Below, one piece after another: positions 1 through 64,000 of a stretch of DNA of 64,000 nucleotides (position 1 is its first letter; the number at the start of each line of letters is the position of its first letter). The translations under genes were made by a program, and so were the position numbers. The DNA lies in contig JAFRAU010000002.1 in assembly GCA_017405245.1 (NCBI GenBank), positions 1-64,000 of the forward strand, given 5' to 3'. The notes under the pieces are model-generated. The model worked only from the letters and a program-made list of their open reading frames with translations. It ran no database searches and was not told where the DNA came from. This DNA is from Candidatus Saccharimonadota bacterium. GTDB taxonomy: Bacteria; Patescibacteriota; Saccharimonadia; Saccharimonadales; Saccharimonadaceae.

Positions 1-165
1 AAAGGAGGTAATAATGCCACAAAGAAAAAGTAATTGTTGCGCTACGTGTTCCTTGGTCCGAAGAAAAGATTTACTATCTCTTTTCCTTTGAGTTAATAGA
101 CCAAAGAGTCTGTTTTTATGATTAGAGTAATTTTTTACTCCATGTAGCTTGTTTGTGCTTGGCAT
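1..165 (-). CDS. possible small ORF, open at window edge
   Basis: An ATG at 165 on the minus strand follows a perfect Shine-Dalgarno sequence (AAAGGAGG, five bases before the ATG) and reads 55 codons without a stop to the window edge. The peptide starts MPSTNKLHGVKN and is rich in Lys, Arg, Ser and His. I do not recognise it. It lies downstream of a promoter, a structured leader and a terminator (210-396), so it would be the gene controlled by that leader. The last 18 bases of the visible ORF are the exact reverse complement of its own ribosome-binding site and start codon, so the ORF may be partly fortuitous. On the other strand the same inverted copy offers a 25-codon ORF (14-91, MPQRKSNCCATC...), equally unrecognised. 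Confidence 0.25.
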   Translation of the reverse strand, partial: MPSTNKLHGVKNYSNHKNRLFGLLTQRKRDSKSFLRTKEHVAQQLLFLCGIITSF

Positions 166-178
166 TATTACCTCCTTT
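1..178. repeat. 18-bp perfect inverted repeat carrying SD and start codon
   Basis: Bases 1-18 and 161-178 are perfect reverse complements. Each arm contains a complete Shine-Dalgarno sequence and an ATG in the same relative position, pointing inward. In a minus-strand transcript the downstream arm could pair with and bury the ribosome-binding site and start codon of the ORF at 165. As DNA, the arrangement also resembles the borders of a small invertible or mobile segment. The left end is cut by the window, so it cannot be seen whether the repeat continues. Confidence 0.8.
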
Positions 179-209
179 GCTGTGCCGAAACCATGCGGAA
201 ATTTGGCAT

Positions 210-234
210 AAAAAAGCAACCAAAATTCTTTGGT
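210..234 (-). terminator. intrinsic terminator of leader RNA
   Basis: On the minus strand ACCAAA (234-229) pairs with TTTGGT (224-219) around a four-base loop, followed by GC and a run of six T (215-210). The stem is short but followed by a clean U-tract. The bases 232-234 are also claimed by an alternative hairpin (see the leader RNA), so termination can be switched off. Confidence 0.6.
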
Positions 235-360
235 CGTCTTAAACTGTAAAACGACCCCGCAAGGCCGCACAGCTAACCAGTATACAAACCAATCAACTTT
301 GCCCTGTGGGGTCGTTTCAGGTTTGTATACTTATCAAAATTTTTACTGGTTTCTGTGCGT
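232..360 (-). promoter_or_regulatory. candidate pseudoknot riboswitch or attenuator leader
   Basis: Transcript on the minus strand, starting about base 360. Helix P1 pairs 359-353 with 272-266 and 351-344 with 282-275. Helix P2 pairs 331-320 with 290-279 (12 perfect base pairs), stacking on P1. Helix P3 pairs 317-308, which lies in the P2 loop, with 258-249, which lies outside P1 (10 perfect base pairs). P3 is therefore a pseudoknot. The 3' strand of P3 can instead pair with 240-232 (9 pairs counting one G-U, seven-base loop), and this alternative hairpin removes three bases from the terminator at 210-234. So pseudoknot formed means terminator free, and pseudoknot open means antiterminator. 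I do not recognise the class; ribosomal-protein autoregulation and a metabolite aptamer are both possible. Confidence 0.5.
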
Positions 361-366
361 AATTTG

Positions 367-396
367 ATTATAGCACAATCAATTTAGAAAAGTCAA
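367..396 (-). promoter_or_regulatory. sigma70-type promoter of the leader RNA
   Basis: Minus-strand -35 TTGACT (396-391) and -10 TATAAT (372-367) with an 18-bp spacer. The predicted start, about base 360, coincides with the first base of helix P1, which supports transcription of the leader as its own unit just beyond the aspS stop codon. Confidence 0.75.
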
Positions 397-403
397 ATAA
401 AAA

Positions 404-2206
404 TTATTCTTCATCGTCTTCTGCGAGGGCGATATGAGCATCAGTGAGCTGGTCGTTATCTACCGTGGATGGGGAGCCCATCATGAGATCAATACCAGAG
501 CCATTTTTAGGGAAAGCGATAACATCGCGGATGTTTTTGGCACCCATTAGTTCCATAAAAATACGGTCAATACCAAAGGCGCAGCCGGCATGTGGCGGAG
601 CGCCAAACTTGAAGGCATTAAGCATCCCGCCAAAACGTTCTTCTACGTATTTTTTATCATAGCCTAGAAGCCCAAAGGCCTTATACATAATATCTGGATT
701 GTGATTTCTGACAGCACCAGAACAGATTTCTAGGCCATTCATAACCATGTCGTATTGGTCTGCTACGATTGATAATTTTTCTTCATCGGTTTTAGCATTT
801 TCTAGTGCGGACAAACCGCCTTTTGGCATAGAAAATGGATTGTGACCAAAGTCTAGTTTTTCTTCCCCGTCATTCCATTCATAAAATGGAAAGTCCGTAA
901 TCCAACATAGTGCAACCACATTGTCATCAGCAAGTTCAAAGTGCTTGGCAAAAGAGATACGGAGTTGGCCTAGAACTTTATTGACCTTGTCTCGCTCGTC
1001 TGCACCGAAAAATACGGCATCACCGTCTTCTGCGCCGGTAAGTTCTTTGATTTTGGCAAGCTCGGTGTCTTTTAAGAATTTTGCGATTGGAGATTTTTCT
1101 GAACCATTCTCATAAATAATGTAAGCCAGTCCTCCGGCACCGAGTTTCTTAGCTTCTTCCGTGAAATTATCAATTTGAGAACGAGTAAGGTTAGCTCCGC
1201 CCTTAACGCAAATAGCCTTAACACAAGGAGATTTGAAAACCTTGAAGTCCGTGTCTTTAAGAGCATCTGTTAAATCTACTAATTCCATGCCATAGCGAAG
1301 GTCTGGTTTGTCCACACCGTACTTCTCCATAGATTCCGTATATGGAATACGTGGAACGTCACTATCTTTTGGAATAAACTTTTTAGCGTACTTTGACACG
1401 ATTTCGAGTTTCTTGCCACCAAAATCAGTTGCGAGAGATTTGATTAATGGCTCTACCGCCCGTCTGACTGTTTCCCCGCTATCTACAAAAGAAATCTCGC
1501 AGTCTAGCTGATAAAAATCACCGTACAAGCGATCAGCTCGTGGGTCTTCATCTCGAAAACACGGAGCAATCTGGAAATATTTAGGAACGCCGCCAACCAT
1601 TAATAGCTGCTTAAACTGCTGCGGAGCTTGTGGTAAGGCATAAAACTTACCTTGATGTAGTCTAGATGGAACGAGAAAATCGCGCGCGCCTTCCGGTGAT
1701 GAGTTAGCCAAAATAGGAGTAGTAACCTCAACAAAATCATGTTCTATCATGTAATTTCTGAGAATCTGGTAGTACTCGGAACGCTTGGAAATGAGACGTT
1801 GCATGGAAGGGCGACGAAGGTCTAGATAGCGATATTTAAGGCGAAGGTCCTCACCAGTCTCTGGGCCATCATCATGCGTATTAACTGGAAGAGGCTCTGA
1901 GCGGTTAAGAAGAGTCAGTGAGTCTACTACGAGTTCAATGTTACCGGTAGGAATGTTCGGATTTCTAAGTTCCTCGGCGCGCTCGCGCATGACACCAGAA
2001 GCAGAGATAACGAATTCATCACGAAGAGTCTCCGCAAGTGAAAAGGCATCCTTAGTATCAGGAGTAACAACTAGCTGAATAATGCCGGTATGGTCGCGCA
2101 AATCGATAAAAATCAGCCCGCCGTGGTCTCTTCTAGAATTAACCCAGCCGGCAACTTCGACTTTTTTTCCTAAATAGTTTTCTAACTCTTGTGACAATAA
2201 TCTCAT
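404..2206 (-). CDS. aspS: aspartyl-tRNA synthetase
   Basis: Charges tRNA-Asp with aspartate in the cytoplasm; class II synthetase of bacterial type. The 600 residues contain, in order, an N-terminal OB-fold anticodon-binding domain (GWVNSRRDHGGLIFIDLRD), motif 2 (RDEDPRADR near residue 215), the GAD insertion domain, and motif 3 near the C terminus (GAPPHAGCAFGIDRI). The length matches the bacterial family (about 590). Whether the enzyme also charges tRNA-Asn cannot be told from the sequence; no gatCAB genes are in the window. TATAAT lies at 2220-2215, eight bases before the ATG, so the message is nearly leaderless and has no Shine-Dalgarno sequence. It is followed on the same strand by the promoter of the structured leader. 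Confidence 0.97.
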   Translation of the reverse strand: MRLLSQELENYLGKKVEVAGWVNSRRDHGGLIFIDLRDHTGIIQLVVTPDTKDAFSLAETLRDEFVISASGVMRERAEELRNPNIPTGNIELVVDSLTLLNRSEPLPVNTHDDGPETGEDLRLKYRYLDLRRPSMQRLISKRSEYYQILRNYMIEHDFVEVTTPILANSSPEGARDFLVPSRLHQGKFYALPQAPQQFKQLLMVGGVPKYFQIAPCFRDEDPRADRLYGDFYQLDCEISFVDSGETVRRAVEPLIKSLATDFGGKKLEIVSKYAKKFIPKDSDVPRIPYTESMEKYGVDKPDLRYGMELVDLTDALKDTDFKVFKSPCVKAICVKGGANLTRSQIDNFTEEAKKLGAGGLAYIIYENGSEKSPIAKFLKDTELAKIKELTGAEDGDAVFFGADERDKVNKVLGQLRISFAKHFELADDNVVALCWITDFPFYEWNDGEEKLDFGHNPFSMPKGGLSALENAKTDEEKLSIVADQYDMVMNGLEICSGAVRNHNPDIMYKAFGLLGYDKKYVEERFGGMLNAFKFGAPPHAGCAFGIDRIFMELMGAKNIRDVIAFPKNGSGIDLMMGSPSTVDNDQLTDAHIALAEDDEE

Positions 2207-2272
2207 AATCTGTTATTATAGCATACTTTAATCTGGAAAAAAAGATGCACAGCCCAGGCTTAATGGTCTACC

Positions 2273-2977
2273 CTAGTTATGCGTGGCCTCGTCATAATCG
2301 GACGGCTGGCTAGACGGGTGCTCAGTCGAAGCGGAGTTTGATACGTCTCGTTTCATTACGGCAGAGATACTACTATCTTCCAAAAAGTCGTCATGTGGAA
2401 TATATCCCAAAAGGTAGGCAACGAGCATTTTATATGTAAGAAGACCGACAAGCTGACCGGTACGATCTATCACAACGAAGAAAAAACAATTAGTACGAAG
2501 AAATGCAGCCATTGCCTGCTCCAAGGTGTAATCATCACGCAAAAAATACACTTTACTGTCAAGGTACTTAGTGGCACGGTCAGTATTTTTAATTTCTAGA
2601 CTATTGAGCTGGTCGGTATGAATAACTCCTATGACTTGCCGACCATCAGAAGAAAGAACCGGAAAATGAGAAGAACCAGACTTATAAAGTTTGTCTAACA
2701 TTAATGGACCTAGGAAATCATGCTCGTAGACAAAAGTAATTTCTGGGCGCGGCATCATGACGTCGGAAACTTTACGTTCAGTAAAACTCATACTACTTGC
2801 GATAATAGCACGCTGTTTGCTAGACAAAATTTCTTTTGGTGTACGCTTCAAGACGCCAATAAAATCTGTCAATGATTCTGGAACGTAAGGAGGGAGTTTT
2901 GCTGGTTCCTCTTTTTTACGATAGCGCTCTAACTTAGGGTCAATGGCGCTAACTATTTTTTCCATAAAATTATTCAT
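2273..2977 (-). CDS. CBS-domain protein (CorC/HlyC-like, no membrane part)
   Basis: About 234 residues with two tandem CBS motifs (from VSDVMMPRPEI, then KVYFLRDDYTLEQAM), the Bateman module that usually binds adenosyl ligands. The spacing and the MMPRPEI sequence resemble the CBS pair of CorC/YfjD-type haemolysin-C family proteins, but the DUF21 membrane domain and the C-terminal transporter-associated domain are absent, and the tail is a Ser/Asp-rich disordered stretch. A regulatory role is inferred only from the fold. The ATG at 2977 is preferred over upstream TTG/GTG codons because GGTTGGTG precedes it. A TATAAT box lies about 40 bp upstream, back to back with the promoter region of the DsbA-like gene. 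Confidence 0.8.
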   Translation of the reverse strand: MNNFMEKIVSAIDPKLERYRKKEEPAKLPPYVPESLTDFIGVLKRTPKEILSSKQRAIIASSMSFTERKVSDVMMPRPEITFVYEHDFLGPLMLDKLYKSGSSHFPVLSSDGRQVIGVIHTDQLNSLEIKNTDRATKYLDSKVYFLRDDYTLEQAMAAFLRTNCFFFVVIDRTGQLVGLLTYKMLVAYLLGYIPHDDFLEDSSISAVMKRDVSNSASTEHPSSQPSDYDEATHN

Positions 2978-3058
2978 AGTCACCAACCAAAATGTATGAT
3001 ATGATATATATTATAGCATAGAAATTAGATTTTTGCCATATGTAGAAAGGAGTTACAG

Positions 3059-3772
3059 GTGAAAAAAGGAATATCTGATGTTGTGGCCACAATTATTATA
3101 GCGGTGGTTGGAATTGCGATAGTTGGCGGGATAATTGCAGCAGTAGTAAGCAAGAAAAATAACGAGATAGATTATAGTAAATATGATATAAATACTGTTA
3201 TTTCTGGAAATGAAGATAATGGAAATATCGCAGACCATATTAAAGGAAATCCAGATGCACCAGTAAAGATTTTTGAGTACGCTGATTATCAGTGTTCTGG
3301 TTGTGCATCAGCTAATCCAAGAATAAATAAGCTAATCAAAGAATATGGTGATGACTTAGCAGTAGTGTATCGTAACTTTTTGCTATCCTACCATCAAAAT
3401 GGCACGGCGGCAGCTAGTGCAGCAGAGGCAGCAGGCTTACAGGGATACTGGAAAGAATATGCTGACAAATTATTCACTAATCAATCTATTTGGGCAAATG
3501 CGTCAGGTGATGCTAGAACTGAAATCTTTGCCGACCTCTTCCGCTCGGTAACAAGTGGCGAGGGTGATGAACAAAAATTTATTGCTGACATGAACAGTGC
3601 GGAAGTAAAAAAGAAGCTCGCGTTTGACGCGGGAATCACTAAGAACCTGGATATTCCTGGTACACCAGCATTCTTCATTGATGGAGAAAGAATCGATTTT
3701 ACTAATACTAAGACGGAAGAAGATTTTCTCAATCTATTTAGAGACAAAATTAACGCTAAGCTAAATAAATAA
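3059..3772 (+). CDS. membrane-anchored DsbA-like thiol oxidoreductase
   Basis: Starts with GTG after AAAGGAG. Residues 8-30 form one membrane anchor (VVATIIIAVVGIAIVGGIIA); the rest lies outside the cell. The thioredoxin fold shows the CXXC motif as CSGC (near residue 80, within YADYQCSGCA), an inserted helical domain, and the cis-proline segment GTPAFF near residue 200. This matches DsbA/DSBA-like or BdbD proteins that oxidise disulfides in exported proteins. A plausible client in this window is the very Cys-rich secreted protein at 41869-45420. No DsbB/VKOR partner is visible here. A bidirectional terminator follows directly. Confidence 0.88.
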   Translation: MKKGISDVVATIIIAVVGIAIVGGIIAAVVSKKNNEIDYSKYDINTVISGNEDNGNIADHIKGNPDAPVKIFEYADYQCSGCASANPRINKLIKEYGDDLAVVYRNFLLSYHQNGTAAASAAEAAGLQGYWKEYADKLFTNQSIWANASGDARTEIFADLFRSVTSGEGDEQKFIADMNSAEVKKKLAFDAGITKNLDIPGTPAFFIDGERIDFTNTKTEEDFLNLFRDKINAKLNK

Positions 3773-3785
3773 CGTTTTATCACAT

Positions 3786-4076
3786 AAAAAAGTCCCTGGC
3801 ACCTGTCAGGGACTTTGCGCGTTTTACCAAAGAAACTTGGATCTTTCGTACGGCAAGTTTTATACTTGCCACCTCCGACTACTGAATTTTCGTTTCAATG
3901 AACTCTTGCCAAGGGGCAGGAGGAATCTGCGACTTCTTGCGTGAATAATCACGCCTCAGTCCGATACGCATAAACTGCTTTTCGTTCTCCTTTTTAATTA
4001 TATCGCTCACACGACCATTAGACTTATAAAGTCGACTGTTATAAATCTAATTTGCTGTTTATCTAAAAGAGCGACT
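3786..4076 (-). ncRNA. candidate structured small RNA (with possible 30-codon ORF)
   Basis: The 416 bp between the DsbA-like gene and uppP hold an independent minus-strand transcription unit. Its promoter is TTGCCT (4110-4105), 17 bp, TATTAT (4087-4082); a strong terminator sits at 3816-3786. The roughly 290-nt transcript contains a 12-bp hairpin near its 5' end (about 4050-4018), a perfect GCGTGA stem with a UUAU loop (near 3940), a GGCAAGT/ACTTGCC hairpin (3870-3852) and the terminator. An ATG at 3971 opens 30 codons (MRIGLRRDYSRKK...) to a TAG at 3879; a GTG at 4010 would give 43 codons. Neither has a well-spaced Shine-Dalgarno sequence. I found no tmRNA, RNase P or SRP signature. Confidence 0.5.
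3789..3816. terminator. bidirectional intrinsic terminator
   Basis: A 10-bp perfect stem (3789-3798 with 3807-3816) around an eight-base loop. On the minus strand it is followed by six T, the classic arrangement, ending the RNA that runs from about 4075. On the plus strand a weaker T-run follows a few bases later and ends the DsbA-like gene. Confidence 0.85.
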
Positions 4077-4189
4077 TTTTAATAATAGCAAAGGTAAATA
4101 AATAAGGCAAGCATAAGCGAAATGACCGTAGATGAAATAGTTGCAAACAAAATGGAACTTGTACGTTGCTGTCAGTTATTGACTAGATA

Positions 4190-4996
4190 TTAGTGAATCG
4201 TCGAAATAACAACGATGACGATAGTGGCTAGAATTACGCGATAAAGACCAAAAGCTTTTAATGAATTAGACTTTTTGAGATATTTAAGAACGAAGGTGAT
4301 GGCAAAGAGACCGGAGATAAATGCAACTAAATTAGCTAGACCGAGGACGCCGAGATTATTCATTAAATATTCTCTTGAAGAGGAGGAGAGTAAAGTCTTG
4401 CCGCAAACTGCTAACATTAAAGGAATAGATACTAGGAAGGAATAATCAGCAGAAGACTCACTGCTAAGACCCATTAGTCGTCCAGCAACAATTGTAGAAC
4501 CAGAGCGAGAAACACCTGGAACAAGTGCGAAAGTCTGAGCAAGACCGATGATAAGAGCTCGCGGCTTGGTCAAGGCGTTCTCTGATTTTAGGGCGGAAAG
4601 TTTTGGTAATTTATCAACAATAATCATTAAAATACCAACCACGCCCATGGCAATAGCGATAGTATAAAGCGAGGAGAAAAATGGCGCGCTTTCGATGAAG
4701 TGACTAAGTAAAAGCCCAGCCAGACCAGCCGGGATACAGGTGATGATAATATTGACCGCGAGCTTGTAGTTATGATTTATGAAAATGTCTTTGATAATTT
4801 TAACGATGCGCTTACGGTAATAAATTAGAAGAGCAAGTAGTGTGCCAAAATTGATAAGTTCTAGAAAATAATGGAAATCTTCTGGGCGCGGTCCTAGAAG
4901 CCGACCAAAGATTTCTAGATGTCCAGAGCTAGACACTGGGATAAATTCCGTAAGTCCTTGAATAAGACCTAATATAATAGCAATCAAAATAGTCAT
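4190..4996 (-). CDS. uppP: undecaprenyl-diphosphate phosphatase
   Basis: Dephosphorylates undecaprenyl pyrophosphate on the membrane so that the lipid carrier can be reused for peptidoglycan and surface glycans (BacA/UppP family). The 268-residue protein has the family's two signature motifs, LTEFIPVSSSGH near residue 15 and VPGVSRSGSTI near residue 160, in a bundle of about eight hydrophobic helices. Length is typical. TATAAT at 5008-5003 is exactly six bases before the ATG, so the message is leaderless. It serves the same lipid carrier as the polysaccharide genes at 50-64 kb. Confidence 0.96.
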   Translation of the reverse strand: MTILIAIILGLIQGLTEFIPVSSSGHLEIFGRLLGPRPEDFHYFLELINFGTLLALLIYYRKRIVKIIKDIFINHNYKLAVNIIITCIPAGLAGLLLSHFIESAPFFSSLYTIAIAMGVVGILMIIVDKLPKLSALKSENALTKPRALIIGLAQTFALVPGVSRSGSTIVAGRLMGLSSESSADYSFLVSIPLMLAVCGKTLLSSSSREYLMNNLGVLGLANLVAFISGLFAITFVLKYLKKSNSLKAFGLYRVILATIVIVVISTIH

Positions 4997-5087
4997 ATGC
5001 TTATTATATCACCTTTTATTATCTTCACAAAAATGTTATAATGTAGATAAGTTTTTTATTAGAGTAATTATCTACGTAAGGAGAATT

Positions 5088-5789
5088 ATGTCAGGACATA
5101 GTAAATGGGAAACGACCAAACGTCAAAAAGCAGTAGTTGACGCAAAACGTGGTGCGCTTTTTACAAAAATTGGTAACCAGATTGCTATTGCTGCAAGGGG
5201 CGGAAGTGATCCAGCAATGAATCCAAGTCTTGCGATGGTACTAGAAAAAGCTAGACATGCTAATATGCCAAAAGCTAACATTGAAAGAGCGATTGCTCGG
5301 GCGAGCGATAAATCTTCTGCGGCATTAGTAGAGGAAGTTTATGAAGCTTATGGTCCGGGCGGAATTGGAATCATAATAGAAGTGGCGACCGATAATAAAA
5401 ATCGTACGATGCCAGAAGTGAGAAACACCCTAAATAAGGCTGGCGGTAGAATGGCAGACCCGGGGAGCGTGATGTTCCAGTTTGAGAGAAAAGGAGTGAT
5501 ATTCATTTCCGATAAGGGCGACGATCCGATGATGATAGCGCTCGATGCTGGGGCGGAAGACGTGATAGACGAAGATGACGGTACGGAGATTACTACTGCA
5601 CCAACCGATTTGGCAAAGGTACGCCAAGCCCTAGTAGATGCCGGTATGAACGTAACCTCGGCCGAATTAAAATATGTAGCCGCGAATAAGGTGGGGCTTG
5701 ATGGTGATGACTTAGATAGGGCCGAGAAACTACTAGACGCAGTTGACGACCTAGATGATGTCACGGCTGTTCACACAAACTTAGCTTAA
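5088..5789 (+). CDS. yebC: YebC/PmpR-family protein
   Basis: Starts MSGHSKWETTKRQK, the hallmark of the YebC/TACO1 family (usually MAGHSKW.NI..RK). In other bacteria these proteins act as transcription regulators or as translation factors relieving proline-stretch stalls; which applies here cannot be judged. The 233 residues cover the full three-domain protein. TATAAT (5037-5042) gives a roughly 40-nt leader containing an 8-bp perfect inverted repeat (5043-5050 with 5068-5075) immediately before the AAGGAG ribosome-binding site. The gene ends in its own terminator. Confidence 0.95.
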   Translation: MSGHSKWETTKRQKAVVDAKRGALFTKIGNQIAIAARGGSDPAMNPSLAMVLEKARHANMPKANIERAIARASDKSSAALVEEVYEAYGPGGIGIIIEVATDNKNRTMPEVRNTLNKAGGRMADPGSVMFQFERKGVIFISDKGDDPMMIALDAGAEDVIDEDDGTEITTAPTDLAKVRQALVDAGMNVTSAELKYVAANKVGLDGDDLDRAEKLLDAVDDLDDVTAVHTNLA

Positions 5790-5794
5790 ATATT

Positions 5795-5831
5795 ATCCCC
5801 AAGAAATGTTTTAATATTCTTGGGGATTTTT
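5795..5831 (+). terminator. intrinsic terminator of yebC
   Basis: Perfect 11-bp stem (5795-5805 with 5817-5827) followed by TTTT on the plus strand. It separates yebC from the convergent gene at 5853. Confidence 0.85.
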
Positions 5832-5852
5832 CTTGGAGTTAGATTATAAAAA

Positions 5853-6794
5853 TTATTTCTTGGCTGGTTTCTTATTAGTCTTGCTGCGAACAACTAAATA
5901 GACTATTAGACTGATGGCAAAAATACCTAGCGCAATAACAATGACAATAATACTTTTAGAAATAGCATCCGGAGAAATACTAATAGAGCCTAGCGTCGAA
6001 GCGTTCATGACACTAGTTGATGGGGTTTTTGATGAAACTCCTAATGGCTTAGTATAGGTGCTTTCCGTTTCTTCCGAGGAGGTATCTATTTCCTGTCCGT
6101 CGGGATTCTCGGCGACTTCCTCAGTGTTAGAAGCCGTGCTTGTTTCTGAGTTGTCCGAGACAGGATTCTGAGATTTCTGATAGTCGAGAGAGTTAGTAGT
6201 GGTAGTCAGGCTAGTGTCACCAGTAGCGTTTTCCGTGACAAAAGAGACCTTGTCTTCTATGGTGCCGTCATCAGCTGGCGAGACATTATAGCGGAAATAA
6301 ATAGTGTCAGTGTTGCTACCTCCCTGGCCCACATAAAGAGCGTTTTTCAATTTAAAGCCATCGTCACTATTTTCTGGTGCGGAAATTGGCACTGGGGTCC
6401 AAGAGTTTTCATTAGCTGGGTCATAGGTATATTCCAAAGTTTTCTCTGCGAGAGGAACAAAACCGCTGCTGTCTTCTTCACTCACAAAAGAAGAAACATG
6501 GGTCAGCGACAGCGAATCGTTTTGGTCGGAATTTTTGAGCGAAGTAACATACTCTACGTAACCGTCGTTAACGGTGGCAGTAGTGGAAGCTTCAACAGTG
6601 TCTCTTCCAGATAGAGAATCCCAGCCCTCTGGCACACCGTTTTTATTTGCTAAAATGTTGCTTTCTACAATGGAAGCGATATTTGTGACTGAGGCAGTAG
6701 TAAAGGCGGCAAAACCTAAAAATGCGATGAGGGCAAAAATGCTGGCATAAGTAGTGAGTTTAGACTTAGTGGATGTAATAGGTTTAATGCTCAT
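5853..6794 (-). CDS. secreted, C-terminally anchored surface protein
   Basis: The 313 residues begin with a signal-peptide-like segment (residues 15-40, ASIFALIAFLGFAAFTTAS), followed by a beta-rich extracellular part of about 170 residues, a Ser/Thr/Glu-rich low-complexity stalk, and one C-terminal transmembrane helix (IIVIVIALGIFAISLIVYLVV) with a Lys-rich cytoplasmic end. It has the layout of an LPXTG-type surface protein but no LPXTG is seen. The extracellular part resembles DUF11-like or conserved-repeat domains only in composition; no function can be assigned. A TACAAT -10 box ends six bases before the ATG, so the message should be leaderless. Confidence 0.75.
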   Translation of the reverse strand: MSIKPITSTKSKLTTYASIFALIAFLGFAAFTTASVTNIASIVESNILANKNGVPEGWDSLSGRDTVEASTTATVNDGYVEYVTSLKNSDQNDSLSLTHVSSFVSEEDSSGFVPLAEKTLEYTYDPANENSWTPVPISAPENSDDGFKLKNALYVGQGGSNTDTIYFRYNVSPADDGTIEDKVSFVTENATGDTSLTTTTNSLDYQKSQNPVSDNSETSTASNTEEVAENPDGQEIDTSSEETESTYTKPLGVSSKTPSTSVMNASTLGSISISPDAISKSIIVIVIALGIFAISLIVYLVVRSKTNKKPAKK

Positions 6795-6842
6795 ACTTAT
6801 ATTGTAGTGAAAAACTAGAAATTGTCAAATATCTTATAGGTA

Positions 6843-8360
6843 TTACTTGGCATATTCGATTGCACGGGTTTCACGAATGACGTTGACCTTAATGATGCCT
6901 GGATAGCTCATCGTAGCCTCGATTTTATCAGCGATATCACGAGCGAGTTTTAATGCAGTAAGATCGTCAATCTGCTTTGGCTCAACGATAACGCGAATTT
7001 CGCGACCGGCAGAAATGGCATAGGCCTTATCAATACCAGGGAAACTTGTCGCGATATTTTCTAGGTCACGCATACGCTCAGCGAAATTCTCAGCAGAGAT
7101 GTTGCGGGCGCCTGGTCGTGCGGCGGAAATAGAGTCGCAAATTTTGATAATGATGGCCTCTGGGGTAGTAGGCTCAATGTCGTCATGGTGCGCGGCGATA
7201 GCGTGAACGATTTCATCTGACATACCGTACTTTTTAGCGAGCTCAGCACCAATATCTGCGTGCTTACCTTCAATCTTATGCGTAACTGCCTTGCCCATGT
7301 CGTGCATAAGGGCGGCGGTTTTAGCAATGCGCTTATCAGCGCCAATTTCTTCGGCAATCATGCCAGCGATATGTGCCATCTCTATGGAATGAAGAAGGAC
7401 GTTTTGGCCATAAGAAGTGCGGAATTTAAGTTCGCCGATAAGATGAATAAGCTCACGCGGGATGCCAACTAGACCGACCTCGCGCACGGCATCTTCTCCG
7501 GCACGAACAACTTCTTTTTCTATTTCTTTCTCCGCCTTAGCCACTGCGTCTTCAATGGATGATGGATTAATGCGGCCGTCTTTCATAAGACGTTCCAAAG
7601 CATAGCGAGCAACTTGACGACGAATAGGGTCGAAGCTAGAAAGAACTACCATACCAGGAGTATCATCTACCATAATATCTACGCCAGTGGCACGTTGTAA
7701 AGCCTGAATATTACGTCCTTCCTTTCCGATAATGCGCCCCTTCATTTCGTCATCTGGGAGCTTCAAAGCTGTAATAGTTCTGTCAGCGGTAACTTCGGAG
7801 GACATACGTTCCATGGCAGTAAGCAGAATAGCTTGTGCCGTCTCATCAACTTCATGCTTAATTTCCTTTTGTTCCTTAGCGACGAGATTGACTAAGTCCT
7901 GCTTAATATCATTTTCGGTCATCTTCATAAGCTTGTCTCTGGCGTCTTGCTTAGACAAGCCAGCAATTTTTTCTAACTTTTCGTGCTGCTTATCGCGAAT
8001 CTCGCGAATCTCACCTTTGAGGGATTCAATTTCTTTTTCCTGTTTGACAAGGCGCTCAGTCTTTTTCTCAATCTGATCTAGCTTGCCGTCAAGAACTGTT
8101 TCACGCTCTGCTAGGCGGTTTTCTGTTCTTTTCCATTCTTTGCGACGCTCGTTTTCCTCAGACTTCGACTTCTCATCGATTTCGGAAGCTTCTTTTCTAG
8201 CTTCCATAACAATGTCCTGAGCCTCACGCTTAGCCTTTCTAACAAGGTCTTCTGCTTTACTTTTGCCACCTTTTTCGTTTTTCTTATTATATCCGGCTAC
8301 CGCTCCGGCACCAGCAACAATACCGACAACGGCAGCTATTATACCTATGGCTATCTCCAT
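6843..8360 (-). CDS. rny: ribonuclease Y
   Basis: Membrane-bound endoribonuclease that starts mRNA decay. The 505 residues show an N-terminal membrane anchor (IAIGIIAAVVGIVAGAGAVAG), a long coiled coil (about 35-185), a KH domain (GRIIGKEGRNIQALQRATG), and an HD phosphohydrolase domain with HSIEMAHIAG and the metal-binding ALMHDMGKAV. Order and length match RNase Y of Firmicutes (about 520). The 5' leader is about 80 nt, contains an 8-bp perfect hairpin (8378-8385 with 8393-8400) and ends in the ribosome-binding site AAAGG. The hairpin may protect or control this message, as rny is autoregulated in some bacteria; that is inference. Confidence 0.97.
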   Translation of the reverse strand: MEIAIGIIAAVVGIVAGAGAVAGYNKKNEKGGKSKAEDLVRKAKREAQDIVMEARKEASEIDEKSKSEENERRKEWKRTENRLAERETVLDGKLDQIEKKTERLVKQEKEIESLKGEIREIRDKQHEKLEKIAGLSKQDARDKLMKMTENDIKQDLVNLVAKEQKEIKHEVDETAQAILLTAMERMSSEVTADRTITALKLPDDEMKGRIIGKEGRNIQALQRATGVDIMVDDTPGMVVLSSFDPIRRQVARYALERLMKDGRINPSSIEDAVAKAEKEIEKEVVRAGEDAVREVGLVGIPRELIHLIGELKFRTSYGQNVLLHSIEMAHIAGMIAEEIGADKRIAKTAALMHDMGKAVTHKIEGKHADIGAELAKKYGMSDEIVHAIAAHHDDIEPTTPEAIIIKICDSISAARPGARNISAENFAERMRDLENIATSFPGIDKAYAISAGREIRVIVEPKQIDDLTALKLARDIADKIEATMSYPGIIKVNVIRETRAIEYAK

Positions 8361-8459
8361 AAAAACCTTTCTAGTTTGCTAGTATTTTCCTGATACTAGC
8401 GATTATCAAATAAATATAAAATTATAAAATTCCGTTTTTATTATATCACAGAAAAGTGA

Positions 8460-9398
8460 TTATTCATAGTGAGAAATGTTGCCACTGACCATGTTTTTAA
8501 TGATTTGGACAGCAGTATCTTCTAGACCTTGTTCTGAGGCATCCTGGGAGAAGTGAGTAGTTGGAGCATTGTAGAAATAGTTATAATCTCCATAAGAATA
8601 AATTGGCTGGCCAAAGCTCATACCACTATCTTTGTCGCTATCCCCTTCATAAGTAGCGACGCGAGTAACGCAGCCTAGGGTAGCAGTATTCTGGTCAATA
8701 TCGGCAAAGGCTGGGAAATATTTGATGCCAGTCTTATGACCCGTGAAACAAATTTGTGGGCGATATTTTTGGTCAACTGTATAGCTGACATTTTCTAAAT
8801 CTTCTGGAATTTTGAAACTGATTCCCCATTCTGGGATGTAGATAGTATCCGTAATGGCTGCATAAGCTGGGACATTATCCGGAGAAGTAATAGATGCACC
8901 GGTATCAGCCTCAATCTTTGCGATAATGGCATTTTTGTTATTAAGGTCAGCCTGAGCGGCGGCAAGTTTCTTAGAAGTGCCCATATTAGATACGAGGCTC
9001 CAAATACCTAAGACAATGCCGACAAATGCAAGTGCACCAAAGATAATGCTAAGCATCTTAAAGAGTTTTTCGTTGTCCATTGGTTGTTTAGCAGCGGAGG
9101 CAACCATGGCAGGATTCGTACCGGCCTGTCCCTGGATATTTGGATCTTTAATGCCGTCAAAATGGGTAGGTGCGAGAATTGGAGACTCCAAAGGAACGCC
9201 AGTGTTGTGAATAGTCGGACCGCCTTGATTGTCTAGGCTTCCGGTGGTGCCTTGCTGGAAGTTATTTTGGTTCTGCTGTGGCTCCATGGCAGGAGGAAGC
9301 TGTGGGTCGATAGTACTGCCAGAAGGTTGAGCCGGCTGACTCTCCTGGTCTGGTCTACTGCTTGGTTGTGGAGCAAAAGGTTGCATATTATTATCCAT
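8460..9398 (-). CDS. Pro/Gln-rich single-pass membrane protein
   Basis: The 312 residues have a disordered N-terminal cytoplasmic half rich in Pro, Gln, Ser and Asn (1-110), one transmembrane helix at about 115-137 (MLSIIFGALAFVGIVLGIW), a short coiled coil, and an extracellular domain with two Cys (near ICFTGH and LGCVTR) that could form a disulfide. The architecture recurs in Saccharibacteria, but I know no function for it. An AAGGA ribosome-binding site precedes the ATG, and TATAAT lies about 30 bp upstream. Confidence 0.7.
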   Translation of the reverse strand: MDNNMQPFAPQPSSRPDQESQPAQPSGSTIDPQLPPAMEPQQNQNNFQQGTTGSLDNQGGPTIHNTGVPLESPILAPTHFDGIKDPNIQGQAGTNPAMVASAAKQPMDNEKLFKMLSIIFGALAFVGIVLGIWSLVSNMGTSKKLAAAQADLNNKNAIIAKIEADTGASITSPDNVPAYAAITDTIYIPEWGISFKIPEDLENVSYTVDQKYRPQICFTGHKTGIKYFPAFADIDQNTATLGCVTRVATYEGDSDKDSGMSFGQPIYSYGDYNYFYNAPTTHFSQDASEQGLEDTAVQIIKNMVSGNISHYE

Positions 9399-9520
9399 TA
9401 AAAAGTCCTTGATTACTGAATATATTATAGCATATTAAAAGTACTATGGGTAGTAATTATGGCTATTTTAGTGGCTTTCAACTTTATGGATTTAACTGAG
9501 TACCGGCTAGTTAATTAAGC

Positions 9521-9853
9521 TTACTTTTTAGGTTTGGAGATGTTCGCTTCCCTACCATAATCTGGGATAATAATCGGAACTTGTTTGCCATGATGCGTAA
9601 AAAGTGGAACACCTAATTGGTCTGCCAGAGTATTTACCACGGCGGCACCAATACGAAGTCCTGTAAAACTTCCAGGGCCTGCCATAAATGATATTTCTGT
9701 AATATCTTGCCAGGTCCAGTGATTCTCTACTAATTTATCCTGAATAAATTGGAGCAGTTTTTCTGCTGTGTCACGACCTAATTCTTTTTGATATTCATTG
9801 TCGTCTAATTTGAGGATGGTTACTGGTGTGGAGGTATCCAAATAGAGTTTCAT
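9521..9853 (-). CDS. tsaB: TsaB-like protein, N-terminal half only
   Basis: TsaB is the scaffold partner of TsaD and TsaE in making the t6A modification at position 37 of ANN-decoding tRNAs. This protein of 110 residues shows the N-terminal ASKHA lobe: MKLYLDTSTP at the start and the family signature AGPGSFTGLRIG near residue 60. Usual TsaB proteins have about 220-240 residues; here the second lobe is absent and the sequence ends with a Lys-rich tail. No homologous sequence is visible after the stop. The start codon lies two bases after the tsaE stop, so both are co-translated. It may be a reduced but working protein, as the dimer interface is in the first lobe, or a remnant. Confidence 0.75.
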   Translation of the reverse strand: MKLYLDTSTPVTILKLDDNEYQKELGRDTAEKLLQFIQDKLVENHWTWQDITEISFMAGPGSFTGLRIGAAVVNTLADQLGVPLFTHHGKQVPIIIPDYGREANISKPKK

Positions 9854-9855
9854 AA

Positions 9856-10308
9856 CTACTCGTCCTTTATACTTGTCTTTTTAATGGTGCGCGACCCGTC
9901 GCTCTTAATCGTGATACGGTATATGTCTCTATTGCCTAAAATCCGGTCCACGGTTTCGGCCCATTCGATAACAATAACAGAATGAGGCTCAGCTATGCTT
10001 TCTAGTAAATCTTCCGTCATGATACCCGGTTCTCCCAAACGATAAAAATCGTAATGCGACAAAATACCATCCTTTCCACTCGCCAGCGGGAAAGCATAAC
10101 GTTTAGAAATAGTAAAGCTGGGAGAAGTCACTGGTGTTTTAACGCCTAAACCCTGAGCCAAACCACGTGTAAAAGTAGTCTTGCCGGCACCAACGTCGCC
10201 AATTAGTTCTATGACCTTAGATTGTTTAGACGTACTTAACTCGGACAGTAATGCTTGCCCAATAGTTTTTCCAAAGTCAATTAATTCCTGCTCCGAAGAA
10301 AAATTCAT
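9856..10308 (-). CDS. tsaE: tRNA t6A synthesis ATPase TsaE
   Basis: P-loop ATPase that regenerates the TsaB-TsaD complex during t6A synthesis. The 150 residues show the Walker A motif GDVGAGKTTFTRG (near residue 40), the switch segment TSPSFTI, the DFYRL motif and the Walker B-like VIVIEWAE. Length is normal. TATAAT at 10320-10315 lies six bases before the ATG, giving a leaderless message. tsaB follows after two bases. No tsaD or tsaC is in this window. Confidence 0.95.
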   Translation of the reverse strand: MNFSSEQELIDFGKTIGQALLSELSTSKQSKVIELIGDVGAGKTTFTRGLAQGLGVKTPVTSPSFTISKRYAFPLASGKDGILSHYDFYRLGEPGIMTEDLLESIAEPHSVIVIEWAETVDRILGNRDIYRITIKSDGSRTIKKTSIKDE

Positions 10309-10358
10309 ATATATATTATATAATATATGGTGGTTTTGTTCAACTAGGTACTCTCTGA

Positions 10359-11987
10359 CTATATTACTCTGGAAACTTCATCTAGGGTAGTCTCACCACG
10401 AAGAGCCGCGACTACACCTTTTTGTTCTAGGGTTAGCATACCATTTTTCTTGGCAGCTTTTTCTATGGCGTTGGTATTAATATCTTTAACGTCGCCACGA
10501 ATAAATGACTGTATTTCTTCGGAGACAATGAGCTGCTCCATAATAACAGTACGACCTTTATAGCCAAACGGAATATCTGGGGTAGATACTGGACGATAAA
10601 GCGTAACATCATTTAAGTCTACACCGCGTTCTTTTAATGCTTCCTGCGGCACACCCTCAAAAACGCGATGAAGGTAGTTCATAGTAGCCTCATCTGGGCG
10701 GTAGGCTTCTTTATTGTCGGCGAGCTTTCTGACTAGGCGCTGAGCAATAACCAAGCGAACTGAGCTAGAAAAAATCGGATTAGTGCCAATCATATCAATC
10801 ATACGAGAAAAAGCAGCAGAAGTAGAGTTAGCATGGAAAGAAGAAAGCACCAAGTGACCAGTGATGGAAGCCTGGATGGCAGTGCGAGCAGTATCAGCGT
10901 CACGAATCTCACCAACCATCACTACGTCAGGATCTAGACGAAGCACTGAACGAAGTCCATCCGCAAAAGACCCGCCCTCCGTAGTATTGATTGGAATCTG
11001 GGAAATACCCGTAATACCATACTCGATTGGATCCTCCAAAGTGATAATTTTTCTATCAGTAGTGTTAAGTGCATTAATAATAGAATAGAGTGTCGTGGAC
11101 TTACCGGAACCCGTAGGACCGACCATCAGAACAAGACCACGCGGATGAGAAATAACCTCATTTATTTCCGCACGTTCCTCATCGCCGAGGCCAAGAAGGT
11201 CAAGGTTTAGCAAAGTTTCATCAAAGTTGAAAAGACGGAGCACTGCATCCTGCCCATACATGGTAGGAATCATCTCGACACGGATGTTCAAAAGGTGTGT
11301 ACTGCCGTCACGATAAATATCTTTTTGCATGTGACCGGATTGGGGAGTGGTGGCAGCAGTGGAAATACTAGCGCGGCTAGATAATTCGCCCATGAAGATG
11401 CGATAGCGATCACGATTGATAGTCGCGACTGGATGAAGCAGGCCATCAACACGCATACGAATGCGAATTTCATTACGTAAGTTCTCAATGTGAATATCGG
11501 ATGCCCCAAGCTTGTCCGCCTGGTCCAAAAGATAGTCAAAAACCTTGTCGGTAGAAACTTCATTTAAGACCTTGGAGACGGCAGCTAAGGTTTCCGAGTC
11601 TCCCTCGCCAGCAATAGTAATATCGTCATAGACGGTTTCTTGTGGTGGGTCGTAGCGTAAAATGAATACCTTATAAGCAGAGTCGGTAATGAGAAAGAAA
11701 TCCGTACGCTCGCCCTTATCATTATATTCTTTACGCATACGCTCAATGGTAGAACGTGGAGTTTGGCTAGTAACCATGAACTGATAGTGCTCACTCTCAC
11801 CACCTTTTTGAAGGGGCAAAATGAAATCCTTGTGCATCTCGTCCTTAGTAAGAAGGCCGTTCACCAAAGGAATGTCATGCTCAAATTTACGCGTATCAAG
11901 ATAGGGCAGACCTAAAATCTTAGCTCGCTGTGCGGCGGCGGCTTCTTCGTTATCCCTACGTTTATCTTGTATTTCTTGTTCGTCCAT
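10359..11987 (-). CDS. type IV pilus assembly ATPase (PilB/GspE family)
   Basis: Hexameric secretion ATPase that powers pilus extension at the inner face of the membrane. The 542 residues show an N-terminal GspE-II-like domain, Walker A GPTGSGKSTTLYSI, an Asp box around EDPIEY, Walker B VVMVGEIRDADTA, and the His box TGHLVLSSFHANS. The C-terminal subdomain keeps GYKGRTVIMEQL, but the four-cysteine zinc motif usual in PilB/GspE just before it is gone (the segment has no Cys). The start follows AAAGGG, with TATAAT about 30 bp upstream. It probably drives assembly of the pilins at 12180 and 37846-41858. Confidence 0.93.
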   Translation of the reverse strand: MDEQEIQDKRRDNEEAAAAQRAKILGLPYLDTRKFEHDIPLVNGLLTKDEMHKDFILPLQKGGESEHYQFMVTSQTPRSTIERMRKEYNDKGERTDFFLITDSAYKVFILRYDPPQETVYDDITIAGEGDSETLAAVSKVLNEVSTDKVFDYLLDQADKLGASDIHIENLRNEIRIRMRVDGLLHPVATINRDRYRIFMGELSSRASISTAATTPQSGHMQKDIYRDGSTHLLNIRVEMIPTMYGQDAVLRLFNFDETLLNLDLLGLGDEERAEINEVISHPRGLVLMVGPTGSGKSTTLYSIINALNTTDRKIITLEDPIEYGITGISQIPINTTEGGSFADGLRSVLRLDPDVVMVGEIRDADTARTAIQASITGHLVLSSFHANSTSAAFSRMIDMIGTNPIFSSSVRLVIAQRLVRKLADNKEAYRPDEATMNYLHRVFEGVPQEALKERGVDLNDVTLYRPVSTPDIPFGYKGRTVIMEQLIVSEEIQSFIRGDVKDINTNAIEKAAKKNGMLTLEQKGVVAALRGETTLDEVSRVI

Positions 11988-12081
11988 TGATGCCCTTTAA
12001 ATACTCTTATGCTTAATTATAGCATAGGTAGCCCTGAAAACCTACCCCTTTTTAGAAATTTGTGTTATAATGAACGAAAGT

Positions 12082-12158
12082 GGTACCGTAGCTCAGTTGG
12101 TTAGAGCGTGGGACTCATAAGCCCAAGGTCACTGGTTCGATCCCAGTCGGTACTACCA
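12082..12158 (+). tRNA. tRNA with CAT anticodon (Met elongator or Ile2)
   Basis: A 77-nt cloverleaf with encoded CCA. Acceptor stem 12082-12088 pairs with 12148-12154, the D-arm is GCTC/GAGC, the anticodon loop is CTCATAA and the T-arm ACTGG/CCAGT. The anticodon stem TGGGA/GCCCA has an A31-G39 mismatch next to the loop. CAT may be an elongator Met tRNA or a lysidine-modified Ile tRNA; the eight-versus-nine base D-loop comparison with the tRNA at 47520 makes Met slightly more likely here. No terminator separates it from the pilin-like gene 21 bp downstream, so they may be co-transcribed. Confidence 0.93.
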
Positions 12159-12179
12159 TATTTAGGGTACGATGATAAT

Positions 12180-12572
12180 ATGAAGAAAAAGACTGGATTT
12201 ACTATCTTGGAACTCGTAGTTGTAATTGTTTTTGTAACTCTTGCCGTGATATTATTCTTTGTGCAAAAAGTCAATATTGATGCGATGAATCGAGATGAGA
12301 CTAGAAAAACTGCAATAAATGCAATGTATTATGGACTAGAAGAAGGATTTTATGCTGAAAATGGTTATTATCCGGAAACTATATCTGAGGAAAATCTCAA
12401 AGTCATTGATCCAAAACTGTTTACTGACCCATCTGGCAAAGTGCTAGGCGAAGCACACTGTTCTTATACTTATGAGAGTGCGAATTGCGAAGACGGAAAG
12501 TGCAAGGAATATACTCTAAGAGCGGTACTCGAAAAAGAAGACGATTACATCAAGAAGAATCGCAGCAATTAA
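12180..12572 (+). CDS. type IV pilin-like protein
   Basis: The protein of 130 residues starts MKKKTGFTILELVVVIVFV: a class III leader with Gly just before the Phe, Glu at mature position 5, and a hydrophobic helix that packs into the pilus core. The prepilin peptidase site is therefore G6|F7. The remainder is a short pilin globular part with four Cys in the C-terminal region (HCSY, NCEDGKC). It could be the major pilin or a minor one. The ATG at 12180 is chosen because earlier in-frame codons lie within the tRNA. It sits next to the PilB-type ATPase locus but on the other strand. Confidence 0.9.
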   Translation: MKKKTGFTILELVVVIVFVTLAVILFFVQKVNIDAMNRDETRKTAINAMYYGLEEGFYAENGYYPETISEENLKVIDPKLFTDPSGKVLGEAHCSYTYESANCEDGKCKEYTLRAVLEKEDDYIKKNRSN

Positions 12573-12573
12573 A

Positions 12574-13254
12574 TTAGTTTTTGGATTCTGCTTTGGTAGA
12601 AACAGGAGCAGCTGGAATAGGTGCAGCCTCATAATCTTCGTCGTCATACTCGCGATCATCTTCTGGGCGACGGTGACGACGCTTGGTCTTTTCTTTTTCT
12701 ACGTGGACTAGATGAGTGATAGCATCTAGCTCGTTTTTAGGAGTGTTGACGTACTTAAAAGTGTAAGTGGTCTCGTCACCAACAGTAGCCATTCTGATGG
12801 TACCAAGCTTAAATATATGGTCGATAACATTATCTTGCTTGAATGAGACATCTTCGATGGAAAGAAGCTCGATGATATTGACAGATTTGGAAAAAAGTGA
12901 GTTGGCACAGTGGTGAATAAGACGTTTGTTAGTGACGTAAAGGCGGTTGCTCTTATAAACTTTGCTTCCGATTAAAGCGGAAATGGTAATGATGCCAAAT
13001 ATAATAAAAATAATAAGGTAAAGGTAAGACTTAGCAAAGCCATTAAGCGCAACGGTGCTACTACCACCGGCTTCTAGGAAAACGAGTGCAATAATAAGGG
13101 CAAGGTAGCCAATAATGGCTGCGCCCCAAATAAAAACGAGGCCCAGCTTAGAACGCTGAATGGCCAACTCGACATATTCATTTTCTTCTAATTTCAGCTC
13201 AGGAAAATCCCTCTTACTACGAGCGTGGTGGAGTTTGATAAGTTCCTGTTTCAT
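12574..13254 (-). CDS. membrane protein with bacterial PH (bPH2) domain
   Basis: The 226 residues show a short cytoplasmic N terminus, two transmembrane helices (about 30-60 and 70-95), then a bacterial pleckstrin-homology-like domain recognisable from KVYKSNRLYVTNKRLIHH and IELLSIEDVSFKQD, which fits the DUF304/bPH_2 family. The C terminus is an acidic and Pro-rich disordered tail with RRHRRPEDDREYDDEDYE. The function of this family is unknown. The Shine-Dalgarno GGGAG and a TATAAT box 28 bp upstream define the start. It converges with the pilin-like gene with one base between the stop codons. Confidence 0.8.
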   Translation of the reverse strand: MKQELIKLHHARSKRDFPELKLEENEYVELAIQRSKLGLVFIWGAAIIGYLALIIALVFLEAGGSSTVALNGFAKSYLYLIIFIIFGIITISALIGSKVYKSNRLYVTNKRLIHHCANSLFSKSVNIIELLSIEDVSFKQDNVIDHIFKLGTIRMATVGDETTYTFKYVNTPKNELDAITHLVHVEKEKTKRRHRRPEDDREYDDEDYEAAPIPAAPVSTKAESKN

Positions 13255-13354
13255 GAGATTTCTCCCTTTTTCTAATTATATCATAAAAATCAGAAAAGTG
13301 GTAGTAAGATTTATTAAGTTTTATTTGGTCCATTTATTAAGCTTTTAGGTTCAC

Positions 13355-13557
13355 TAGGGTCAAAGCAGGGATATTTGGCTACTATCGAATTGCGCCTGAT
13401 TTCCGTTAGCTTGCAATCCTTACTGTGCCCGACTAAACGGTACTCGTAAGGTATTGCAAGCCAACAAAAACAGGGCAATTCTCTTTGAAGCAGCCAAATA
13501 TCCCTGCTTTGACCCTATCCGACTCCTCTGCTTGCCTACTGGCAACCTATTTTTTTA
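13355..13557 (+). ncRNA. candidate long-hairpin RNA (6S-like shape) ending in a terminator
   Basis: Bases 13355-13380 and 13492-13517 are a 26-bp perfect inverted repeat. Inside, further helices continue the same rod: 13387-13393 with 13475-13481, 13395-13398 with 13471-13474, 13409-13417 with 13454-13462 and 13418-13423 with 13446-13451. The whole forms one roughly 163-nt rod with internal loops of 6/10 and 7/6 bases. On the plus strand it is followed by a terminator (13532-13556). The shape recalls 6S RNA, but I cannot confirm the central bubble and see no strong promoter just upstream. A non-autonomous inverted-repeat element (MITE) is the main alternative, though no target-site duplication is visible. 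Confidence 0.5.
13532..13556 (+). terminator. intrinsic terminator
   Basis: TTGCC (13532-13536) pairs with GGCAA (13541-13545), followed by CCTA and a run of T to 13556 on the plus strand. It overlaps the last codons of the convergent methyltransferase gene and would end a plus-strand RNA through the long hairpin at 13355-13517. Confidence 0.6.
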
Positions 13558-14147
13558 ATAATCGCCAGGGTTTCTTTCTGGGAAATGGAAAACTTATGTA
13601 TGCTTCGCCAATTTTCTATGGCCTTGGTCACACCGGGAAGCTCGGGATTATTATAGTCATGTATAATGACAATGGCGTCTTCTGACAATTTATCCCAAAT
13701 CAAATTTAGCGAGGTTAAAATGGACTGATATAAATCTCCGTCAAGAAAAGCGAAAGAAATTTTTTCCGGCAAATCAGAAGGGCCTAGCTGCTCGAAAAAG
13801 CTTTTCTTAATTCTTGGGACTTTCAAACCAGAGCGTTTAAAGCGCTCGACGACCTCGCGCTTGGAAACTAAGAGCTCTCCTTCTTTAAATCCGTCGCCAG
13901 CAACCGAGCTATCAAAAGTAGTCTTAGCTGGAAGCCCGGCAAAAGAGTCGTATAACCATAAAATCTTTTCTTTAAATCTATCATCTTTTTGGATAGCTTT
14001 ACCAAGAAGTAGAGAAGTGTCGCCACGGTAACAACCTAGTTCGACAATGTCCCCCTCCGTATCAACGGTGAGATTTAGTAGCTCTAAGATAATTTCAGTT
14101 TCTTTGGAAGAGACCTGAACGGGTGCATTTGCTGCAAACTTTGGCAT
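13536..14147 (-). CDS. TylF/MycF-like SAM-dependent O-methyltransferase
   Basis: The 203 residues match the macrocin O-methyltransferase (TylF) family: SAM-binding VELGCYRGDTSLLLG near residue 37, the YDSFAGLP segment, the metal and catalytic FAFLDGDLYQSILTSL and HDYNNPELPGVTKAIENW. Such enzymes methylate sugar hydroxyls, so a role in modifying a surface sugar is likely; the substrate is unknown. It follows ackA on the same strand with a GC-rich hairpin between them. The GGAG ahead of the ATG is 11 bases away. Confidence 0.88.
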   Translation of the reverse strand: MPKFAANAPVQVSSKETEIILELLNLTVDTEGDIVELGCYRGDTSLLLGKAIQKDDRFKEKILWLYDSFAGLPAKTTFDSSVAGDGFKEGELLVSKREVVERFKRSGLKVPRIKKSFFEQLGPSDLPEKISFAFLDGDLYQSILTSLNLIWDKLSEDAIVIIHDYNNPELPGVTKAIENWRSIHKFSISQKETLAIIKKIGCQ

Positions 14148-14173
14148 GAAGATAGAACTCCGGTAATCTGGCG

Positions 14174-14208
14174 GCGCCGCACTACATACGAACGCTAGTG
14201 CGGGGCGC
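14174..14208 (-). other. GC-rich intergenic hairpin between ackA and methyltransferase
   Basis: 14174-14184 pairs with 14196-14208 (11 pairs, two-base bulge, loop of 11) in otherwise AT-rich DNA. No T-run follows, so it is not a standard terminator. It may set the relative expression of the two genes by protecting the upstream message or slowing polymerase. Confidence 0.5.
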
Positions 14209-14223
14209 GACCTTTGAGACGAA

Positions 14224-15468
14224 TTATTTTTTGTTAAGAACAGCGTCCTTTAATTCTTCTTCGTCGACTACGCCGTCATGGTTTTCGTCAAGAATAGCAC
14301 CGGCACGACGAATCATTTCTTCAAACTCGTCCGTTCTGATAACCCAAACTGGCTTGCTGCCATCGGCGGCAATATTTGTATGGCGCTTCTCCATATCAGC
14401 AACGTTTTTCTGTTCATCAATGGCAAGACCGAGATATGATAATTTTTGAGTAACGGTGCGGCGGATTTCGTCACTACGCTCACCAATAGTAGCAGTAAAG
14501 ACAATGGCATCAACACCACCGAGGCTCGCTGCCATTTGACCAATTAAGCTCTGGACCTTGTAAACAAACATTGCATGGGCAAAGGTGCCGCGTTTATCGC
14601 CCTCATCACGAAGGCGCAAAATCTCACGCATATCATCACTTTGACCGGAAACACCAAGAAGACCAGTTTCCTTATTTAGATATTTTTCGATAGATTCATC
14701 TGCCTCGAATTTGAGATAATGTTTTAAGCGGAGAGCGGCGGACGGGTCAATGTTACCACAACGAGTAGCCATCATAACGCCTTCTAGTGGAGTGTAGCCC
14801 ATGGAAGTGTCGAGAGACTTGCCATCAAAAACGGCGGTGACAGAAGAGCCGCTGCCTAAGTGACAGACGATTAACTTTTCTGGTAAGATGTCCTGAGACT
14901 TCATGTAATTTACAATGGAGCCAACGGAAAGACCATGGTAGCCAAAGCGCTTGACGTCGGCCTTGTCAGCTAATTCTGTATCAAAAGCGTAATACTTCAT
15001 GAGGTCTGGGCGATCAGCATGGAAAGAAGAGTCAGAAATGGCAACAACTGGGGTATCCTTAAATGATTTTACAAAATGCTCAATCTCACCAGCGACCACT
15101 GGGACGTGAAGTGGAGCACGTTTCCTACCTTTTTCGAGCATTTTGATATATTCTTCGTCGACGACGTGGTCATGAGTGAAGTATTCTCCTGGACAGGCAA
15201 CACGAGCTAAAATAGCATCAAGCTTAGCCATGCCTCCGAGGTAGCCTTCCTCAGTTAAAATACGATTGAGATTGGCGACAGTGGAGGTGAGTTCCTTGAA
15301 CTCTTGCTTCAAAACTTTTTTGCTACCATCGGATTTTTTCAGGGTACAGATGATTTGCTTGCCCTCAAACTCAAAGTGGAGGCTACAAATTAATTCCTGA
15401 CCTTTATATAAAGCATATTTTCTTGAACTACTACCTGGATTGGTAATCAGAATTAGTTTATTTTCCAT
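14224..15468 (-). CDS. ackA: acetate kinase with C-terminal EF-hand
   Basis: Converts acetyl phosphate and ADP to acetate and ATP, a substrate-level ATP source in fermenting cells. ASKHA motifs are all present: N-terminal ITNPGSSSRKYAL, RVACPG, HLGSGSSVTAVFDGKSLDTSMG, the ATRCGNIDP segment and FTATIGERSDEIRR. The usual end (VIRTDEFEEMIRR here) is followed by an extra tail, residues 394-405 DENHDGVVDEEE, which fits a canonical EF-hand calcium loop (D1, N3, D5, G6, V8, D9, E12) with flanking helical residues. No phosphotransacetylase gene is visible nearby. Promoter at 15490-15518; ribosome-binding site AAGGAG. Confidence 0.96.
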   Translation of the reverse strand: MENKLILITNPGSSSRKYALYKGQELICSLHFEFEGKQIICTLKKSDGSKKVLKQEFKELTSTVANLNRILTEEGYLGGMAKLDAILARVACPGEYFTHDHVVDEEYIKMLEKGRKRAPLHVPVVAGEIEHFVKSFKDTPVVAISDSSFHADRPDLMKYYAFDTELADKADVKRFGYHGLSVGSIVNYMKSQDILPEKLIVCHLGSGSSVTAVFDGKSLDTSMGYTPLEGVMMATRCGNIDPSAALRLKHYLKFEADESIEKYLNKETGLLGVSGQSDDMREILRLRDEGDKRGTFAHAMFVYKVQSLIGQMAASLGGVDAIVFTATIGERSDEIRRTVTQKLSYLGLAIDEQKNVADMEKRHTNIAADGSKPVWVIRTDEFEEMIRRAGAILDENHDGVVDEEELKDAVLNKK

Positions 15469-15489
15469 TAAAACTCCTTACTTGTTATC

Positions 15490-15540
15490 ATTATACTGGG
15501 TTGGTCTCTTAAAATCAAGGAGGGGGAGGGAGATTTTAAG
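15490..15540 (-). promoter_or_regulatory. ackA promoter with overlapping 9-bp inverted repeat
   Basis: Minus-strand -35 TTGATT (15518-15513), 17-bp spacer, -10 TATAAT (15495-15490). CTTAAAATC (15508-15516) and GATTTTAAG (15532-15540) form a perfect inverted repeat whose proximal arm covers the -35 box; the 15 bases between are almost only G and A on the plus strand. The layout suits a repressor operator. Confidence 0.6.
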
Positions 15541-15617
15541 AAAAGATTAAGGACTGGCCTAAGAGAAATGAGCTGGGAAGGGCAAGCTTTAAGTGAGAAC
15601 ATTTTTTACGGTTTCAG

Positions 15618-15646
15618 AAAAATAGAGGGCCAGTCTGAGCTGGCCC
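15618..15646 (-). terminator. intrinsic terminator of the coiled-coil gene
   Basis: On the minus strand GGGCCAG (15646-15640) pairs with CTGGCCC (15633-15627) around six bases, followed by TCTATTTTT. It lies 31 bp after the stop codon of the gene at 15677. Confidence 0.85.
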
Positions 15647-15676
15647 TTACAAGTGTAAAAGTTTAGATAATTAGTG

Positions 15677-16555
15677 TTATGCTACGGGCTTTCTGTGGTA
15701 GTTCACCGTCAAATCTGGATTTAAAACCAGGTGGCCGTGACCATCTCCGAGTGTCCTAGCATAGTAAATGTCGATTATGCCGTCGATACGCCTTTCGGCG
15801 ACATAATCGTGTAGATACTTGTCAGCGACGCCGTTTTTTATTAATAACTTTTCATCAATTTCCAGCTTCTTAGGACGGCTGGTTGTAGTAAGTGATTCCC
15901 CTGTATTATTGGGGTCCGACAGAGACTTATACTTCTCGTTTAGACGGTCGAACTTGACCTTGTCTAAATTAAACTCGTTCTTGGCGTGATGATACTCCTC
16001 CAAGAGTTCGGAGTGTTCTGAACGGGCATGTTTAAGCTGCCATAACAGATTGTCTCGAACCGAATTATCCGGCCTCGTGACCGCCCTCTTTTTGGCGATG
16101 AGTTTGTCTCTCTCTACGACTTTCTCCTTTGCTAAGGAAGAGAAAAACTTGGCGGCAGCGAGATAGATTTCTGAGTCTGATGAAGTATTTTCGGATGTCT
16201 CAGATGGTGAGTTTTGGAACGACTGAGACTTAGTATGCGGTTTCGATGCCGTGGCTTGGAGTGTCTTGGACTTTGCAAGCATTTCTGCTTCGAGTTCGTT
16301 ACACTTTTCTACCTGTGAAATGACTGCGGCGATGCGATTTTTGAAATCAAGCTGCTTAGCATTATAAGCGGCCCATTCCTCATCAACAGCTTTGCATACA
16401 CGGTCATATTCCGCTTGGAGATCAGCAATCTCCTGGTACTTCTCATCCTGCTGCCTACGCAAATCCTGCGCTGCTTCCCTACTTTCGGTCATTTTTTCGT
16501 AGGCGACTTGCTTGGCATGATATGCCTGTTTCGCTTCAAAGTTATCGTTTATCAT
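15677..16555 (-). CDS. cytoplasmic coiled-coil protein, unknown function
   Basis: The 292 residues have no signal peptide. Two long charged coiled-coil segments (about 1-95 and 140-215) flank a Ser/Thr/Gln-rich linker, and a compact C-terminal domain of about 60 residues ends with ARTLGDGHGHLVLNPDLTVNYHRKP. The Gly-His-Gly-His and the following beta-hairpin-like pattern look conserved in style, and I have an impression of similar C-terminal ends in actinobacterial coiled-coil proteins, but I cannot name a family. The start follows AAGGAGG. The promoter (TTGACG, 17 bp, TATAAT, about 16605-16633) and terminator make it a single-gene unit. Confidence 0.7.
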   Translation of the reverse strand: MINDNFEAKQAYHAKQVAYEKMTESREAAQDLRRQQDEKYQEIADLQAEYDRVCKAVDEEWAAYNAKQLDFKNRIAAVISQVEKCNELEAEMLAKSKTLQATASKPHTKSQSFQNSPSETSENTSSDSEIYLAAAKFFSSLAKEKVVERDKLIAKKRAVTRPDNSVRDNLLWQLKHARSEHSELLEEYHHAKNEFNLDKVKFDRLNEKYKSLSDPNNTGESLTTTSRPKKLEIDEKLLIKNGVADKYLHDYVAERRIDGIIDIYYARTLGDGHGHLVLNPDLTVNYHRKPVA

Positions 16556-16743
16556 AAACTATCCTCCTTGGGAAAGAACTGCGGGTTGCCCCGTACGGTA
16601 ATTATTATAGCATTTAGAGGGTGGGGCGTCAAGGGGGGGCGGATGGTCGCCTGACTGTTTCATATTTTGGATCAAAATTTCTTTTCAAAAAGTAATATTT
16701 TTGTCATCTACAAAGCTAACAGTAAGAAATAACAAACCTTGGG

Positions 16744-17298
16744 TTAAAAATTGTAGCGAGCAGCGCCTCGCTTACTTGGGCGATAACTAGGTTCTAGTGC
16801 CTTTGCCCGAGAATCATTCACGTATCTAGCTTCACCAGTGCTGCTAATACAATAATTATCATCATATGGATTTTTATTATAAGAAGTCGTATCAATGCAA
16901 TGCCAAATGATTTTAGTTCCATTAGCAATAACCTTTGTTATTGGCTGTTTTGTCACTTCCTCCTTTACTAATTCTCTCTCTTTTTCTTTGCCATTCTCAT
17001 ACACAACTTCGTAAGTTAATGTTTTTTCTCCCGCTGCTCCGTTAGTCCTAATCTCGGTCTTACCATATTCAATAGTCTCATCATTTATCGTTTTCGTATC
17101 ATAATCAATTGTTTGTTTTAGAGTAATCATCTTTGTGCCGGTATATTGCTGTTCGACCTGATTCGTTTTTGGGGTCCTATGGGTATAATTGCTATTATTA
17201 GTGCCGGCGGCAATGCTCGAATAAACAATGGCAAAAATGATTGCACCAGTGAAAATTAATCCTACAATTATACCTAAACGCTTAGAGCTATCTTTCAT
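16744..17298 (-). CDS. G5-domain membrane or secreted protein
   Basis: The 184 residues start with a short basic stretch and a hydrophobic segment (about 8-32, GIIVGLIFTGAIIFAIVYSSI) that anchors or exports the protein. Residues about 55-125 form a G5-like domain (ITLKQTIDYDTKTINDETIE, then YEVVYENGKEKERELVKEEV), a beta-rich module often found with cell-wall hydrolases and adhesins. The C-terminal 55 residues include two Cys (WHCIDT and NYCISS) and a basic end. No catalytic domain is present. The ribosome-binding site is AAAGG. It lies directly downstream of the small RNA at 17368-17480. Confidence 0.75.
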   Translation of the reverse strand: MKDSSKRLGIIVGLIFTGAIIFAIVYSSIAAGTNNSNYTHRTPKTNQVEQQYTGTKMITLKQTIDYDTKTINDETIEYGKTEIRTNGAAGEKTLTYEVVYENGKEKERELVKEEVTKQPITKVIANGTKIIWHCIDTTSYNKNPYDDNYCISSTGEARYVNDSRAKALEPSYRPSKRGAARYNF

Positions 17299-17367
17299 AT
17301 TTTACCTTTCATTAATAATGCTGCTTTAAAACGCATTTGTATCCTTCTTTCTCGTAAAATAAACTTA

Positions 17368-17480
17368 CAAAAAAGATACAGTAAAGTATCTTACTCCCGT
17401 TCGTGGGCTGGGCTGTCACCCAACTGCTTATGCGATGCCGTTTTAGTGATACTGACCCAGCTTGCAACTAGAAGTGAGAT
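17368..17480 (-). ncRNA. candidate small structured RNA with own promoter and terminator
   Basis: In the 308 bp between the helicase and G5 genes, a minus-strand unit has -35 TTGATT (17515-17510), a 17-bp spacer, -10 TATAAT (17492-17487) and a terminator (AAGATAC 17392-17386... paired with 17379-17373, then a T-run). The predicted RNA is about 110 nt. GCTGGG (17461-17456) pairs with CCCAGC (17412-17407), and inner pairs TCA/TGA and TCAC/GTGA are possible, leaving a loop with AAAACGGCATCGC. It may be an autonomous sRNA or the leader of the G5 gene at 17298 with a terminator as attenuator. I do not recognise a known riboswitch. The remaining bases 17516-17606 show nothing. Confidence 0.55.
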
Positions 17481-17606
17481 ATTTTTATTATAACATTATT
17501 TTGAAAATAAATCAATAGCGTAGTGGGGAGGAGTGGGCGGTGGCTGTTTATTGTAGGGCAAAGGGTTCCTTTTATAGTGCTACGTGTATTGCATTACTGT
17601 GCATGA

Positions 17607-20600
17607 CTATATTCTAATTTCCAAAACCCTATCTCGTCTATATAACGAAATTTTACCAGTGGCTAAATCTTTACACCAAAAGTGATCATCCGTATATCTG
17701 ACTAACTCTAAGTTCCTCCATTTTTTGTCACTGCCAGGTTTACTTGCTTGATATCTAAAAGATATTTGTTCACCAATATTTTTTCCTAAATAAAATGATA
17801 GTAATTCTTCATTTACTATTTCTTCGCCCTCAGGAGCTGAGGTTTCTAATGGGTTGCTAGCATCATTTGATTCTTCGTCTTTCTTTGACTTTTCTACTGG
17901 ACTTTTTTTATAAGCAAAAACGTCAGCTATTTTTATACGATAAGGACTACTTAACAAGGAGAAGCTACCCAGGAAAAACCTGCTCTTTTTATCTATATCT
18001 TTAATATAGATTGTTTGGTAAGGTGTTATGGCTTTTTGACTGTCGCTAAGCTGCGTGTTTGAATATTTCATCTCTATTGGTTTGCCATTGTTCATACAAT
18101 CTTCCATGGCCAAGACAAGTTCATCTTCATATTTATTCGCTCGAAATAAGTCGCTCGGGCGATAGGCAACGTCATTTTTCGGATTATTTAATAGCCAATC
18201 CTTAGCAACTATCTTTGAAGCATTATTAAAATCGTTATTTTGACTTTCATTCTCTCTGTCAAACAGATTCTCTTCACCATCTCCCCGATCAGTATCATCT
18301 GGCTCGTCCTTATCGTCATACTCGTCTATAAGGTACTCATCGATAATCTTAACTAAGCCTTGGAATTCCTTTTCAGTATCTTTCAGCCAGTTAGTTGACC
18401 AAATACGATAGATATTCCACCCCTTCTTTTCCAAAACCTCTTGTCTCTGTAAATCCGAGAACTCTTTATTAAATCCACTATGATATGTAGCTCCATCCAT
18501 TTCTATCCCTAAGATAAAACGTTTGTGTTTTATAGAATAGATGCCAATGTCTATCCTGAAACCTACGTTCCTATTATTCCTTTCGATGGATTCAGCATCA
18601 GGAATTACCATGTTCCAACCTACTTCACACCATATTTTCAAATCTTTTCCAAGACGTTCGTTATAGTACTCATTAAGCCTATCATATAGTTGTTGTGTAA
18701 GTGGAGAGTCAATATTCTGCGCATTCGGTCCAAGACTTTTTTCTAGATATTCTTCATCAATCTCTTGACCGGCATTCACTAATAAAGTGTTTAAAAGTTC
18801 AGCACTTTTTCTTTGATTGGGGTTACAGTTATTATCATTTAAAAAGCCCTGGCAAACATTAATCCACTTACTCTTTGGGTCACCCATGATTATGTCTAGG
18901 GTGTGTATCTGCCTCGTGATACTAACGTTAAGGCGTTTATATGCACCAGCCGTGGCTTTGAAGAACCACATAGCGCGTGGTAAATTGTAGCTTGGCAAAT
19001 ATAAAATGGTATGATCTCCTTGTATGCCCTGGCAATTAGTTATAGTCGAAATAAGAACTCTCTCTTTCTCATATAGCTGTGAAATAATGGTGTCATTAGA
19101 TTGCTCTAGATATTTTTTGAACCCATACATACCTTGTTTATCGCTTCTTGAAAACAAGATGCAGAAAGTGGCATTTTTGTTTTTATTTAAATAGAATTCT
19201 ACTCTACGTGCTACACTCGCAAAGTTTTTATTGTCGTCATCACCTAAGTTGTCTTCGATATAAAGTGGCATTTCGTTACTTTTTGCCTCAAAGATTGGTT
19301 GGACGCCTTCTTTTTCATATATTGCTCTTAGTGATGGTTCAAACAACTTATTAGATGCTGAGCGATAATGGGTCATAAGATGATATGTCGCATCGAGTTG
19401 TAAATTGATTGCCAAATCGAGAATACTCTGTTCGTTACTGGTATCATCGTCTTCATCTTCTATGTCTGACACGTTATTAAATCCGAACGATACAGTTAGT
19501 GTAGGTGGCATCTGGTGTGGATCGCCAACAATTACTGCTTTTTTGGCGCGATAAATTGAAGGTAAGGCTTGGCCTGGCAATAACTGCGATGCCTCATCGA
19601 ATATCACATAGTCATATGAAGCTTTCTTTGCAGTCATATATTTAGATACGTCGGCAGGAGTCGCAATAGTTACTGGAAAAGCATTTGTAATCATCTCGCT
19701 ATTTTTCCGTATCTTTTCAATATTTGTTGATGCTGGAACCCAGTTCGAATAATAACTAAGAATCTTTGCTGGATCTTCGTATTTTAGCTTCAATTTCTGA
19801 AGTCCAGATAGATACTCTCTCACTCGTAGTTTTTTATGGTTATCTCTAAAATCAGCAAAATATTTGCTATCAATATGTTTTCTTACGGATGCAGGTGCAT
19901 TACTGTAAATTGTACCCACAATATCCATCGTTAAGTGTTCTCTGAATTCATCAAAAGTAATACTTTCGTCGTTGATATATGAATCAATAACTTTAACATT
20001 TTTTGATGTAAGGACTTCTTTGAGACTTTTGATAAATCTATTCTGTGAAATATATGTATCAAATTCATCGAGGCGATTGTAGTCGACGAGTGTATATATA
20101 TGCTTTTTCCATACAGTAAGGTTTTCACCTGAGTGAATAGTAAAGAACTCGGGAGAAAAGAAATCTTTCTGTTCTGCTTCAATAATACAATTCTTAATTT
20201 TATCGATATATTCTATCTTAATTTCATTGGAGACCTTTGCGCCAGAGATGGAATCTAGAAGTTTTCTTAGATCGACTTGCTCTTTTGATAGATCTATGAT
20301 AGCCTTGCAACTATCTTCTATATCTGCATGACCGCCAGCTAAGAATGGTTCTAATTTATTATCAAGCCTCTCACGTTCTCTTGACGTGTTCTTGTTGTTG
20401 ACATTCTTATTGATAGTGGATACCACATCAGCAATAGAACCAAACTCAATCTTCTTATTCTTTGATAGTGTATCAAAAATAATATTAATATCAGAAATCT
20501 GACGCGCCGCTAAGCTGTCCAACTCTTCAAGAGTGTAATCGTTGATGTTGTCAAGTTTCGCATTAAGTAGGTACAGAACTGTTCCGCAAAGCTTTGCATA

Positions 20601-22070
20601 CTTATCTACCCTATTAATATAATTGCGAATATCAATCGGCGTAGAGATGGAACTCGCTTTGACTTTCTTGCTGTCAATAATATCTTGCACTGTTCTGCCG
20701 GTGTCTTTTAATACAAGAGAGAGAAATTCAAGAAAGTGAACACTCTCAACAAATACACCAATATTCTTTTTATCTAATACTTCCACGTCTACTGGTATCT
20801 TATAGGCAATTCTGGATAATGCATTTTTTGAAATGTATCTTTTCGTAGTCTCGATAACCTTATCTAACTCATTGTAACCTAATTCGCAAAAGCCAGCATA
20901 ATCATTTGTTAAAAACACCCCAAAATCAATTTCCGCAAAGACGCAATTGAAAATATTTTTTAGCTTTGTTTCTTTATCTATCTTATATATAGAAATTAAG
21001 GTATTAATGTTTTGTCTAATTTTTGTTAAAACTTGATTGTAGTCTTTTATTTCGACGAGATTATCCAACTCTAATATTTTTTTATCTTCTTTTTGTTGCA
21101 ATACTGAGTCCCTAAGCGAAGGTGTGATGCTCACTTCCGTAGTTTCTTCTATACTGTCCTCAACGGAGAGGCGACTCTTTGCTATCTTAGCTAAATCCTT
21201 TATACTGACACCAGACTCGTTAAAATAATCAAGTTTAATAACCTTTGAATATTCACTAATTTGATATATGAAATTGAGGTAATCGTTAACATTCATGTCG
21301 CCATTGGCAATCATGTCGTGCACGCCGATCGTTTCGCCAATTGCCTCATAAATGTCCTCAGCTATTATTTTTGCATCGTGCAAGGTGTAATCAATCTTCT
21401 CTGGCGTTAGATATTTCAGGGCATTTTTGGGATTATTAAGATCTGCAAAAAAATTATTCTTGTCAGAATACTCGTTTAAAAGACGTAGGGCATCTCTATA
21501 CGATTGGTCATCAACAGTATGTAGAATATCCTTAATTAAGTCGCCATGACGAATGTTCCTTAATGAACTCCCTAATAGCTCATCGAAACCAATCTTATCC
21601 GGTTGTTCGTTTAGGTTCTCGTTTTTGTCAAGCCTTCTATATGTTAGCGCATAAGGAATGTCGTTATCTTCTTCGTGCTCAGCATAGGGTAGAGTATTGA
21701 TAGGCCTAGTCATTATACGATTCTTTTGCTGCCTAATATAAGTCACTCTCTTCTGCGCTGGATCATTTAAACACCAACAAAAATCGAGAAAAGATAAAGA
21801 ATAATCGTTTACGCTGAGTTCTTCATTGAGTTCCTTATATTTGCGTATAATAACGTCAAGCGCTTCAGTGTTTTGACTTACGAATAATACTTTGTCTCCG
21901 CGTACAGCTAATTCAAAAAGTAAGCTGAGGATGAGGTGCGATTTACCGGTCCCTGGCGGACCATAGATAACGGCGACGTCTTCCTTATTAGCTAAAACGC
22001 CGTCTAGTGCGTGTCTTTGAGATGGATCTAGCAGATTGATAGTTGTTTTCATGCTAATATTTTTTCCCAT
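17607..22070 (-). CDS. giant SF1 helicase with Vsr-like nuclease and WYL-like tail
   Basis: 1487 residues. Helicase motifs of the UPF1/COG1112 group: Walker A GPPGTGKSHLI at 37-47; a helical insertion of about 700 residues; motif II FDEASQLLP near 822; motif III GDPHQMPPT; motif IV HYRSAS; motif V NCQGIQGDHT; motif VI NVSITRQ. After it comes a Vsr/DUF559-type (MTES_1575-like) nuclease domain near 1140-1240, with FRIDIGIY, LGIEMDGATYH and GWNIYRIWSTNW, whose acidic and Lys/Gln-type core looks intact. Two WYL-like beta-barrels end the protein (about 1310-1385 and 1430-1487). The ATG at 22052 forms an ATGA overlap with the upstream gene and may be the real start. Such proteins are typical of anti-phage or genome-integrity modules. 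It has no clear terminator and may read into the RNA at 17480. Confidence 0.9.
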   Translation of the reverse strand: MGKNISMKTTINLLDPSQRHALDGVLANKEDVAVIYGPPGTGKSHLILSLLFELAVRGDKVLFVSQNTEALDVIIRKYKELNEELSVNDYSLSFLDFCWCLNDPAQKRVTYIRQQKNRIMTRPINTLPYAEHEEDNDIPYALTYRRLDKNENLNEQPDKIGFDELLGSSLRNIRHGDLIKDILHTVDDQSYRDALRLLNEYSDKNNFFADLNNPKNALKYLTPEKIDYTLHDAKIIAEDIYEAIGETIGVHDMIANGDMNVNDYLNFIYQISEYSKVIKLDYFNESGVSIKDLAKIAKSRLSVEDSIEETTEVSITPSLRDSVLQQKEDKKILELDNLVEIKDYNQVLTKIRQNINTLISIYKIDKETKLKNIFNCVFAEIDFGVFLTNDYAGFCELGYNELDKVIETTKRYISKNALSRIAYKIPVDVEVLDKKNIGVFVESVHFLEFLSLVLKDTGRTVQDIIDSKKVKASSISTPIDIRNYINRVDKYAKLCGTVLYLLNAKLDNINDYTLEELDSLAARQISDINIIFDTLSKNKKIEFGSIADVVSTINKNVNNKNTSRERERLDNKLEPFLAGGHADIEDSCKAIIDLSKEQVDLRKLLDSISGAKVSNEIKIEYIDKIKNCIIEAEQKDFFSPEFFTIHSGENLTVWKKHIYTLVDYNRLDEFDTYISQNRFIKSLKEVLTSKNVKVIDSYINDESITFDEFREHLTMDIVGTIYSNAPASVRKHIDSKYFADFRDNHKKLRVREYLSGLQKLKLKYEDPAKILSYYSNWVPASTNIEKIRKNSEMITNAFPVTIATPADVSKYMTAKKASYDYVIFDEASQLLPGQALPSIYRAKKAVIVGDPHQMPPTLTVSFGFNNVSDIEDEDDDTSNEQSILDLAINLQLDATYHLMTHYRSASNKLFEPSLRAIYEKEGVQPIFEAKSNEMPLYIEDNLGDDDNKNFASVARRVEFYLNKNKNATFCILFSRSDKQGMYGFKKYLEQSNDTIISQLYEKERVLISTITNCQGIQGDHTILYLPSYNLPRAMWFFKATAGAYKRLNVSITRQIHTLDIIMGDPKSKWINVCQGFLNDNNCNPNQRKSAELLNTLLVNAGQEIDEEYLEKSLGPNAQNIDSPLTQQLYDRLNEYYNERLGKDLKIWCEVGWNMVIPDAESIERNNRNVGFRIDIGIYSIKHKRFILGIEMDGATYHSGFNKEFSDLQRQEVLEKKGWNIYRIWSTNWLKDTEKEFQGLVKIIDEYLIDEYDDKDEPDDTDRGDGEENLFDRENESQNNDFNNASKIVAKDWLLNNPKNDVAYRPSDLFRANKYEDELVLAMEDCMNNGKPIEMKYSNTQLSDSQKAITPYQTIYIKDIDKKSRFFLGSFSLLSSPYRIKIADVFAYKKSPVEKSKKDEESNDASNPLETSAPEGEEIVNEELLSFYLGKNIGEQISFRYQASKPGSDKKWRNLELVRYTDDHFWCKDLATGKISLYRRDRVLEIRI

Positions 22071-22912
22071 GCTTTATCTAAATACTCTGCTTCAAAACCA
22101 GTGACAATACTTATCATACTAAACGTGATATCGACTTGAATATCTTCCACATTTGGTATTTCAAGCTTTTCAATTTTACTTTTAATGGAAATGAGTCTTG
22201 TAGGTAATGTTTCGTCCGCATCAATTGTTACCCCGCCTGTAATTTTCTGTATTTCCGAATTAAAATACTTCTCATCTAGTGAGAAATTTACAAATCCAGA
22301 TTGTTCAATTTCAGCAGTCTGCTTCAAATGGTCTGTACGGACACAATCAAATAAGAATAATGGAAATGACATTCTTTGGGATTTTGATTGCTCGTGTATT
22401 GTGGCGGTAACCTTCCCGAGAGTCAGGTAGTGAAGACGGCTGCCATGAATTCTGTATTGAATATCAGTTTTCTTCTTTAATTGCATTAAATCATACGCAA
22501 CAAGTCGGCGCTTTGTTACATCTTTTGCGGCATGCCATAATTCGGTCTTTTGGTCGTCTTCAAAATAGAAATAAGAAGAAAGTTCTTTTGAGATTTGCAA
22601 CTGGTTACCGGCAATCAGTTCACGTATGATCTTCTCTGTGCCATCTTTATCAAAAACAAATCCATAGTCATGTGTAGCCTTTCCAGGTTTCTTAATAAAT
22701 AGTGCACCCAGTCGTTCTGGACTCGTCGTCTCATCTATTTCCTTTTCTGATAAAATGTCAAAAATGGCTTTATTTTTTGAACGAGTCGTCAAATCCATGT
22801 ATTCTGGAATTGAGCCACTTATAAGTGATCCGTTTGAAGATACAAGAGTTTTTCTGTATGAGATAAGATTCTCGGATCCGTTTTTCTTGATTATTTCATC
22901 GAACGCCGCCAT
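22049..22912 (-). CDS. DUF4011-like partner of the helicase-nuclease
   Basis: 287 residues, no membrane segment. From about residue 150 the sequence (TLGKVTATIHEQ, then FPLFLFDC and NFSLDEKYFNSEI) follows the pattern of the N-terminal DUF4011-type domain that in larger COG1112 proteins precedes the helicase, where the text usually reads as a beta-rich 'apply-loading' unit with a LFLFPV-like strand. Here it is a separate protein. Its TGA overlaps the probable ATG of the helicase by four bases, so the two are translationally coupled and probably form one complex. The Shine-Dalgarno sequence is poor. A 150-nt structured leader precedes the gene. The family assignment is from memory of pattern, not from a search. 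Confidence 0.6.
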   Translation of the reverse strand: MAAFDEIIKKNGSENLISYRKTLVSSNGSLISGSIPEYMDLTTRSKNKAIFDILSEKEIDETTSPERLGALFIKKPGKATHDYGFVFDKDGTEKIIRELIAGNQLQISKELSSYFYFEDDQKTELWHAAKDVTKRRLVAYDLMQLKKKTDIQYRIHGSRLHYLTLGKVTATIHEQSKSQRMSFPLFLFDCVRTDHLKQTAEIEQSGFVNFSLDEKYFNSEIQKITGGVTIDADETLPTRLISIKSKIEKLEIPNVEDIQVDITFSMISIVTGFEAEYLDKAWEKILA

Positions 22913-22966
22913 TGATATAACCTATTTAATAGTTTTTACCTAGGAGGGCAGCCTCTAAACTAAGTG

Positions 22967-23106
22967 GAACACCCGCTAGGAGTGTTCGAAGTTCCATTAT
23001 CTACAGTAAGCGATTGAGCCGACTGGAGCGAGTGCTCCACAAATGGTTCAATTCCTTACCTATGTCATCAAGATAGACTTACTATAGATTTAGAACTTCG
23101 AACACT
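22967..23106 (-). promoter_or_regulatory. structured leader or sRNA upstream of helicase operon
   Basis: TATAAT at 23116-23111 predicts a start near 23105, exactly at the first base of a long helix: 23106-23093 pairs with 22994-22981 (14 perfect pairs), continued after a small internal loop by 12 more (about 23090-23079 with 23009-22998, one G-U). Inside are a GGAGC/GCTCC hairpin with outer TTGAACC/GGCTCAA pairs and a small CTAT/ATAG hairpin. Downstream, GAACAC (22987-22982) can pair with GTGTTC (22972-22967), which would take bases away from the closing helix. The two structures are mutually exclusive as in a switch, though no T-run follows. The remaining leader to 22913 is unstructured apart from a GAGG/CCTC hairpin. 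Confidence 0.55.
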
Positions 23107-23163
23107 TATTATTATATCACAGTACTTACAGTTTTTAAAGCAATATACAAATTAATCATTTTT

Positions 23164-23201
23164 CTAGCACTCTTGACACGTGAGTGCTAGTTATATATAA
23201 T
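23164..23201 (+). promoter_or_regulatory. CIRCE operator and promoter of dnaJ
   Basis: CIRCE inverted repeat CTAGCACTC (23164-23172), nine bases, GAGTGCTAG (23182-23190), the HrcA binding site. The nine-base spacer contains the -35 box TTGACA (23173-23178), then 17 bp and -10 TATAAT (23196-23201). The ATG follows after six bases, so bound HrcA would cover the -35 box of a leaderless heat-shock message. Confidence 0.93.
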
Positions 23202-23207
23202 AGAGAT

Positions 23208-24134
23208 ATGACAAAAAGAGATTACTATGAAGTCTTAGGCGTGTCAAAAAACGCATCTGATGATGAGATTAAAAAGGCCTATCGGAAACTGGCGATTAAA
23301 TACCATCCTGATAAAAATCCTGGCAATAAAGAGGCTGAGGAGAAATTTAAGGAGATTTCTGAGGCGCATGAAGTGCTTTCTGACAAGCAAAAGCGGGCGC
23401 GTTATGACCAGTTTGGTCACGCGGGAGTAGGTGGGTCATCTGGCAATCCGTTTGGTGGTGCTTCTGGTAATCCATTTGGCCAAAATGGCAACTTTAACTT
23501 TAATGGCCAAGAATTTCATTTTGACTTCGGCGGAGCCGGTGGTGGACTAGATGACATCTTAGGCTCACTCTTTGGATTCGGCGGCATGGGTGGACGACAT
23601 CGACCAATGCGCGGAGCGGATTATCGCACATCCGTGACGCTCGACTTTAAGGAAGCGATTTTTGGTACAACTAAGTCCGTCAATATCGAAGGCAAAAGCA
23701 TCAAATTAAAAATCCCGGCCGGAATTGATGACGGCATGAGCATCCGCCTGCAAGGTCGTGGTGGTCCAGCGCCGACAGAGGGCGGGCAAAAGGGCGATCT
23801 CTACGTAGTAGTTCATGTAAAACCAGATAAAAATCTTACACGTGATGGCATCATCATTCTTTCCGAAGAAAAAATCTCCATGGTAGACGCAGCGCTTGGC
23901 ACGGAAATCGAAGTCCAGACCGTGGACGGTCCTATCACCATGAAAGTTCCTGCGGGCACGCAGCCCGGCACGCCATTCAAATTATCCGGGCATGGTGTTC
24001 CCTTCCGTGCTGACGGCGACCGCGGTCCACATATTGTCACCGTGATTGTAGAAACGCCAAAAAATCTTTCTAGAAAACAAAAGGAACTTTTGGAAGAATT
24101 TAGAAACGCAAAGAAACGCGGGCTGTTTAGATAG
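23208..24134 (+). CDS. dnaJ: DnaJ/CbpA-type co-chaperone without zinc finger
   Basis: Stimulates DnaK ATPase and delivers unfolded clients. The 308 residues show a J domain (1-65, with the HPD motif in IKYHPDKNP), a Gly/Phe/Asn-rich linker (70-140), and the two beta-barrel client-binding domains (from [15 protein letters not shown]), but not the CXXCXGXG zinc-finger repeats. It is therefore type II (CbpA-like) architecture. The ATG at 23208 is six bases after TATAAT; a longer reading from upstream would overlap the CIRCE element and is rejected. Transcription may continue into tRNA-Arg 42 bp downstream. Confidence 0.95.
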
Positions 24135-24176
24135 ACGGTTTTCTTTTAGGTGATTTTGTTGTATAATATATCTATT

Positions 24177-24253
24177 GCCGCCGTAGCTCAGTGGATTAGA
24201 GCACTAGTCTTCGGAACTAGGTGTCGTGGGTTCGAGTCCCTCCGGCGGTACCA
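24177..24253 (+). tRNA. tRNA-Arg (TCG anticodon)
   Basis: A 77-nt cloverleaf with encoded CCA: acceptor GCCGCCG/CGGCGGT, anticodon stem CTAGT/ACTAG, loop CTTCGGA with anticodon TCG, T-arm GTGGG/CCCTC. A TATAAT box lies at about 24162-24167. After it, GCGC/GCGC with a run of six T (24268-24289) forms a weak terminator. The next gene is a KilA-N protein, making this tRNA a possible integration site, but I saw no repeated 3' end of the tRNA in the window. Confidence 0.97.
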
Positions 24254-24320
24254 TTTCAGATAAATTGGCGCAATTTGGCGCTTTTTTGCTGCGGATAGCA
24301 TAGAAAAGCCATTCCGATTT

Positions 24321-25163
24321 TTAAGCAAGCATTTTCGGCAAATCTGGGTCAACAGAAGATAAGGCTTTAATCTGCTTTATCACCATCTCACGGAGAAGCG
24401 GCAAACGATCTCCGAGATTCTTATATTTTGATGTCAGAATGGCATTATAACTTTCGAGGTTTGCTAGAATTAGCAGCTGATGAATCGTAGCATAATCCCT
24501 AATATTACCTTTCTTTTCTGGATTTTCGTCTCGCCACTGCTTGACGGTTTTACCAAAAAGAGCCACGTTTAACAAATCTGCTTCGGAAGCGTAAGTATAA
24601 GCAATCTGTTCTTTGGTAAGTTCTGGTGGAAGCAAATTTTCTTTGATGGCGTCGGTGTGAATTCGATAGTTTAGTTTTGCAATGGCACGGCTCAGGTTCC
24701 AGTTTAGCGACAAACGAGAATTTTCATCCTCCTTCAAGCGGCGATAATCTTTCATCAGGTAGAGTTGGAATTCTGGCGAAATCCAAGTCGCAAAAGACAT
24801 CGCAATATCGCTATGTGCAAAAGTGCCACTACCATATCGCCCGCGTTTTGAAATCATACCTATCGCATTTGTGTTCTCAATCCATTTTTCTGGCGAAATT
24901 ACGAAAGAATTTTTGCCAGCTTCGCTTCTAAACGTATCGAATTCGGCACGTTTAAAATTTGGGTTATAAAGAGTTTCCCATATTCCTAGAAATTCAACAG
25001 TGTCCCTATTTCTCATCCAGTTACGAATGACAAAACGCGGGTCATCAATATTTTGATACCTTGCTATGTCCGTAAGCGAGATAAACTCATTTTTGAAATC
25101 GTTAGTATAGATTCCAATGTCTAATCCTTTTGCGTGAATAGTTTCTTTTGCTGGCTTTACCAT
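24321..25163 (-). CDS. KilA-N domain protein
   Basis: The 280 residues begin with a KilA-N DNA-binding domain (about 20-145: ISLTDIARY, FVIRNWMRNRDTVEFLGIWE, GTFAHSDIAMSFATWISPEFQLYLMKDYRRL), a module typical of phages, large DNA viruses and bacterial mobile elements. The C-terminal half is helical with the conserved-looking KEQIAYTYASEADLLNVALFG, seen in bacterial KilA-N proteins of 'virulence protein' or anti-toxin neighbourhoods. It has a good GGAGG ribosome-binding site. It is probably acquired; its function in the cell is unknown. Confidence 0.85.
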   Translation of the reverse strand: MVKPAKETIHAKGLDIGIYTNDFKNEFISLTDIARYQNIDDPRFVIRNWMRNRDTVEFLGIWETLYNPNFKRAEFDTFRSEAGKNSFVISPEKWIENTNAIGMISKRGRYGSGTFAHSDIAMSFATWISPEFQLYLMKDYRRLKEDENSRLSLNWNLSRAIAKLNYRIHTDAIKENLLPPELTKEQIAYTYASEADLLNVALFGKTVKQWRDENPEKKGNIRDYATIHQLLILANLESYNAILTSKYKNLGDRLPLLREMVIKQIKALSSVDPDLPKMLA

Positions 25164-25353
25164 ATGAGGTTTCCTCCATTTAGGTGATATTTTGAAATGG
25201 TTATGCTATATTTTGTTCATTTGTCAAATTACTTAATTCTATTATACGCTAAAACCAAGCAGAACGGGAAAATAAAGCCTAAAAATGTTCTTCACAAAAT
25301 CTATTTCCTAGTGCTATAATATTAGTAATTATTTGATCAGGAAAGAAGATAAA

Positions 25354-25443
25354 ATGGCAAAGAAAACTTGTAAAGTCAAGGTTGCAAAGTTAAATCGCAA
25401 TAATAATCATAAACATAGCGAGAAGCGCAAGCACAACGACTAA
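25354..25443 (+). CDS. 29-residue basic peptide
   Basis: ATG at 25354 follows AGGAAAG and TATAAT (25315-25320, about 34 bp upstream) and encodes a Lys/Asn/His-rich peptide starting MAKKTCKVKVAKLNR. It ends with TAA and is followed after 18 bp by the TetR-like gene, so the two are likely one operon. The amino-acid bias suggests nucleic-acid binding or ribosome association. No homology is known to me. Confidence 0.5.
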   Translation: MAKKTCKVKVAKLNRNNNHKHSEKRKHND

Positions 25444-25461
25444 ATAAACCGGGTGGGCGCT

Positions 25462-26055
25462 ATGGCAACAAGAGACAGAATAAAGAACCGGAATGACGCA
25501 AGATACTTAAAAGTCCAAGTTGCCCTAGACAAAGTATTCGGCAAACATATTAAGTGCGGGCACGTTGCTAGTCTGCAAGTGAAAGAAGTCGCCCAGGAGG
25601 CGAAAGTTTTTGAGTCCACATTCTATGACCATCATCATAACCTAGATGATGCAATGCGGCACATGAATACCAAGATGGATCGTGACATCAAGGTCTTAGT
25701 TCGAGAAGCCGAGCAAACAAAATGTAGCTTAGAAGTAACATACACTAAGTTGCTATTTTTTGTTGCCAAAAATAAGGACTACTACGACGTAATAGTGGCT
25801 CGAAAATTAGCTGCTCCGCTTTGCACCATCATGGAAAAAACTAAGAGCTTAATCATAAAAGACTGGACGAAGCGAAGCGCCAGAAGTCTAAAAGAAGAAA
25901 AAGTCGAAAAGAGTTTTTGCAATCTCATGTGGGAGTTTTGTGGCGAGATTTGGTGGTGGGGAGTGAAATATAAATTTGCTGAGAGCGAAATAAGTGTAAT
26001 AACTAAACGGTTAATTAATGCGACTAATGATGCCTACGCGGAGGCTTGGAAATAA
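25462..26055 (+). CDS. TetR/AcrR-like regulator
   Basis: 197 residues from the ATG at 25462; a GTG three codons earlier is the alternative start. A TetR-type helix-turn-helix lies at about 30-65 (LQVKEVAQEAKVFESTFYDHHHNLDDAM) followed by an all-helical ligand or dimerisation part with aromatic residues (EFCGEIWWWGVKY). The characteristic Tyr in 'STFY.H' is present with extra His. It is downstream of the 29-residue peptide. The target is unknown; the KilA-N gene, divergent 300 bp away, is a candidate. Confidence 0.8.
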   Translation: MATRDRIKNRNDARYLKVQVALDKVFGKHIKCGHVASLQVKEVAQEAKVFESTFYDHHHNLDDAMRHMNTKMDRDIKVLVREAEQTKCSLEVTYTKLLFFVAKNKDYYDVIVARKLAAPLCTIMEKTKSLIIKDWTKRSARSLKEEKVEKSFCNLMWEFCGEIWWWGVKYKFAESEISVITKRLINATNDAYAEAWK

Positions 26056-26087
26056 TAAACAAAGCTCCATACGGAGCTTTGTTTATT
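26054..26087. terminator. bidirectional intrinsic terminator
   Basis: 15-bp perfect stem (26054-26068 with 26073-26087), four-base loop, AT-rich ends that supply a T-run on both strands. It separates the convergent TetR-like gene and dnaK. Confidence 0.92.
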
Positions 26088-26105
26088 ATGGGCATGTGTA
26101 GTTTG

Positions 26106-28022
26106 TTATTTATCGACGACTTCGCCCTCGACTGGTTCGTCATTGGAACCGGATTTTTTGTCGGAGGATTTGTCAGACTTTGAATCCTTGCCGTCAGATT
26201 TTTCGCCGTCTTTTACTGCTGCCTGATACATTTTAGCACCAATTGGCATAATTTTTTCTGATAGCTCACTGGCAGCTTTTTCCAAAGCTTCCTTATCAGC
26301 ATCAGCGTCATTTAAGACTTTCTTGGCATCTTCTACGGCGGACTTAATAGTAGCAGCGTCGTCATCGGAAATTTTATCCTTGTACTCGGATGGCATCTTT
26401 TCTGCTTGATAGATTGCATTTTCTAGGTGGTTTTTAGCATCAATACTTTCGCGCTTCTTCTTGTCTTCTTCGGCGTGCTCCTCAGCTTCTTTTTGAGCTT
26501 TCTCAATGTCTTCTTTGCTCATGTTGCCGGAGTTCTGAATAGTAATTGACTGTTCCTTACCAGTTCCTTTGTCCTTAGCAGTGACATTCAAAATACCATT
26601 AGCATCAATATTGAAAGTAACTTCAATTTGTGGGATACCACGTGGAGCAGGAGCAATACCGTCTAGAATGAAACGGCCAAGAGATTTGTTATCGGCGGCC
26701 ATTTCACGTTCACCTTGGAGAACGTGAATTTCTACCTGTGGTTGATTATCGGCGGCCGTAGAAAAGACCTCGGACTTGGAGGTAGGGATAGTGGTGTTTC
26801 TATCAATAAGTTTAGTAGAGACACCGCCCATAGTCTCAATACCAAGAGAAAGTGGGGTAACATCAAGCAAGAGGACGTCTTTCACATCACCTTGCAACAC
26901 GCCACCCTGAATAGCAGCACCGACAGCTACGACCTCGTCTGGGTTAACACCCTGCATTGGGTCTTTGCCAAAAATGGATTTGACTTTCTCAACGACAGCC
27001 GGCATTCTAGTCATACCACCGACCATAACGACTTCGTTAATATCGGAAGCTTTAAGCTTGGCATCTTTTAGAGCCTTCTCAACTGGACCAGACAAACGAT
27101 CTAGGAGTGGTGCGACCAATTCTTCTAGCTTGGCGCGAGTCAAGGTGTGCTCAAAGTGTTTTGGACCATCGGCATCAGCCGTGAGGAATGGCAAATTAAT
27201 GTCAGTGGAAGTAGCGCTGGACAATTCTTTTTTAGCTTTTTCGGCCTCGTCCTTAATGCGTTGCATGGCGGCAGCATCATCACGAATGTCGATACCAGAT
27301 TCTTTCTTGAACTCATCAAGTAGATAGTTTACGATGATGTTATCAAAGTCCTCGCCACCAAGGTGAGTATCGCCATTAGTAGACTTAACCTCGAAGACGC
27401 CATCGCCTAATTCCAAAATGGAAACATCGAAGGTACCGCCACCCAGGTCAAAGACGGCAATCTGCTCGTCTTTCTTATTTTCTAGACCATAGGCCAAGGC
27501 AGCAGCAGTAGGCTCATTAATAATACGCTTGACTTCTAGTCCGGCAATCTTACCGGCATCCTTAGTAGCCTGGCGTTGCGAGTCGTCAAAGTAAGCTGGT
27601 ACAGTAATAATAGCCTCGGTGACTTTCTCGCCTAAAAATGCCTCGGCGTCAGCTTTAATCTTAGAAAGAATCATAGCGGAAATTTCTTCCGGAGTATAAG
27701 TCTTCCCATCCATCTCTACGGCAACTGCGGTGCCCTTTTTGACAATCTTATATGGCATGATGTCGAGGTCGCGCTGAACTTCCTTGTCCTCGAATTTGCG
27801 GCCAATCAAACGTTTAATGCCATAGATAGTATTTTTTGGGTTAGTGACACGTTGACGCTGGGCGACTTTACCGACTAGGCGCTCGCCTTTTTTAGTAACG
27901 GCGACGACACTAGGCGTGGTGCGATCCCCTTCTGCATTAGTGATGACCTCTGGTTTTCCGGCAACCATGTAGGCGAATGCGGAGTTGGTTGTACCAAGGT
28001 CAATACCGATAATTTTGCTCAT
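26106..28022 (-). CDS. dnaK: molecular chaperone DnaK (Hsp70)
   Basis: ATP-driven folding chaperone. The 638 residues start [15 protein letters not shown], then show the ATPase signatures [15 protein letters not shown] and [13 protein letters not shown], the substrate-binding domain ([17 protein letters not shown]), and a C-terminal lid with a Lys/Ser/Asp-rich tail ending PVEGEVVDK. Length is standard. Two CIRCE elements lie upstream. grpE, hrcA and a type I dnaJ are not adjacent; the CIRCE-controlled dnaJ at 23208 is the likely partner. The ribosome-binding site is AAAGGAA. Confidence 0.98.
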
Positions 28023-28096
28023 TATTATTCCTTTCTTTATAATTTTAATCTAATACTTCTTGAATGTTAGCAGCTAGTGGCTAGCTCCTTTCTATT

Positions 28097-28123
28097 CTAG
28101 CACTCTCTATGTGCGACTGCTAA
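28097..28123 (-). promoter_or_regulatory. second CIRCE-like element in dnaK leader
   Basis: CTAGCACTC, nine bases, GACTGCTAA: one mismatch from the consensus in each half. It lies downstream of the predicted start of transcription (about 28129), in the 5' untranslated region, so HrcA bound here would act as a roadblock in addition to the upstream site. Confidence 0.7.
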
Positions 28124-28134
28124 TTCTTAGTTCT

Positions 28135-28172
28135 ATTGTAGCAAATTAGCACTATTGTGTCAAGAGTGCTAA
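28135..28172 (-). promoter_or_regulatory. dnaK promoter with CIRCE operator
   Basis: TTAGCACTA, nine bases, GAGTGCTAA (28146-28172) differs from the CIRCE consensus at one base. On the minus strand the spacer holds -35 TTGACA (28163-28158), 17 bp, -10 TACAAT (28140-28135). This is the same promoter-in-operator design as at dnaJ. Confidence 0.9.
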
Positions 28173-28267
28173 TACAGGGGTTGAATAAAGATTTTTGGGC
28201 AAAAAGTAGCTATTTTAGAGGAATTTTAACCATTTTGAGACAGGGTGTCCTGGACTTTCGTAAATTG

Positions 28268-28855
28268 TTAATTTTTAGTATTATTAATACGTTTTGCCGG
28301 GAAAGCAAGGACAGTACCGACAACACCGCCAATAAGTGCCACAATGATGTCCCACATAGTATCAGATAAACCTGGGGCGATTAACTCCTGCATATGCTGA
28401 CCAGCGATTTGGTCGCAAGAAAACTCAAAACATTCCCACACAGCAGCCGTAAAGGCTACAAAACAAATGGAAAAGAGGGCTCTGAACCAAGCTTGATCTG
28501 GCTTGCCAGAAGCCTGCTCGATAATTTCGCGAGCGCCAAAGGCGGCGAGAACCCCAGAAAGACAGTGCACGATTTTATCGAAAGGATAAAAAATCTTGTA
28601 AATATCAAGATCAATACCAAGAATCATAGCTGGGATAATAAAAAGTAGGTAGGCAATCTCAAAACGCTTTGAGATTTTGAGACCAAGAAAGCGGAGCACG
28701 TCCATACCAAAAGGAAGAGCCATAGTGGCAAGATAGCTCCAAATTTTTGGGAAGGACTCTGACAGAGCTGGAATAAAATGCATGATTGCTAAAACGGCGC
28801 CGGTTATCAGGATACCGTATTTGAGAAAATTTTTAATAGTAGTTTGTGGTTTCAT
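28268..28855 (-). CDS. YjdF/DUF2238-like membrane protein
   Basis: The 195 residues form about six transmembrane helices. The pattern FDKIVHCLSGVLAAFGAREI, then WECFEFSCDQ and LSDTMWDIIVALIGGVVG, matches the conserved Asp/His...Trp-Glu...Asp-Thr-Met-Asp motifs of the DUF2238 (YjdF-like) membrane family, of unknown function. An AT-rich -10 box lies just before the ATG. It starts 29 bp after the reverse transcriptase gene and may be read with it. Confidence 0.75.
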   Translation of the reverse strand: MKPQTTIKNFLKYGILITGAVLAIMHFIPALSESFPKIWSYLATMALPFGMDVLRFLGLKISKRFEIAYLLFIIPAMILGIDLDIYKIFYPFDKIVHCLSGVLAAFGAREIIEQASGKPDQAWFRALFSICFVAFTAAVWECFEFSCDQIAGQHMQELIAPGLSDTMWDIIVALIGGVVGTVLAFPAKRINNTKN

Positions 28856-28884
28856 AATATATATATTAGCACAATTTAGAACAT

Positions 28885-30405
28885 TTAGCGACGGTCTTCG
28901 CCAAAGGAGAAGAGCCTAGCTGTTCCGGGCGGAATGGCGGGAGTGACACTAGCAAGCTTTGATTCAGAAATAATATCTTCAATAAATTCATCTTTCAGCC
29001 AGGTAGAATTCCAGATTTTTACTTGTTCCCCACGGTAAACTTTCTGACAAAGCTTGGACTGATACAATATAGTAGGACTAATGTTTAAAGTAAGTCGCTG
29101 CATCCAAATTTCTAAAAACTCCGTGTTGGGTATGTTTTTGAATTTAGACATAATTTTTTCTACGACACTTAGTTTTTCTGACTTGGTAAAGTCAATCATT
29201 AATTTGCTAATAATCGCAGTTCCGATGCAATAAAGTCGCGGGCTAAGCTTCATCATATCCGTAATAATTGCAATCATTTGGAGGGCTTCGTCTGGCGAAT
29301 GGTCTAAGTCAAAAATTTGTTTCTCATAAATTTCAGATAGGATTCTAGCTACACTGCCAGACTGCGGATAATTCTTATTATGTTCACGTATAGCCAAAAA
29401 CTCTTTTTCCAAATTGTGGTGAAAAATGTCATGTAGTTCCGGTTGGTAATATAAACCTAAGCGTTTTGAGAGCACATAGTACTTATCCTTCTTAAAAGCA
29501 TAAGTAATAATATCGTCCACAATGAAAGTCTTATTATCATTTAGGCATAAGCCTAAGCGTATTAAAATGTCGTTTAGGTCCTTCAAAATTATACCTAAGG
29601 TTTCTTTATCGTTAGCAAAAATCCGATAATCGTCACGGTAGCGAATAATGTGGTAGGCGAAGGTATGCTTTTCTTGGAGTGCATAGGTTAATTCACTATC
29701 AATAAAACATAAAATGATTTCTGCAAGGAAATTAGTGAGTTCGCCACTTTGTGGTAAGCCGCTCGTCCGGCCATAGCTCATCTCGGTTAATGCAAGTTCG
29801 ATTTGGCGGCCAGCCGTTAAGAGATTTGGGTGGGCAATGACTTCTGCTCTTTGATGTAAAACCCAAGGAATTAGTCGAAACTGGAAGTCTTTGTAGCAAT
29901 TCGCAATATCGGCCTGGGCCATGTATTTGTAGTCGAGAGCTAGCTCTAAGGTTCTTTGTTCAACATGATGGTACCAATTAGTAATCATGATTTCGTCTTG
30001 CGGACGAGATGTTTTTGAGACTATCGGTATGGATTCTGTACAAATATTCTCGTTTCTTTCAAAGAATGCAATACGGTTTTTAAGCTCCCGCCAATTATCG
30101 TAAGATGTGACAATGTTGACTAAATTAATATAAAGAACTGGGTGAATGAGTTGCAGTGGGCGCCAGGTAACACCTCCGGATTTATTATTATAGATAGTGT
30201 AGTTGACGCTATCATAGTGGATAGGACTATCTATACTGGCTAGTGGCAATATGGGATGACCGCCTGATTGTTTTTCGATAGATTTTAAGAGCTTAGTAAA
30301 ATTGAAATACTCCGGCAGGACACTACTGAAATAGCTGTGACTTCTTAGAAAAAAATTTTTCGCCTCAGAATTATCTAGCTTCAAAATACTGGTAACGTGA
30401 CTCAT
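28885..30405 (-). CDS. reverse transcriptase, Abi/UG-like
   Basis: The 506 residues show RT motif A ADIANCYKDF (165-174, catalytic Asp 166), the following IPWVLHQR segment, motif B SGLPQSGELTNFLAEIIL (214-231), motif C RYRDDYRIF with the YXDD box at 256-259, and motif D LGLCLNDNKTF. There is no maturase or HNH domain, and no msr/msd-like repeat is seen beside it. The C-terminal 190 residues are predicted helical repeats (for example ARILSEIYEKQIF), as in AbiA/AbiK and other 'unknown group' defence RTs. The RYXDDYRIF and IPWxLH patterns also fit that class. It starts 19 bp after the ClpB-like gene with a strong AAAGGGAG site, so it is the third gene of that operon. Anti-phage activity is likely by family but unproven. 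Confidence 0.9.
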   Translation of the reverse strand: MSHVTSILKLDNSEAKNFFLRSHSYFSSVLPEYFNFTKLLKSIEKQSGGHPILPLASIDSPIHYDSVNYTIYNNKSGGVTWRPLQLIHPVLYINLVNIVTSYDNWRELKNRIAFFERNENICTESIPIVSKTSRPQDEIMITNWYHHVEQRTLELALDYKYMAQADIANCYKDFQFRLIPWVLHQRAEVIAHPNLLTAGRQIELALTEMSYGRTSGLPQSGELTNFLAEIILCFIDSELTYALQEKHTFAYHIIRYRDDYRIFANDKETLGIILKDLNDILIRLGLCLNDNKTFIVDDIITYAFKKDKYYVLSKRLGLYYQPELHDIFHHNLEKEFLAIREHNKNYPQSGSVARILSEIYEKQIFDLDHSPDEALQMIAIITDMMKLSPRLYCIGTAIISKLMIDFTKSEKLSVVEKIMSKFKNIPNTEFLEIWMQRLTLNISPTILYQSKLCQKVYRGEQVKIWNSTWLKDEFIEDIISESKLASVTPAIPPGTARLFSFGEDRR

Positions 30406-30424
30406 TTTATCTCCCTTTTTGTTT

Positions 30425-32827
30425 TTATGTTAGTTCATTTTCAATCATACTTCTGTTTATTAGTATTTCCGCTCCGGAAGAGGTTTCATTAGAAAGAACA
30501 GATTTTGCAACGATGTTTTCTACACTTTTCTGAACAATGCGTTTCATTGGACGGGCACCCAACTCTGGATCGTAGCCCCTCTCGACAAGTAATTGCTTGG
30601 CACCTTCGTCTAACGCGACGGAAATTTTTTGTGGAGCGAGAGTCTTATTTACGCCCTCGATAATTAAATCTATAATTTTGAGACAGTCTGCCGGTGAAAG
30701 TGGCTTAAATAGACAAATCTCGTCAAAACGATTAAGAAATTCTGGCTTAAATTCATTAGTTGACATCAGCCAATTAAGGAAATCTTCTTTGGCGGAAGTT
30801 AAGTTAGTGCCTGACTTAACGTATTCTCGAATCCGATTGGCACCAGCATTACTAGTGGCAATTATGATAGTGTCGCGGAAAGAAACTTCTTTGTTTCTGG
30901 CATCACGCAAGATACCCTCGTCTAACATTTGCAAGAGAGTAGTGAGAACCTTAGGATGTGCTTTTTCAATCTCGTCGAGCAAAACAACTGAGAAAGGCTG
31001 TTTCATAACCTGCGCAGTTAGACTAAATTCATCTTCTGTGGGATCGGCAATTAGACGAGAGACGTCGCTAGCCTCTACAAACTCATTTAAATCTAGGCGA
31101 ATAATATGATTCTCGCCACTAAAATAAACCTCGGACAGTGCCTTGGCTAGTTCGGTTTTGCCAACACCAGTTGGACCAAGAAATAGAAAAGTGCCAATGG
31201 GGCGACGCTCATTTCTGACGCCGGCCGCCGCTCGGCGAAGTGCATCGGAAATGGTTTTAACGGCATCTTCTTGATCAATCATACGTTCATGGATGAGAGT
31301 TTCGAGATTTAGTAATTTAGATTTATCGTGGTCATTTTCGGCAAGACTGACTTTAACACCTTCTGTTTTTTCAATGGCCTGACGAACGCTAGTTGCTGTA
31401 ACTAACATATTTTCGGCATAGTTTCCCGCAGCATCAAGTAAGGCCACTGCGCGTCCGGGCATTTCTAAATCGTGAACGTAACGTTCGCTTAATCGATAGG
31501 CTTCCTTTAAGGCCCAAATCGTATAAGAGACCTTATGCTGATATTCTAGGAACGGGACTTGATCCTGCATGACCTTCATAGTTTCCTGTTCATTGGCCGG
31601 TGGAACCATGATTTTATTCAAGGAATTTGTGAGCGTAGCTTTTTTAGCAGAGATTTCTAAGAATTTTTGGCGGTCCATTGTCATAATAATGCGTAGTTTC
31701 CCTGCTTCAATAATTGGCAAAAGCACGTTGGAAAGATCAACCGAGCCAACTCCATCTTCAAAAAAAAGTTCAGCATTTTCTAGCCAAATAATGATATTTT
31801 TGGCTGCGTAGGCCTCGCCTAAGATATGCATGACTAAGCCTTCTAGCTCGCCACGCTCTGGTGCGGCACTGATTAAAGCAGCTGCATCTAGTTTGAATAC
31901 TTGGCGGAATTTAAGAGAATTTGGTAGTTTACTATCGGCGTCTAGTAGTTCTTCTGCAAGAGCATTCACAATAGTTGAACGCCCGCTACCTTCTGGACCG
32001 ATAAGTGCAACGTTTTGTCGACCTCCGCTCGTGAAAACTTGAAACATTTTTGACAATATTTCTTTGTGTGTAGGTAAATGAATCTGAGTTTTCATGGATC
32101 CCTCGCGAACCTTGGAAATATTGATACTAAAACGTTGTAAGGTCGGGATATAACCAAAGCTCAAATCTCTTGCAATGCCGCCGCTATGGCGCTTTTTACC
32201 TATGCTTTTTACTAGGCCGTTTAGATAATTAAACCAGACAATACCATCTAGCAAATCTACCATTTCTAATTTCATTTGATGAAGAAGGTAGTCGCTGCCT
32301 TCTAGATTAGCGATGATGGAAACGGCAATAATGGCACCGTGGATTTCTTCCGAGTCCGTGCCCTGCTTGATTTTAAGCGCAGTGGCAAAAATAGGTGCGG
32401 GGTTTTCTGGCAAGCTGGCCGCAATATTTTCCAACATGTTACTGGAAATGCCGTAACGAACATTTAAAAATTTGCCGCTACTGGTGTGTTTAACGAGGCT
32501 AGCGAGGTCTTTTGTTTTGGGATTTCTGGGAAGATTTGCAAGAACGTCGTTTGACAAAACATCGTTCAAGCGTTCAGTCCTGCCAACTGGTACAGAAACA
32601 AGTTCGCATTTAATCCAAAAAATCAACATGCCAAGAAAAATCGCCAAAGAAAAACACAACCAGCACCAAAACGAGTGAATCAGCGTTAAAAATACGCCTA
32701 CAATTATAGAGATTAAGATTAAAGTTAAAATTACTGTTTGCAAAACTTTGTTATTTAACTTCTTGCCTAGACGCGCCTCACGAGCTCGTAAACTATTGTA
32801 GTCAAAAGCTTCCACGGTGTTGTTCAT
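30425..32827 (-). CDS. membrane-anchored ClpB/ClpC-like AAA+ ATPase
   Basis: 800 residues from the ATG at 32827, which overlaps the previous stop as ATGA; a longer upstream reading is rejected. Two transmembrane helices at about 28-50 and 53-72; a degenerate Clp N-domain-like helical region (105-200); AAA-1 with Walker A GPEGSGRST at 277-285 and IIIWLENAE; a middle region; AAA-2 with GPTGVGKTELAK near 550, VVLLDEIEKAHPK and the arginine-finger FLNRFDEI; a C-terminal D2-small domain (YDPELGARPMKRIVQ). The Walker B of AAA-1 ends in ENAE, so that first domain may be weak. No ClpP-binding loop was identified. It likely unfolds proteins at the membrane; the context suggests a link to the RT downstream. 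Confidence 0.9.
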   Translation of the reverse strand: MNNTVEAFDYNSLRAREARLGKKLNNKVLQTVILTLILISIIVGVFLTLIHSFWCWLCFSLAIFLGMLIFWIKCELVSVPVGRTERLNDVLSNDVLANLPRNPKTKDLASLVKHTSSGKFLNVRYGISSNMLENIAASLPENPAPIFATALKIKQGTDSEEIHGAIIAVSIIANLEGSDYLLHQMKLEMVDLLDGIVWFNYLNGLVKSIGKKRHSGGIARDLSFGYIPTLQRFSINISKVREGSMKTQIHLPTHKEILSKMFQVFTSGGRQNVALIGPEGSGRSTIVNALAEELLDADSKLPNSLKFRQVFKLDAAALISAAPERGELEGLVMHILGEAYAAKNIIIWLENAELFFEDGVGSVDLSNVLLPIIEAGKLRIIMTMDRQKFLEISAKKATLTNSLNKIMVPPANEQETMKVMQDQVPFLEYQHKVSYTIWALKEAYRLSERYVHDLEMPGRAVALLDAAGNYAENMLVTATSVRQAIEKTEGVKVSLAENDHDKSKLLNLETLIHERMIDQEDAVKTISDALRRAAAGVRNERRPIGTFLFLGPTGVGKTELAKALSEVYFSGENHIIRLDLNEFVEASDVSRLIADPTEDEFSLTAQVMKQPFSVVLLDEIEKAHPKVLTTLLQMLDEGILRDARNKEVSFRDTIIIATSNAGANRIREYVKSGTNLTSAKEDFLNWLMSTNEFKPEFLNRFDEICLFKPLSPADCLKIIDLIIEGVNKTLAPQKISVALDEGAKQLLVERGYDPELGARPMKRIVQKSVENIVAKSVLSNETSSGAEILINRSMIENELT

Positions 32828-33189
32828 AGTCGAATCCCCATTACAGTAAGTGCGATGCCTAAGATTGGTAGCAGCGGAATAAGTGGCCAGATAATGGCAA
32901 GGCACACCCCTAAAATTGCTTCTAATATAATAAGAAAGCCACCAAAGATGATGATGAATAATCTAGTGAAGGTCCCAACTAGTCGAGAGATAAGACGGTC
33001 GAAAAATGCACTTGGCCCACCTAGCTCAGTGCTGCCGGCGGAGATTTGGCGATATGGCATGAAAAGGGTTCTAAAAAGCTGCCCGATTGAGAAAAAATCC
33101 AAAGTGTCACCTAACTTAGTTTTGAGACTGGCAAGATATACTCCCCATCCGCGAAAATACCACCACTGTATTAAGTCGACCACAAACAT
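32824..33189 (-). CDS. small membrane protein, first gene of the Clp-RT operon
   Basis: The 121 residues start with an amphipathic aromatic stretch (DLIQWWYFRGWGVYL), then a possible membrane-associated RT/F/M-rich loop (FRTLFMPYRQI) and two long hydrophobic helices (about 68-120). It is coupled to the AAA+ gene by an ATGA overlap, so it is probably a subunit or adaptor of that membrane complex. TATAAT at 33204-33199 lies nine bases before the ATG. I recognise no family. Confidence 0.75.
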   Translation of the reverse strand: MFVVDLIQWWYFRGWGVYLASLKTKLGDTLDFFSIGQLFRTLFMPYRQISAGSTELGGPSAFFDRLISRLVGTFTRLFIIIFGGFLIILEAILGVCLAIIWPLIPLLPILGIALTVMGIRL

Positions 33190-33224
33190 ATTAAATATAT
33201 TATATATCTTATGCTTAAAATTTA

Positions 33225-34835
33225 CTAGTGGCGAAACTTGCTAAAAATTTTACGGAAGAAGTAATTGATTTCTTTACGGAATTGAAAAATAGCATAGGCG
33301 ACACCAAGCACCACTGCTACTAGTATGGCCCAGAGAGCGATAAAGGTAGATTGTTCTTCAATGCCAGTAACTGGTACGGCGGGATAGTCGGCGCCGGAAT
33401 TTTCTTTAACTTTGCGGCAGCGATTGGTCTCTGGATTTCTTTCGTAGCCTTCTTTACATGGAGCCAATTCTGACGAATCAGAGCTAGATAGGGATTTGCA
33501 ACGACCTGTGGCAGGATTACGATACTTGCCAGCTGGGCAATCACTAATGGCGGAGCTCACCGTAGCGGCCTTGACACAATTACCAGTGGCTTCATTGATG
33601 ACTTTTCCTTCTGGACAAGATTTAAATTGTTGATATTGATTAGGTAGACCCGGAGTTAAGGCAAACGAGAGTTCCCAAATTTCCGTACCATCTGGATTGT
33701 AACCCATTAGGGCGAAGGATGCCAGTTTCTTTTGACCGTGCGGGTATACGACAGAGGCGACGGCCTGCCCATCGATATCAATCAGTTCGATAGTATTTTC
33801 GGTATTGGGATTTTTAGTTAAGCGAAAAGTGGGGTTTGGAAGGTATACATAATAATCAGATGGGGCCAAGGTGAAGGCAGAGCTTACTAGTGGATACATT
33901 TTGTTTTTGTATCTTAGCTGACAGCCGAGTAGGGGAATGTTGCCGTCCGTAGGATTAAATAATTCGATAAATTGTTCTGATGGATCCTCGTCATAGTAAC
34001 TATATATTTCCGAAAAGATTATTCCGGCACATTGCGGCTCTAACGAACGAGATTCATTCGGCGTTTTTGACGCATCATCGCTCGCTATTGGTGTGTCTGA
34101 TGATGGGATAGAAGATTCTGGTGGCAAATAGAGACCTGGGGAGAGCGGGTCGTATACGGGCGTGTAAGAATCCTTATGAAAGTACTCACCAGATTCTGAA
34201 TCTCGAACAATGGTAGTATAAGAGCGAGATTTAACTGTCGTAGAAAAAATCGGAAGGCAGTTTGCACCTCCTAGCCAGCAAACCGAGTTCAGCGTGTCAC
34301 CGTCTGGATAGGTGATGACAAGTGAACCGGTCATAGCGAGCGAAGTGTCATAAACTAAATCTTGTGCTTCGGTAATCGCTTCTGGGGCGGATTGATAGCG
34401 TAAAAGGATTGAGTCGCCAATAAATCTGCTTCCTTTGGGAAATTGGTAAAGCGTAGTGGCTTTTCCCTCTGCGCCAGCCGTACTAGGTTTTGAAATATAG
34501 ATGATAGAAATATCGCTAAGATCAAAATCTTCTTCCGTAAGCTTGATAAGTTCAATTAGCTCACCGGAGTTTTTGCCAGCATCAGTAGTGTAGCCTGGAT
34601 TTATGGCCTGGATGGCAATAGGTGGAGATGCGGTATCAGGATGTAGACCACCGGTAGAGCTGGTGCTTAATATTGAGCTACCTAGGGTGGTAGCATCTAA
34701 CGCTGAGTCGCTGGCGGGAATGATACCAGACACAGAGTTACTTATGGGTTCAGCAGCGAATGAAGCTACTGGTCCTAAAAACAATACAAGAGGCTGCACA
34801 AGTATTGTGACAAATATTGTTTTTAAGTTTCTCAT
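33225..34835 (-). CDS. surface protein with lamin-tail domain and Cys repeats
   Basis: 536 residues: signal peptide (1-28, cleavage after SFA), a beta-rich extracellular region, a Ser/Pro-rich linker, a lamin tail domain (LTD, about 265-395, with IFSEIYSY, EQFIELFNPTD and SFALMGYNPDG), then three short repeats C-x-x-G-x-x-x-N-x-x-T-x-x-C (from CPEGKVINEATGNC, CPAGKYRNPATGRC, CKEGYERNPETNRC), and a C-terminal membrane helix with a basic end. LTDs bind DNA or act in surface adhesion or nuclease scaffolds. It is transcribed toward the Clp operon but that has its own promoter. Confidence 0.85.
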   Translation of the reverse strand: MRNLKTIFVTILVQPLVLFLGPVASFAAEPISNSVSGIIPASDSALDATTLGSSILSTSSTGGLHPDTASPPIAIQAINPGYTTDAGKNSGELIELIKLTEEDFDLSDISIIYISKPSTAGAEGKATTLYQFPKGSRFIGDSILLRYQSAPEAITEAQDLVYDTSLAMTGSLVITYPDGDTLNSVCWLGGANCLPIFSTTVKSRSYTTIVRDSESGEYFHKDSYTPVYDPLSPGLYLPPESSIPSSDTPIASDDASKTPNESRSLEPQCAGIIFSEIYSYYDEDPSEQFIELFNPTDGNIPLLGCQLRYKNKMYPLVSSAFTLAPSDYYVYLPNPTFRLTKNPNTENTIELIDIDGQAVASVVYPHGQKKLASFALMGYNPDGTEIWELSFALTPGLPNQYQQFKSCPEGKVINEATGNCVKAATVSSAISDCPAGKYRNPATGRCKSLSSSDSSELAPCKEGYERNPETNRCRKVKENSGADYPAVPVTGIEEQSTFIALWAILVAVVLGVAYAIFQFRKEINYFFRKIFSKFRH

Positions 34836-34928
34836 AGCCTCAGCCTATCACGGACGCGATTTTTTTGGCAAGCATAAGCATGATATTTTGATGGAAATTC
34901 CAGGACTTTTACAGACATAGAAAGCGCT

Positions 34929-34945
34929 GTTGTAAAATTTACAAC
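34929..34945. promoter_or_regulatory. 8-bp palindrome, possible operator
   Basis: GTTGTAAA, one base, TTTACAAC is a perfect inverted repeat in the 220-bp gap between the LTD protein gene and the divergent membrane-protein gene. A second small hairpin (GCATAA/TTATGC, 34968-34982) follows. The site is about 100 bp from either gene, so its target is uncertain. Confidence 0.45.
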
Positions 34946-35055
34946 ATAAGAGTGTCGTGTGCATTTAGCATAACTATTATGCAGAAAGTACTGGCGATGG
35001 ATTGAGTTAGGCCATGCTTTTTGTATGTTTAGCATTAGCGTGATATAATATGATT

Positions 35056-35751
35056 ATGATTAGGTCAGATTTGTTCATTGTGTTGCTGACTGGTTTTGTA
35101 CATGCCACTTTGCAGCTAGGAATAGGGGCATTGCTTTTGCTTTATCATGCAAGTTTAGGTAAACACGTCAAAAGGAAAACAAGAGAGCTTGTAACAAATT
35201 ATATTTTTGGAAACGCTTTTTTGACGGCACTGGCGGTATCGGCAGCTAGTTTCATAATTTTTGTCATATTCCAGGGACAGATGAATCCAGCGATTCTGAC
35301 GATTGTAGTTGGGATACTAGTTGCACTGGCAATTTCTGTATGGGCATTTTACTACAAGTGGGGTAAGAGTACCGAATTATGGTTGCCAAAATCGGTGGCT
35401 AATTTTATCAATAAGCGTGCAGAACTGACAGAAAGTAATACGGAAAGTTTTGCACTGGGGATGCTAGCTTGTTTTGCGGAAGCTCCGTTTACAATGATTT
35501 TAGTGATAGTGGCTGCAAATAGCATTTTGGCCTTACCAACCGGCCTGCAAATCTTAATGGTAGCGATTTATACGCTTTTATCGGTGCTGCCAATTATAAT
35601 TATGCGCGTAGCAGTACGTAAAGGACAGACAATTGTAGATATCCAAAAATGGCGTCTTAAAAATAAAAATTTCCTGCGGGTCATTTCTGGGCTTGGATTC
35701 TTTGTTCTGGCGATTTTTGTGTTAGCATTTAAGGTAATTGGAGCAGTTTAG
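35056..35751 (+). CDS. multi-pass membrane protein, LysE/CcdA-like shape
   Basis: 231 residues from the ATG at 35056, six bases after TATAAT (35044-35049), giving a leaderless start; the ATG at 35050 would lie within or before the transcription start. About six transmembrane helices, with LLLYHASLGKHVKRK after helix 1 and a conserved-looking LGMLACFAEAPFTMI. It could be a small transporter (LysE/GAP-like) or a DsbD/CcdA-like protein, but the redox Cys pairs of CcdA are absent. It is the first gene of a three-gene operon (1-bp gap to the next). Confidence 0.65.
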   Translation: MIRSDLFIVLLTGFVHATLQLGIGALLLLYHASLGKHVKRKTRELVTNYIFGNAFLTALAVSAASFIIFVIFQGQMNPAILTIVVGILVALAISVWAFYYKWGKSTELWLPKSVANFINKRAELTESNTESFALGMLACFAEAPFTMILVIVAANSILALPTGLQILMVAIYTLLSVLPIIIMRVAVRKGQTIVDIQKWRLKNKNFLRVISGLGFFVLAIFVLAFKVIGAV

Positions 35752-35752
35752 A

Positions 35753-36127
35753 ATGTTTGTAAGCAAAGCAAAAGCATTAAAAAATAAAGCAAAAGCAATT
35801 CAGAAAAAAGCACAAACGGAAAGAAAAATAGCACAAGCGACAAAAGATTTAGCAAAAGCGGAAAAGATTAAAGCAAGAGCGATAAGGAATATAGCAGTAT
35901 CCGAATCGGAGCTTGTAAAAGATATTTTACGTGAAGCTAAGTCGCTTGGAATAGAGCAGGATGAGGCAAAAATTTACGTTAAGATAGTAGCAAGAAAGGT
36001 ATCTGACTGGGCAAATGAGCGTACGGAAGTAACGAGGCGAGATATTGACGGCCAAATTTCGAAGGATATTTCGAAATATAACGCAGACTTAGCGTTTATT
36101 TATAAAAATCGTGGTAAAATAATTTAA
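35753..36127 (+). CDS. Lys/Ala coiled coil with ATP-cone-like C terminus
   Basis: 124 residues. Residues 1-55 are a charged Lys/Ala coiled coil (KAKALKNKAKAIQKKAQ). The C-terminal 70 residues (SLGIEQDEAKIYVKIV, then TEVTRRDIDGQISKDISKYN and LAFIYKNRGKII) resemble the helical ATP-cone domain of NrdR and class I ribonucleotide reductases in pattern. The nucleotide-binding N-terminal part of a full ATP-cone is not evident. Start follows GGAG nine bases upstream and almost touches the preceding stop. Proposed as a regulator or linker between the membrane protein and the flavoprotein; inference only. Confidence 0.6.
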   Translation: MFVSKAKALKNKAKAIQKKAQTERKIAQATKDLAKAEKIKARAIRNIAVSESELVKDILREAKSLGIEQDEAKIYVKIVARKVSDWANERTEVTRRDIDGQISKDISKYNADLAFIYKNRGKII

Positions 36128-36138
36128 GAGAGAAGATT

Positions 36139-37503
36139 ATGGGAAAGAGATTTGACTTTGAATATATTATTGTAGGTGGCGGCGTGGCTGGTATTACGGC
36201 GGCAAAAAAACTTGCACGTGCAAAAAGAAAAGTAGCACTTATAGAGCAAAATCAGTGGGGTGGGGCTGGCGAATATTCGCGTGACGTACCGGCAAAAACG
36301 TTGTTTTCTTTTTCCCACCTGTATGCCAGAGCGGTTGCTGGGACAAAATATGGAATTTCGGGGGCTAATTTGCGGTACAATTATCCGACGGTTTTACATT
36401 GGCGTGACAAAATACTGGCAAAAACTATACCAAAAAAGAAGGAATTAGAAGATCTTGGTATTACATGTCTCAAAGGAAAAGCTCATTTCGTTAGTCAATA
36501 CGATGTGGCGGTGGGAGATGGAAAGATTTCGGCGGGAAAATTTCTAATCACGACTGGTGCGGAGCCAGATTATAATGGTATATCTGGAACTGATATTGTA
36601 AAATTTTTAACGCCTGAGACCGCGCTTAATATTGCGCGCCCGCCAAAAGCCGCACTGGTTGTAGGCGGTGGTGCGAGCGGTCTAGAAATTGCGCAATACT
36701 ATGCTGAACTAGGAGCAAAAGTAGTAATAGTGGAGCTAGCTAGCAGATTACTGCCCAAAGAAGATGAGGAAGTGGGACAAGTAGTTGAACAGTACTTTAC
36801 AAAGCGGCTCGGAATAAAAGTGTTTACCAAGACTAGGGTTATCGCACTAGAAAAGGATAAAACTGGTTCAAAAGTAATCTTTATGCGAAATGGACAAGAA
36901 AGAGCAGTTAAAATTGACACCATTGTACTTGCAACTGGATCTAAGCCTGCGACTGATATTGGTCTAGCAAATGCTGGTGTCAGTTTTGACAAGACAGGTA
37001 TCGTAGTAGACAAAACCTTGCAAACCTCATCCAGGAATATTTTTGCTGCCGGTGATGTAATAGGTGGCAGCAGCTCTACGGAGAAGGCAATCTACACTGC
37101 TGAAATAGCGGTTTCTAACATGGTGGGAAGAACTAAAACTTATGTAAATTTTGACGGATTCATGCGAACAGTTGATACCGATCCGCAAATAGCGACTGTT
37201 GGACTAACGGAAGATGATCTTGCGAAACGCAGTAAAAAATATCGAAAAGTGCTAGTGCCACTTTCAGCCGTCAGAGCAGCGATTACGCAAGATAATCGAA
37301 TTGGGTTTTTGAAGTTGCTAGCCGATAAGGATGGGAAAGTCCTCGGAGCAACGGCGGTTTGTCCAGAAGCGGAAGATGTCTTGCAAGAAGTAGCGCTAGC
37401 TATCAGGCACAATCTACCACTAGTACAGATTGCAAGTACACCACATTCGGCGTCTTCTTGGACGGAGCTGGTGCGGCTAGCGGCAAAAAGTTTGGTCTCT
37501 TGA
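36139..37503 (+). CDS. disulfide-reductase-family flavoprotein lacking redox cysteines
   Basis: The 454 residues have the dihydrolipoamide dehydrogenase/mercuric reductase fold: FAD-binding VGGGVAGITAA (12-22), NAD(P)H-binding VGGGASGLEIAQYYAELGAKVVIVE (near 177), a second FAD motif TSSRNIFAAGDVIGG, and the dimerisation domain (EDDLAKRS to SWTELVRLAAK). The active-site GGTCxNxGCxPSK is replaced by GGAGEYSRDVPAKTL (about 40-54), so both catalytic Cys are gone. The C-terminal HPT-type His is reduced to HSASSW. It may be an NAD(P)H oxidase or quinone reductase rather than a disulfide reductase. The start follows GAGAGAAG, 11 bp after the preceding stop. Confidence 0.92.
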   Translation: MGKRFDFEYIIVGGGVAGITAAKKLARAKRKVALIEQNQWGGAGEYSRDVPAKTLFSFSHLYARAVAGTKYGISGANLRYNYPTVLHWRDKILAKTIPKKKELEDLGITCLKGKAHFVSQYDVAVGDGKISAGKFLITTGAEPDYNGISGTDIVKFLTPETALNIARPPKAALVVGGGASGLEIAQYYAELGAKVVIVELASRLLPKEDEEVGQVVEQYFTKRLGIKVFTKTRVIALEKDKTGSKVIFMRNGQERAVKIDTIVLATGSKPATDIGLANAGVSFDKTGIVVDKTLQTSSRNIFAAGDVIGGSSSTEKAIYTAEIAVSNMVGRTKTYVNFDGFMRTVDTDPQIATVGLTEDDLAKRSKKYRKVLVPLSAVRAAITQDNRIGFLKLLADKDGKVLGATAVCPEAEDVLQEVALAIRHNLPLVQIASTPHSASSWTELVRLAAKSLVS

Positions 37504-37528
37504 CAAAAAACAAAAAATTTGCTACACT
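37500..37528 (+). promoter_or_regulatory. promoter of initiator tRNA
   Basis: -35 TTGACA (37500-37505) overlaps the stop codon of the flavoprotein gene; 17 bp later comes -10 TACACT (37523-37528). The start near 37535 gives a 5' leader of about 108 nt before the mature tRNA, which includes the partial tRNA copy. Confidence 0.75.
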
Positions 37529-37569
37529 TGTGAGTAGAGCTAGTTTTTAGCTTAGTATTCTTATTATAT

Positions 37570-37643
37570 CGCGGGGTAGAGCAGCCTGGTAGTTCCGAGT
37601 CTTGACGGCTCAGAGCCAAACAAGCTGTCTTTCCTGAAAGCGT
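37570..37643 (+). repeat. partial copy of initiator tRNA plus inverted anticodon-arm piece
   Basis: Bases 37570-37592 repeat the first 23 nt of the downstream tRNA exactly (74-bp offset; the base before each copy is also T). After it, 37613-37626 is complementary at 13 of 14 positions to tRNA bases 22-35 (37665-37678), the 3' strand of the D-arm and the 5' side of the anticodon arm. The copy cannot fold into a full tRNA. It looks like a replication slippage or template-switch product. In the primary transcript the inverted piece could pair with the anticodon arm. Confidence 0.85.
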
Positions 37644-37720
37644 CGCGGGGTAGAGCAGCCTGGTAGCTCGTTTGGCTCATAACCAAAAGGTCGTTGGTTC
37701 AAATCCAACCCCCGCCACCA
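37644..37720 (+). tRNA. initiator tRNA-fMet (CAT)
   Basis: 77 nt with encoded CCA. Diagnostic initiator features: C1 opposite C72 (unpaired end of the acceptor stem), A11-U24 D-arm pair, AGCCTGGTA D-loop, CTCATAA loop. The three G-C pairs usual at 29-31/39-41 are here U29-A41, G30-C40, G31-C39, so only two remain. The T-arm GTTGG/CCAAC and the variable loop AGGTC fit bacterial initiators. Confidence 0.96.
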
Positions 37721-37736
37721 AGTATAGTAGGCAACA

Positions 37737-37776
37737 ATGGCGCCATTTATTCCCCCCAATAGTGGCGCCATTTTTG
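37737..37776 (+). terminator. intrinsic terminator of initiator tRNA
   Basis: Perfect 9-bp stem ATGGCGCCA (37737-37745) with TGGCGCCAT (37763-37771), 17-base loop, then a T-run on the plus strand. Nothing else is seen in 37777-37845. Confidence 0.9.
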
Positions 37777-37845
37777 TGGGATTAAACTTTGCACTATAAA
37801 AAAGCTATTGTCTACGTATGCAAGAAGTTTAGTACTATCTAGATT

Positions 37846-39174
37846 TTAGACGTCACCACTATTATCACAGCCGCGAGGAGCACCGTTATCTGCTGCGCGG
37901 CAGTTTCTGGTGACGAAGAAATTCTTATCAGTTGCATCTTCGCCATTTAGGAATACCGCTGCTTCTGGATATGGGTAGTATAGGTCAACTAGCTCCACGC
38001 GAACTTCTACGCGACGATAAAGATCATTAGCGCGACCAGTAGAATCAATTGCGGCCTGGACACCAGTCAACTTAGTATAGCCATTACATGCATTATTCTC
38101 TATGCCAGTACAGAGTCTGACGGAGACATCGGCATCTGGACGACCATATGGAGAGGCGATTTTAAGGAAGCTGGTAGCAGTAGCTGGGGTGGTATTTCTG
38201 AATGTGGGTGGAATTTCGATTGTAGCAGTACAAGCGTAATCACCATTAGAATTACACTGGACAGAAATTGGCCCGTTATCATGCTTGTCGGAATGGTCTA
38301 GGACTGTGGCTGCACTAATAAAATTCCTATCATTTCCGGATTTAGGGCGGAATAACAAGACAGCGTGGTCGGTACCAGAGCTGTTATTATTGTTTACACT
38401 GAGCTCGCCGACGGAAAAGCATGGCGTAAGTGAGTCGTAACCGCCGCCGCACACGCCATCGCCGTTAGTGTCACTTTGGAAAAGATCAACTGCAAGTACT
38501 GGTGGAGTATAGCTGTTGCTTCTGTTGCGCTGTAATATCATATTGCCGTCACCCATGAAATTATAACTGGTACCATTGGCAGCAGAATACCATTTAATTT
38601 CTATGGCCCTTGCAGCTTGAAGGTCGGCAGAGTGAAGCGGGATAATGCGTGTATCGCTAGAAGCGTCGAGCGTAGTCAAATAATCGTCATTTTCCTCAGT
38701 AATTTTGACACAAGTATAGGCCTGCTCCATTTCGGAGGCGTTACCATCGCTCGTAATGCTTTGGGTTTCCTGAACAATGACATCACGCTGGCCATCAGGA
38801 TTGGCAGCGGCATCATCAACACCTTCTTGATCACGGGCAAGCACGCGCTGGACTACGTCACAAGAATTTTTAGCAATAGCATCTTCCATATCGTAGACAA
38901 TGCGCGGACAAGTATTTTGAGCAGCGGCCGCGTTGGCGACGGCACCCTGCGAAATGCAGTCATGATACTTAATGAGCGCAATTTTGGCGTCCTCGATGCC
39001 GGCAAGAGCGGAGTCATAGGCAGAATTATACAAGTCAGTATTGGAGGACTCGTTGGCTTCATTAATGACAATGCGGACAAAACTTAACGTGATTACGCCA
39101 AAAATTAGCGTAAGGAATATTACAATATAGAAGGATACCGCACCGGATTTTGTTTTAGTATAATGTTTAGTCAT
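37846..39174 (-). CDS. PilX-like minor pilin assembly protein
   Basis: The 442 residues start with a basic N terminus and one hydrophobic helix (about 10-35, AVSFYIVIFLTLIFGVITLSFVRI), followed by ANESSNTDLYNSAYDSALAGIEDA, the pattern of PilX-type minor pilins, which lack the Glu5 of ordinary pilins. The extracellular part has about ten Cys, including CGGGYDSLTPC. Last gene of the pseudopilin operon, overlapping the previous by eight bases. It probably belongs to the tip or initiating complex of the pilus. Confidence 0.8.
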   Translation of the reverse strand: MTKHYTKTKSGAVSFYIVIFLTLIFGVITLSFVRIVINEANESSNTDLYNSAYDSALAGIEDAKIALIKYHDCISQGAVANAAAAQNTCPRIVYDMEDAIAKNSCDVVQRVLARDQEGVDDAAANPDGQRDVIVQETQSITSDGNASEMEQAYTCVKITEENDDYLTTLDASSDTRIIPLHSADLQAARAIEIKWYSAANGTSYNFMGDGNMILQRNRSNSYTPPVLAVDLFQSDTNGDGVCGGGYDSLTPCFSVGELSVNNNNSSGTDHAVLLFRPKSGNDRNFISAATVLDHSDKHDNGPISVQCNSNGDYACTATIEIPPTFRNTTPATATSFLKIASPYGRPDADVSVRLCTGIENNACNGYTKLTGVQAAIDSTGRANDLYRRVEVRVELVDLYYPYPEAAVFLNGEDATDKNFFVTRNCRAADNGAPRGCDNSGDV

Positions 39175-40033
39175 CTGTTACTCCTGTTGCCTGTGAGGCG
39201 AAATTAAATTTATTAATTGCACAATATGCGAACTCACCGAGACTGTCAGCCGGTGGAGCTTTGCAATAATCACCGTTAGCCTGAATGTCGATTTGGCCTT
39301 GCAACGTTCCAAGAATAAAGGTGCCAGAATAATAAGCCTGCCCAGAATAGATATGTCTGGCGGGATGGAAAATACGAAGGTCATATAATGCCAACTCTGC
39401 CTCGGCAGTGCTAATGAGTTCCTCTGGTTCCTCACCAGCAGGAAGGTCATAGGTGATATTGGCTGGGTCTGTTCGATAAGTGTATGCGGAGCCATTAATA
39501 TTAGCATTACAGAGATTGCCAAGAGGATTAAAGACACGGAGTAGACGGAAATCGTCACGCTCGACATTATTGCCATCAACAGAATATCTAACCCTTGCCC
39601 GATAGGTAGACGCGCCTCGATTACGAGAGTTCAAAACATACCCGGTGTTCCATATATATGTATATAAACCGGTACAGAAAATACCGCTAGTCGGGACTGG
39701 GTCAACTAAATCTTGACCTGACACCTCAAAATTTTCGCTCTCGTATTGGTGATAAATCAATTTGAATGCATTGTCTCTCGTGCAAGCATCTTTATAGCCA
39801 TCTGCGATAAGAGAACACTTAGTACTGGTACTAATCAGGGTGGCGGCGGATAAATTGCGGGAAAACTGGTCAATTAATTCCCTACCAGTGGCGTTGACCG
39901 CTTTAACGGAGAGGGTTTTTTGGTAAATAGAGGTCATTTGGATAATAAGGAAAGAGAGTAGAAGTAGCAAGGTAGAAATGAAGGCAATGGACAGACTTAG
40001 TTCAATGATGGTAAAACCGTGACGATGTTTCAT
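39167..40033 (-). CDS. pseudopilin (PilW/GspJ-like position)
   Basis: The 288 residues begin MKHRHGFTIIELSLSIAF: leader cleavage G6|F7, Glu at mature position 5, then a hydrophobic helix. The globular part has several Cys that may pair. By length and order in the operon it resembles PilW/GspJ, but this is only positional. It overlaps the preceding gene by four bases (ATGA) and the following by eight. Confidence 0.88.
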   Translation of the reverse strand: MKHRHGFTIIELSLSIAFISTLLLLLSFLIIQMTSIYQKTLSVKAVNATGRELIDQFSRNLSAATLISTSTKCSLIADGYKDACTRDNAFKLIYHQYESENFEVSGQDLVDPVPTSGIFCTGLYTYIWNTGYVLNSRNRGASTYRARVRYSVDGNNVERDDFRLLRVFNPLGNLCNANINGSAYTYRTDPANITYDLPAGEEPEELISTAEAELALYDLRIFHPARHIYSGQAYYSGTFILGTLQGQIDIQANGDYCKAPPADSLGEFAYCAINKFNFASQATGVTDD

Positions 40034-40860
40034 CTTTCAATCCTTTCGATTAATTCTGGATTATACAAGCGGATAATTGTGCCAATTGTGCTAGGACGGG
40101 TGCGACCTGGGCCATACCAGCAAGTGCGAATATGGAAATCATAGAACTCTGGGATCAGATTGCCGGTAACGCTGCTCTTAGTCTGGTCTTTGACGGCGAT
40201 GACCCAGAGACCTTCTGCTCTGGCAACATAACGATATTCACTGGATTCAGAAAGTTCCGTGTCTGAGTTTGTGTTGCTGATAGAAGCGCCCGAGACTGGG
40301 GTATTGGAGAAAATGAGTCGTGGATACAAAACAGTCGGAGTGAAAATTTCTTCGGCCCGAGAGTTTCTAGTAGAGACAATCATGTTATTTAGATCCTTGG
40401 TCCCGCCGTTAAAAGTCCGATCTTCTGGATCAATTACGCGAGTATTCATGACAAAAGCAACCAGGTTACTATTAAAGATACTCTTGGCGTTACTCCGATC
40501 ATAAATTTCCGAACAGGAGGAGACTGAAAGTTCTGGGAGGGCGGTAGCATCAATAGCCATGCCTGGTTCTGCACCACTTCTACTATCCCGGCTAAGCTTA
40601 TACCAAAGCTCGCGGTACTGCTGGTTTTCTACGACTTCTTCCCTTTCTAGGGTAAACGCATTATGAATAAACCGAATGGCTTCTGCTTGGGCATCCATTT
40701 CGTTTCTAGCCATAGTAACTTCAAGTGAAGCCTGTGCGGTGTTCAGTCCGGCGTTCATTACCGTGACAGAAATAATTGAAACTAATGCAAAAACGGCAAT
40801 AGCAAATGCTACTTCTACTAAGGTATCACCTTTTTTGAATATGATTTTTACACGCGGCAT
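40030..40860 (-). CDS. pseudopilin (PilV/GspI-like position)
   Basis: The 276 residues show a short basic leader and GDTLVEVAFAIAVFALVSI: cleavage after Gly11, an acidic Asp at mature position 1 in place of Phe, and Glu at position 5. The start has an excellent GGAGG site seven bases upstream and overlaps the previous gene by 13 bp. The globular domain is of type II pseudopilin size. Confidence 0.87.
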   Translation of the reverse strand: MPRVKIIFKKGDTLVEVAFAIAVFALVSIISVTVMNAGLNTAQASLEVTMARNEMDAQAEAIRFIHNAFTLEREEVVENQQYRELWYKLSRDSRSGAEPGMAIDATALPELSVSSCSEIYDRSNAKSIFNSNLVAFVMNTRVIDPEDRTFNGGTKDLNNMIVSTRNSRAEEIFTPTVLYPRLIFSNTPVSGASISNTNSDTELSESSEYRYVARAEGLWVIAVKDQTKSSVTGNLIPEFYDFHIRTCWYGPGRTRPSTIGTIIRLYNPELIERIER

Positions 40861-41858
40861 CGGTTGCCTCCTTGGTCTGCGGGAAGATCAGACTCAACAA
40901 ATTCTACGGCAGTAGAGTTGTGGCCGTCGGATTTAATGCGAATATTGTTGCGGGTGAAACCAGAGAAAATATTACCAGATGCGACGCAAAAATCTATGTC
41001 TTGCATGACAAAAGCTTGGCTGCTGTCAGCAGGATCGGTTTGGTGAAGATACTGCGCGAGATCCGCGCGCTTGTTTTTAACAGCGTCGGAGACACGCTGA
41101 ATGGTGTTCTTAGTATAGGATAAATCATGATAATCGTGATTGTCTAGCAGCTCGTGGAATGGCAAGGTCCGGCTCAGGTAGAAAGTCCGGACTGCGCCAG
41201 TTGATGGTGCACGGACAATGAGCACGGAGGCATGGAAAGGGCTGCCGTCTGGGTTTTCTGCTCGCGAACCCCATTGAGGAGTATAGGAATTAGAGAGGGC
41301 AGCGGTCGATAATGAGACAAGTGAATTATCGTCACTACCGTTGTTTGGGACAAGAGCTAGAACGTCAGAATAGACTACGCGAAGTTCATCAATGGTAGTG
41401 GCCGCACCGACAATAGGATTAGTAAAATCCGAAGCCTTACCAATAACGTCATAGACATAAATTTCTTCCTTGTCGTCCTCACCAAAAGAGATTAGCTTGC
41501 CATAGATGGCACAGCCAGACCGACCGGGATAACTTTCTGGATTATTGTCGTTTTTGTTAATATTGTTATCAAGCCAAGCCGTTTGGCCAGCGAGAGTGCA
41601 ATACTCATTTTGCAGTTTGATTTGCCCGAGTCGAGAGTTTTCTACGTTAATTACTTCTGAATAGACTGTACGGATAAAATCAGCAAAGCTATTGGTGGCA
41701 TCCCGATAACGTTGTGCGCCGATACGCCCAGCAACGCTGCCAATAAACGCCAGTAGCATTAAGCTAGAAATGGCAATCACTAGTGCAACCTCAACTAAGG
41801 TAAACGCAGAATGTGTTGACCTAACTTTTTGATTAGTTTTTTGATAAAGCCTTTCCAC
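40848..41858 (-). CDS. pseudopilin (FimT/GspH-like position)
   Basis: The 336 residues use a GTG start after AAGGAG. A longer N-terminal leader (19 residues) precedes AFTLVEVALVIAISSLML, where cleavage would be after Ala18 and Glu is at mature position 5. The extracellular part contains few Cys near the C terminus (DFCVASG and GNRCRV). First of the four pilin-like genes, 10 bp after the large surface-protein gene. Confidence 0.87.
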   Translation of the reverse strand: MERLYQKTNQKVRSTHSAFTLVEVALVIAISSLMLLAFIGSVAGRIGAQRYRDATNSFADFIRTVYSEVINVENSRLGQIKLQNEYCTLAGQTAWLDNNINKNDNNPESYPGRSGCAIYGKLISFGEDDKEEIYVYDVIGKASDFTNPIVGAATTIDELRVVYSDVLALVPNNGSDDNSLVSLSTAALSNSYTPQWGSRAENPDGSPFHASVLIVRAPSTGAVRTFYLSRTLPFHELLDNHDYHDLSYTKNTIQRVSDAVKNKRADLAQYLHQTDPADSSQAFVMQDIDFCVASGNIFSGFTRNNIRIKSDGHNSTAVEFVESDLPADQGGNRCRV

Positions 41859-41868
41859 CTAAATCTCC

Positions 41869-44800
41869 TTAGTATCTAGGCGCGAGCTCGCGAGTATAGG
41901 TAACGTTGGCCTGAGAGAAACGCTGCGACTGGCCATAGGCCCAATACAAGGTATCTGGACGAAGATTGAAGATTTCTCCTGGGGTAATGGAACCGTCGTT
42001 GGCAATATTTTCATGAAGGACGCTACTTACGCCATAGTTTGGACGATCATTAGTGCCCGGTCCTGGGTTTGCACCAGCGGTACGATTCAGTTTGAGAGAA
42101 GTAGCAACCACTGGACCATTAACGATAAGTTGGTTCGGACAGCTATCAATAGAGCCACTTCCTCGCTTGAACTCAACGCAGGTGTCAACAGTACCGTCAG
42201 TAATGAGCCAGGCATCTATTTGATTAGCACTCCTGGTAATATCAATGCCACCCTTAGCAATAATAATGATTTGTGGGATGCTAAATATATTAGTATAATA
42301 GTCGCTGTTTCTGCCTTGGAGAGTAAGACTGCTAGCGTTATTACCAACGCTACAATTGCCACTACCAGTACAGATATTGGTATCGATAGTTAGTTTACCG
42401 GTAACATAAATAACAAGGGTGTTGCTGGCGTAATTGGAAGTAGTTTGCTCACTCTCGCTATTGATGTTACTCTTGGTTTGGCGAATAAAGGAACTGGTAA
42501 AGTCAGTATTGGTAATGGCTGGTGAATTAGCGCCGCTAAGATTTCTAATGTCGCTAGTTCTCAAATTGCCGTTGTAGTTGACATATACTGCACCATTAGG
42601 TAAATGCGTCACGCCGTTGGTGGCAGATGGGTTAGTATAACGAGAGTAGAGACGCTGCAATATTGTATCCATGTTCTTATAGACACTGGCCCAACCAGTA
42701 CTTCCAACATCGGAATCGATACAATTGCTATTAGAAATAGTCATTTTTGAGAGATCACAAAGATCGGTATTTGGGCTGTTACCACCCATCAGACCAAGAG
42801 AAGTATTACGCTCTTTACCATAATAGCCGAGTCCTGCACCAGAAGAGAAGCCTTCAATTTCTTTATTAGCGATGACGTAGTACTCATCCCAGGAGCCAAA
42901 GAGTCCGGTTGGGTCGCTACTGCCACCAAGATCAACGCCAACATGTTTGCGCGTGAGGCTAGTATCTATTTCTCCGTTAGTGTAGAAATAGCCATTCCAG
43001 ACCTGGAAATTAGGTTTTTTGGCAATGGTGCGGCAAGAAGCGCCAGAGATACGCCAGTTAGAGAAGTGGCTCATGCCGGAGACTGGATCACTATCTGGCT
43101 GCTCATGGGAGTCAGAGTGAGAAATGCCAACTGCCACACAATAGCGAGAGCCAACTGGATATCTATCCATGTCAGGGACTACACGCTTTACTGACTCAGA
43201 ATAAGTCCAGCCAGAATAACGACCCTGTGGGTTCAAACCTCCGGAAAGTGACCAAATGGTGTTGCAGCCGCTAATAACTCTGAGCTGACCTTGGTAGAAG
43301 CCACAAGGATCCTGAGGACTATTGCTACTACCACTAATATTAGTGATATTGTCGTTTGAGTCCACCACAAATTCCACGGCGCGAATCTCACCGTCTACGA
43401 TGGTAGCATATGGCTCACCGTTATGGACGTTAGTGTTTGAACGAGGCAAAATAGACACAACAAAGTTAGAAGTGACGGTTTCTCCTAGGTAGATACGGTC
43501 TGGGGCCTGGATGGTGGACTGAGTAGAAGTACGGAAGCTATATGGAACATTGACGCTGGCGGTAGAACTTCTTTCCCCTAGATCTTGCATACCTGTGGAG
43601 TAATCATAGACTGGCATGTAATAGTTTTTACCATTCGTACCACTGCAGTGACAGTTCCCTTCACCGGTACCAGTACAACTCTTCGTGCAATCGCTAGGTA
43701 CGCAGACGCCTTGGCTGTCACAGTCTTGACAACATCCGTAGCAAGTATAGATCCAGCCACGACAACCGCAACCGCTATGATCACAGTCGTAGCGGTGAAG
43801 GGCGGTATCGCCGCCGTGCTTATTAATAAGCCCCCAGTCGTTAACGCCGGCAGAGGTGGCGGCCTGCATGCTCTGGAAAGGATTGGCGCGGACATTGGCA
43901 TTGAACTCATCTAGGGCATTACGGTCGCCGTTGTCGGCATGGAGTCTAGCACTAACCTTATACGGAGTTTCTGGCTCATGAGTACAGCCGTAGCAGCCAC
44001 CTGTTTGATTATGCCGCCACATTTGCCAAGCAGTGGCGTAATTATACCTGATAGTCTGAGAGATAATACCAGGGCTATTTGAGACGTCAGACATTACGCC
44101 GCCATTATTAGCAATAGCTGGACAGGAGCCGGTGGCGATGCCTGGAATTTGATAACTAAACTGCGTAAAGAATGGTGCAAAGTCGTAAATCATACAGGCG
44201 TATTTATTGGCATCTTCGCCTTTTTCACTAGGAGAAAGAACCGTGAAAGCGTAATTGCCAGTCCTTGCGACATCAGCATCAGTGAAGTTCACACCGGTGG
44301 AACCGATATTGGTAGCATGAGGATTTAAAAGATTATTCTTCTTATTGTTGCTACCTCCGGAGATGATTCTCTCATCACGCCCAAAGAGGTAATTGGCATT
44401 CTGTGAAGCAGAAAGCGAGAACCAGACCTCATTTACTGGTGCGCCGAAGGCACGAGCAGCCCCTCCTGGGAAAATAGCATATGGACGAGAGGCATTACCA
44501 AGGCTACCGCCTACCGCACCAACACCCCAGCAATACTGAGTCATGAATCTGACTGAATCACCCGGGCGAGCCCAAACAGTATTTCCTTTGGCAGAGAAAC
44601 CAGCGTTATCACCCGTAGTAAGATTTGCCACACTAACATTTCCCTCTGCCCAGCCATAATGCGAACCACCGTGGCAGGAAAGAAGTGGAACATTTGCACT
44701 AGGAGCATTAGGTGTTGTGCCGTCACAATAACCGGCATCACATAGCTGCTTTAAGATTTGACTGACACCATCCTCGCCGAGGACTTCCACCATGCCATCA

Positions 44801-45420
44801 AGACCACCAAAAGCAGTAAAATCTGGATTATTCAAAATATCTTGTAGCTTGCCAGCACCAACCATCTGCTTGTAAATAGCAAGGACCTGGGCCTCTGGAA
44901 TGCCATAGCCATTCTTACGATAGCCATAACCCTTAAACTGTGCGGCAAATGCGTGGTCGTAAGTACCATCAGCACGCTTTAAGCCCTCTACCGGGATACG
45001 AGCGACGACTTCGCCTTGATTTACCCAGGTACGGACACCATCCTTAGTAATATACCCTGACCTGTCTGCGTAGATAGAATACATATAATACGTAGAGCCT
45101 ACGGCTGCGCTACCAGTAGTATAATCATGTGCAGCAATCTGGATACTACCATAGCTAATGGCCGGAGAGTGAATAACCTGATTAGGCTGAGTAACGGTAA
45201 TAGAATCCCAACCAGTAGAGCGGCTATTAATCACCCCTTTACAACCGCCAGCGCCACAAGCATGCGCATTGCCGCCCGTACCACTTGTGTCATCAGTACT
45301 CTGACAATAGCCTGGCGTACAGCCTGGATTTGCAGCGAATGTAGTTCTAGAAAGGAATGACATCATAAAAATACTTGAAGCTACGGCAAATACTACATAG
45401 ACAATCTTCTTGCTATTCAT
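41869..45420 (-). CDS. giant secreted Cys-rich adhesin-like protein
   Basis: 1183 residues from the ATG at 45420 (GAGAGG upstream; an in-frame ATG at 45435 is also possible). A signal peptide of about 30 residues (VYVVFAVASSIFMMSFLS) is followed by a cysteine-bearing N-terminal segment, a long beta-rich region, and near the middle (about residues 550-605, 43640-43785) a cluster of some 13 Cys (with CGCRGWIYTCYGCC). The C-terminal 250 residues recall the glycine/Ser/Asn-rich repeat domain seen in Saccharibacteria surface proteins (LIVNGPVVATSLKLNR). It is encoded between a TPR-like membrane protein and four pilin genes, so it may be a pilus tip adhesin analogous to PilY1. Disulfides could be formed by the DsbA-like protein at 3059. 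Confidence 0.8.
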   Translation of the reverse strand: MNSKKIVYVVFAVASSIFMMSFLSRTTFAANPGCTPGYCQSTDDTSGTGGNAHACGAGGCKGVINSRSTGWDSITVTQPNQVIHSPAISYGSIQIAAHDYTTGSAAVGSTYYMYSIYADRSGYITKDGVRTWVNQGEVVARIPVEGLKRADGTYDHAFAAQFKGYGYRKNGYGIPEAQVLAIYKQMVGAGKLQDILNNPDFTAFGGLDGMVEVLGEDGVSQILKQLCDAGYCDGTTPNAPSANVPLLSCHGGSHYGWAEGNVSVANLTTGDNAGFSAKGNTVWARPGDSVRFMTQYCWGVGAVGGSLGNASRPYAIFPGGAARAFGAPVNEVWFSLSASQNANYLFGRDERIISGGSNNKKNNLLNPHATNIGSTGVNFTDADVARTGNYAFTVLSPSEKGEDANKYACMIYDFAPFFTQFSYQIPGIATGSCPAIANNGGVMSDVSNSPGIISQTIRYNYATAWQMWRHNQTGGCYGCTHEPETPYKVSARLHADNGDRNALDEFNANVRANPFQSMQAATSAGVNDWGLINKHGGDTALHRYDCDHSGCGCRGWIYTCYGCCQDCDSQGVCVPSDCTKSCTGTGEGNCHCSGTNGKNYYMPVYDYSTGMQDLGERSSTASVNVPYSFRTSTQSTIQAPDRIYLGETVTSNFVVSILPRSNTNVHNGEPYATIVDGEIRAVEFVVDSNDNITNISGSSNSPQDPCGFYQGQLRVISGCNTIWSLSGGLNPQGRYSGWTYSESVKRVVPDMDRYPVGSRYCVAVGISHSDSHEQPDSDPVSGMSHFSNWRISGASCRTIAKKPNFQVWNGYFYTNGEIDTSLTRKHVGVDLGGSSDPTGLFGSWDEYYVIANKEIEGFSSGAGLGYYGKERNTSLGLMGGNSPNTDLCDLSKMTISNSNCIDSDVGSTGWASVYKNMDTILQRLYSRYTNPSATNGVTHLPNGAVYVNYNGNLRTSDIRNLSGANSPAITNTDFTSSFIRQTKSNINSESEQTTSNYASNTLVIYVTGKLTIDTNICTGSGNCSVGNNASSLTLQGRNSDYYTNIFSIPQIIIIAKGGIDITRSANQIDAWLITDGTVDTCVEFKRGSGSIDSCPNQLIVNGPVVATSLKLNRTAGANPGPGTNDRPNYGVSSVLHENIANDGSITPGEIFNLRPDTLYWAYGQSQRFSQANVTYTRELAPRY

Positions 45421-46171
45421 TTTGACCCTCTCCATATTCTATTGGCTCTTCGGAATCAATATTTTCTGTCTCCTCACCTCGTTGGTCAGCATTCACTGCT
45501 CCTTCGTCGATGAAGCCGCTAACTGAGCCCGTCTTATTCTCGGATACGTCTAGGGCATCCATTTTGTCTTCATAAGCGACTGCTTTTTCATAATCTCGTT
45601 GCCAAATATATAATCTGTCGAGCGTGCCATAGATTGAAAACTTCTGATTGTCAGTTTTAGCATATTCTTCTAGTGACAGTGCCTCATTTAGCGCGGCGGT
45701 CGGTGCACCAGCTTGATATGCCAAGATGGCACGGAAACACCGCACGGCATATATTAAATCTTGGTCTTGATTAGTATCGACCATATCGGCAATAACATTA
45801 TTAATATAATATAAAGCAGCTTCAAAATTACCTGGCGCTTCAAGGTCTTCAAAGGCAAGCGCGTAAGCACGTTCCTCTACTTCTTCAATAGTAGTCGGCA
45901 AGTCCTCACCGGTGCGCTCACCATAGGTACCACGGCGATTAACTAGACTTAGGATTACAAAAACGGCCGTCACAGTTATCAAGATGCCGGCAACAATGCT
46001 CAAAATAATGATTAGTGTCTTACGCGTGTTTTTTGTACGCTTTTTTTCAACTTTTGACTGATCTTCTCTTCCACCCTTGACATTAGAAAAATACTCGGTC
46101 GTAGGTTTACTACCTATTGCTTCCGATTTAAAAACAGGGGCGGAAGTAGGATTTTGACCTTCTTTATCCAT
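45413..46171 (-). CDS. single-pass membrane protein with TPR-like outer part
   Basis: The 252 residues have a cytoplasmic N terminus rich in charged residues, one transmembrane helix (about 52-78, TLIIILSIVAGILITVTAVFVILSL), and an extracellular helical region with TPR-like periodicity (NFEAALYYINNVI, DLIYAVRCFRAILAYQ, YEKAVAYEDKM). The acidic tail ends EEPIEYGEGQNE. First gene of the pilin operon; it overlaps the next by eight bases. A role as a pilus assembly scaffold is inferred from position. Confidence 0.7.
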   Translation of the reverse strand: MDKEGQNPTSAPVFKSEAIGSKPTTEYFSNVKGGREDQSKVEKKRTKNTRKTLIIILSIVAGILITVTAVFVILSLVNRRGTYGERTGEDLPTTIEEVEERAYALAFEDLEAPGNFEAALYYINNVIADMVDTNQDQDLIYAVRCFRAILAYQAGAPTAALNEALSLEEYAKTDNQKFSIYGTLDRLYIWQRDYEKAVAYEDKMDALDVSENKTGSVSGFIDEGAVNADQRGEETENIDSEEPIEYGEGQNE

Positions 46172-46269
46172 AAAATCATTTTAACATAAGCGTAAAAAAA
46201 ATGGAAGTTTTTATGGAAAAATAATGAGTACAAGCTCGGTACATATATGCTTTGTGGTATAATGTAACC

Positions 46270-47052
46270 ATGAGCAAGAAGAACGAGAATAGCAAAAAAC
46301 AAGTATCTGCCGAGAAAACTAGCAAAAAGACGGAAGAAAAGAAGACTGACCTACGAAAGAGAAAAACATTTAATATTGTTCTTGCCATAATTAGCATTGT
46401 AGTAGTATTGGCGGGAGTCGGTGTGGGGATATGGGCACTAGTGCGCACTTTTTCTATGGACGAAATCCCAACCGAAGACGAAACCGCACAAGAATTACTT
46501 TATAGCTATTTTTATGGAAACCATGGCTGTTCCGATGCAAAAAATGATGTTTTTAGGAAAGAAAGTTTAGATATTAGTAAACTAGATAGTCTAACCAAAG
46601 AGCGTATGGTGATTGGTTTTATGGCTTATTATAAGTATTCTGGAATGACTTATGATCAAATTAATGAAGTATACCATAGGTATTTTGGGTCGAACGACAA
46701 TATCAGGGAGAAAGATTCCTATACGGCCCAAGAAGGCACGTATCACAGGACGGAAGATGGGATATATAGTTTAGATGCAAATTGCGATCCACCAGAGCTC
46801 GCTACTTGCGTGATTATTGACAGAGCATATAAGAATAAAGATGGTGACGCGCTGAAATTGGTTCTAAGAGTCTACACAATTGACGAGAACACCGGCAAAG
46901 TTTATGCTGGAATAGACCCAACCGTAGACGATCTCGGAGACAATGCGCTAGCAACGATTGATGATATTAATCTTCCAAAGTGGGAAGTAGAATTTAAGAA
47001 AGACAAAGATTTAGACCTGCTCGTCATTGAGAAAACTAAACGCTTAAATTAA
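46270..47052 (+). CDS. Lys-rich single-pass membrane protein, unknown
   Basis: 260 residues from the ATG at 46270, six bases after TATAAT (46258-46263), so leaderless. The cytoplasmic N terminus is very rich in Lys and Glu (residues 1-40), one membrane helix (about 44-68, FNIVLAIISIVVVLAGVGVGIWAL) follows, and a mixed extracellular domain of about 185 residues has three Cys (HGCSD, DANCDPP, ATCVII). No family recognised. It converges with the DivIC-like gene, overlapping by four bases. Confidence 0.7.
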   Translation: MSKKNENSKKQVSAEKTSKKTEEKKTDLRKRKTFNIVLAIISIVVVLAGVGVGIWALVRTFSMDEIPTEDETAQELLYSYFYGNHGCSDAKNDVFRKESLDISKLDSLTKERMVIGFMAYYKYSGMTYDQINEVYHRYFGSNDNIREKDSYTAQEGTYHRTEDGIYSLDANCDPPELATCVIIDRAYKNKDGDALKLVLRVYTIDENTGKVYAGIDPTVDDLGDNALATIDDINLPKWEVEFKKDKDLDLLVIEKTKRLN

Positions 47053-47471
47053 CTTCCGAAAATAAACGACATCCACTGTTCAAAGTTAGTTGGCTCTTCG
47101 ATAGGTTCTTCTACGATAATGTTTTCATGTTTATGCTTGGCGATGTCGGAATTTGCAGGAAGATAAACTAGTGTCTCTCCGTCAGCTACTTTATTACGTT
47201 TGTCGCGAGCAGCAAGCTCTTGATATTCTTCTGAGGCATAGTATTGGTTTTCCAATTCTAGTGATTCTATTTCTATTTCGAGCATAGCGAGTTCATTTTT
47301 GCGGACGTTTAAACGCTGCTCTAATTCCCAGTTACGATTAGTAGCAGAAATAGCCCCCCAAGTCCAAAGTAAAGCTGCGCCTACGCCAATGAGAAAAATG
47401 GTGTGACCACCAGAGAACCAACGCTTGGCCTTATACCCTATTCTCCTAAAACCAGTTTTTATTCTTTCCAT
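47049..47471 (-). CDS. FtsB/DivIC-like septum formation protein
   Basis: The 140 residues show a basic cytoplasmic N terminus, one transmembrane helix (about 25-45), then a coiled coil (ELEQRLNVRKNELAMLEIEIESLELENQYY) leading into a short conserved-looking segment YQELAARDKRNKVADGETLVYLP, which fits the FtsB/DivIC/FtsL pattern (typically ARE.LG.VKPGE). Such proteins bridge FtsQ/DivIB and FtsL in the division complex. TATAAT lies 12 bases before the ATG. Confidence 0.8.
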   Translation of the reverse strand: MERIKTGFRRIGYKAKRWFSGGHTIFLIGVGAALLWTWGAISATNRNWELEQRLNVRKNELAMLEIEIESLELENQYYASEEYQELAARDKRNKVADGETLVYLPANSDIAKHKHENIIVEEPIEEPTNFEQWMSFIFGS

Positions 47472-47519
47472 TTATGCTTTATTATTATAGCATTTTTTGC
47501 TATAATGAGTCTAGTCCTT

Positions 47520-47595
47520 GGGGGCGTAGCTCAGGGGTTAGAGCAGTCGGCTCATAACCGATTGGTCGTTGGTTCGAACCCAACCGCCCCCACCA
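47520..47595 (+). tRNA. tRNA with CAT anticodon (Ile2 or Met elongator)
   Basis: 76 nt with encoded CCA: acceptor GGGGGCG/CGCCCCC, D-loop AGGGGTTA, anticodon stem GTCGG/CCGAT with loop CTCATAA, T-arm GTTGG/CCAAC. The CGGCTCATAACCG arm and short D-loop resemble lysidine-modified tRNA-Ile2 more than elongator Met, but this is a judgement. TATAAT precedes it at 47502-47507. Confidence 0.93.
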
Positions 47596-47599
47596 AAAA

Positions 47600-47630
47600 T
47601 CCACGCATCAAACGTGGACTTTTGTTTTTT
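47600..47630 (+). terminator. intrinsic terminator of tRNA
   Basis: TCCACG (47600-47605) pairs with CGTGGA (47613-47618), followed by CTTTTGTTTTTT on the plus strand. Confidence 0.88.
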
Positions 47631-47635
47631 AAGTT

Positions 47636-48184
47636 TTAATTATTTTTCTGATCAGACACGTCTTCTGGCTTACTGCAATTAATTAGGCCGTCAATATTAT
47701 GATTGGCGAGAATTTTTACTTCACCTTTTTCGTTCTCTACTTCGGTGGTTTTGAGGCCAATACTTTTTACTACACCTTTAAAACCATCTGCGGGAATGAT
47801 TACGGTATCGCCAACACTGAATTGATCCTCGGCGATAATTGCAATACCAGCGATAAAATCCTTAATCATGTCCTGGAAGGCCAAGCCGACAATAGCGGTC
47901 AAAATACCAAGGCCAGCGAGCAGAGATGCGACGTTGACTCCTAAGTCCGCAAGGATAACTAGCAGAACAATAATTAGCATTAGGTATCTTAAAACGCTCA
48001 AAATCATTTGAGAAATTGTCTTAAAACGTTGTCTCTGAACACCTGTCGTCTTACGACCTGCATGGCTTAAAGCAATCTTTATAATGCGACGGATAATAAA
48101 ATAGATGATGAAAACGGCTAAAAGATAGAGTGCCGAATTAATCAATTTTCTAATGCTAATTTCTGTTCCGAAAATATTCAGCAT
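47636..48184 (-). CDS. MscS-family mechanosensitive channel, minimal
   Basis: The 182 residues include three transmembrane helices and the pore-lining and beta-domain core of MscS: GLGILTAIVGLAFQDMIKDFIAGI and IIAEDQFSVGDTV. The C-terminal alpha/beta cytoplasmic domain of E. coli MscS (286 residues) is absent and the protein ends shortly after the beta domain. It could be a shortened but functional channel. It converges with the tRNA terminator. Confidence 0.9.
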   Translation of the reverse strand: MLNIFGTEISIRKLINSALYLLAVFIIYFIIRRIIKIALSHAGRKTTGVQRQRFKTISQMILSVLRYLMLIIVLLVILADLGVNVASLLAGLGILTAIVGLAFQDMIKDFIAGIAIIAEDQFSVGDTVIIPADGFKGVVKSIGLKTTEVENEKGEVKILANHNIDGLINCSKPEDVSDQKNN

Positions 48185-48199
48185 GGATTGCCTTTATGA

Positions 48200-49147
48200 T
48201 TACTGTTGAATAAGCTCGGTGCTGTTTATATCAAAGTCGGAGAGAGCGGCTTTTTTGATGGCTGGGTCTTCATAAGTGTTCCAATAGTAAGTCTTGGTGG
48301 CGGCTGAATAGCCACCAGTATAGACGGTTTTCTCAAAGTCACCGCTAGCCATAGCAGCAGCGCCATCAATCATTGCAACCCCTGCCAAGGTATGGAACAA
48401 GCGAGAAATGTTTTCTTCTTCGGTAGACTTAACCGGATAGTGAGTATTGAGATAGGCGACACGGACAAAGCGAGACGGAGAATAATAATCACCAGGGATA
48501 CCTCGCATCAAAGAGCCCGAACCAAAAGCCGTCATTTCTGCCTTACCCCAGACAACCTTTGCTGGCTGTGGACTGGAAAGATTAAGATAATTTCTAAGGT
48601 TCTCTTTGTGCCAGCCGTAACCAGGTTGATTTGTAAGGACGTCTACATTATTGCGGAAGATTTCTAGACCATTTTTAGTATATTCCACAACAATGCTACG
48701 ATCTTTGTCGCCAATAATCCAGTGAAGAAGTGATACTGGGTATTTATCATTAATTGGTTTTGATACGATGGCGACATTTTTTAGAGCTACTTCTACTTCG
48801 TCAACAGTAGAGAAGTTCATAGCTATCCATAGTGGGAATTCGTATGCGGAGATATTGGTCTTGCCATCAACAGCAGCAGGCTCATACTCGGCATAGCCTG
48901 GGAAGTTTAAGCCAGCAATCGCAAGACCGGCTTCATTACCACAGTCAAAATAAAGCGGTGTATTCTCCGCAATAATGCCCATACCAATTAGTGCGTATTT
49001 TGGAGTAAGTTCTCCTAGAAATGCTGAGTGATAGCGATAGCCTTTTGGCGTCACGACAATTTTCTGACCGTAGCCAACCGACCAATCTAGATTACGCCCA
49101 AAAAACATACTTCCTTTATCGTCATTAAAGCGAATAGCAGTGCACAT
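48200..49147 (-). CDS. bile salt hydrolase/penicillin acylase-like Ntn hydrolase
   Basis: Choloylglycine hydrolase family (linear amide C-N hydrolase). The 315 residues start MCTAIRF, so Cys2 becomes the N-terminal nucleophile after Met removal. Further family residues are Arg18 and Asp21 (GRNLDW), Asn81 (AGLN; bile salt hydrolases have Asn and penicillin V acylases Tyr at this place), the VLTNQPGY Asn and Arg in SPSRFVRV. Substrates may be conjugated bile salts or N-acyl homoserine lactones; distinction needs assay. No signal peptide. A GGAG site is seven bases before the ATG. Confidence 0.93.
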   Translation of the reverse strand: MCTAIRFNDDKGSMFFGRNLDWSVGYGQKIVVTPKGYRYHSAFLGELTPKYALIGMGIIAENTPLYFDCGNEAGLAIAGLNFPGYAEYEPAAVDGKTNISAYEFPLWIAMNFSTVDEVEVALKNVAIVSKPINDKYPVSLLHWIIGDKDRSIVVEYTKNGLEIFRNNVDVLTNQPGYGWHKENLRNYLNLSSPQPAKVVWGKAEMTAFGSGSLMRGIPGDYYSPSRFVRVAYLNTHYPVKSTEEENISRLFHTLAGVAMIDGAAAMASGDFEKTVYTGGYSAATKTYYWNTYEDPAIKKAALSDFDINSTELIQQ

Positions 49148-49208
49148 ATACTCTCCTTTTATTTCTTTTTATTTTAGCATAATCGGATTGTAAAACAAGC
49201 GTACACAA

Positions 49209-49236
49209 AATAAGCCAGGCTGATACCTGACTTATT
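49209..49236. terminator. bidirectional intrinsic terminator
   Basis: 11-base arms 49209-49219 and 49226-49236 pair with one G-U; T-runs follow on both strands (TTTTT on plus, TTTTG on minus). It ends the small gene at 49271. Confidence 0.75.
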
Positions 49237-49270
49237 TTTATAGAGTTTAAGTTTTGAATTTGGCCGAAGA

Positions 49271-49477
49271 CTATTTCTTCTTAGAAAGGGTCAAGAAACC
49301 GTTTCTAGGGTTTTCATTGACGACACGATCTGCTGGAAGATCAACTGGGGTGCCCTTACCGCCGTTCTCAGTCTTAGTGAAGAAGTAGATAGTTTGCTTC
49401 TTACCACCGCGAAGGGTGACTTCTGACTGGCGTAGGTAGTAGGTAATACCTTTGCTGTTAGTATGTTGGTAGGCCAT
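49271..49477 (-). CDS. small conserved basic protein
   Basis: 68 residues, start ATG after AAGGAGG. The sequence MAYQHTNSKGITYYLRQSEV... is a compact all-beta-looking, basic and aromatic protein; very similar short proteins are common in Patescibacteria genomes in my memory, but have no assigned function. It has an own terminator, and the high-quality ribosome-binding site suggests strong expression. Confidence 0.75.
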   Translation of the reverse strand: MAYQHTNSKGITYYLRQSEVTLRGGKKQTIYFFTKTENGGKGTPVDLPADRVVNENPRNGFLTLSKKK

Positions 49478-49553
49478 AATTCCTCCTTAATTGTTATACT
49501 TCTTATCTTATGACCCCTTGCCTAAGATGTCAAGAGGTTTTTTAGACTTTTTC

Positions 49554-50255
49554 TTATTTTCTTATAAAAATTAAAGCTAGACGGAGGATGCACCAGATAA
49601 TCACCCTGACAATGATAACTATAAGTAGCACAGCACAGACAATGGCGACAAAACCGGACAAGGTCGGAGTCCAGATGGGGGAAGCAAAGTCATAGCGAAA
49701 GAGTGCCGTGGACGGCAGGGTGGCCATGAAGGTATCTTCAATAGATTCCGTGGTTGGATACTTAGCGATTTCTCCTGTCATACAGTCAAGGTAACCTTGG
49801 CTATTCCAAGCCCAACCATTCTGGATGGCAAGTGGACGACAGACTTCCATAGCCTTAGCAAAAACATTACCGTTAGGATTCTCGTCTGTTCTCCCTTGCT
49901 CTTCTGCGCGGGTCAAAGCCTCTTCCGCTTTTCTCTCGTATTGATGTTCTAAATAAATCGGTCCGGTACCAAAAGTGATGACGGACTCTCCGTTTTTTTC
50001 AATAACGTTAATAACTGTGTGACTACGAACAAATTCTTGAAGGCGTTTAATAGAACTAGCGATTTCTTCATCATTATTTGCTGAATCGGCGGCGGACACC
50101 TCAGCTTTTAAATCAGTCATTTTAATATGGTCAAATCGGAGAAGAGTTGCATAAATAAATAATAAGAGAATCAAAACAATAAGGAGCTGCCACGTCCTGA
50201 TGCGGCCAAGAGATTTAAGGGATTTTTTGAGTTCAAACTTATTAATACCACCCAT
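49554..50255 (-). CDS. membrane protein of unknown function
   Basis: The 233 residues have an N-terminal helix (about 22-42, TWQLLIVLILLLFIYATLL), an extracellular helical region (50-180) with two Cys (VCRPLA and DCMTGE), and a C-terminal membrane hairpin or helix (about 200-230, FVAIVCAVLLIVIIVRVIIW). TATAAT lies about 11 bases before the ATG, and the divergent murC promoter is next to it. No family recognised. Confidence 0.65.
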   Translation of the reverse strand: MGGINKFELKKSLKSLGRIRTWQLLIVLILLLFIYATLLRFDHIKMTDLKAEVSAADSANNDEEIASSIKRLQEFVRSHTVINVIEKNGESVITFGTGPIYLEHQYERKAEEALTRAEEQGRTDENPNGNVFAKAMEVCRPLAIQNGWAWNSQGYLDCMTGEIAKYPTTESIEDTFMATLPSTALFRYDFASPIWTPTLSGFVAIVCAVLLIVIIVRVIIWCILRLALIFIRK

Positions 50256-50299
50256 GTGCTAATATAATTATAGCACAGGATATGCTATAATATATAGAT

Positions 50300-51628
50300 A
50301 TGAATATCTATATTTCCGGCATCTGTGGGACTGGTCTTGGGCCGTTAGCTCTAATGGCAAAAGCTGCTGGACTTTCCGTGTGCGGGTCCGATAGCCAAAG
50401 TGGGGCAATAACCGACGAGCTGATAAGCAGGGGAATAGAGGTGAATCTAGGGAAAAATTCCCAGGATGGAGACTTTTTATCACAAAAGCTTAAAGAAGGG
50501 AAGGTTGACTGGTTTGTTTATACCTCAGCTTTACCAAGTGACCATCCGGAACTTGTGCTGGCGAAAAAAAATAATATTAGAGTATCTAAGCGAGATGAGC
50601 TGATAGCTTATCTGGTAGAAAAATTAGGGCTAAAAATGGTAGCTGTGGCGGGTACACATGGAAAAACCACCACCACTGCGATGATTACTTGGACGGCACT
50701 TAATATCGGACTACCCGTTTCTTACTTAGTAGGAACAACTCTGCCATTTGCCGAGGCGGGACATTATACACCAAAATCCAAATTCTTAATCTATGAGGCA
50801 GATGAATATGATAAAAATTTCTTACATTTTTTTCCGTGGCTTTCTGTAATCACGGCAGTATCTTATGACCATCCAGACATCTATCCAACAAAACTTGATT
50901 ACATGAAAGCTTTTTATAAGTTTGAAGGCCAAAGCGAAAATGTAATTCGTGGTAGAGAACTGGAAGGTGAAGCCGTAATTAATACCGAAACGATAGACCT
51001 TAGTGAAAAATTTTCACTAGCAGGAAAAGCTAGACGATATGATGCAGGATTAGCCATGCAGGCGATTTTTGAGATGGTTGAAGAAATTGGCATGGAAAAG
51101 GCCGGGGGAAATCTGCTTTCTTTAAATAAAGATTATTCTAGTAGAGAAATAGATGAGTCTCTTCTGATTGAAATACTTGATAATTTTCCAGGAGTAGGAA
51201 GACGATTTGAAAAAATTGCCGATGGCGTTTATTCTGATTATGGACATCATCCGGAAGAAATAGCGGCAACCATCGAAATGGCCGAAGAAGAAGCCAAAAG
51301 GATGGGACTAAACGGCGTAGTGGCGATATATGAGCCACACCAAAATACCAGACAGCACGAAGTGCGAAATGGGTATAAAAACGTTTTTCTGGGTGTAGAA
51401 AAATTATATTGGCTACCGACTTATCTTGTTCGAGAAAATGAAAAGTTGGAAGTATTAAAGCCGAGTGATTTTATTAAAGACCTAGCGAACTCTACCGATG
51501 CCGAGCCAGCAAAACTAGATAATACGTTTGGGGAGAAGTTAAAAAAATGGCGGAGAGATGGGTATTTGATCCTACTGATGACGGCGGGACCGGCTGATAG
51601 CTGGCTGAGAAAGGAGTTCAATGAGTAA
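50300..51628 (+). CDS. murC: UDP-N-acetylmuramate--L-alanine ligase-like Mur ligase
   Basis: Joins L-alanine to UDP-N-acetylmuramate (or, if Mpl-type, recycles tripeptide onto UDP-MurNAc) using ATP. The 442 residues show the N-terminal Rossmann GICGTGLGPLALMAKAAG, P-loop AGTHGKTTTTAM (near 117), YEADEYDKNF, PGVGRRFE and the C-terminal YGHHPEEI and EPHQNTR. The murC/Mpl distinction is not certain; peptide-accepting residues could not be judged. TATAAT ends eight bases before the ATG, near-leaderless. gtrA overlaps its end. Confidence 0.92.
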   Translation: MNIYISGICGTGLGPLALMAKAAGLSVCGSDSQSGAITDELISRGIEVNLGKNSQDGDFLSQKLKEGKVDWFVYTSALPSDHPELVLAKKNNIRVSKRDELIAYLVEKLGLKMVAVAGTHGKTTTTAMITWTALNIGLPVSYLVGTTLPFAEAGHYTPKSKFLIYEADEYDKNFLHFFPWLSVITAVSYDHPDIYPTKLDYMKAFYKFEGQSENVIRGRELEGEAVINTETIDLSEKFSLAGKARRYDAGLAMQAIFEMVEEIGMEKAGGNLLSLNKDYSSREIDESLLIEILDNFPGVGRRFEKIADGVYSDYGHHPEEIAATIEMAEEEAKRMGLNGVVAIYEPHQNTRQHEVRNGYKNVFLGVEKLYWLPTYLVRENEKLEVLKPSDFIKDLANSTDAEPAKLDNTFGEKLKKWRRDGYLILLMTAGPADSWLRKEFNE

Positions 51629-52193
51629 AAAGGAGACTGCTGAAAAGTCGACTACCGTATCTAGAATATTAAAATTCGCCGGTGTTGGAATTGTGGCTAC
51701 TGTTTTTGATTACTTAGTATACACGGGTCTAGTAATGTTATTTTTCGGTGGGGATGTCAATATGGCGACGCTAGCATCCGTAATCTCTGGTGTCTTATCT
51801 GTATTTGTAGCATATTTTTTGCATAATAATATTACCTGGAAAGAGCGAAATCCGGGGAAATATGGAATAATTAAGTTCTTTATTTGGAACTTTGTAATAG
51901 TATTATTAGCACGGCCACTACTCTCAATGCTATTTTCTCTAACCACCGGATTATATGAATTTGCTTTCATGATACTGGGGTGGATTCCGTTTTTTTCTTC
52001 TTACGAGTTTGTAGAAAGTACTGGGATTTACGTACTAATGATTCTTGTAACGATGACTCTTAATTATGTTTTTTACGAGAAGATTGTCTTTGGTAAAAAA
52101 GAGAGCAGGGATGAGAAAGACGTGGAGAGCGTTAGGGAGACCGGAGAAGAAAAGCAAACTAAACGCAAAGCTGCTCAGGATAGCGATAAGTAA
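51621..52193 (+). CDS. GtrA-family membrane protein
   Basis: 190 residues with four transmembrane helices: FAGVGIVATVFDYLVYTGLVML, FVAYFLHNNITWKERN and the end helix LNYVFYEKIVFGKK are typical of GtrA flippase-like proteins that help move polyprenyl-linked sugars. The C-terminal 35 residues are Lys/Glu-rich. It starts eight bases before the end of murC. Its last 159 bases run antisense to the end of the convergent Wzy-like gene. Confidence 0.9.
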   Translation: MSKKETAEKSTTVSRILKFAGVGIVATVFDYLVYTGLVMLFFGGDVNMATLASVISGVLSVFVAYFLHNNITWKERNPGKYGIIKFFIWNFVIVLLARPLLSMLFSLTTGLYEFAFMILGWIPFFSSYEFVESTGIYVLMILVTMTLNYVFYEKIVFGKKESRDEKDVESVRETGEEKQTKRKAAQDSDK

Positions 52194-53543
52194 AGCGTTC
52201 TTATCAACCTTTTTGAATGCATAAATTAAAATAGCAATAATAAGAATTGTTCCGATAATGCCTAGTTCTAGAAGAATACTTATGTATTCATTTTGGACTA
52301 TTTCTTTTGGTCCTAATTCTTCTGGTCGGTATGCGCTCATGGCGATACCAGCAGAACCAAGACCGGTACCAATGGTAAGATATTGAGGAGAAGAAGCCAT
52401 AGTAGTGAGAGCTAAACCACTAAGGTTCAGACGTATGCTGGTTGATTCCGCAACGTAGCCGTTAAAGTTAGAGGTGTCCTTTACTGCGTTTGGAGCAATG
52501 TTTTCGGACTCAGTTGTCAATGTAGAGACTGATTCTTCCGAGTCTGGGGAAGAGCTGGTGTCCTCTGGCGATATAGTCGATTCTATATCTTGCTGTGGCT
52601 GTTTAATATTATTTGGTCGAAGGTCAATAATCCCAAGTGATAATTGATGAACAGCTTTGGTGATGCCAGAGTAGAAATCATCTGTGGTGGGGCTAGCCGC
52701 AGCAAATAATCCATCTGCCCCGAGTGAAACAAGGAAGGCTAGAAAAACGATCATAAAAGTCATAGTTGCTGTTTTTAATTTATATTTTATGATAGGGAAT
52801 CGTTTGCTCTGACACATTACAAATAGTACGACTAAGCCTACAATGAGGGAGTAGACAGCGCCGCGTGAAAGCGTAAGGAAAGTAGTCGAGGTTAGGAAGA
52901 ATGTAAGGAAAACTAAGCAATGCTTTTGCTTACGGTTTTTGTGCGCACCAGAGAAAAGCAAGTAAAAAGATAGTAGGGTTGGGGCGAGGAGTAGATTACC
53001 CATGAATTGAGGCTCGATAGCAAAGCCATTAGGGTGCGGAAAGCCAAATGCGGTAAATGTGCAACCGCGACAGAGAAGAGTAAAATCTCTGGTGACTCCG
53101 GCGAGATCTAAGACACATTGAATCCAGCAGATGATACTTACAAAAACCGCAGAAGAAAGAAAAATCTTGACAAGTGGACTAATGAGACGAGGTGTGTTTT
53201 TAAGGAGATAGACAATGTTTAAAACGGCAAATAGGAGTAGCCAGAGTATGCCAGCGGTCAAAATCGCGCGAAGGTGATTAGCGGACCAAATGGCGGACAG
53301 AGAACAATATAATGGAATCAAGCTAGAAATAAGTATTTTTTTCCACCCGTAAAACTGAATTAGATTTTTGATAAAGGGAAGACTAACTATAAAGAAAATG
53401 CCTAGCCATATTTCTGGGATAGACAAATCATAATTCATGTAATTATTAGAGCCAAGTGAAATAACTGGATGATAAGAGAAGAAAACGACAACCGGCAAAA
53501 GAAAGAGAAGAACTAGTTGGGTTTTTTTAATGAATTTTTTCAT
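52035..53543 (-). CDS. O-antigen ligase/polymerase-like membrane protein
   Basis: The 502 residues include about ten transmembrane helices and a large extracellular loop rich in Ser/Glu/Asp (about 300-370). The region LLLAPTLLSFYLLFSG, then LTLSRGAVYSLIVGLVV, GLGSAGIAMSAYRPEELGPKEIVQNEYISILLELG and the closing helix SGLPNALHVFLIPAL follows the Wzy_C/WaaL pattern. It polymerises or ligates surface-glycan repeats. Overlaps the GT4 gene by 17 bp at its start and gtrA antisense by 159 bp at its end. Confidence 0.85.
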   Translation of the reverse strand: MKKFIKKTQLVLLFLLPVVVFFSYHPVISLGSNNYMNYDLSIPEIWLGIFFIVSLPFIKNLIQFYGWKKILISSLIPLYCSLSAIWSANHLRAILTAGILWLLLFAVLNIVYLLKNTPRLISPLVKIFLSSAVFVSIICWIQCVLDLAGVTRDFTLLCRGCTFTAFGFPHPNGFAIEPQFMGNLLLAPTLLSFYLLFSGAHKNRKQKHCLVFLTFFLTSTTFLTLSRGAVYSLIVGLVVLFVMCQSKRFPIIKYKLKTATMTFMIVFLAFLVSLGADGLFAAASPTTDDFYSGITKAVHQLSLGIIDLRPNNIKQPQQDIESTISPEDTSSSPDSEESVSTLTTESENIAPNAVKDTSNFNGYVAESTSIRLNLSGLALTTMASSPQYLTIGTGLGSAGIAMSAYRPEELGPKEIVQNEYISILLELGIIGTILIIAILIYAFKKVDKNALLIAILSSFAFSLLFFSGLPNALHVFLIPALFFTKDNLLVKNIIKSHRYKNH

Positions 53544-54741
53544 TGACGACAGCCTCTATGCTCTTAATGAAACGATCTTTGCCGAAGGGAACTACTGATT
53601 GTTTTACAACCGATTTATCGAAATTCTCAGGGTTAAATTTTTCCATAGCAGAAATGAGCGAGTTAGTGGTTTGTCTATCGAAAAGTAATCCATTTTTACC
53701 AGGCTTAATATAATCTAGTGCGCCACCTTCGCCAAAAGCTATTACCGGCACACCGCAGGCCATCGCCTCAATCGGAGCCAATCCAAACGGCTCTAAGCTA
53801 GGAAAGAGGTATGCGTCTGCTTGAACAAGTTTTTTCTTCAATTCTGTCTGGCTCATCTGTGGTAAGAATTTAATGTTACTTGCTCCATTCGCTAGTTTGA
53901 CGAGATTATTATGCTCTGGACCATCGCCTATAACTGTTAAGTTATCACCTGTTTCAAGACAAGCTTTAACACAAAGGTCGATTCTTTTCCAGTTGACTTG
54001 TCTTGAAGTCGTGATGTAATTATATGGTTTTTTTACTTGACAATTCCCTTGTTTCATTTTACTACTTGTGGAAAACTCTGTGGAAAACTTTTTCAGATCT
54101 GCCGGAGGATAAATGATGATTGATTCCCTCTTATAATACTTTTTTATTTGCTCAGCTGCGTATCCTGAGATAGTAATAAATTGATCTGGGCGTTTTGCGG
54201 CAGCAAAATCATTTCTTCTAAGCGGCTTAATAAATAATTTGAGTGCGAGTCTAGCCAGAGGATTTAAAACTCCAAACCCAGGATTTTCGAGATAATCCTC
54301 ATACATCTTCCAGTAGTACTGGGTTGGAACGTGGCAGTAGCAGAGGTGGATGCATGAATGACTATCTTCGTGTTCGGTTTGTTCGGATTTTTTGAGCTTC
54401 CGTTCGGTTTTCTTAGTCTTAACGAACTTGGCCTCTGCACCAGTGACAGAAATCACTAGATCATAGTCAGATAAATCAAGGCGGGAAAAATATCGCTGTC
54501 GAAGAGGGCTGAGAAAACGACGTAAGCTGGTTGGAAATATTTGAAGCCAGCCGGTACGGACGTCGGCGTCTAGAAACCAATCAATTCCCTTTTTATCATA
54601 TTTGGAAGTATAGATAGGTGCATCTTTATACATCTGGTGCAGAGTGAGTAGAACACTTTCTGCGCCACCTACATTTGTTAGCCAGTCGCAAACAAGTGCA
54701 ATTCTAGGCTGTTTATTCCCTCCCCTTTTTTGAGGTGTCAT
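53527..54741 (-). CDS. GT4-family glycosyltransferase
   Basis: 404 residues in the GT-B fold. N-terminal ALVCDWLTNVGGAESVLLTLHQMY, a middle segment HLCYCHVPTQYYWKMYEDYL, and the C-terminal nucleotide-sugar site FGLAPIEAMACGVPVIAFGEGGALDYI (EX7E-like) support the GT4 family, close in style to WbaZ-like mannosyltransferases of O-antigen clusters. ATGA overlap with the preceding transferase gene. A role in building the lipid-linked repeat is likely. Confidence 0.92.
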   Translation of the reverse strand: MTPQKRGGNKQPRIALVCDWLTNVGGAESVLLTLHQMYKDAPIYTSKYDKKGIDWFLDADVRTGWLQIFPTSLRRFLSPLRQRYFSRLDLSDYDLVISVTGAEAKFVKTKKTERKLKKSEQTEHEDSHSCIHLCYCHVPTQYYWKMYEDYLENPGFGVLNPLARLALKLFIKPLRRNDFAAAKRPDQFITISGYAAEQIKKYYKRESIIIYPPADLKKFSTEFSTSSKMKQGNCQVKKPYNYITTSRQVNWKRIDLCVKACLETGDNLTVIGDGPEHNNLVKLANGASNIKFLPQMSQTELKKKLVQADAYLFPSLEPFGLAPIEAMACGVPVIAFGEGGALDYIKPGKNGLLFDRQTTNSLISAMEKFNPENFDKSVVKQSVVPFGKDRFIKSIEAVVNEKIH

Positions 54742-56162
54742 TTAGCACCTTTCCCTGTGATGACGACACCGATAGTGCGAAGTAAAATACTAAAATCTAA
54801 GCGCATTGACCAATTCTGAACATAGTATAGATCAAGTGCACGGCGCTCTTCGAAGGAGATATCTCTGCGGCCGGACACCTGGGCTAAGCCAGTTAGTCCG
54901 GATTTAACTGACAAAAGAAGTGAACGATCACCATAATCTCTTAGCTCTCCTGGAACGAGGGCGCGTGGGCCAACTAAGGAAATGTCTCCTTTGATAACGT
55001 TGAACAACTGAGGCAGCTCATCAAGAGAAGTAGCACGAAGAATTTTTCCAATTTTGGTGACGCGTGGATCATCTGGCAAAAAATCACCATTCTCACGATA
55101 CTTACTAATAAGTTCTGGTCTACCCATTTTAGTAAAAGCCTGTTCAGGAGAAAGGCCGGAATAGCGTGGTTTCATTGACCGGAATTTATAGATTTTCACT
55201 TTTTTGTTGTAACGTGAAAGTCGATACTCCCCGTAAAAAACGGGTGAGTGAATATCTGATAACTTGACTATGAGCCAAATAATACACATCGGAATCAGGG
55301 CGATAATGAAGGCTACTAGCCCAAAAAGTAAATCCACGGCACGCTTAATAAGCCGGGCGCCGCCAATCAGCGGTGTGACTTTAACTAGAATTGCAGGGGT
55401 ACCACCAATGAGCTCTAAATCGCCAATATGCGAAGAGAGCGCAGCCTCTGATGGAACAAAATAGTAGAATAGGTGGTGCTTGACCGACTGACTATAAACA
55501 TACTCACTTTGAAGTTCGTCGGTTTGGAAAATGACATCAGCGTTAGTCCATTTAAGGGCTTCCCGGAGTGATTTAAATTTCTTTCCTTGAAATTCAATTG
55601 GGACATATTTGTTTTTAGAAATGACCGCTGCCAAAGTATATCCGTCTTCTGGAAAATCTGCAAAATGATCTAGGAGACGCGTAGTATTCGGACTATTACC
55701 AATAACAATAGCGCGCAAAGTGCCATGATTTTTTCTGAGAAAGCGCGAGCGCGTAAAATGAATGGCGCCTCGAACGATTAGTATCATAATAAAGCAAAGA
55801 ATTAGAGAATAGACGGCAACTAATCGCGTTGGGAAAATATGTTTTTCTGTGAAAAAATCATACGTAATTAGTGCCATAGTTCCAATAATCGAAGCCGCGA
55901 AAATGCGCGCTACTTCTGGTGTGCGAGAGCGGTTCGTAAAAATCGACTTCTTATATAATCCTAAGATGGCAAAAATGACAATCCATATTGGAATAAACAG
56001 TAGAATAATTGACACGAAGGCTCCTGGCTCTGCTTCAAAATAGTATGGGCGTTGATCGATGTGGATGCGAAAAAGATAAGCAAAAAGAAATGCAAGGACA
56101 ATCGCAATAGCGTCGCCGACTATGAGTACAATACGGAAAGTCAATCCGGGATCTTTTTTCAT
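54738..56162 (-). CDS. polyprenyl glycosylphosphotransferase (initiating)
   Basis: 474 residues from the ATG at 56162, seven bases after TATAAT (56175-56170); an upstream reading is rejected. N-terminal membrane part of four to five helices with a CoA-binding-like Rossmann domain (about 120-260: AIVIGNSPNTTRLLDHF), one more helix, then the catalytic bacterial sugar transferase domain with VKIYKFRSM, FLPDDPRVTKIGKILRATSLDELPQLFNVI and LVGPRALVP. Such WbaP/EpsE-type enzymes transfer a sugar phosphate to undecaprenyl phosphate and start polysaccharide synthesis. It forms an operon with the GT4 and Wzy-like genes. Confidence 0.93.
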   Translation of the reverse strand: MKKDPGLTFRIVLIVGDAIAIVLAFLFAYLFRIHIDQRPYYFEAEPGAFVSIILLFIPIWIVIFAILGLYKKSIFTNRSRTPEVARIFAASIIGTMALITYDFFTEKHIFPTRLVAVYSLILCFIMILIVRGAIHFTRSRFLRKNHGTLRAIVIGNSPNTTRLLDHFADFPEDGYTLAAVISKNKYVPIEFQGKKFKSLREALKWTNADVIFQTDELQSEYVYSQSVKHHLFYYFVPSEAALSSHIGDLELIGGTPAILVKVTPLIGGARLIKRAVDLLFGLVAFIIALIPMCIIWLIVKLSDIHSPVFYGEYRLSRYNKKVKIYKFRSMKPRYSGLSPEQAFTKMGRPELISKYRENGDFLPDDPRVTKIGKILRATSLDELPQLFNVIKGDISLVGPRALVPGELRDYGDRSLLLSVKSGLTGLAQVSGRRDISFEERRALDLYYVQNWSMRLDFSILLRTIGVVITGKGAK

Positions 56163-56213
56163 ATAATATATTATATCATTTTTTAGTGTTATAATAAAGT
56201 AAAGGAGATTAAA

Positions 56214-57209
56214 ATGAACATACTTGTCACCGGTGGAACTGGATATATTGGATCGCATACAGTAGTAGAGCTAATACAAGCTGGACATAAAGTAGAAATA
56301 CTTGATAATTTATGTAATAGTAAAGTAAGTGTGCTAGATAAAATAGCAGAAATAACTGGGGTGAAACCGATTTTTCATCATGTTGATTTACTAAATAAGG
56401 AAGCACTACTGGAAGTTTTTGAAAACGGCAACTTTGCAGCCGTAATGCATTTTGCAGGACTAAAAGCCGTAGCTGAAAGTATTGAGGAACCGCTTAAATA
56501 TTACGAAAATAATGTAGTAGGTACACTGAACCTAATTGATGCAATGCAAAAATGTAACGTTAGAAAACTACTTTTTTCATCTTCGGCGACAGTGTATGGA
56601 GATCCTGGTACATCGGCCTGCACTGAGGATTTACCTACTGGTCAGAAAATTACAAACCCCTATGGTAAAACAAAGTACATGATTGAAGAGATTCTCAAAG
56701 ATTTATCAGTGGCGCAACCAGATTTTGAGATTATGCTTCTTAGATATTTCAATCCAGTAGGAGCACATGAGTCCGGTAAGCTGGGTGAGGATCCTAATGG
56801 GCAGCCAAATAATCTCATGCCCATAATTATGAAAGTGGCTCGTGGAGAATACGCAGAGCTGTCAGTCTATGGAAATGATTATCCTACGGCTGATGGGACA
56901 TGTATCCGGGATTATATTCATGTCGTCGATTTAGCAAAAGGGCATCTGGCGGCACTTAAAAAAATGCGTCCCGGCGTGCAGACATTTAATCTTGGGACTG
57001 GGAGAGGTACTAGTGTGCTAGAAATGATAGCGGCTTTTGAAAAAGCTAGCGGAAAACCTTTACCTTACAAAATAGTGGGCAGAAGGAAGGGAGATTTACC
57101 AGAGCTATATGCAGTAGCAGAAAAAGCATCCAAAGAGTTAGGGTGGAAAACCGAACTCACGATTGATGATGCAATGCGAGACACTATTAGATTTTTGAAT
57201 GGAAACTAG
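56214..57209 (+). CDS. galE: UDP-glucose 4-epimerase
   Basis: Interconverts UDP-glucose and UDP-galactose, supplying galactose (or N-acetyl forms) for the surface glycan. Short-chain reductase fold: TGGTGYIGSHTV (6-17), SSSATVYG and the catalytic YGKTK (Tyr-XXX-Lys), RYFNPVGAHESG, IRDYIHVVDL. 331 residues, normal. The AAAGGAG site is six bases before the ATG, with TATAAT near 56190. It is divergent from the transferase gene and converges on the GT2 gene with one base between stops. Confidence 0.95.
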   Translation: MNILVTGGTGYIGSHTVVELIQAGHKVEILDNLCNSKVSVLDKIAEITGVKPIFHHVDLLNKEALLEVFENGNFAAVMHFAGLKAVAESIEEPLKYYENNVVGTLNLIDAMQKCNVRKLLFSSSATVYGDPGTSACTEDLPTGQKITNPYGKTKYMIEEILKDLSVAQPDFEIMLLRYFNPVGAHESGKLGEDPNGQPNNLMPIIMKVARGEYAELSVYGNDYPTADGTCIRDYIHVVDLAKGHLAALKKMRPGVQTFNLGTGRGTSVLEMIAAFEKASGKPLPYKIVGRRKGDLPELYAVAEKASKELGWKTELTIDDAMRDTIRFLNGN

Positions 57210-57210
57210 C

Positions 57211-58188
57211 TTACTTTATTTTACTATAAAGCTTCCAACAAAGTTTGAAAAATTCTTTGTGAACTAAGAGCGTATACATAGCAAACTTATCCCGGTGAGT
57301 AGCAACTGGGTTTTTAGTGATTAGTTTTTTGTGCTTTTTTAAATAATCAACTATCTCTTGCTCTCTGCCGGCCTGTGTTGGAGAAAGGCTTTTCCCTACC
57401 ATTTGACGCAGAACACTGAATCTTGCGTGCATACGACGAAGATCCGTAGTGTTTTTAAGATAAGGGTGAAGACTGTCGATAGCGTCACACATCTCATCGG
57501 TTAGAGTAATTATGTCAAATTTTCTATCGCTAAAATCGCTACTAGAAATAGAGTCTTCCCTTTTATGATAAATATATTTAGGATCAGGCCCAAAGGCTAC
57601 GCGTGGACATTTTTCTACTAATTTATAAGTTGTACCAAGATCTTCATGGACAAAGCCTTCTGAGAAGCCTAGCCCTTGCCATAATTCCCTTTTATATAAT
57701 TTAGCATAAGCTACTACCGTAAATCCTTCTTCTCTTAACATTCGGCCGAGCGTTTCCTCAGTGCTCATAACTTTTTCCACATATGTTTCACCGTAATTTA
57801 TTTCTTTGTTTTTTAAGGTAACCTCTTTAATGCTACAAATTGACATCTTGGACTGATACTTAGTAATAAGTGAAAAAAGATATTGAACATAGTCTGGGGA
57901 TACTGTGTCATCGGAATCGACAAAAGTAATATAGCCACCAGTGCATTCTCGCAAGCCTCTATTTCTGGCTGCGGAAAGCCCCCCATTTTCTTGATGAAAA
58001 ACACGGATACGAGGATCTTTTCTAGCAAAAGCATCACAATCTGCACCACTGCCATCTGTTGAGCCATCGTCAATTAGGATAATTTCTAGTTTAGGATAAT
58101 TTTGCCGGATGAGCGAGTCTAGACAAGAGGCAAGGTACGGCTTCACATTGTAAACTGGGACAATGATAGAGATGAGTGGAGTTTCCAT
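57211..58188 (-). CDS. GT2-family glycosyltransferase
   Basis: 325 residues from the ATG at 58188; TATAAT lies exactly six bases before it, so it is leaderless, and longer starts are rejected. GT-A fold: ISIIVPVYNVKPYLASCLDSL, then EIILIDDGSTDGSG and ENGGLSAARNRGL, with DDT-type acid pair FVDSDDTVS. EpsH/EpsJ-like in style, it adds one sugar of the glycan. A head-to-head promoter pair at 58195-58217 controls it and the exporter. Confidence 0.92.
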   Translation of the reverse strand: METPLISIIVPVYNVKPYLASCLDSLIRQNYPKLEIILIDDGSTDGSGADCDAFARKDPRIRVFHQENGGLSAARNRGLRECTGGYITFVDSDDTVSPDYVQYLFSLITKYQSKMSICSIKEVTLKNKEINYGETYVEKVMSTEETLGRMLREEGFTVVAYAKLYKRELWQGLGFSEGFVHEDLGTTYKLVEKCPRVAFGPDPKYIYHKREDSISSSDFSDRKFDIITLTDEMCDAIDSLHPYLKNTTDLRRMHARFSVLRQMVGKSLSPTQAGREQEIVDYLKKHKKLITKNPVATHRDKFAMYTLLVHKEFFKLCWKLYSKIK

Positions 58189-58223
58189 ATGTATATTATA
58201 CATGATTATGATATAATAAAGTT

Positions 58224-59030
58224 ATGAGTTTTTTGATTTCTAGCAAGAAAAATAGTATATTACTGAAAGAGCTAGTAAAGACTGATTTTAAACTTCGTTA
58301 TCAGGGATCTGTTTTAGGGTATTTATGGGCAGTAATTAAGCCGCTACTAATGTTTGCGATTCTCTACGTAGTGTTTGCAAAAGTATTAAGATTTGGAGAT
58401 GACATTCCACATTATCCTGTTTATCTTCTAACTGGTACAGTTTTGTGGAACTTTTTTACGGAGTGCACTCAGCAAGGGATTCATTCGATTGAACAGCGCG
58501 GTGATCTAATCAGAAAAATCAGTTTTCCAAAGTACATCGTGGTAGTAAGCGCAACAAGTACAGCAGTTATTAATGTGCTAATAAACCTCTTCGTGGTAAT
58601 TATCTTTACATTGATCAATGGCGTGGCTCCATCGTTTTCTTGGTTAATGGTTATTCCATTACTTCTCGAATTATACATATTTGCGCTTGGTATTTCTTTG
58701 TTACTTAGCTCTATTAACGTAAAATATCGTGATGTTGGGAATATCTGGGACGTGTTAATGCAAGCTATGTTTTACGCTGTGCCGATTATCTATCCTCTCT
58801 CAATGGTGATGAGCACATCGGTGGTAGCAGCAAAAATTATTATGATTAATCCAGTTGCACAAATAATCCAAGATATTCGAGAGAATCTCATTACGAACGT
58901 CACGACTACTACGTGGGAACTTTCTGGCGTAGCTTGGGGACTCGTGTCGGTAGGGATTGTGCTCCTAGTTTTCATTATTGCTGTTTTGTTCTTTAAGAAA
59001 CGTTCGAAGTACTTTGCGGAGGAAATATAA
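58224..59030 (+). CDS. polysaccharide ABC exporter permease (Wzm/TagG-like)
   Basis: The 268 residues have about six transmembrane helices and belong to the ABC-2 polysaccharide exporters: KTDFKLRYQGSVLGYLWAVIKPLLMFAI and NVKYRDVGNIWDVLMQAMFYAVPIIYPLS. TATAAT at 58212-58217 is exactly six bases before the ATG, leaderless. It shares a TAATG junction with the ATPase gene. It exports the finished undecaprenyl-linked glycan. Confidence 0.93.
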   Translation: MSFLISSKKNSILLKELVKTDFKLRYQGSVLGYLWAVIKPLLMFAILYVVFAKVLRFGDDIPHYPVYLLTGTVLWNFFTECTQQGIHSIEQRGDLIRKISFPKYIVVVSATSTAVINVLINLFVVIIFTLINGVAPSFSWLMVIPLLLELYIFALGISLLLSSINVKYRDVGNIWDVLMQAMFYAVPIIYPLSMVMSTSVVAAKIIMINPVAQIIQDIRENLITNVTTTTWELSGVAWGLVSVGIVLLVFIIAVLFFKKRSKYFAEEI

Positions 59031-59824
59031 TGAGTTGGGCAGAAAAATACTTAGGCAAAGTGAGAAAAGAAGTCGAAAAGCGGAACGAAGATAGTAAAAT
59101 TGCAGTTTCCGTACAAGGTGTGTATAAGAGTTTTAGGTTGCCGACAGAGAAATCTTGGGGGCTCAAACAAGCGATTTTTAGTCGCTTAAAAGGAATAAAA
59201 GGCTATCGCAAACAAGAAGTCTTAAAAGACATCAGCTTTGAGGTTAAGAAAGGCGAATTTTTGGGAATCGTCGGGAGAAATGGTAGTGGAAAATCTACGC
59301 TGCTTAAAATCCTATCCGAGATTTACCTACCAGATAAAGGTACAGTAAGCGTTAATGGCACATTGGTGCCATTCATTGAACTTGGCGTAGGTTTTAATCC
59401 GGAGCTAACCGGGCGTGAAAATGTGTATCTGAATGGTGCTTTACTTGGGTTCTCCAATAAAGAAATGGATGCGATGTATGATGAGATTGTAAAATTTGCA
59501 GAGCTAGACCAATTTATGGACCAGAAGCTCAAAAACTATTCTTCTGGTATGCAAGTAAGACTCGCGTTTTCGATTGCAATTAGGGCGCGCGGTGACATAC
59601 TCGTCTTGGATGAGGTGTTAGCCGTAGGTGACGCTGCATTCCAAGAAAAATGTAATGATTACTTTAAGAGTCTACACGGAAATCAAACCGTAATACTAGT
59701 GACGCATAGCATGGAGAATGTCGAGAAATTCTGCGATAGAGCGATATTAATAGAAAATGGTAAAATTGCCTGTGATGGGAAGCCGTCGAAAGTTACAAAA
59801 GAATACTTGAAGCTGTGGAGCTAA
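59030..59824 (+). CDS. polysaccharide ABC exporter ATPase (Wzt/TagH-like)
   Basis: 264 residues: Walker A GIVGRNGSGKSTLL (near 83), Q-loop region IELGVGFNPELTGREN, signature NYSSGMQVRLAFSIA and Walker B DILVLDEVLAVGD. GVGFNPELTGREN is typical of the TagH/Wzt group. It lacks the C-terminal carbohydrate-binding domain of long Wzt proteins, so chain-end recognition must happen elsewhere. The start shares one base with the permease stop. Confidence 0.95.
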   Translation: MSWAEKYLGKVRKEVEKRNEDSKIAVSVQGVYKSFRLPTEKSWGLKQAIFSRLKGIKGYRKQEVLKDISFEVKKGEFLGIVGRNGSGKSTLLKILSEIYLPDKGTVSVNGTLVPFIELGVGFNPELTGRENVYLNGALLGFSNKEMDAMYDEIVKFAELDQFMDQKLKNYSSGMQVRLAFSIAIRARGDILVLDEVLAVGDAAFQEKCNDYFKSLHGNQTVILVTHSMENVEKFCDRAILIENGKIACDGKPSKVTKEYLKLWS

Positions 59825-59853
59825 AAATTTAAATACCCATTTGATAGTTTGTT

Positions 59854-60855
59854 TTAGTGACGTTTGCGTATTTTTTTGAGAGAAGATAAAAAGATGCGTG
59901 GCGGGAATTTTAAGATACTTTGTAAGTATTTCCAGTGGTCTTTTGGAAAATATTTCTTAGAAAGTAGGCCTCGTTCGTCTGCGTCATGAAATTCTGCACG
60001 AGTTCGAAGTATAAAGGGGGTCAAATCTTCTTCATCTAAGCACAGCATGGTAAGGAAAAAACTTGCAAATTTGTTTGCTTCGAAGATTGAACTGTACTGA
60101 TCCCATTTGTTATGAGATTTTAGAAATTTTTCGATATCGGCGTACTGATCATTTATCCTAAAAACAGCTTTTTTCTCAATCTGTTTTTTCTTTTTTTCGA
60201 CGTGGTGTAAATAAGCCTTTTCTGTAATAACTAATTTTTCTGCGGCTGCTATAACTTTAAAATTAAATCCATTGTCCTGAGGGTCCTGCCCAAAGTCTTC
60301 GATATAGCTTATTTTTTCAGTTAGTAAATATTCCCTCTTATATAAACCGCTACCTATGATAGGCGGTTGATAAAAAACTGTGTAATCTTCTGCTGGACTA
60401 ATGACCTTGTCCGCATCTTCTTTTAAAAACGATTCGTGTAAACGGTCTTGCTCTTCAACCGACTCAAAATAATTGCTCCTAACTATATCGGCATCATGTT
60501 TTTTTGCAAGTGCAAAAAGCTCAATAAACATTTCTGGATCTACGTAGTCGTTTGCATCAATAATGGTCAGATACTCGCCACTAGCTAATTTAATGGCTCT
60601 ATTCATAATCAGGCCATAATCAGTCGTTTTCGTACGGACTAATTTAATGCGGGGGTCTTTTTTGGCATAATCTTTGATAATATTGATAGTATTATCACTA
60701 TCAGAATCGTCCGTAACAAGAAACAGTATTTCAAGGTCGTCTAAAATTTGATTACTCAGGCTTTTCAGATTTTTTGACAAATCTGCTTTGACGTCAATAA
60801 TTCTTATTAGAGCAGAAACCCTAGTGGATTTTTTTTGCAAATCCTCGTCTGCCAT
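59854..60855 (-). CDS. GT2-family glycosyltransferase with long C terminus
   Basis: The 333 residues show the GT-A pattern ALIRIIDVKADLSKNLKSL, EILFLVTDDSDSDN, YGLIMNRAIKLASGEYLTIIDANDYVDPE (DXD-like IDAND). The remaining 200 residues are helical and rich in Lys and Glu. It is two bases after rmlD and has an AGAGG site. It may add the rhamnose made by the neighbouring genes; this is inference from position. Confidence 0.88.
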   Translation of the reverse strand: MADEDLQKKSTRVSALIRIIDVKADLSKNLKSLSNQILDDLEILFLVTDDSDSDNTINIIKDYAKKDPRIKLVRTKTTDYGLIMNRAIKLASGEYLTIIDANDYVDPEMFIELFALAKKHDADIVRSNYFESVEEQDRLHESFLKEDADKVISPAEDYTVFYQPPIIGSGLYKREYLLTEKISYIEDFGQDPQDNGFNFKVIAAAEKLVITEKAYLHHVEKKKKQIEKKAVFRINDQYADIEKFLKSHNKWDQYSSIFEANKFASFFLTMLCLDEEDLTPFILRTRAEFHDADERGLLSKKYFPKDHWKYLQSILKFPPRIFLSSLKKIRKRH

Positions 60856-60856
60856 T

Positions 60857-61747
60857 TTACGCCTCTAATTCTGCCAGGTAGCGAGAGAGTGCGTCTTGCC
60901 AGGTTGGTAGCAGAGTAAAACCATTTGCTTTCAGTTTTGACTTATCGAGACGTGAATTAAATGGACGTTTTGCAACGGACGCTCCGTACTCGGCTGTGGT
61001 GACCGGAATGACTTTTGAATGAATATTGGCCTTCTTAAAGATTTCTTTTGTAAAATCAGCCCAAGAAATATAGCCGCCTTCATTAGTGGCATGATAAAAA
61101 CCGTATTTGTCAGTTAAAATCATATCTACTAGTAGACGAGACAAATCTGGCGTATAGGTAGGGGTACCAATCTGGTCATTTACAACTCGTACTTCGTCGT
61201 GGTTTTTGCCAACCGTCAACATGGTTTTGACAAAATTATTACCATTTTTACCAAAAACCCAAGCGATGCGGACAATGAAATATTTATCCGTATTGTCTAC
61301 AACTGCTTTCTCGCCGTCTAATTTTGATTGCCCATAAACATTTAGTGGCTCAAAATTTTTATCGTCTGGCTGCCATGGCTTATCGCCTTGTCCGTTAAAG
61401 ACATAGTCAGTAGAGATATATACAATTTTAGCACCAATTTGATGGCAAGCTTTGGCAAGATTAGCCGTTCCGTCAACATTGACTTTTCTGACAGCGGCTA
61501 AGTTGGCTGGGTCTTCGGCAGCATCAACATTAGTCCATGCCGCACAGTGAATTACCACATCCGGATGGTACTCAGAAAGGGTCTTTTCTACGGCTTCTTT
61601 ATCTGTGATGTCGAGTGTAGTGGTCTGAAACTCTTGATTCTTCTCGCCGCGGCGATCTGCGCCAAGACAATCAATGCCACGCTTCTTTAATTCCAGCATT
61701 GTATCATGTCCAAGTTGTCCAGAAGTACCGGTCACCAAAACTTTCAT
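60857..61747 (-). CDS. rmlD: dTDP-4-dehydrorhamnose reductase
   Basis: Last step of dTDP-L-rhamnose synthesis. 296 residues from the ATG at 61747 (GGGAGG upstream; ATGA overlap with rmlB), with Rossmann GTSGQLGHD at 7-15, STDYVFNG, catalytic YGQSK and NSRLDKSKL. Normal length. A longer start at 61810 would lie inside rmlB and is rejected. Confidence 0.95.
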   Translation of the reverse strand: MKVLVTGTSGQLGHDTMLELKKRGIDCLGADRRGEKNQEFQTTTLDITDKEAVEKTLSEYHPDVVIHCAAWTNVDAAEDPANLAAVRKVNVDGTANLAKACHQIGAKIVYISTDYVFNGQGDKPWQPDDKNFEPLNVYGQSKLDGEKAVVDNTDKYFIVRIAWVFGKNGNNFVKTMLTVGKNHDEVRVVNDQIGTPTYTPDLSRLLVDMILTDKYGFYHATNEGGYISWADFTKEIFKKANIHSKVIPVTTAEYGASVAKRPFNSRLDKSKLKANGFTLLPTWQDALSRYLAELEA

Positions 61748-62748
61748 GCTTCCTCCCGGTATGTACCATTTAAGATATCTTGCCACCAATCTTGGTTCTC
61801 CACATACCAATGAATTGTTTTCTTAATACCATCGGCAAATTTAGTTTCTGGAAGCCAGCCTAGTTCGTTATGGATAAAGGTAGGATCGATAGCATAGCGA
61901 CGATCGTGTCCTTTTCTATCCTCGACAAAGGTAATTAGGCTTTCTGGCTTATCCAGTTCTTTGCAAATAAGTTTTACAATGTCAATGTTAGCCATTTCAT
62001 TATGACCACCAACATTATAAATCTGACCAATTTTACCATTATGAATTATTAAATCTATGGCGCGACAGTGATCTTCTACATAGAGCCAGTCACGGACATT
62101 TTTGCCGTCACCATAGACAGGCAACGGCTGGTTATTTAAAGCATTAATAATAGTGAGCGGAATTAGTTTTTCTGGAAAATGATATGGTCCATAGTTGTTG
62201 GAGCAGCGAGAGATTGTGGCCGGAAAATTGTAAGTCCTATGATACGCCATCACTAACATGTCAGCACCAGCTTTTGAGGCGCTATATGGACTACTAGCAT
62301 GAAGCGGTGTTTGCTCCGTGAAAAATAAATCTGGGCGATCTAGCGGCAAATCGCCGTAAACTTCGTCCGTAGAAACTTGATGATAACGCGGAATGTTTAG
62401 TTCGCGACAAACCTCCATTAGCGTCTGTGTGCCTTCAACATTGGTTTTTATGAATATTTCTGGTCCTTCTATGGAACGGTCGACGTGAGACTCAGCCGCA
62501 AAGTTGACGACAATGTCTGGCTTGACTTGTTTGAAGAGTTCTCTTAGCGCTTCCTTGTCGCAAATGTTAGTTTTTGAAAAAAGAAAATTAGGATTATTTT
62601 TAGCCTCATTTAAAGTATGGATATTGCCCGCATACGTTAAACAATCAATACAAACAATATGATAATCTGGATATTTATTAAGCATATAGTAAACAAAATT
62701 AGAACCAATAAAGCCTGCGCCACCAGTGACTATGATTGTTTTACTCAT
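61744..62748 (-). CDS. rmlB: dTDP-glucose 4,6-dehydratase
   Basis: 334 residues: GGAGFIGSNFV near the start, AAESHVDRSI, STDEVYGDL, catalytic YSASKAGADM, RCSNNYGPYHFPEKLIP and VRDWLYVEDH. Produces dTDP-4-keto-6-deoxyglucose. It starts four bases before the end of rmlC (ATGA). Confidence 0.97.
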   Translation of the reverse strand: MSKTIIVTGGAGFIGSNFVYYMLNKYPDYHIVCIDCLTYAGNIHTLNEAKNNPNFLFSKTNICDKEALRELFKQVKPDIVVNFAAESHVDRSIEGPEIFIKTNVEGTQTLMEVCRELNIPRYHQVSTDEVYGDLPLDRPDLFFTEQTPLHASSPYSASKAGADMLVMAYHRTYNFPATISRCSNNYGPYHFPEKLIPLTIINALNNQPLPVYGDGKNVRDWLYVEDHCRAIDLIIHNGKIGQIYNVGGHNEMANIDIVKLICKELDKPESLITFVEDRKGHDRRYAIDPTFIHNELGWLPETKFADGIKKTIHWYVENQDWWQDILNGTYREEA

Positions 62749-63314
62749 TTAATACCTCCTTTAAATTTGATAGCTGATTCTTTGAGCGATAGGTGGTGTT
62801 TATCCTTATCGCTCAGTGTATACTCTATATCTAGTTCTGGCCAGGATATGTCAATGTCTTTATCATTATAGATAATTCCACCTTCTTCTTCCGGATGGTA
62901 GAAATCATCGCATTTGTAAGCAAATTCCGCTGTGTCTGATAGGACTAAAAATCCATGGGCGAAACCACGAGGAATCATTAGCTGTCTTTTGTTTTTCTCT
63001 GACAATATTTCTCCTACCCATTGTCCATATGTAGGACTGTTTTCTCGTAAATCTACGGCTACATCAAAAACTTCTCCTTTTAAGACGCGGACTAGTTTAG
63101 CCTGAGGATGAACTTTTTGAAAATGCAAACCGCGAAGAACGCCTTTTTTAGAACTAGACTGATTGTCCTGGACAAAGGTATATTTTAGGCCAGCTTCGTT
63201 AAACTCTTCTTCATTATAAGTTTCCATAAAGTAACCACGCTCGTCACCGAAAGTACGTGGAGTAACAATATAGACACCTTCAATTTTTGTTTTTTCAAAA
63301 GTGAAATTTGCCAT
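62745..63314 (-). CDS. rmlC: dTDP-4-dehydrorhamnose 3,5-epimerase
   Basis: 189 residues of the RmlC cupin: VYIVTPRTFGDERGYFMETYN, the catalytic LRGLHFQ, KLVRVLKGEVFDVAVDLR, PRGFAHGF and the Tyr-containing KCDDFYHPEEE. Converts the keto sugar for RmlD. Four bases after rmlA, followed by rmlB with overlap. Confidence 0.96.
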   Translation of the reverse strand: MANFTFEKTKIEGVYIVTPRTFGDERGYFMETYNEEEFNEAGLKYTFVQDNQSSSKKGVLRGLHFQKVHPQAKLVRVLKGEVFDVAVDLRENSPTYGQWVGEILSEKNKRQLMIPRGFAHGFLVLSDTAEFAYKCDDFYHPEEEGGIIYNDKDIDISWPELDIEYTLSDKDKHHLSLKESAIKFKGGIK

Positions 63315-63317
63315 AGT

Positions 63318-64000
63318 TTAATCCTTAATTTTGTTCTCTGCGGCTTTTGCTAAATATTTACCATAGCTAGATTTGCCATATTTTTTAGCTGAGGTTAGTA
63401 ATTCTTCTTTGGAAATCCATCCATTTTTGAAGGCTATTTCCTCTGGGGCGGATATTTCAATACCTTGACGTTTTTGAATTACTCTAACAAAATCGGAAGC
63501 ATCAGCTAATGAATCCATAGTACCAGTATCGAGCCAAGCAAATCCTCGCCCTAAAACTTGGACGTCCAGAGTTCCATTTTTCAAATATATTTCGTTTAAA
63601 GACGTTATTTCTAGTTCCCCTCGGGCGGATGGAGTAATAGTTTTAGCATTCATCGAAACTCCTGCCGGGTAGAAATATAGACCAGTGACGGCATAGTTAC
63701 TTTTAGGATGCTCTGGTTTTTCTTCAATAGAAATAGCGTGCCAGTTATCATCAAAATCGACTACGCCAAAACGTTCTGGGTCGTTGACATAATATCCAAA
63801 AACGGTTGCGCGACCATGATCGGCATTTTCTACTGACTGCCTAAGTGCACTGACAAAGCCATGTCCATAAAAAATATTGTCACCTAAAATCATAGCACAA
63901 GAATCATTACCGATAAATTCTTCTCCTAATGTGAAAGCCTGGGCGAGTCCATCTGGTGAAGGCTGAACTTTATAAGAAAGCTTTACACCCATTTTTGAGC
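63318..64000 (-). CDS. rmlA: glucose-1-phosphate thymidylyltransferase, 5' part cut by window
   Basis: First enzyme of dTDP-rhamnose synthesis. The reading frame runs off the end of the window; the 227 visible residues correspond to the RmlA part from about residue 65 on (LSYKVQPSPDGLAQAF, DNIFYGHG, VFGYYVNDPERFGVV, IEEKPEHPKSNYAVTGLYFY, GRGFAWLDTGTMDSL). The N-terminal GGXGTRL nucleotide-binding loop lies outside the window. Gene order A-C-B-D is that seen in many Gram-positive bacteria. Confidence 0.95.
   Translation of the reverse strand, partial: SKMGVKLSYKVQPSPDGLAQAFTLGEEFIGNDSCAMILGDNIFYGHGFVSALRQSVENADHGRATVFGYYVNDPERFGVVDFDDNWHAISIEEKPEHPKSNYAVTGLYFYPAGVSMNAKTITPSARGELEITSLNEIYLKNGTLDVQVLGRGFAWLDTGTMDSLADASDFVRVIQKRQGIEISAPEEIAFKNGWISKEELLTSAKKYGKSSYGKYLAKAAENKIKD

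Follow-up and report, generated by a model that had tools for sequence, protein, structure and literature searches.

A covarying pseudoknot leader RNA family of Saccharibacteria, a candidate transcription attenuator ahead of surface-protein and other accessory genes

Among riboswitches, the SAM-II and preQ1-II-like types form a pseudoknot in the 5' untranslated region (UTR), with one strand common to the pseudoknot helix and the expression platform. T-box, pyr, and trp-type leaders form alternative folds around a hairpin and a U-tract ahead of the start codon, and the S15 and S4 ribosomal-protein leaders are autoregulatory pseudoknots. To our knowledge, almost nothing is known of the way in which Patescibacteria control the genes that serve them on their hosts. 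No description of a regulatory RNA of Saccharibacteria was found in the open-licence literature; an earlier description elsewhere is possible. Here we analyzed the first 64,000 nucleotides, from base 1, of the Saccharibacteria contig C32 (the window), in which a minus-strand leader RNA occupies 181-361, with the end of aspS (404-2206, minus strand) on one side and the start of a gene at 165 on the other. Judging from sequence comparison, it belongs to a family of 5'-leader RNAs, apparently uncatalogued until now, in one Saccharibacteria genus, which includes Ca. Nanosyncoccus alces, and in related genera of its family. A sequence-only reading of the window had proposed a pseudoknot riboswitch at this place. 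The features of the locus are the following.

367-396, minus strand: sigma-70-type promoter TTGACT-N18-TATAAT with an extended -10 (TGTGC), 11/12 matches
353-359, minus strand: P1 5' strand CGCACAG, with the extension AACCAGU (351-345) past a small internal loop
332-344, minus strand: A/U-rich unpaired hinge, from the P1 5' strand to the P2 5' strand
320-331, minus strand: P2 5' strand AGUAUACAAACC
308-319, minus strand: P3 5' strand UGAAACGACCCC, within the P2 loop
279-290, minus strand: P2 3' strand GGUUUGUAUACU
266-272, minus strand: P1 3' strand CUGUGCG, with the extension ACUGGUU (281-275)
251-268, minus strand: terminator-like hairpin T, GCGGCCU-UGCG-GGGUCGU (arms 268-262/257-251), then a U-tract
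247-258, minus strand: P3 3' strand, the switching strand GGGGUCGUUUUA, containing U4 at 251-248
232-256, minus strand: alternative hairpin P4, 256-247 with 241-232, 10 bp with one G-U
210-236, minus strand: second terminator-like hairpin (236-217) plus U6, overlapping the P4 3' strand; noticed only in the window copy
176-185, minus strand: P5 3' strand GCACAGCAAA, beside the Shine-Dalgarno sequence, can pair with part of the P1 3' strand (276-267)
171-178, minus strand: Shine-Dalgarno sequence AAAGGAGG
1-165, minus strand: start of a surface-protein gene, its signal-peptide region, truncated where the contig ends at base 1

The strong promoter recognized by the sequence-only reading is present at 396-367, and from its position transcription is predicted to start at ~362-358, the foot of P1; in other leaders, too, TATAAT stands 5-6 nt ahead of P1. 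P1, which had been described as 15 bp, exists as a 7-bp core (359-353/272-266) extended beyond a 1x2 internal loop by AACCAGU/ACUGGUU. P2 (331-320/290-279) is the perfect 12-bp helix that had been reported, and the 10-bp P3 proved to be the core of a 12-bp helix (319-308/258-247) that includes G-U pairs and crosses P1/P2, forming a pseudoknot. The alternative hairpin of the P3 3' strand, previously drawn with 232-240, was recovered as P4, which excludes P3 and T; it is matched by 0.6% of shuffles and has a p of 0.125 in a narrower test. The sequence-only reading missed hairpin T, which excludes the foot of P1 and P3, shares the 3' strand of P3, and has a p of 0.105 for this copy alone, and also P5 (276-267/185-176), which is 9/10 complementary (90%). 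The terminator that it placed at 210-234 is there as a hairpin with U6 and is seen in the window copy only, and the conserved terminator lies directly behind P1. The P1+P2+P3 score of the window leader, from a search in which P1 must lie close to the promoter, P2 must be nested, and P3 must reach from the loop to the bases right after P1, is 75.5 and is reached by 0/1000 dinucleotide shuffles (maximum, 61.5); the nested fold of 181-361 has a z of -5.5. Since promoter-like and terminator-like pattern matches alone occur at chance frequency (6 versus 5.8 and 3 versus 2.5, respectively), the significance rests on the helices and the homologues. Shuffles and homologues rule out chance or an assembly artefact as the origin of the leader.

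The gene behind the leader had been taken for a small open reading frame; it is the beginning of a long gene for a surface protein, which the end of the contig truncates. Bases 1-178, comprising the Shine-Dalgarno sequence and the gene start, are repeated on contigs C27, C12, and partly C41 of the same genome, which explains both the contig end and the apparent small frame. The 178 bp from the Shine-Dalgarno sequence on are 99% identical among the window, C27, and C12. On C41 the frame continues for 703 codons; it contains Listeria-Bacteroides repeats and matches Fib_succ_major slightly below the curated cut-off, and related paralogues are many per genome in relatives. The shared 5' end, the C41 frame, and these paralogues assign the leader to a large surface-protein gene, and a ribosomal-protein leader is rejected on the same ground, the downstream gene being a surface protein. 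The repeated 5' coding region is a place where assemblies break, as seen at the contig ends of C32, C12, and C41 of this genome (G000) and close to the ends of C6 and C8 of genome G032, so fragmented genomes probably show fewer copies of these surface genes than exist. As a separate observation, window positions 1-19 and 160-178 form a perfect 19-bp inverted repeat, from the Shine-Dalgarno sequence and ATG to the end of the signal-peptide codons. It occurs in five copies in two species, at a spacing of 123 or 174 nt, and could be a hairpin that hides the ribosome-binding site or an invertible segment, in which case the inverted frame would stop early.

Ten leaders were found in the genome of the window (C32, C27, C12, C10, C23, C35, C50, C2, C15, and C37), all of them ahead of surface-protein genes, different in sequence and identical in architecture; further leaders occur in genomes G032 and G021. 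The order of parts common to C32, C27, and C12 is TATAAT, P1, hinge, P2, P3 5' strand, P2', P1', P3', and U-tract. A covariance model built from five leaders, in which the paired positions were those of P1 only (R1), found this leader family in Saccharibacteria genomes, with 54 matches at E<1e-5 in 34/147 genomes of the genus; five of the 54 are training sequences, and the E values are rough. With a further model (R2), the leader was detected in nine genera, that of the window and eight others, all within the window's family, among 393 genomes of the order, and a phylum sample of 380 genomes gave no match outside that family. A pattern scan of named genomes picked out 32 contigs, all from Saccharibacteria and including Ca. 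Nanosyncoccus alces; those isolates with a stated source come mostly from ruminant gut. Two exact pattern scans of viral contigs returned no match. A descriptor scan of ~660 kb of G032 gave many weak chance matches, and its only promoter-led strong match was the already-known leader of a surface gene. Occurrence of the leader goes with the 5' ends of genes that have a -10 element of their own.

The sequence-aware models R1 and R2 do not recognize the window copy. It has the promoter-P1-hinge-P2-P3-U-tract-P4 order of the family (0/1000 shuffles) and precedes the same gene as the clear members on C27 and C12, whose leaders are quite different from it in sequence and score 128-130 bits, both having been among the five used to build R1. 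By sequence the window copy is an outlier, and by architecture, shuffles, and shared gene it is a member. No family of Rfam 15 matches the leader above its gathering score (best subthreshold E, 0.42 and 0.93), which leaves the region covered by no Rfam RNA; the matches within the window are tRNAs only, and at the leader itself no tmRNA or tRNA identity was found.

Covariation, which the sequence-only reading had named as its check, is present. In an alignment (A3) of 57 distinct, related rows, in which P1 was part of the model and P3 was not, 99.3% of P1 cells are paired, with two-sided changes at 5/8 pairs, and 96.4% of P3 cells are paired, with two-sided changes at 8/16 pairs; overall, 14/25 pairs change on both sides. 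None of 500 shuffles reaches any observed measure, and slid registers pair at 32 to 46%. P2 is significant in 60/63 leaders, and the P1-P2 junction has a median 11-nt 5' bulge versus a 2-nt 3' gap (63 leaders). Together, the P1 and P3 covariation, the controls, and the P2 significance establish the pseudoknot by comparative evidence. At the level of sequence comparison, our results demonstrate P1, P2, P3, the U-tract, the mutual exclusivity of the alternative pairings, and the family, whose members are structured 5' UTR RNAs conserved with covariation, as riboswitches are. A "latch" stem, UGCG/CGCA, in the P2 loop was considered and rejected; its sequence is conserved, shows no covariation, and is not significant in divergent leaders.

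The exclusive states overlapping a terminator that had been proposed for the window recur across the family. In most members, T reads GCGACUA-n5-7-URGUCGC-AUUUUU, spans from the P1 foot to the U-tract, and has the P3 3' strand as its 3' arm; T plus the U-tract has p<0.05 in 46/61 leaders and is 96% paired. Its 5' arm GACUA is conserved though unpaired in the pseudoknot. T shows no covariation independent of P3, and at a variable position G in place of A keeps the Watson-Crick pair of P3 and only a tolerated G-U in T, a sign that the constraint on P3 is no weaker than that on T. P4 has p<0.05 in 31/61 leaders and occurs in divergent leaders with different sequences (L114, CCUAGUAGCAC/GUGCUACUAGG; L084, GUAGCGCC/GGCGCUAC; L080, GGGUGC/GCACCC). 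These data support T and P4 as conserved competitors of P3; all three use the P3 3' strand, as in a mutually exclusive expression platform. Median energies are -21.6 kcal/mol for the P3 duplex (before pseudoknot penalty), -10.1 kcal/mol for T, and -11.3 kcal/mol for P4, which as calculated are balanced and in the range of a switch. U-tracts are short (U4-6). About seven leaders (C23, C35, C50, C2, C15, C37, and C6 of G032) have no T and keep only P3 directly ahead of the U-tract; the stem-loop plus U-tract that excludes another conserved helix, the mark of an attenuator, is found in the family and is absent from this subtype.

Transcription attenuation is suggested by the conserved U-tract that comes directly after a helix, the 3' strand of which can pair with several mutually exclusive partners. 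With moderate confidence, we interpret the leader as an orphan cis-acting transcription attenuator that sets a pseudoknot against a terminator and probably decides whether the downstream genes are on or off. Transcription would start at the P1 foot, and P1 and P2 would form a long hinged hairpin whose loop presents the P3 5' strand. When the polymerase arrives at the U-tract, the ~15 nt that follow could pair back with the loop to give the pseudoknot P3; alternatively, they could close the local intrinsic-terminator hairpin T with the preceding sequence or, after further transcription, bind a copy located immediately ahead of the Shine-Dalgarno sequence to give P4. The choice among these exclusive folds would set the mRNA amount of the downstream accessory gene. 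T with its U-tract is the putative terminator, the pseudoknot presumably being the antiterminator (ON) state that prevents T, and a signal, which may be a ligand, a protein, or an RNA, would shift the balance. P3 pairs the T 3' arm up to the U-tract, and for that reason it is not a textbook antiterminator; in the T-less leaders, P3 beside the U-tract might itself terminate, reversing the sign. In the window copy, P4 would block the second terminator-like hairpin (210-236). Counted against the attenuator are this second terminator overlapping P4 and the failure of the covariance models to find the window copy.

The best of the other readings, that P1-P2-P3 binds a metabolite or ion and thereby shifts P3 against T and P4, we consider unlikely. 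The architecture and exclusive helices do resemble riboswitch expression platforms, and conservation is strong in the loop and P3 sequence, UGCGGCUAUUUACGC. However, the letters with the highest conservation lie in the base pairs of P3 rather than in an evident pocket, P1 and P2 are free in sequence with P1 ranging from 7 to 22 bp, and the regulated genes have no common metabolite theme. Of the ligand- or protein-controlled switch first proposed, then, the switch-like cis-regulatory pseudoknot is well supported by the covariation, the lack of Rfam coverage, and the recurring exclusive helices, whereas for small-molecule sensing the gene content indicates no ligand. Somewhat less probable is a translational switch, in which P4 and P5 (the P1 3' strand on the ribosome-binding site) would cover the start region once the pseudoknot opens. 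In many leaders the 3' strand of P4 ends 0-6 nt ahead of the Shine-Dalgarno sequence, the window has P5, and L223 and L235, two leaders of methyltransferase genes, have a P1 3' strand able to base-pair over the start codon, which lowers the probability that this codon is unpaired from 0.61-0.67 to 0.00-0.03. Yet, averaged over 58 leaders, the Shine-Dalgarno sequence is equally accessible in the two states (0.58 versus 0.55), which argues against translational control as the general output. It is improbable that the leader is a constitutive 5'-terminal shield against 5'-end-dependent RNases, without switching: P1 starts within a few bases of the predicted start, and P1 and P2, which are free in sequence, have a very high stability (median, -41.8 kcal/mol), but the conserved T arm, U-tract, and P4 copies would be left unexplained. 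Very improbable is crosstalk in trans, with terminated leaders as small RNAs whose P3 loop pairs with sister P3 3' strands to coordinate paralogues; within one-genome subfamilies P3 strands do cross-pair nearly as well as in cis (C15/C37, 33-35.5 versus their own 35-35.5; C27 with C12, 33.5) and P1 strands mostly cannot, but common descent alone accounts for the cross-pairing.

The genes behind the leaders encode surface proteins, EcoRI-type and N4/N6 DNA methyltransferases, GIY-YIG proteins, type IV secretion system (T4SS) pilins, a class-V aminotransferase, an oxidoreductase, and many proteins without a Pfam match; no ribosomal protein was found among the downstream genes examined. These targets look accessory or host- or defence-related and belong to no single pathway. 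Many leaders, at L163-L182, L221-L230, and similar loci, precede 250- to 520-aa proteins of unknown family, several of which share an N-terminal "(S/N)FEEHM"-like motif, with no Pfam match among those scanned. At L223, L253, L254, L228, and L238, the EcoRI-type or N4/N6 methyltransferase gene behind the leader is closely followed by a second, overlapping or abutting gene, which may complete a restriction-modification or defence system. At L083 (C43 of the window's genome), L087, and L094, runs of ten G lie directly 5' of TATAAT ahead of surface-protein paralogues, and by their sequence these look like slippage-prone, phase-variable promoters. A speculative extension, to which we assign little probability, is that these bacteria have a lineage-specific RNA regulatory system, in which dozens of sequence-diverse, architecturally identical attenuators jointly control the genes for surface antigens, DNA methyltransferases, and secretion pili and may sense host attachment or act on one another in trans through the shared P3 loop.

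The bacteria concerned are tiny parasitic gut Saccharibacteria, episymbionts of the candidate phyla radiation (CPR). Tens of covarying leaders ahead of genes for surface proteins, methyltransferases, and pilins offer an experimental handle, in that they name targets, a switching strand, and the 3' ends to be expected. A hinged hairpin capturing the terminator arm with its loop is an unusual design for an attenuator. Like the SAM-II and preQ1-II riboswitches, the leader is a 5' UTR pseudoknot with a shared switching strand; unlike them, it has P1 (7-22 bp) and P2 helices that are far longer and free in sequence, conservation centered on the pseudoknot helix and terminator, no metabolic regulon, and no Rfam match. 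With T-box, pyr, and trp-type attenuators it has in common alternative folds around a hairpin and U-tract 5' of the start codon, but its competitor is a pseudoknot that takes the 3' arm of the terminator together with the terminator's loop, and no leader peptide or tRNA-binding features were noticed. As in the S15 and S4 leaders, a pseudoknot is the regulatory element, whereas no ribosomal-protein gene follows among those examined. Finally, as with phase-variable surface-antigen promoters, the targets are paralogous surface proteins, some of which carry G-tract promoters; the leader differs in that control, without a repeat tract, would act at the RNA level.
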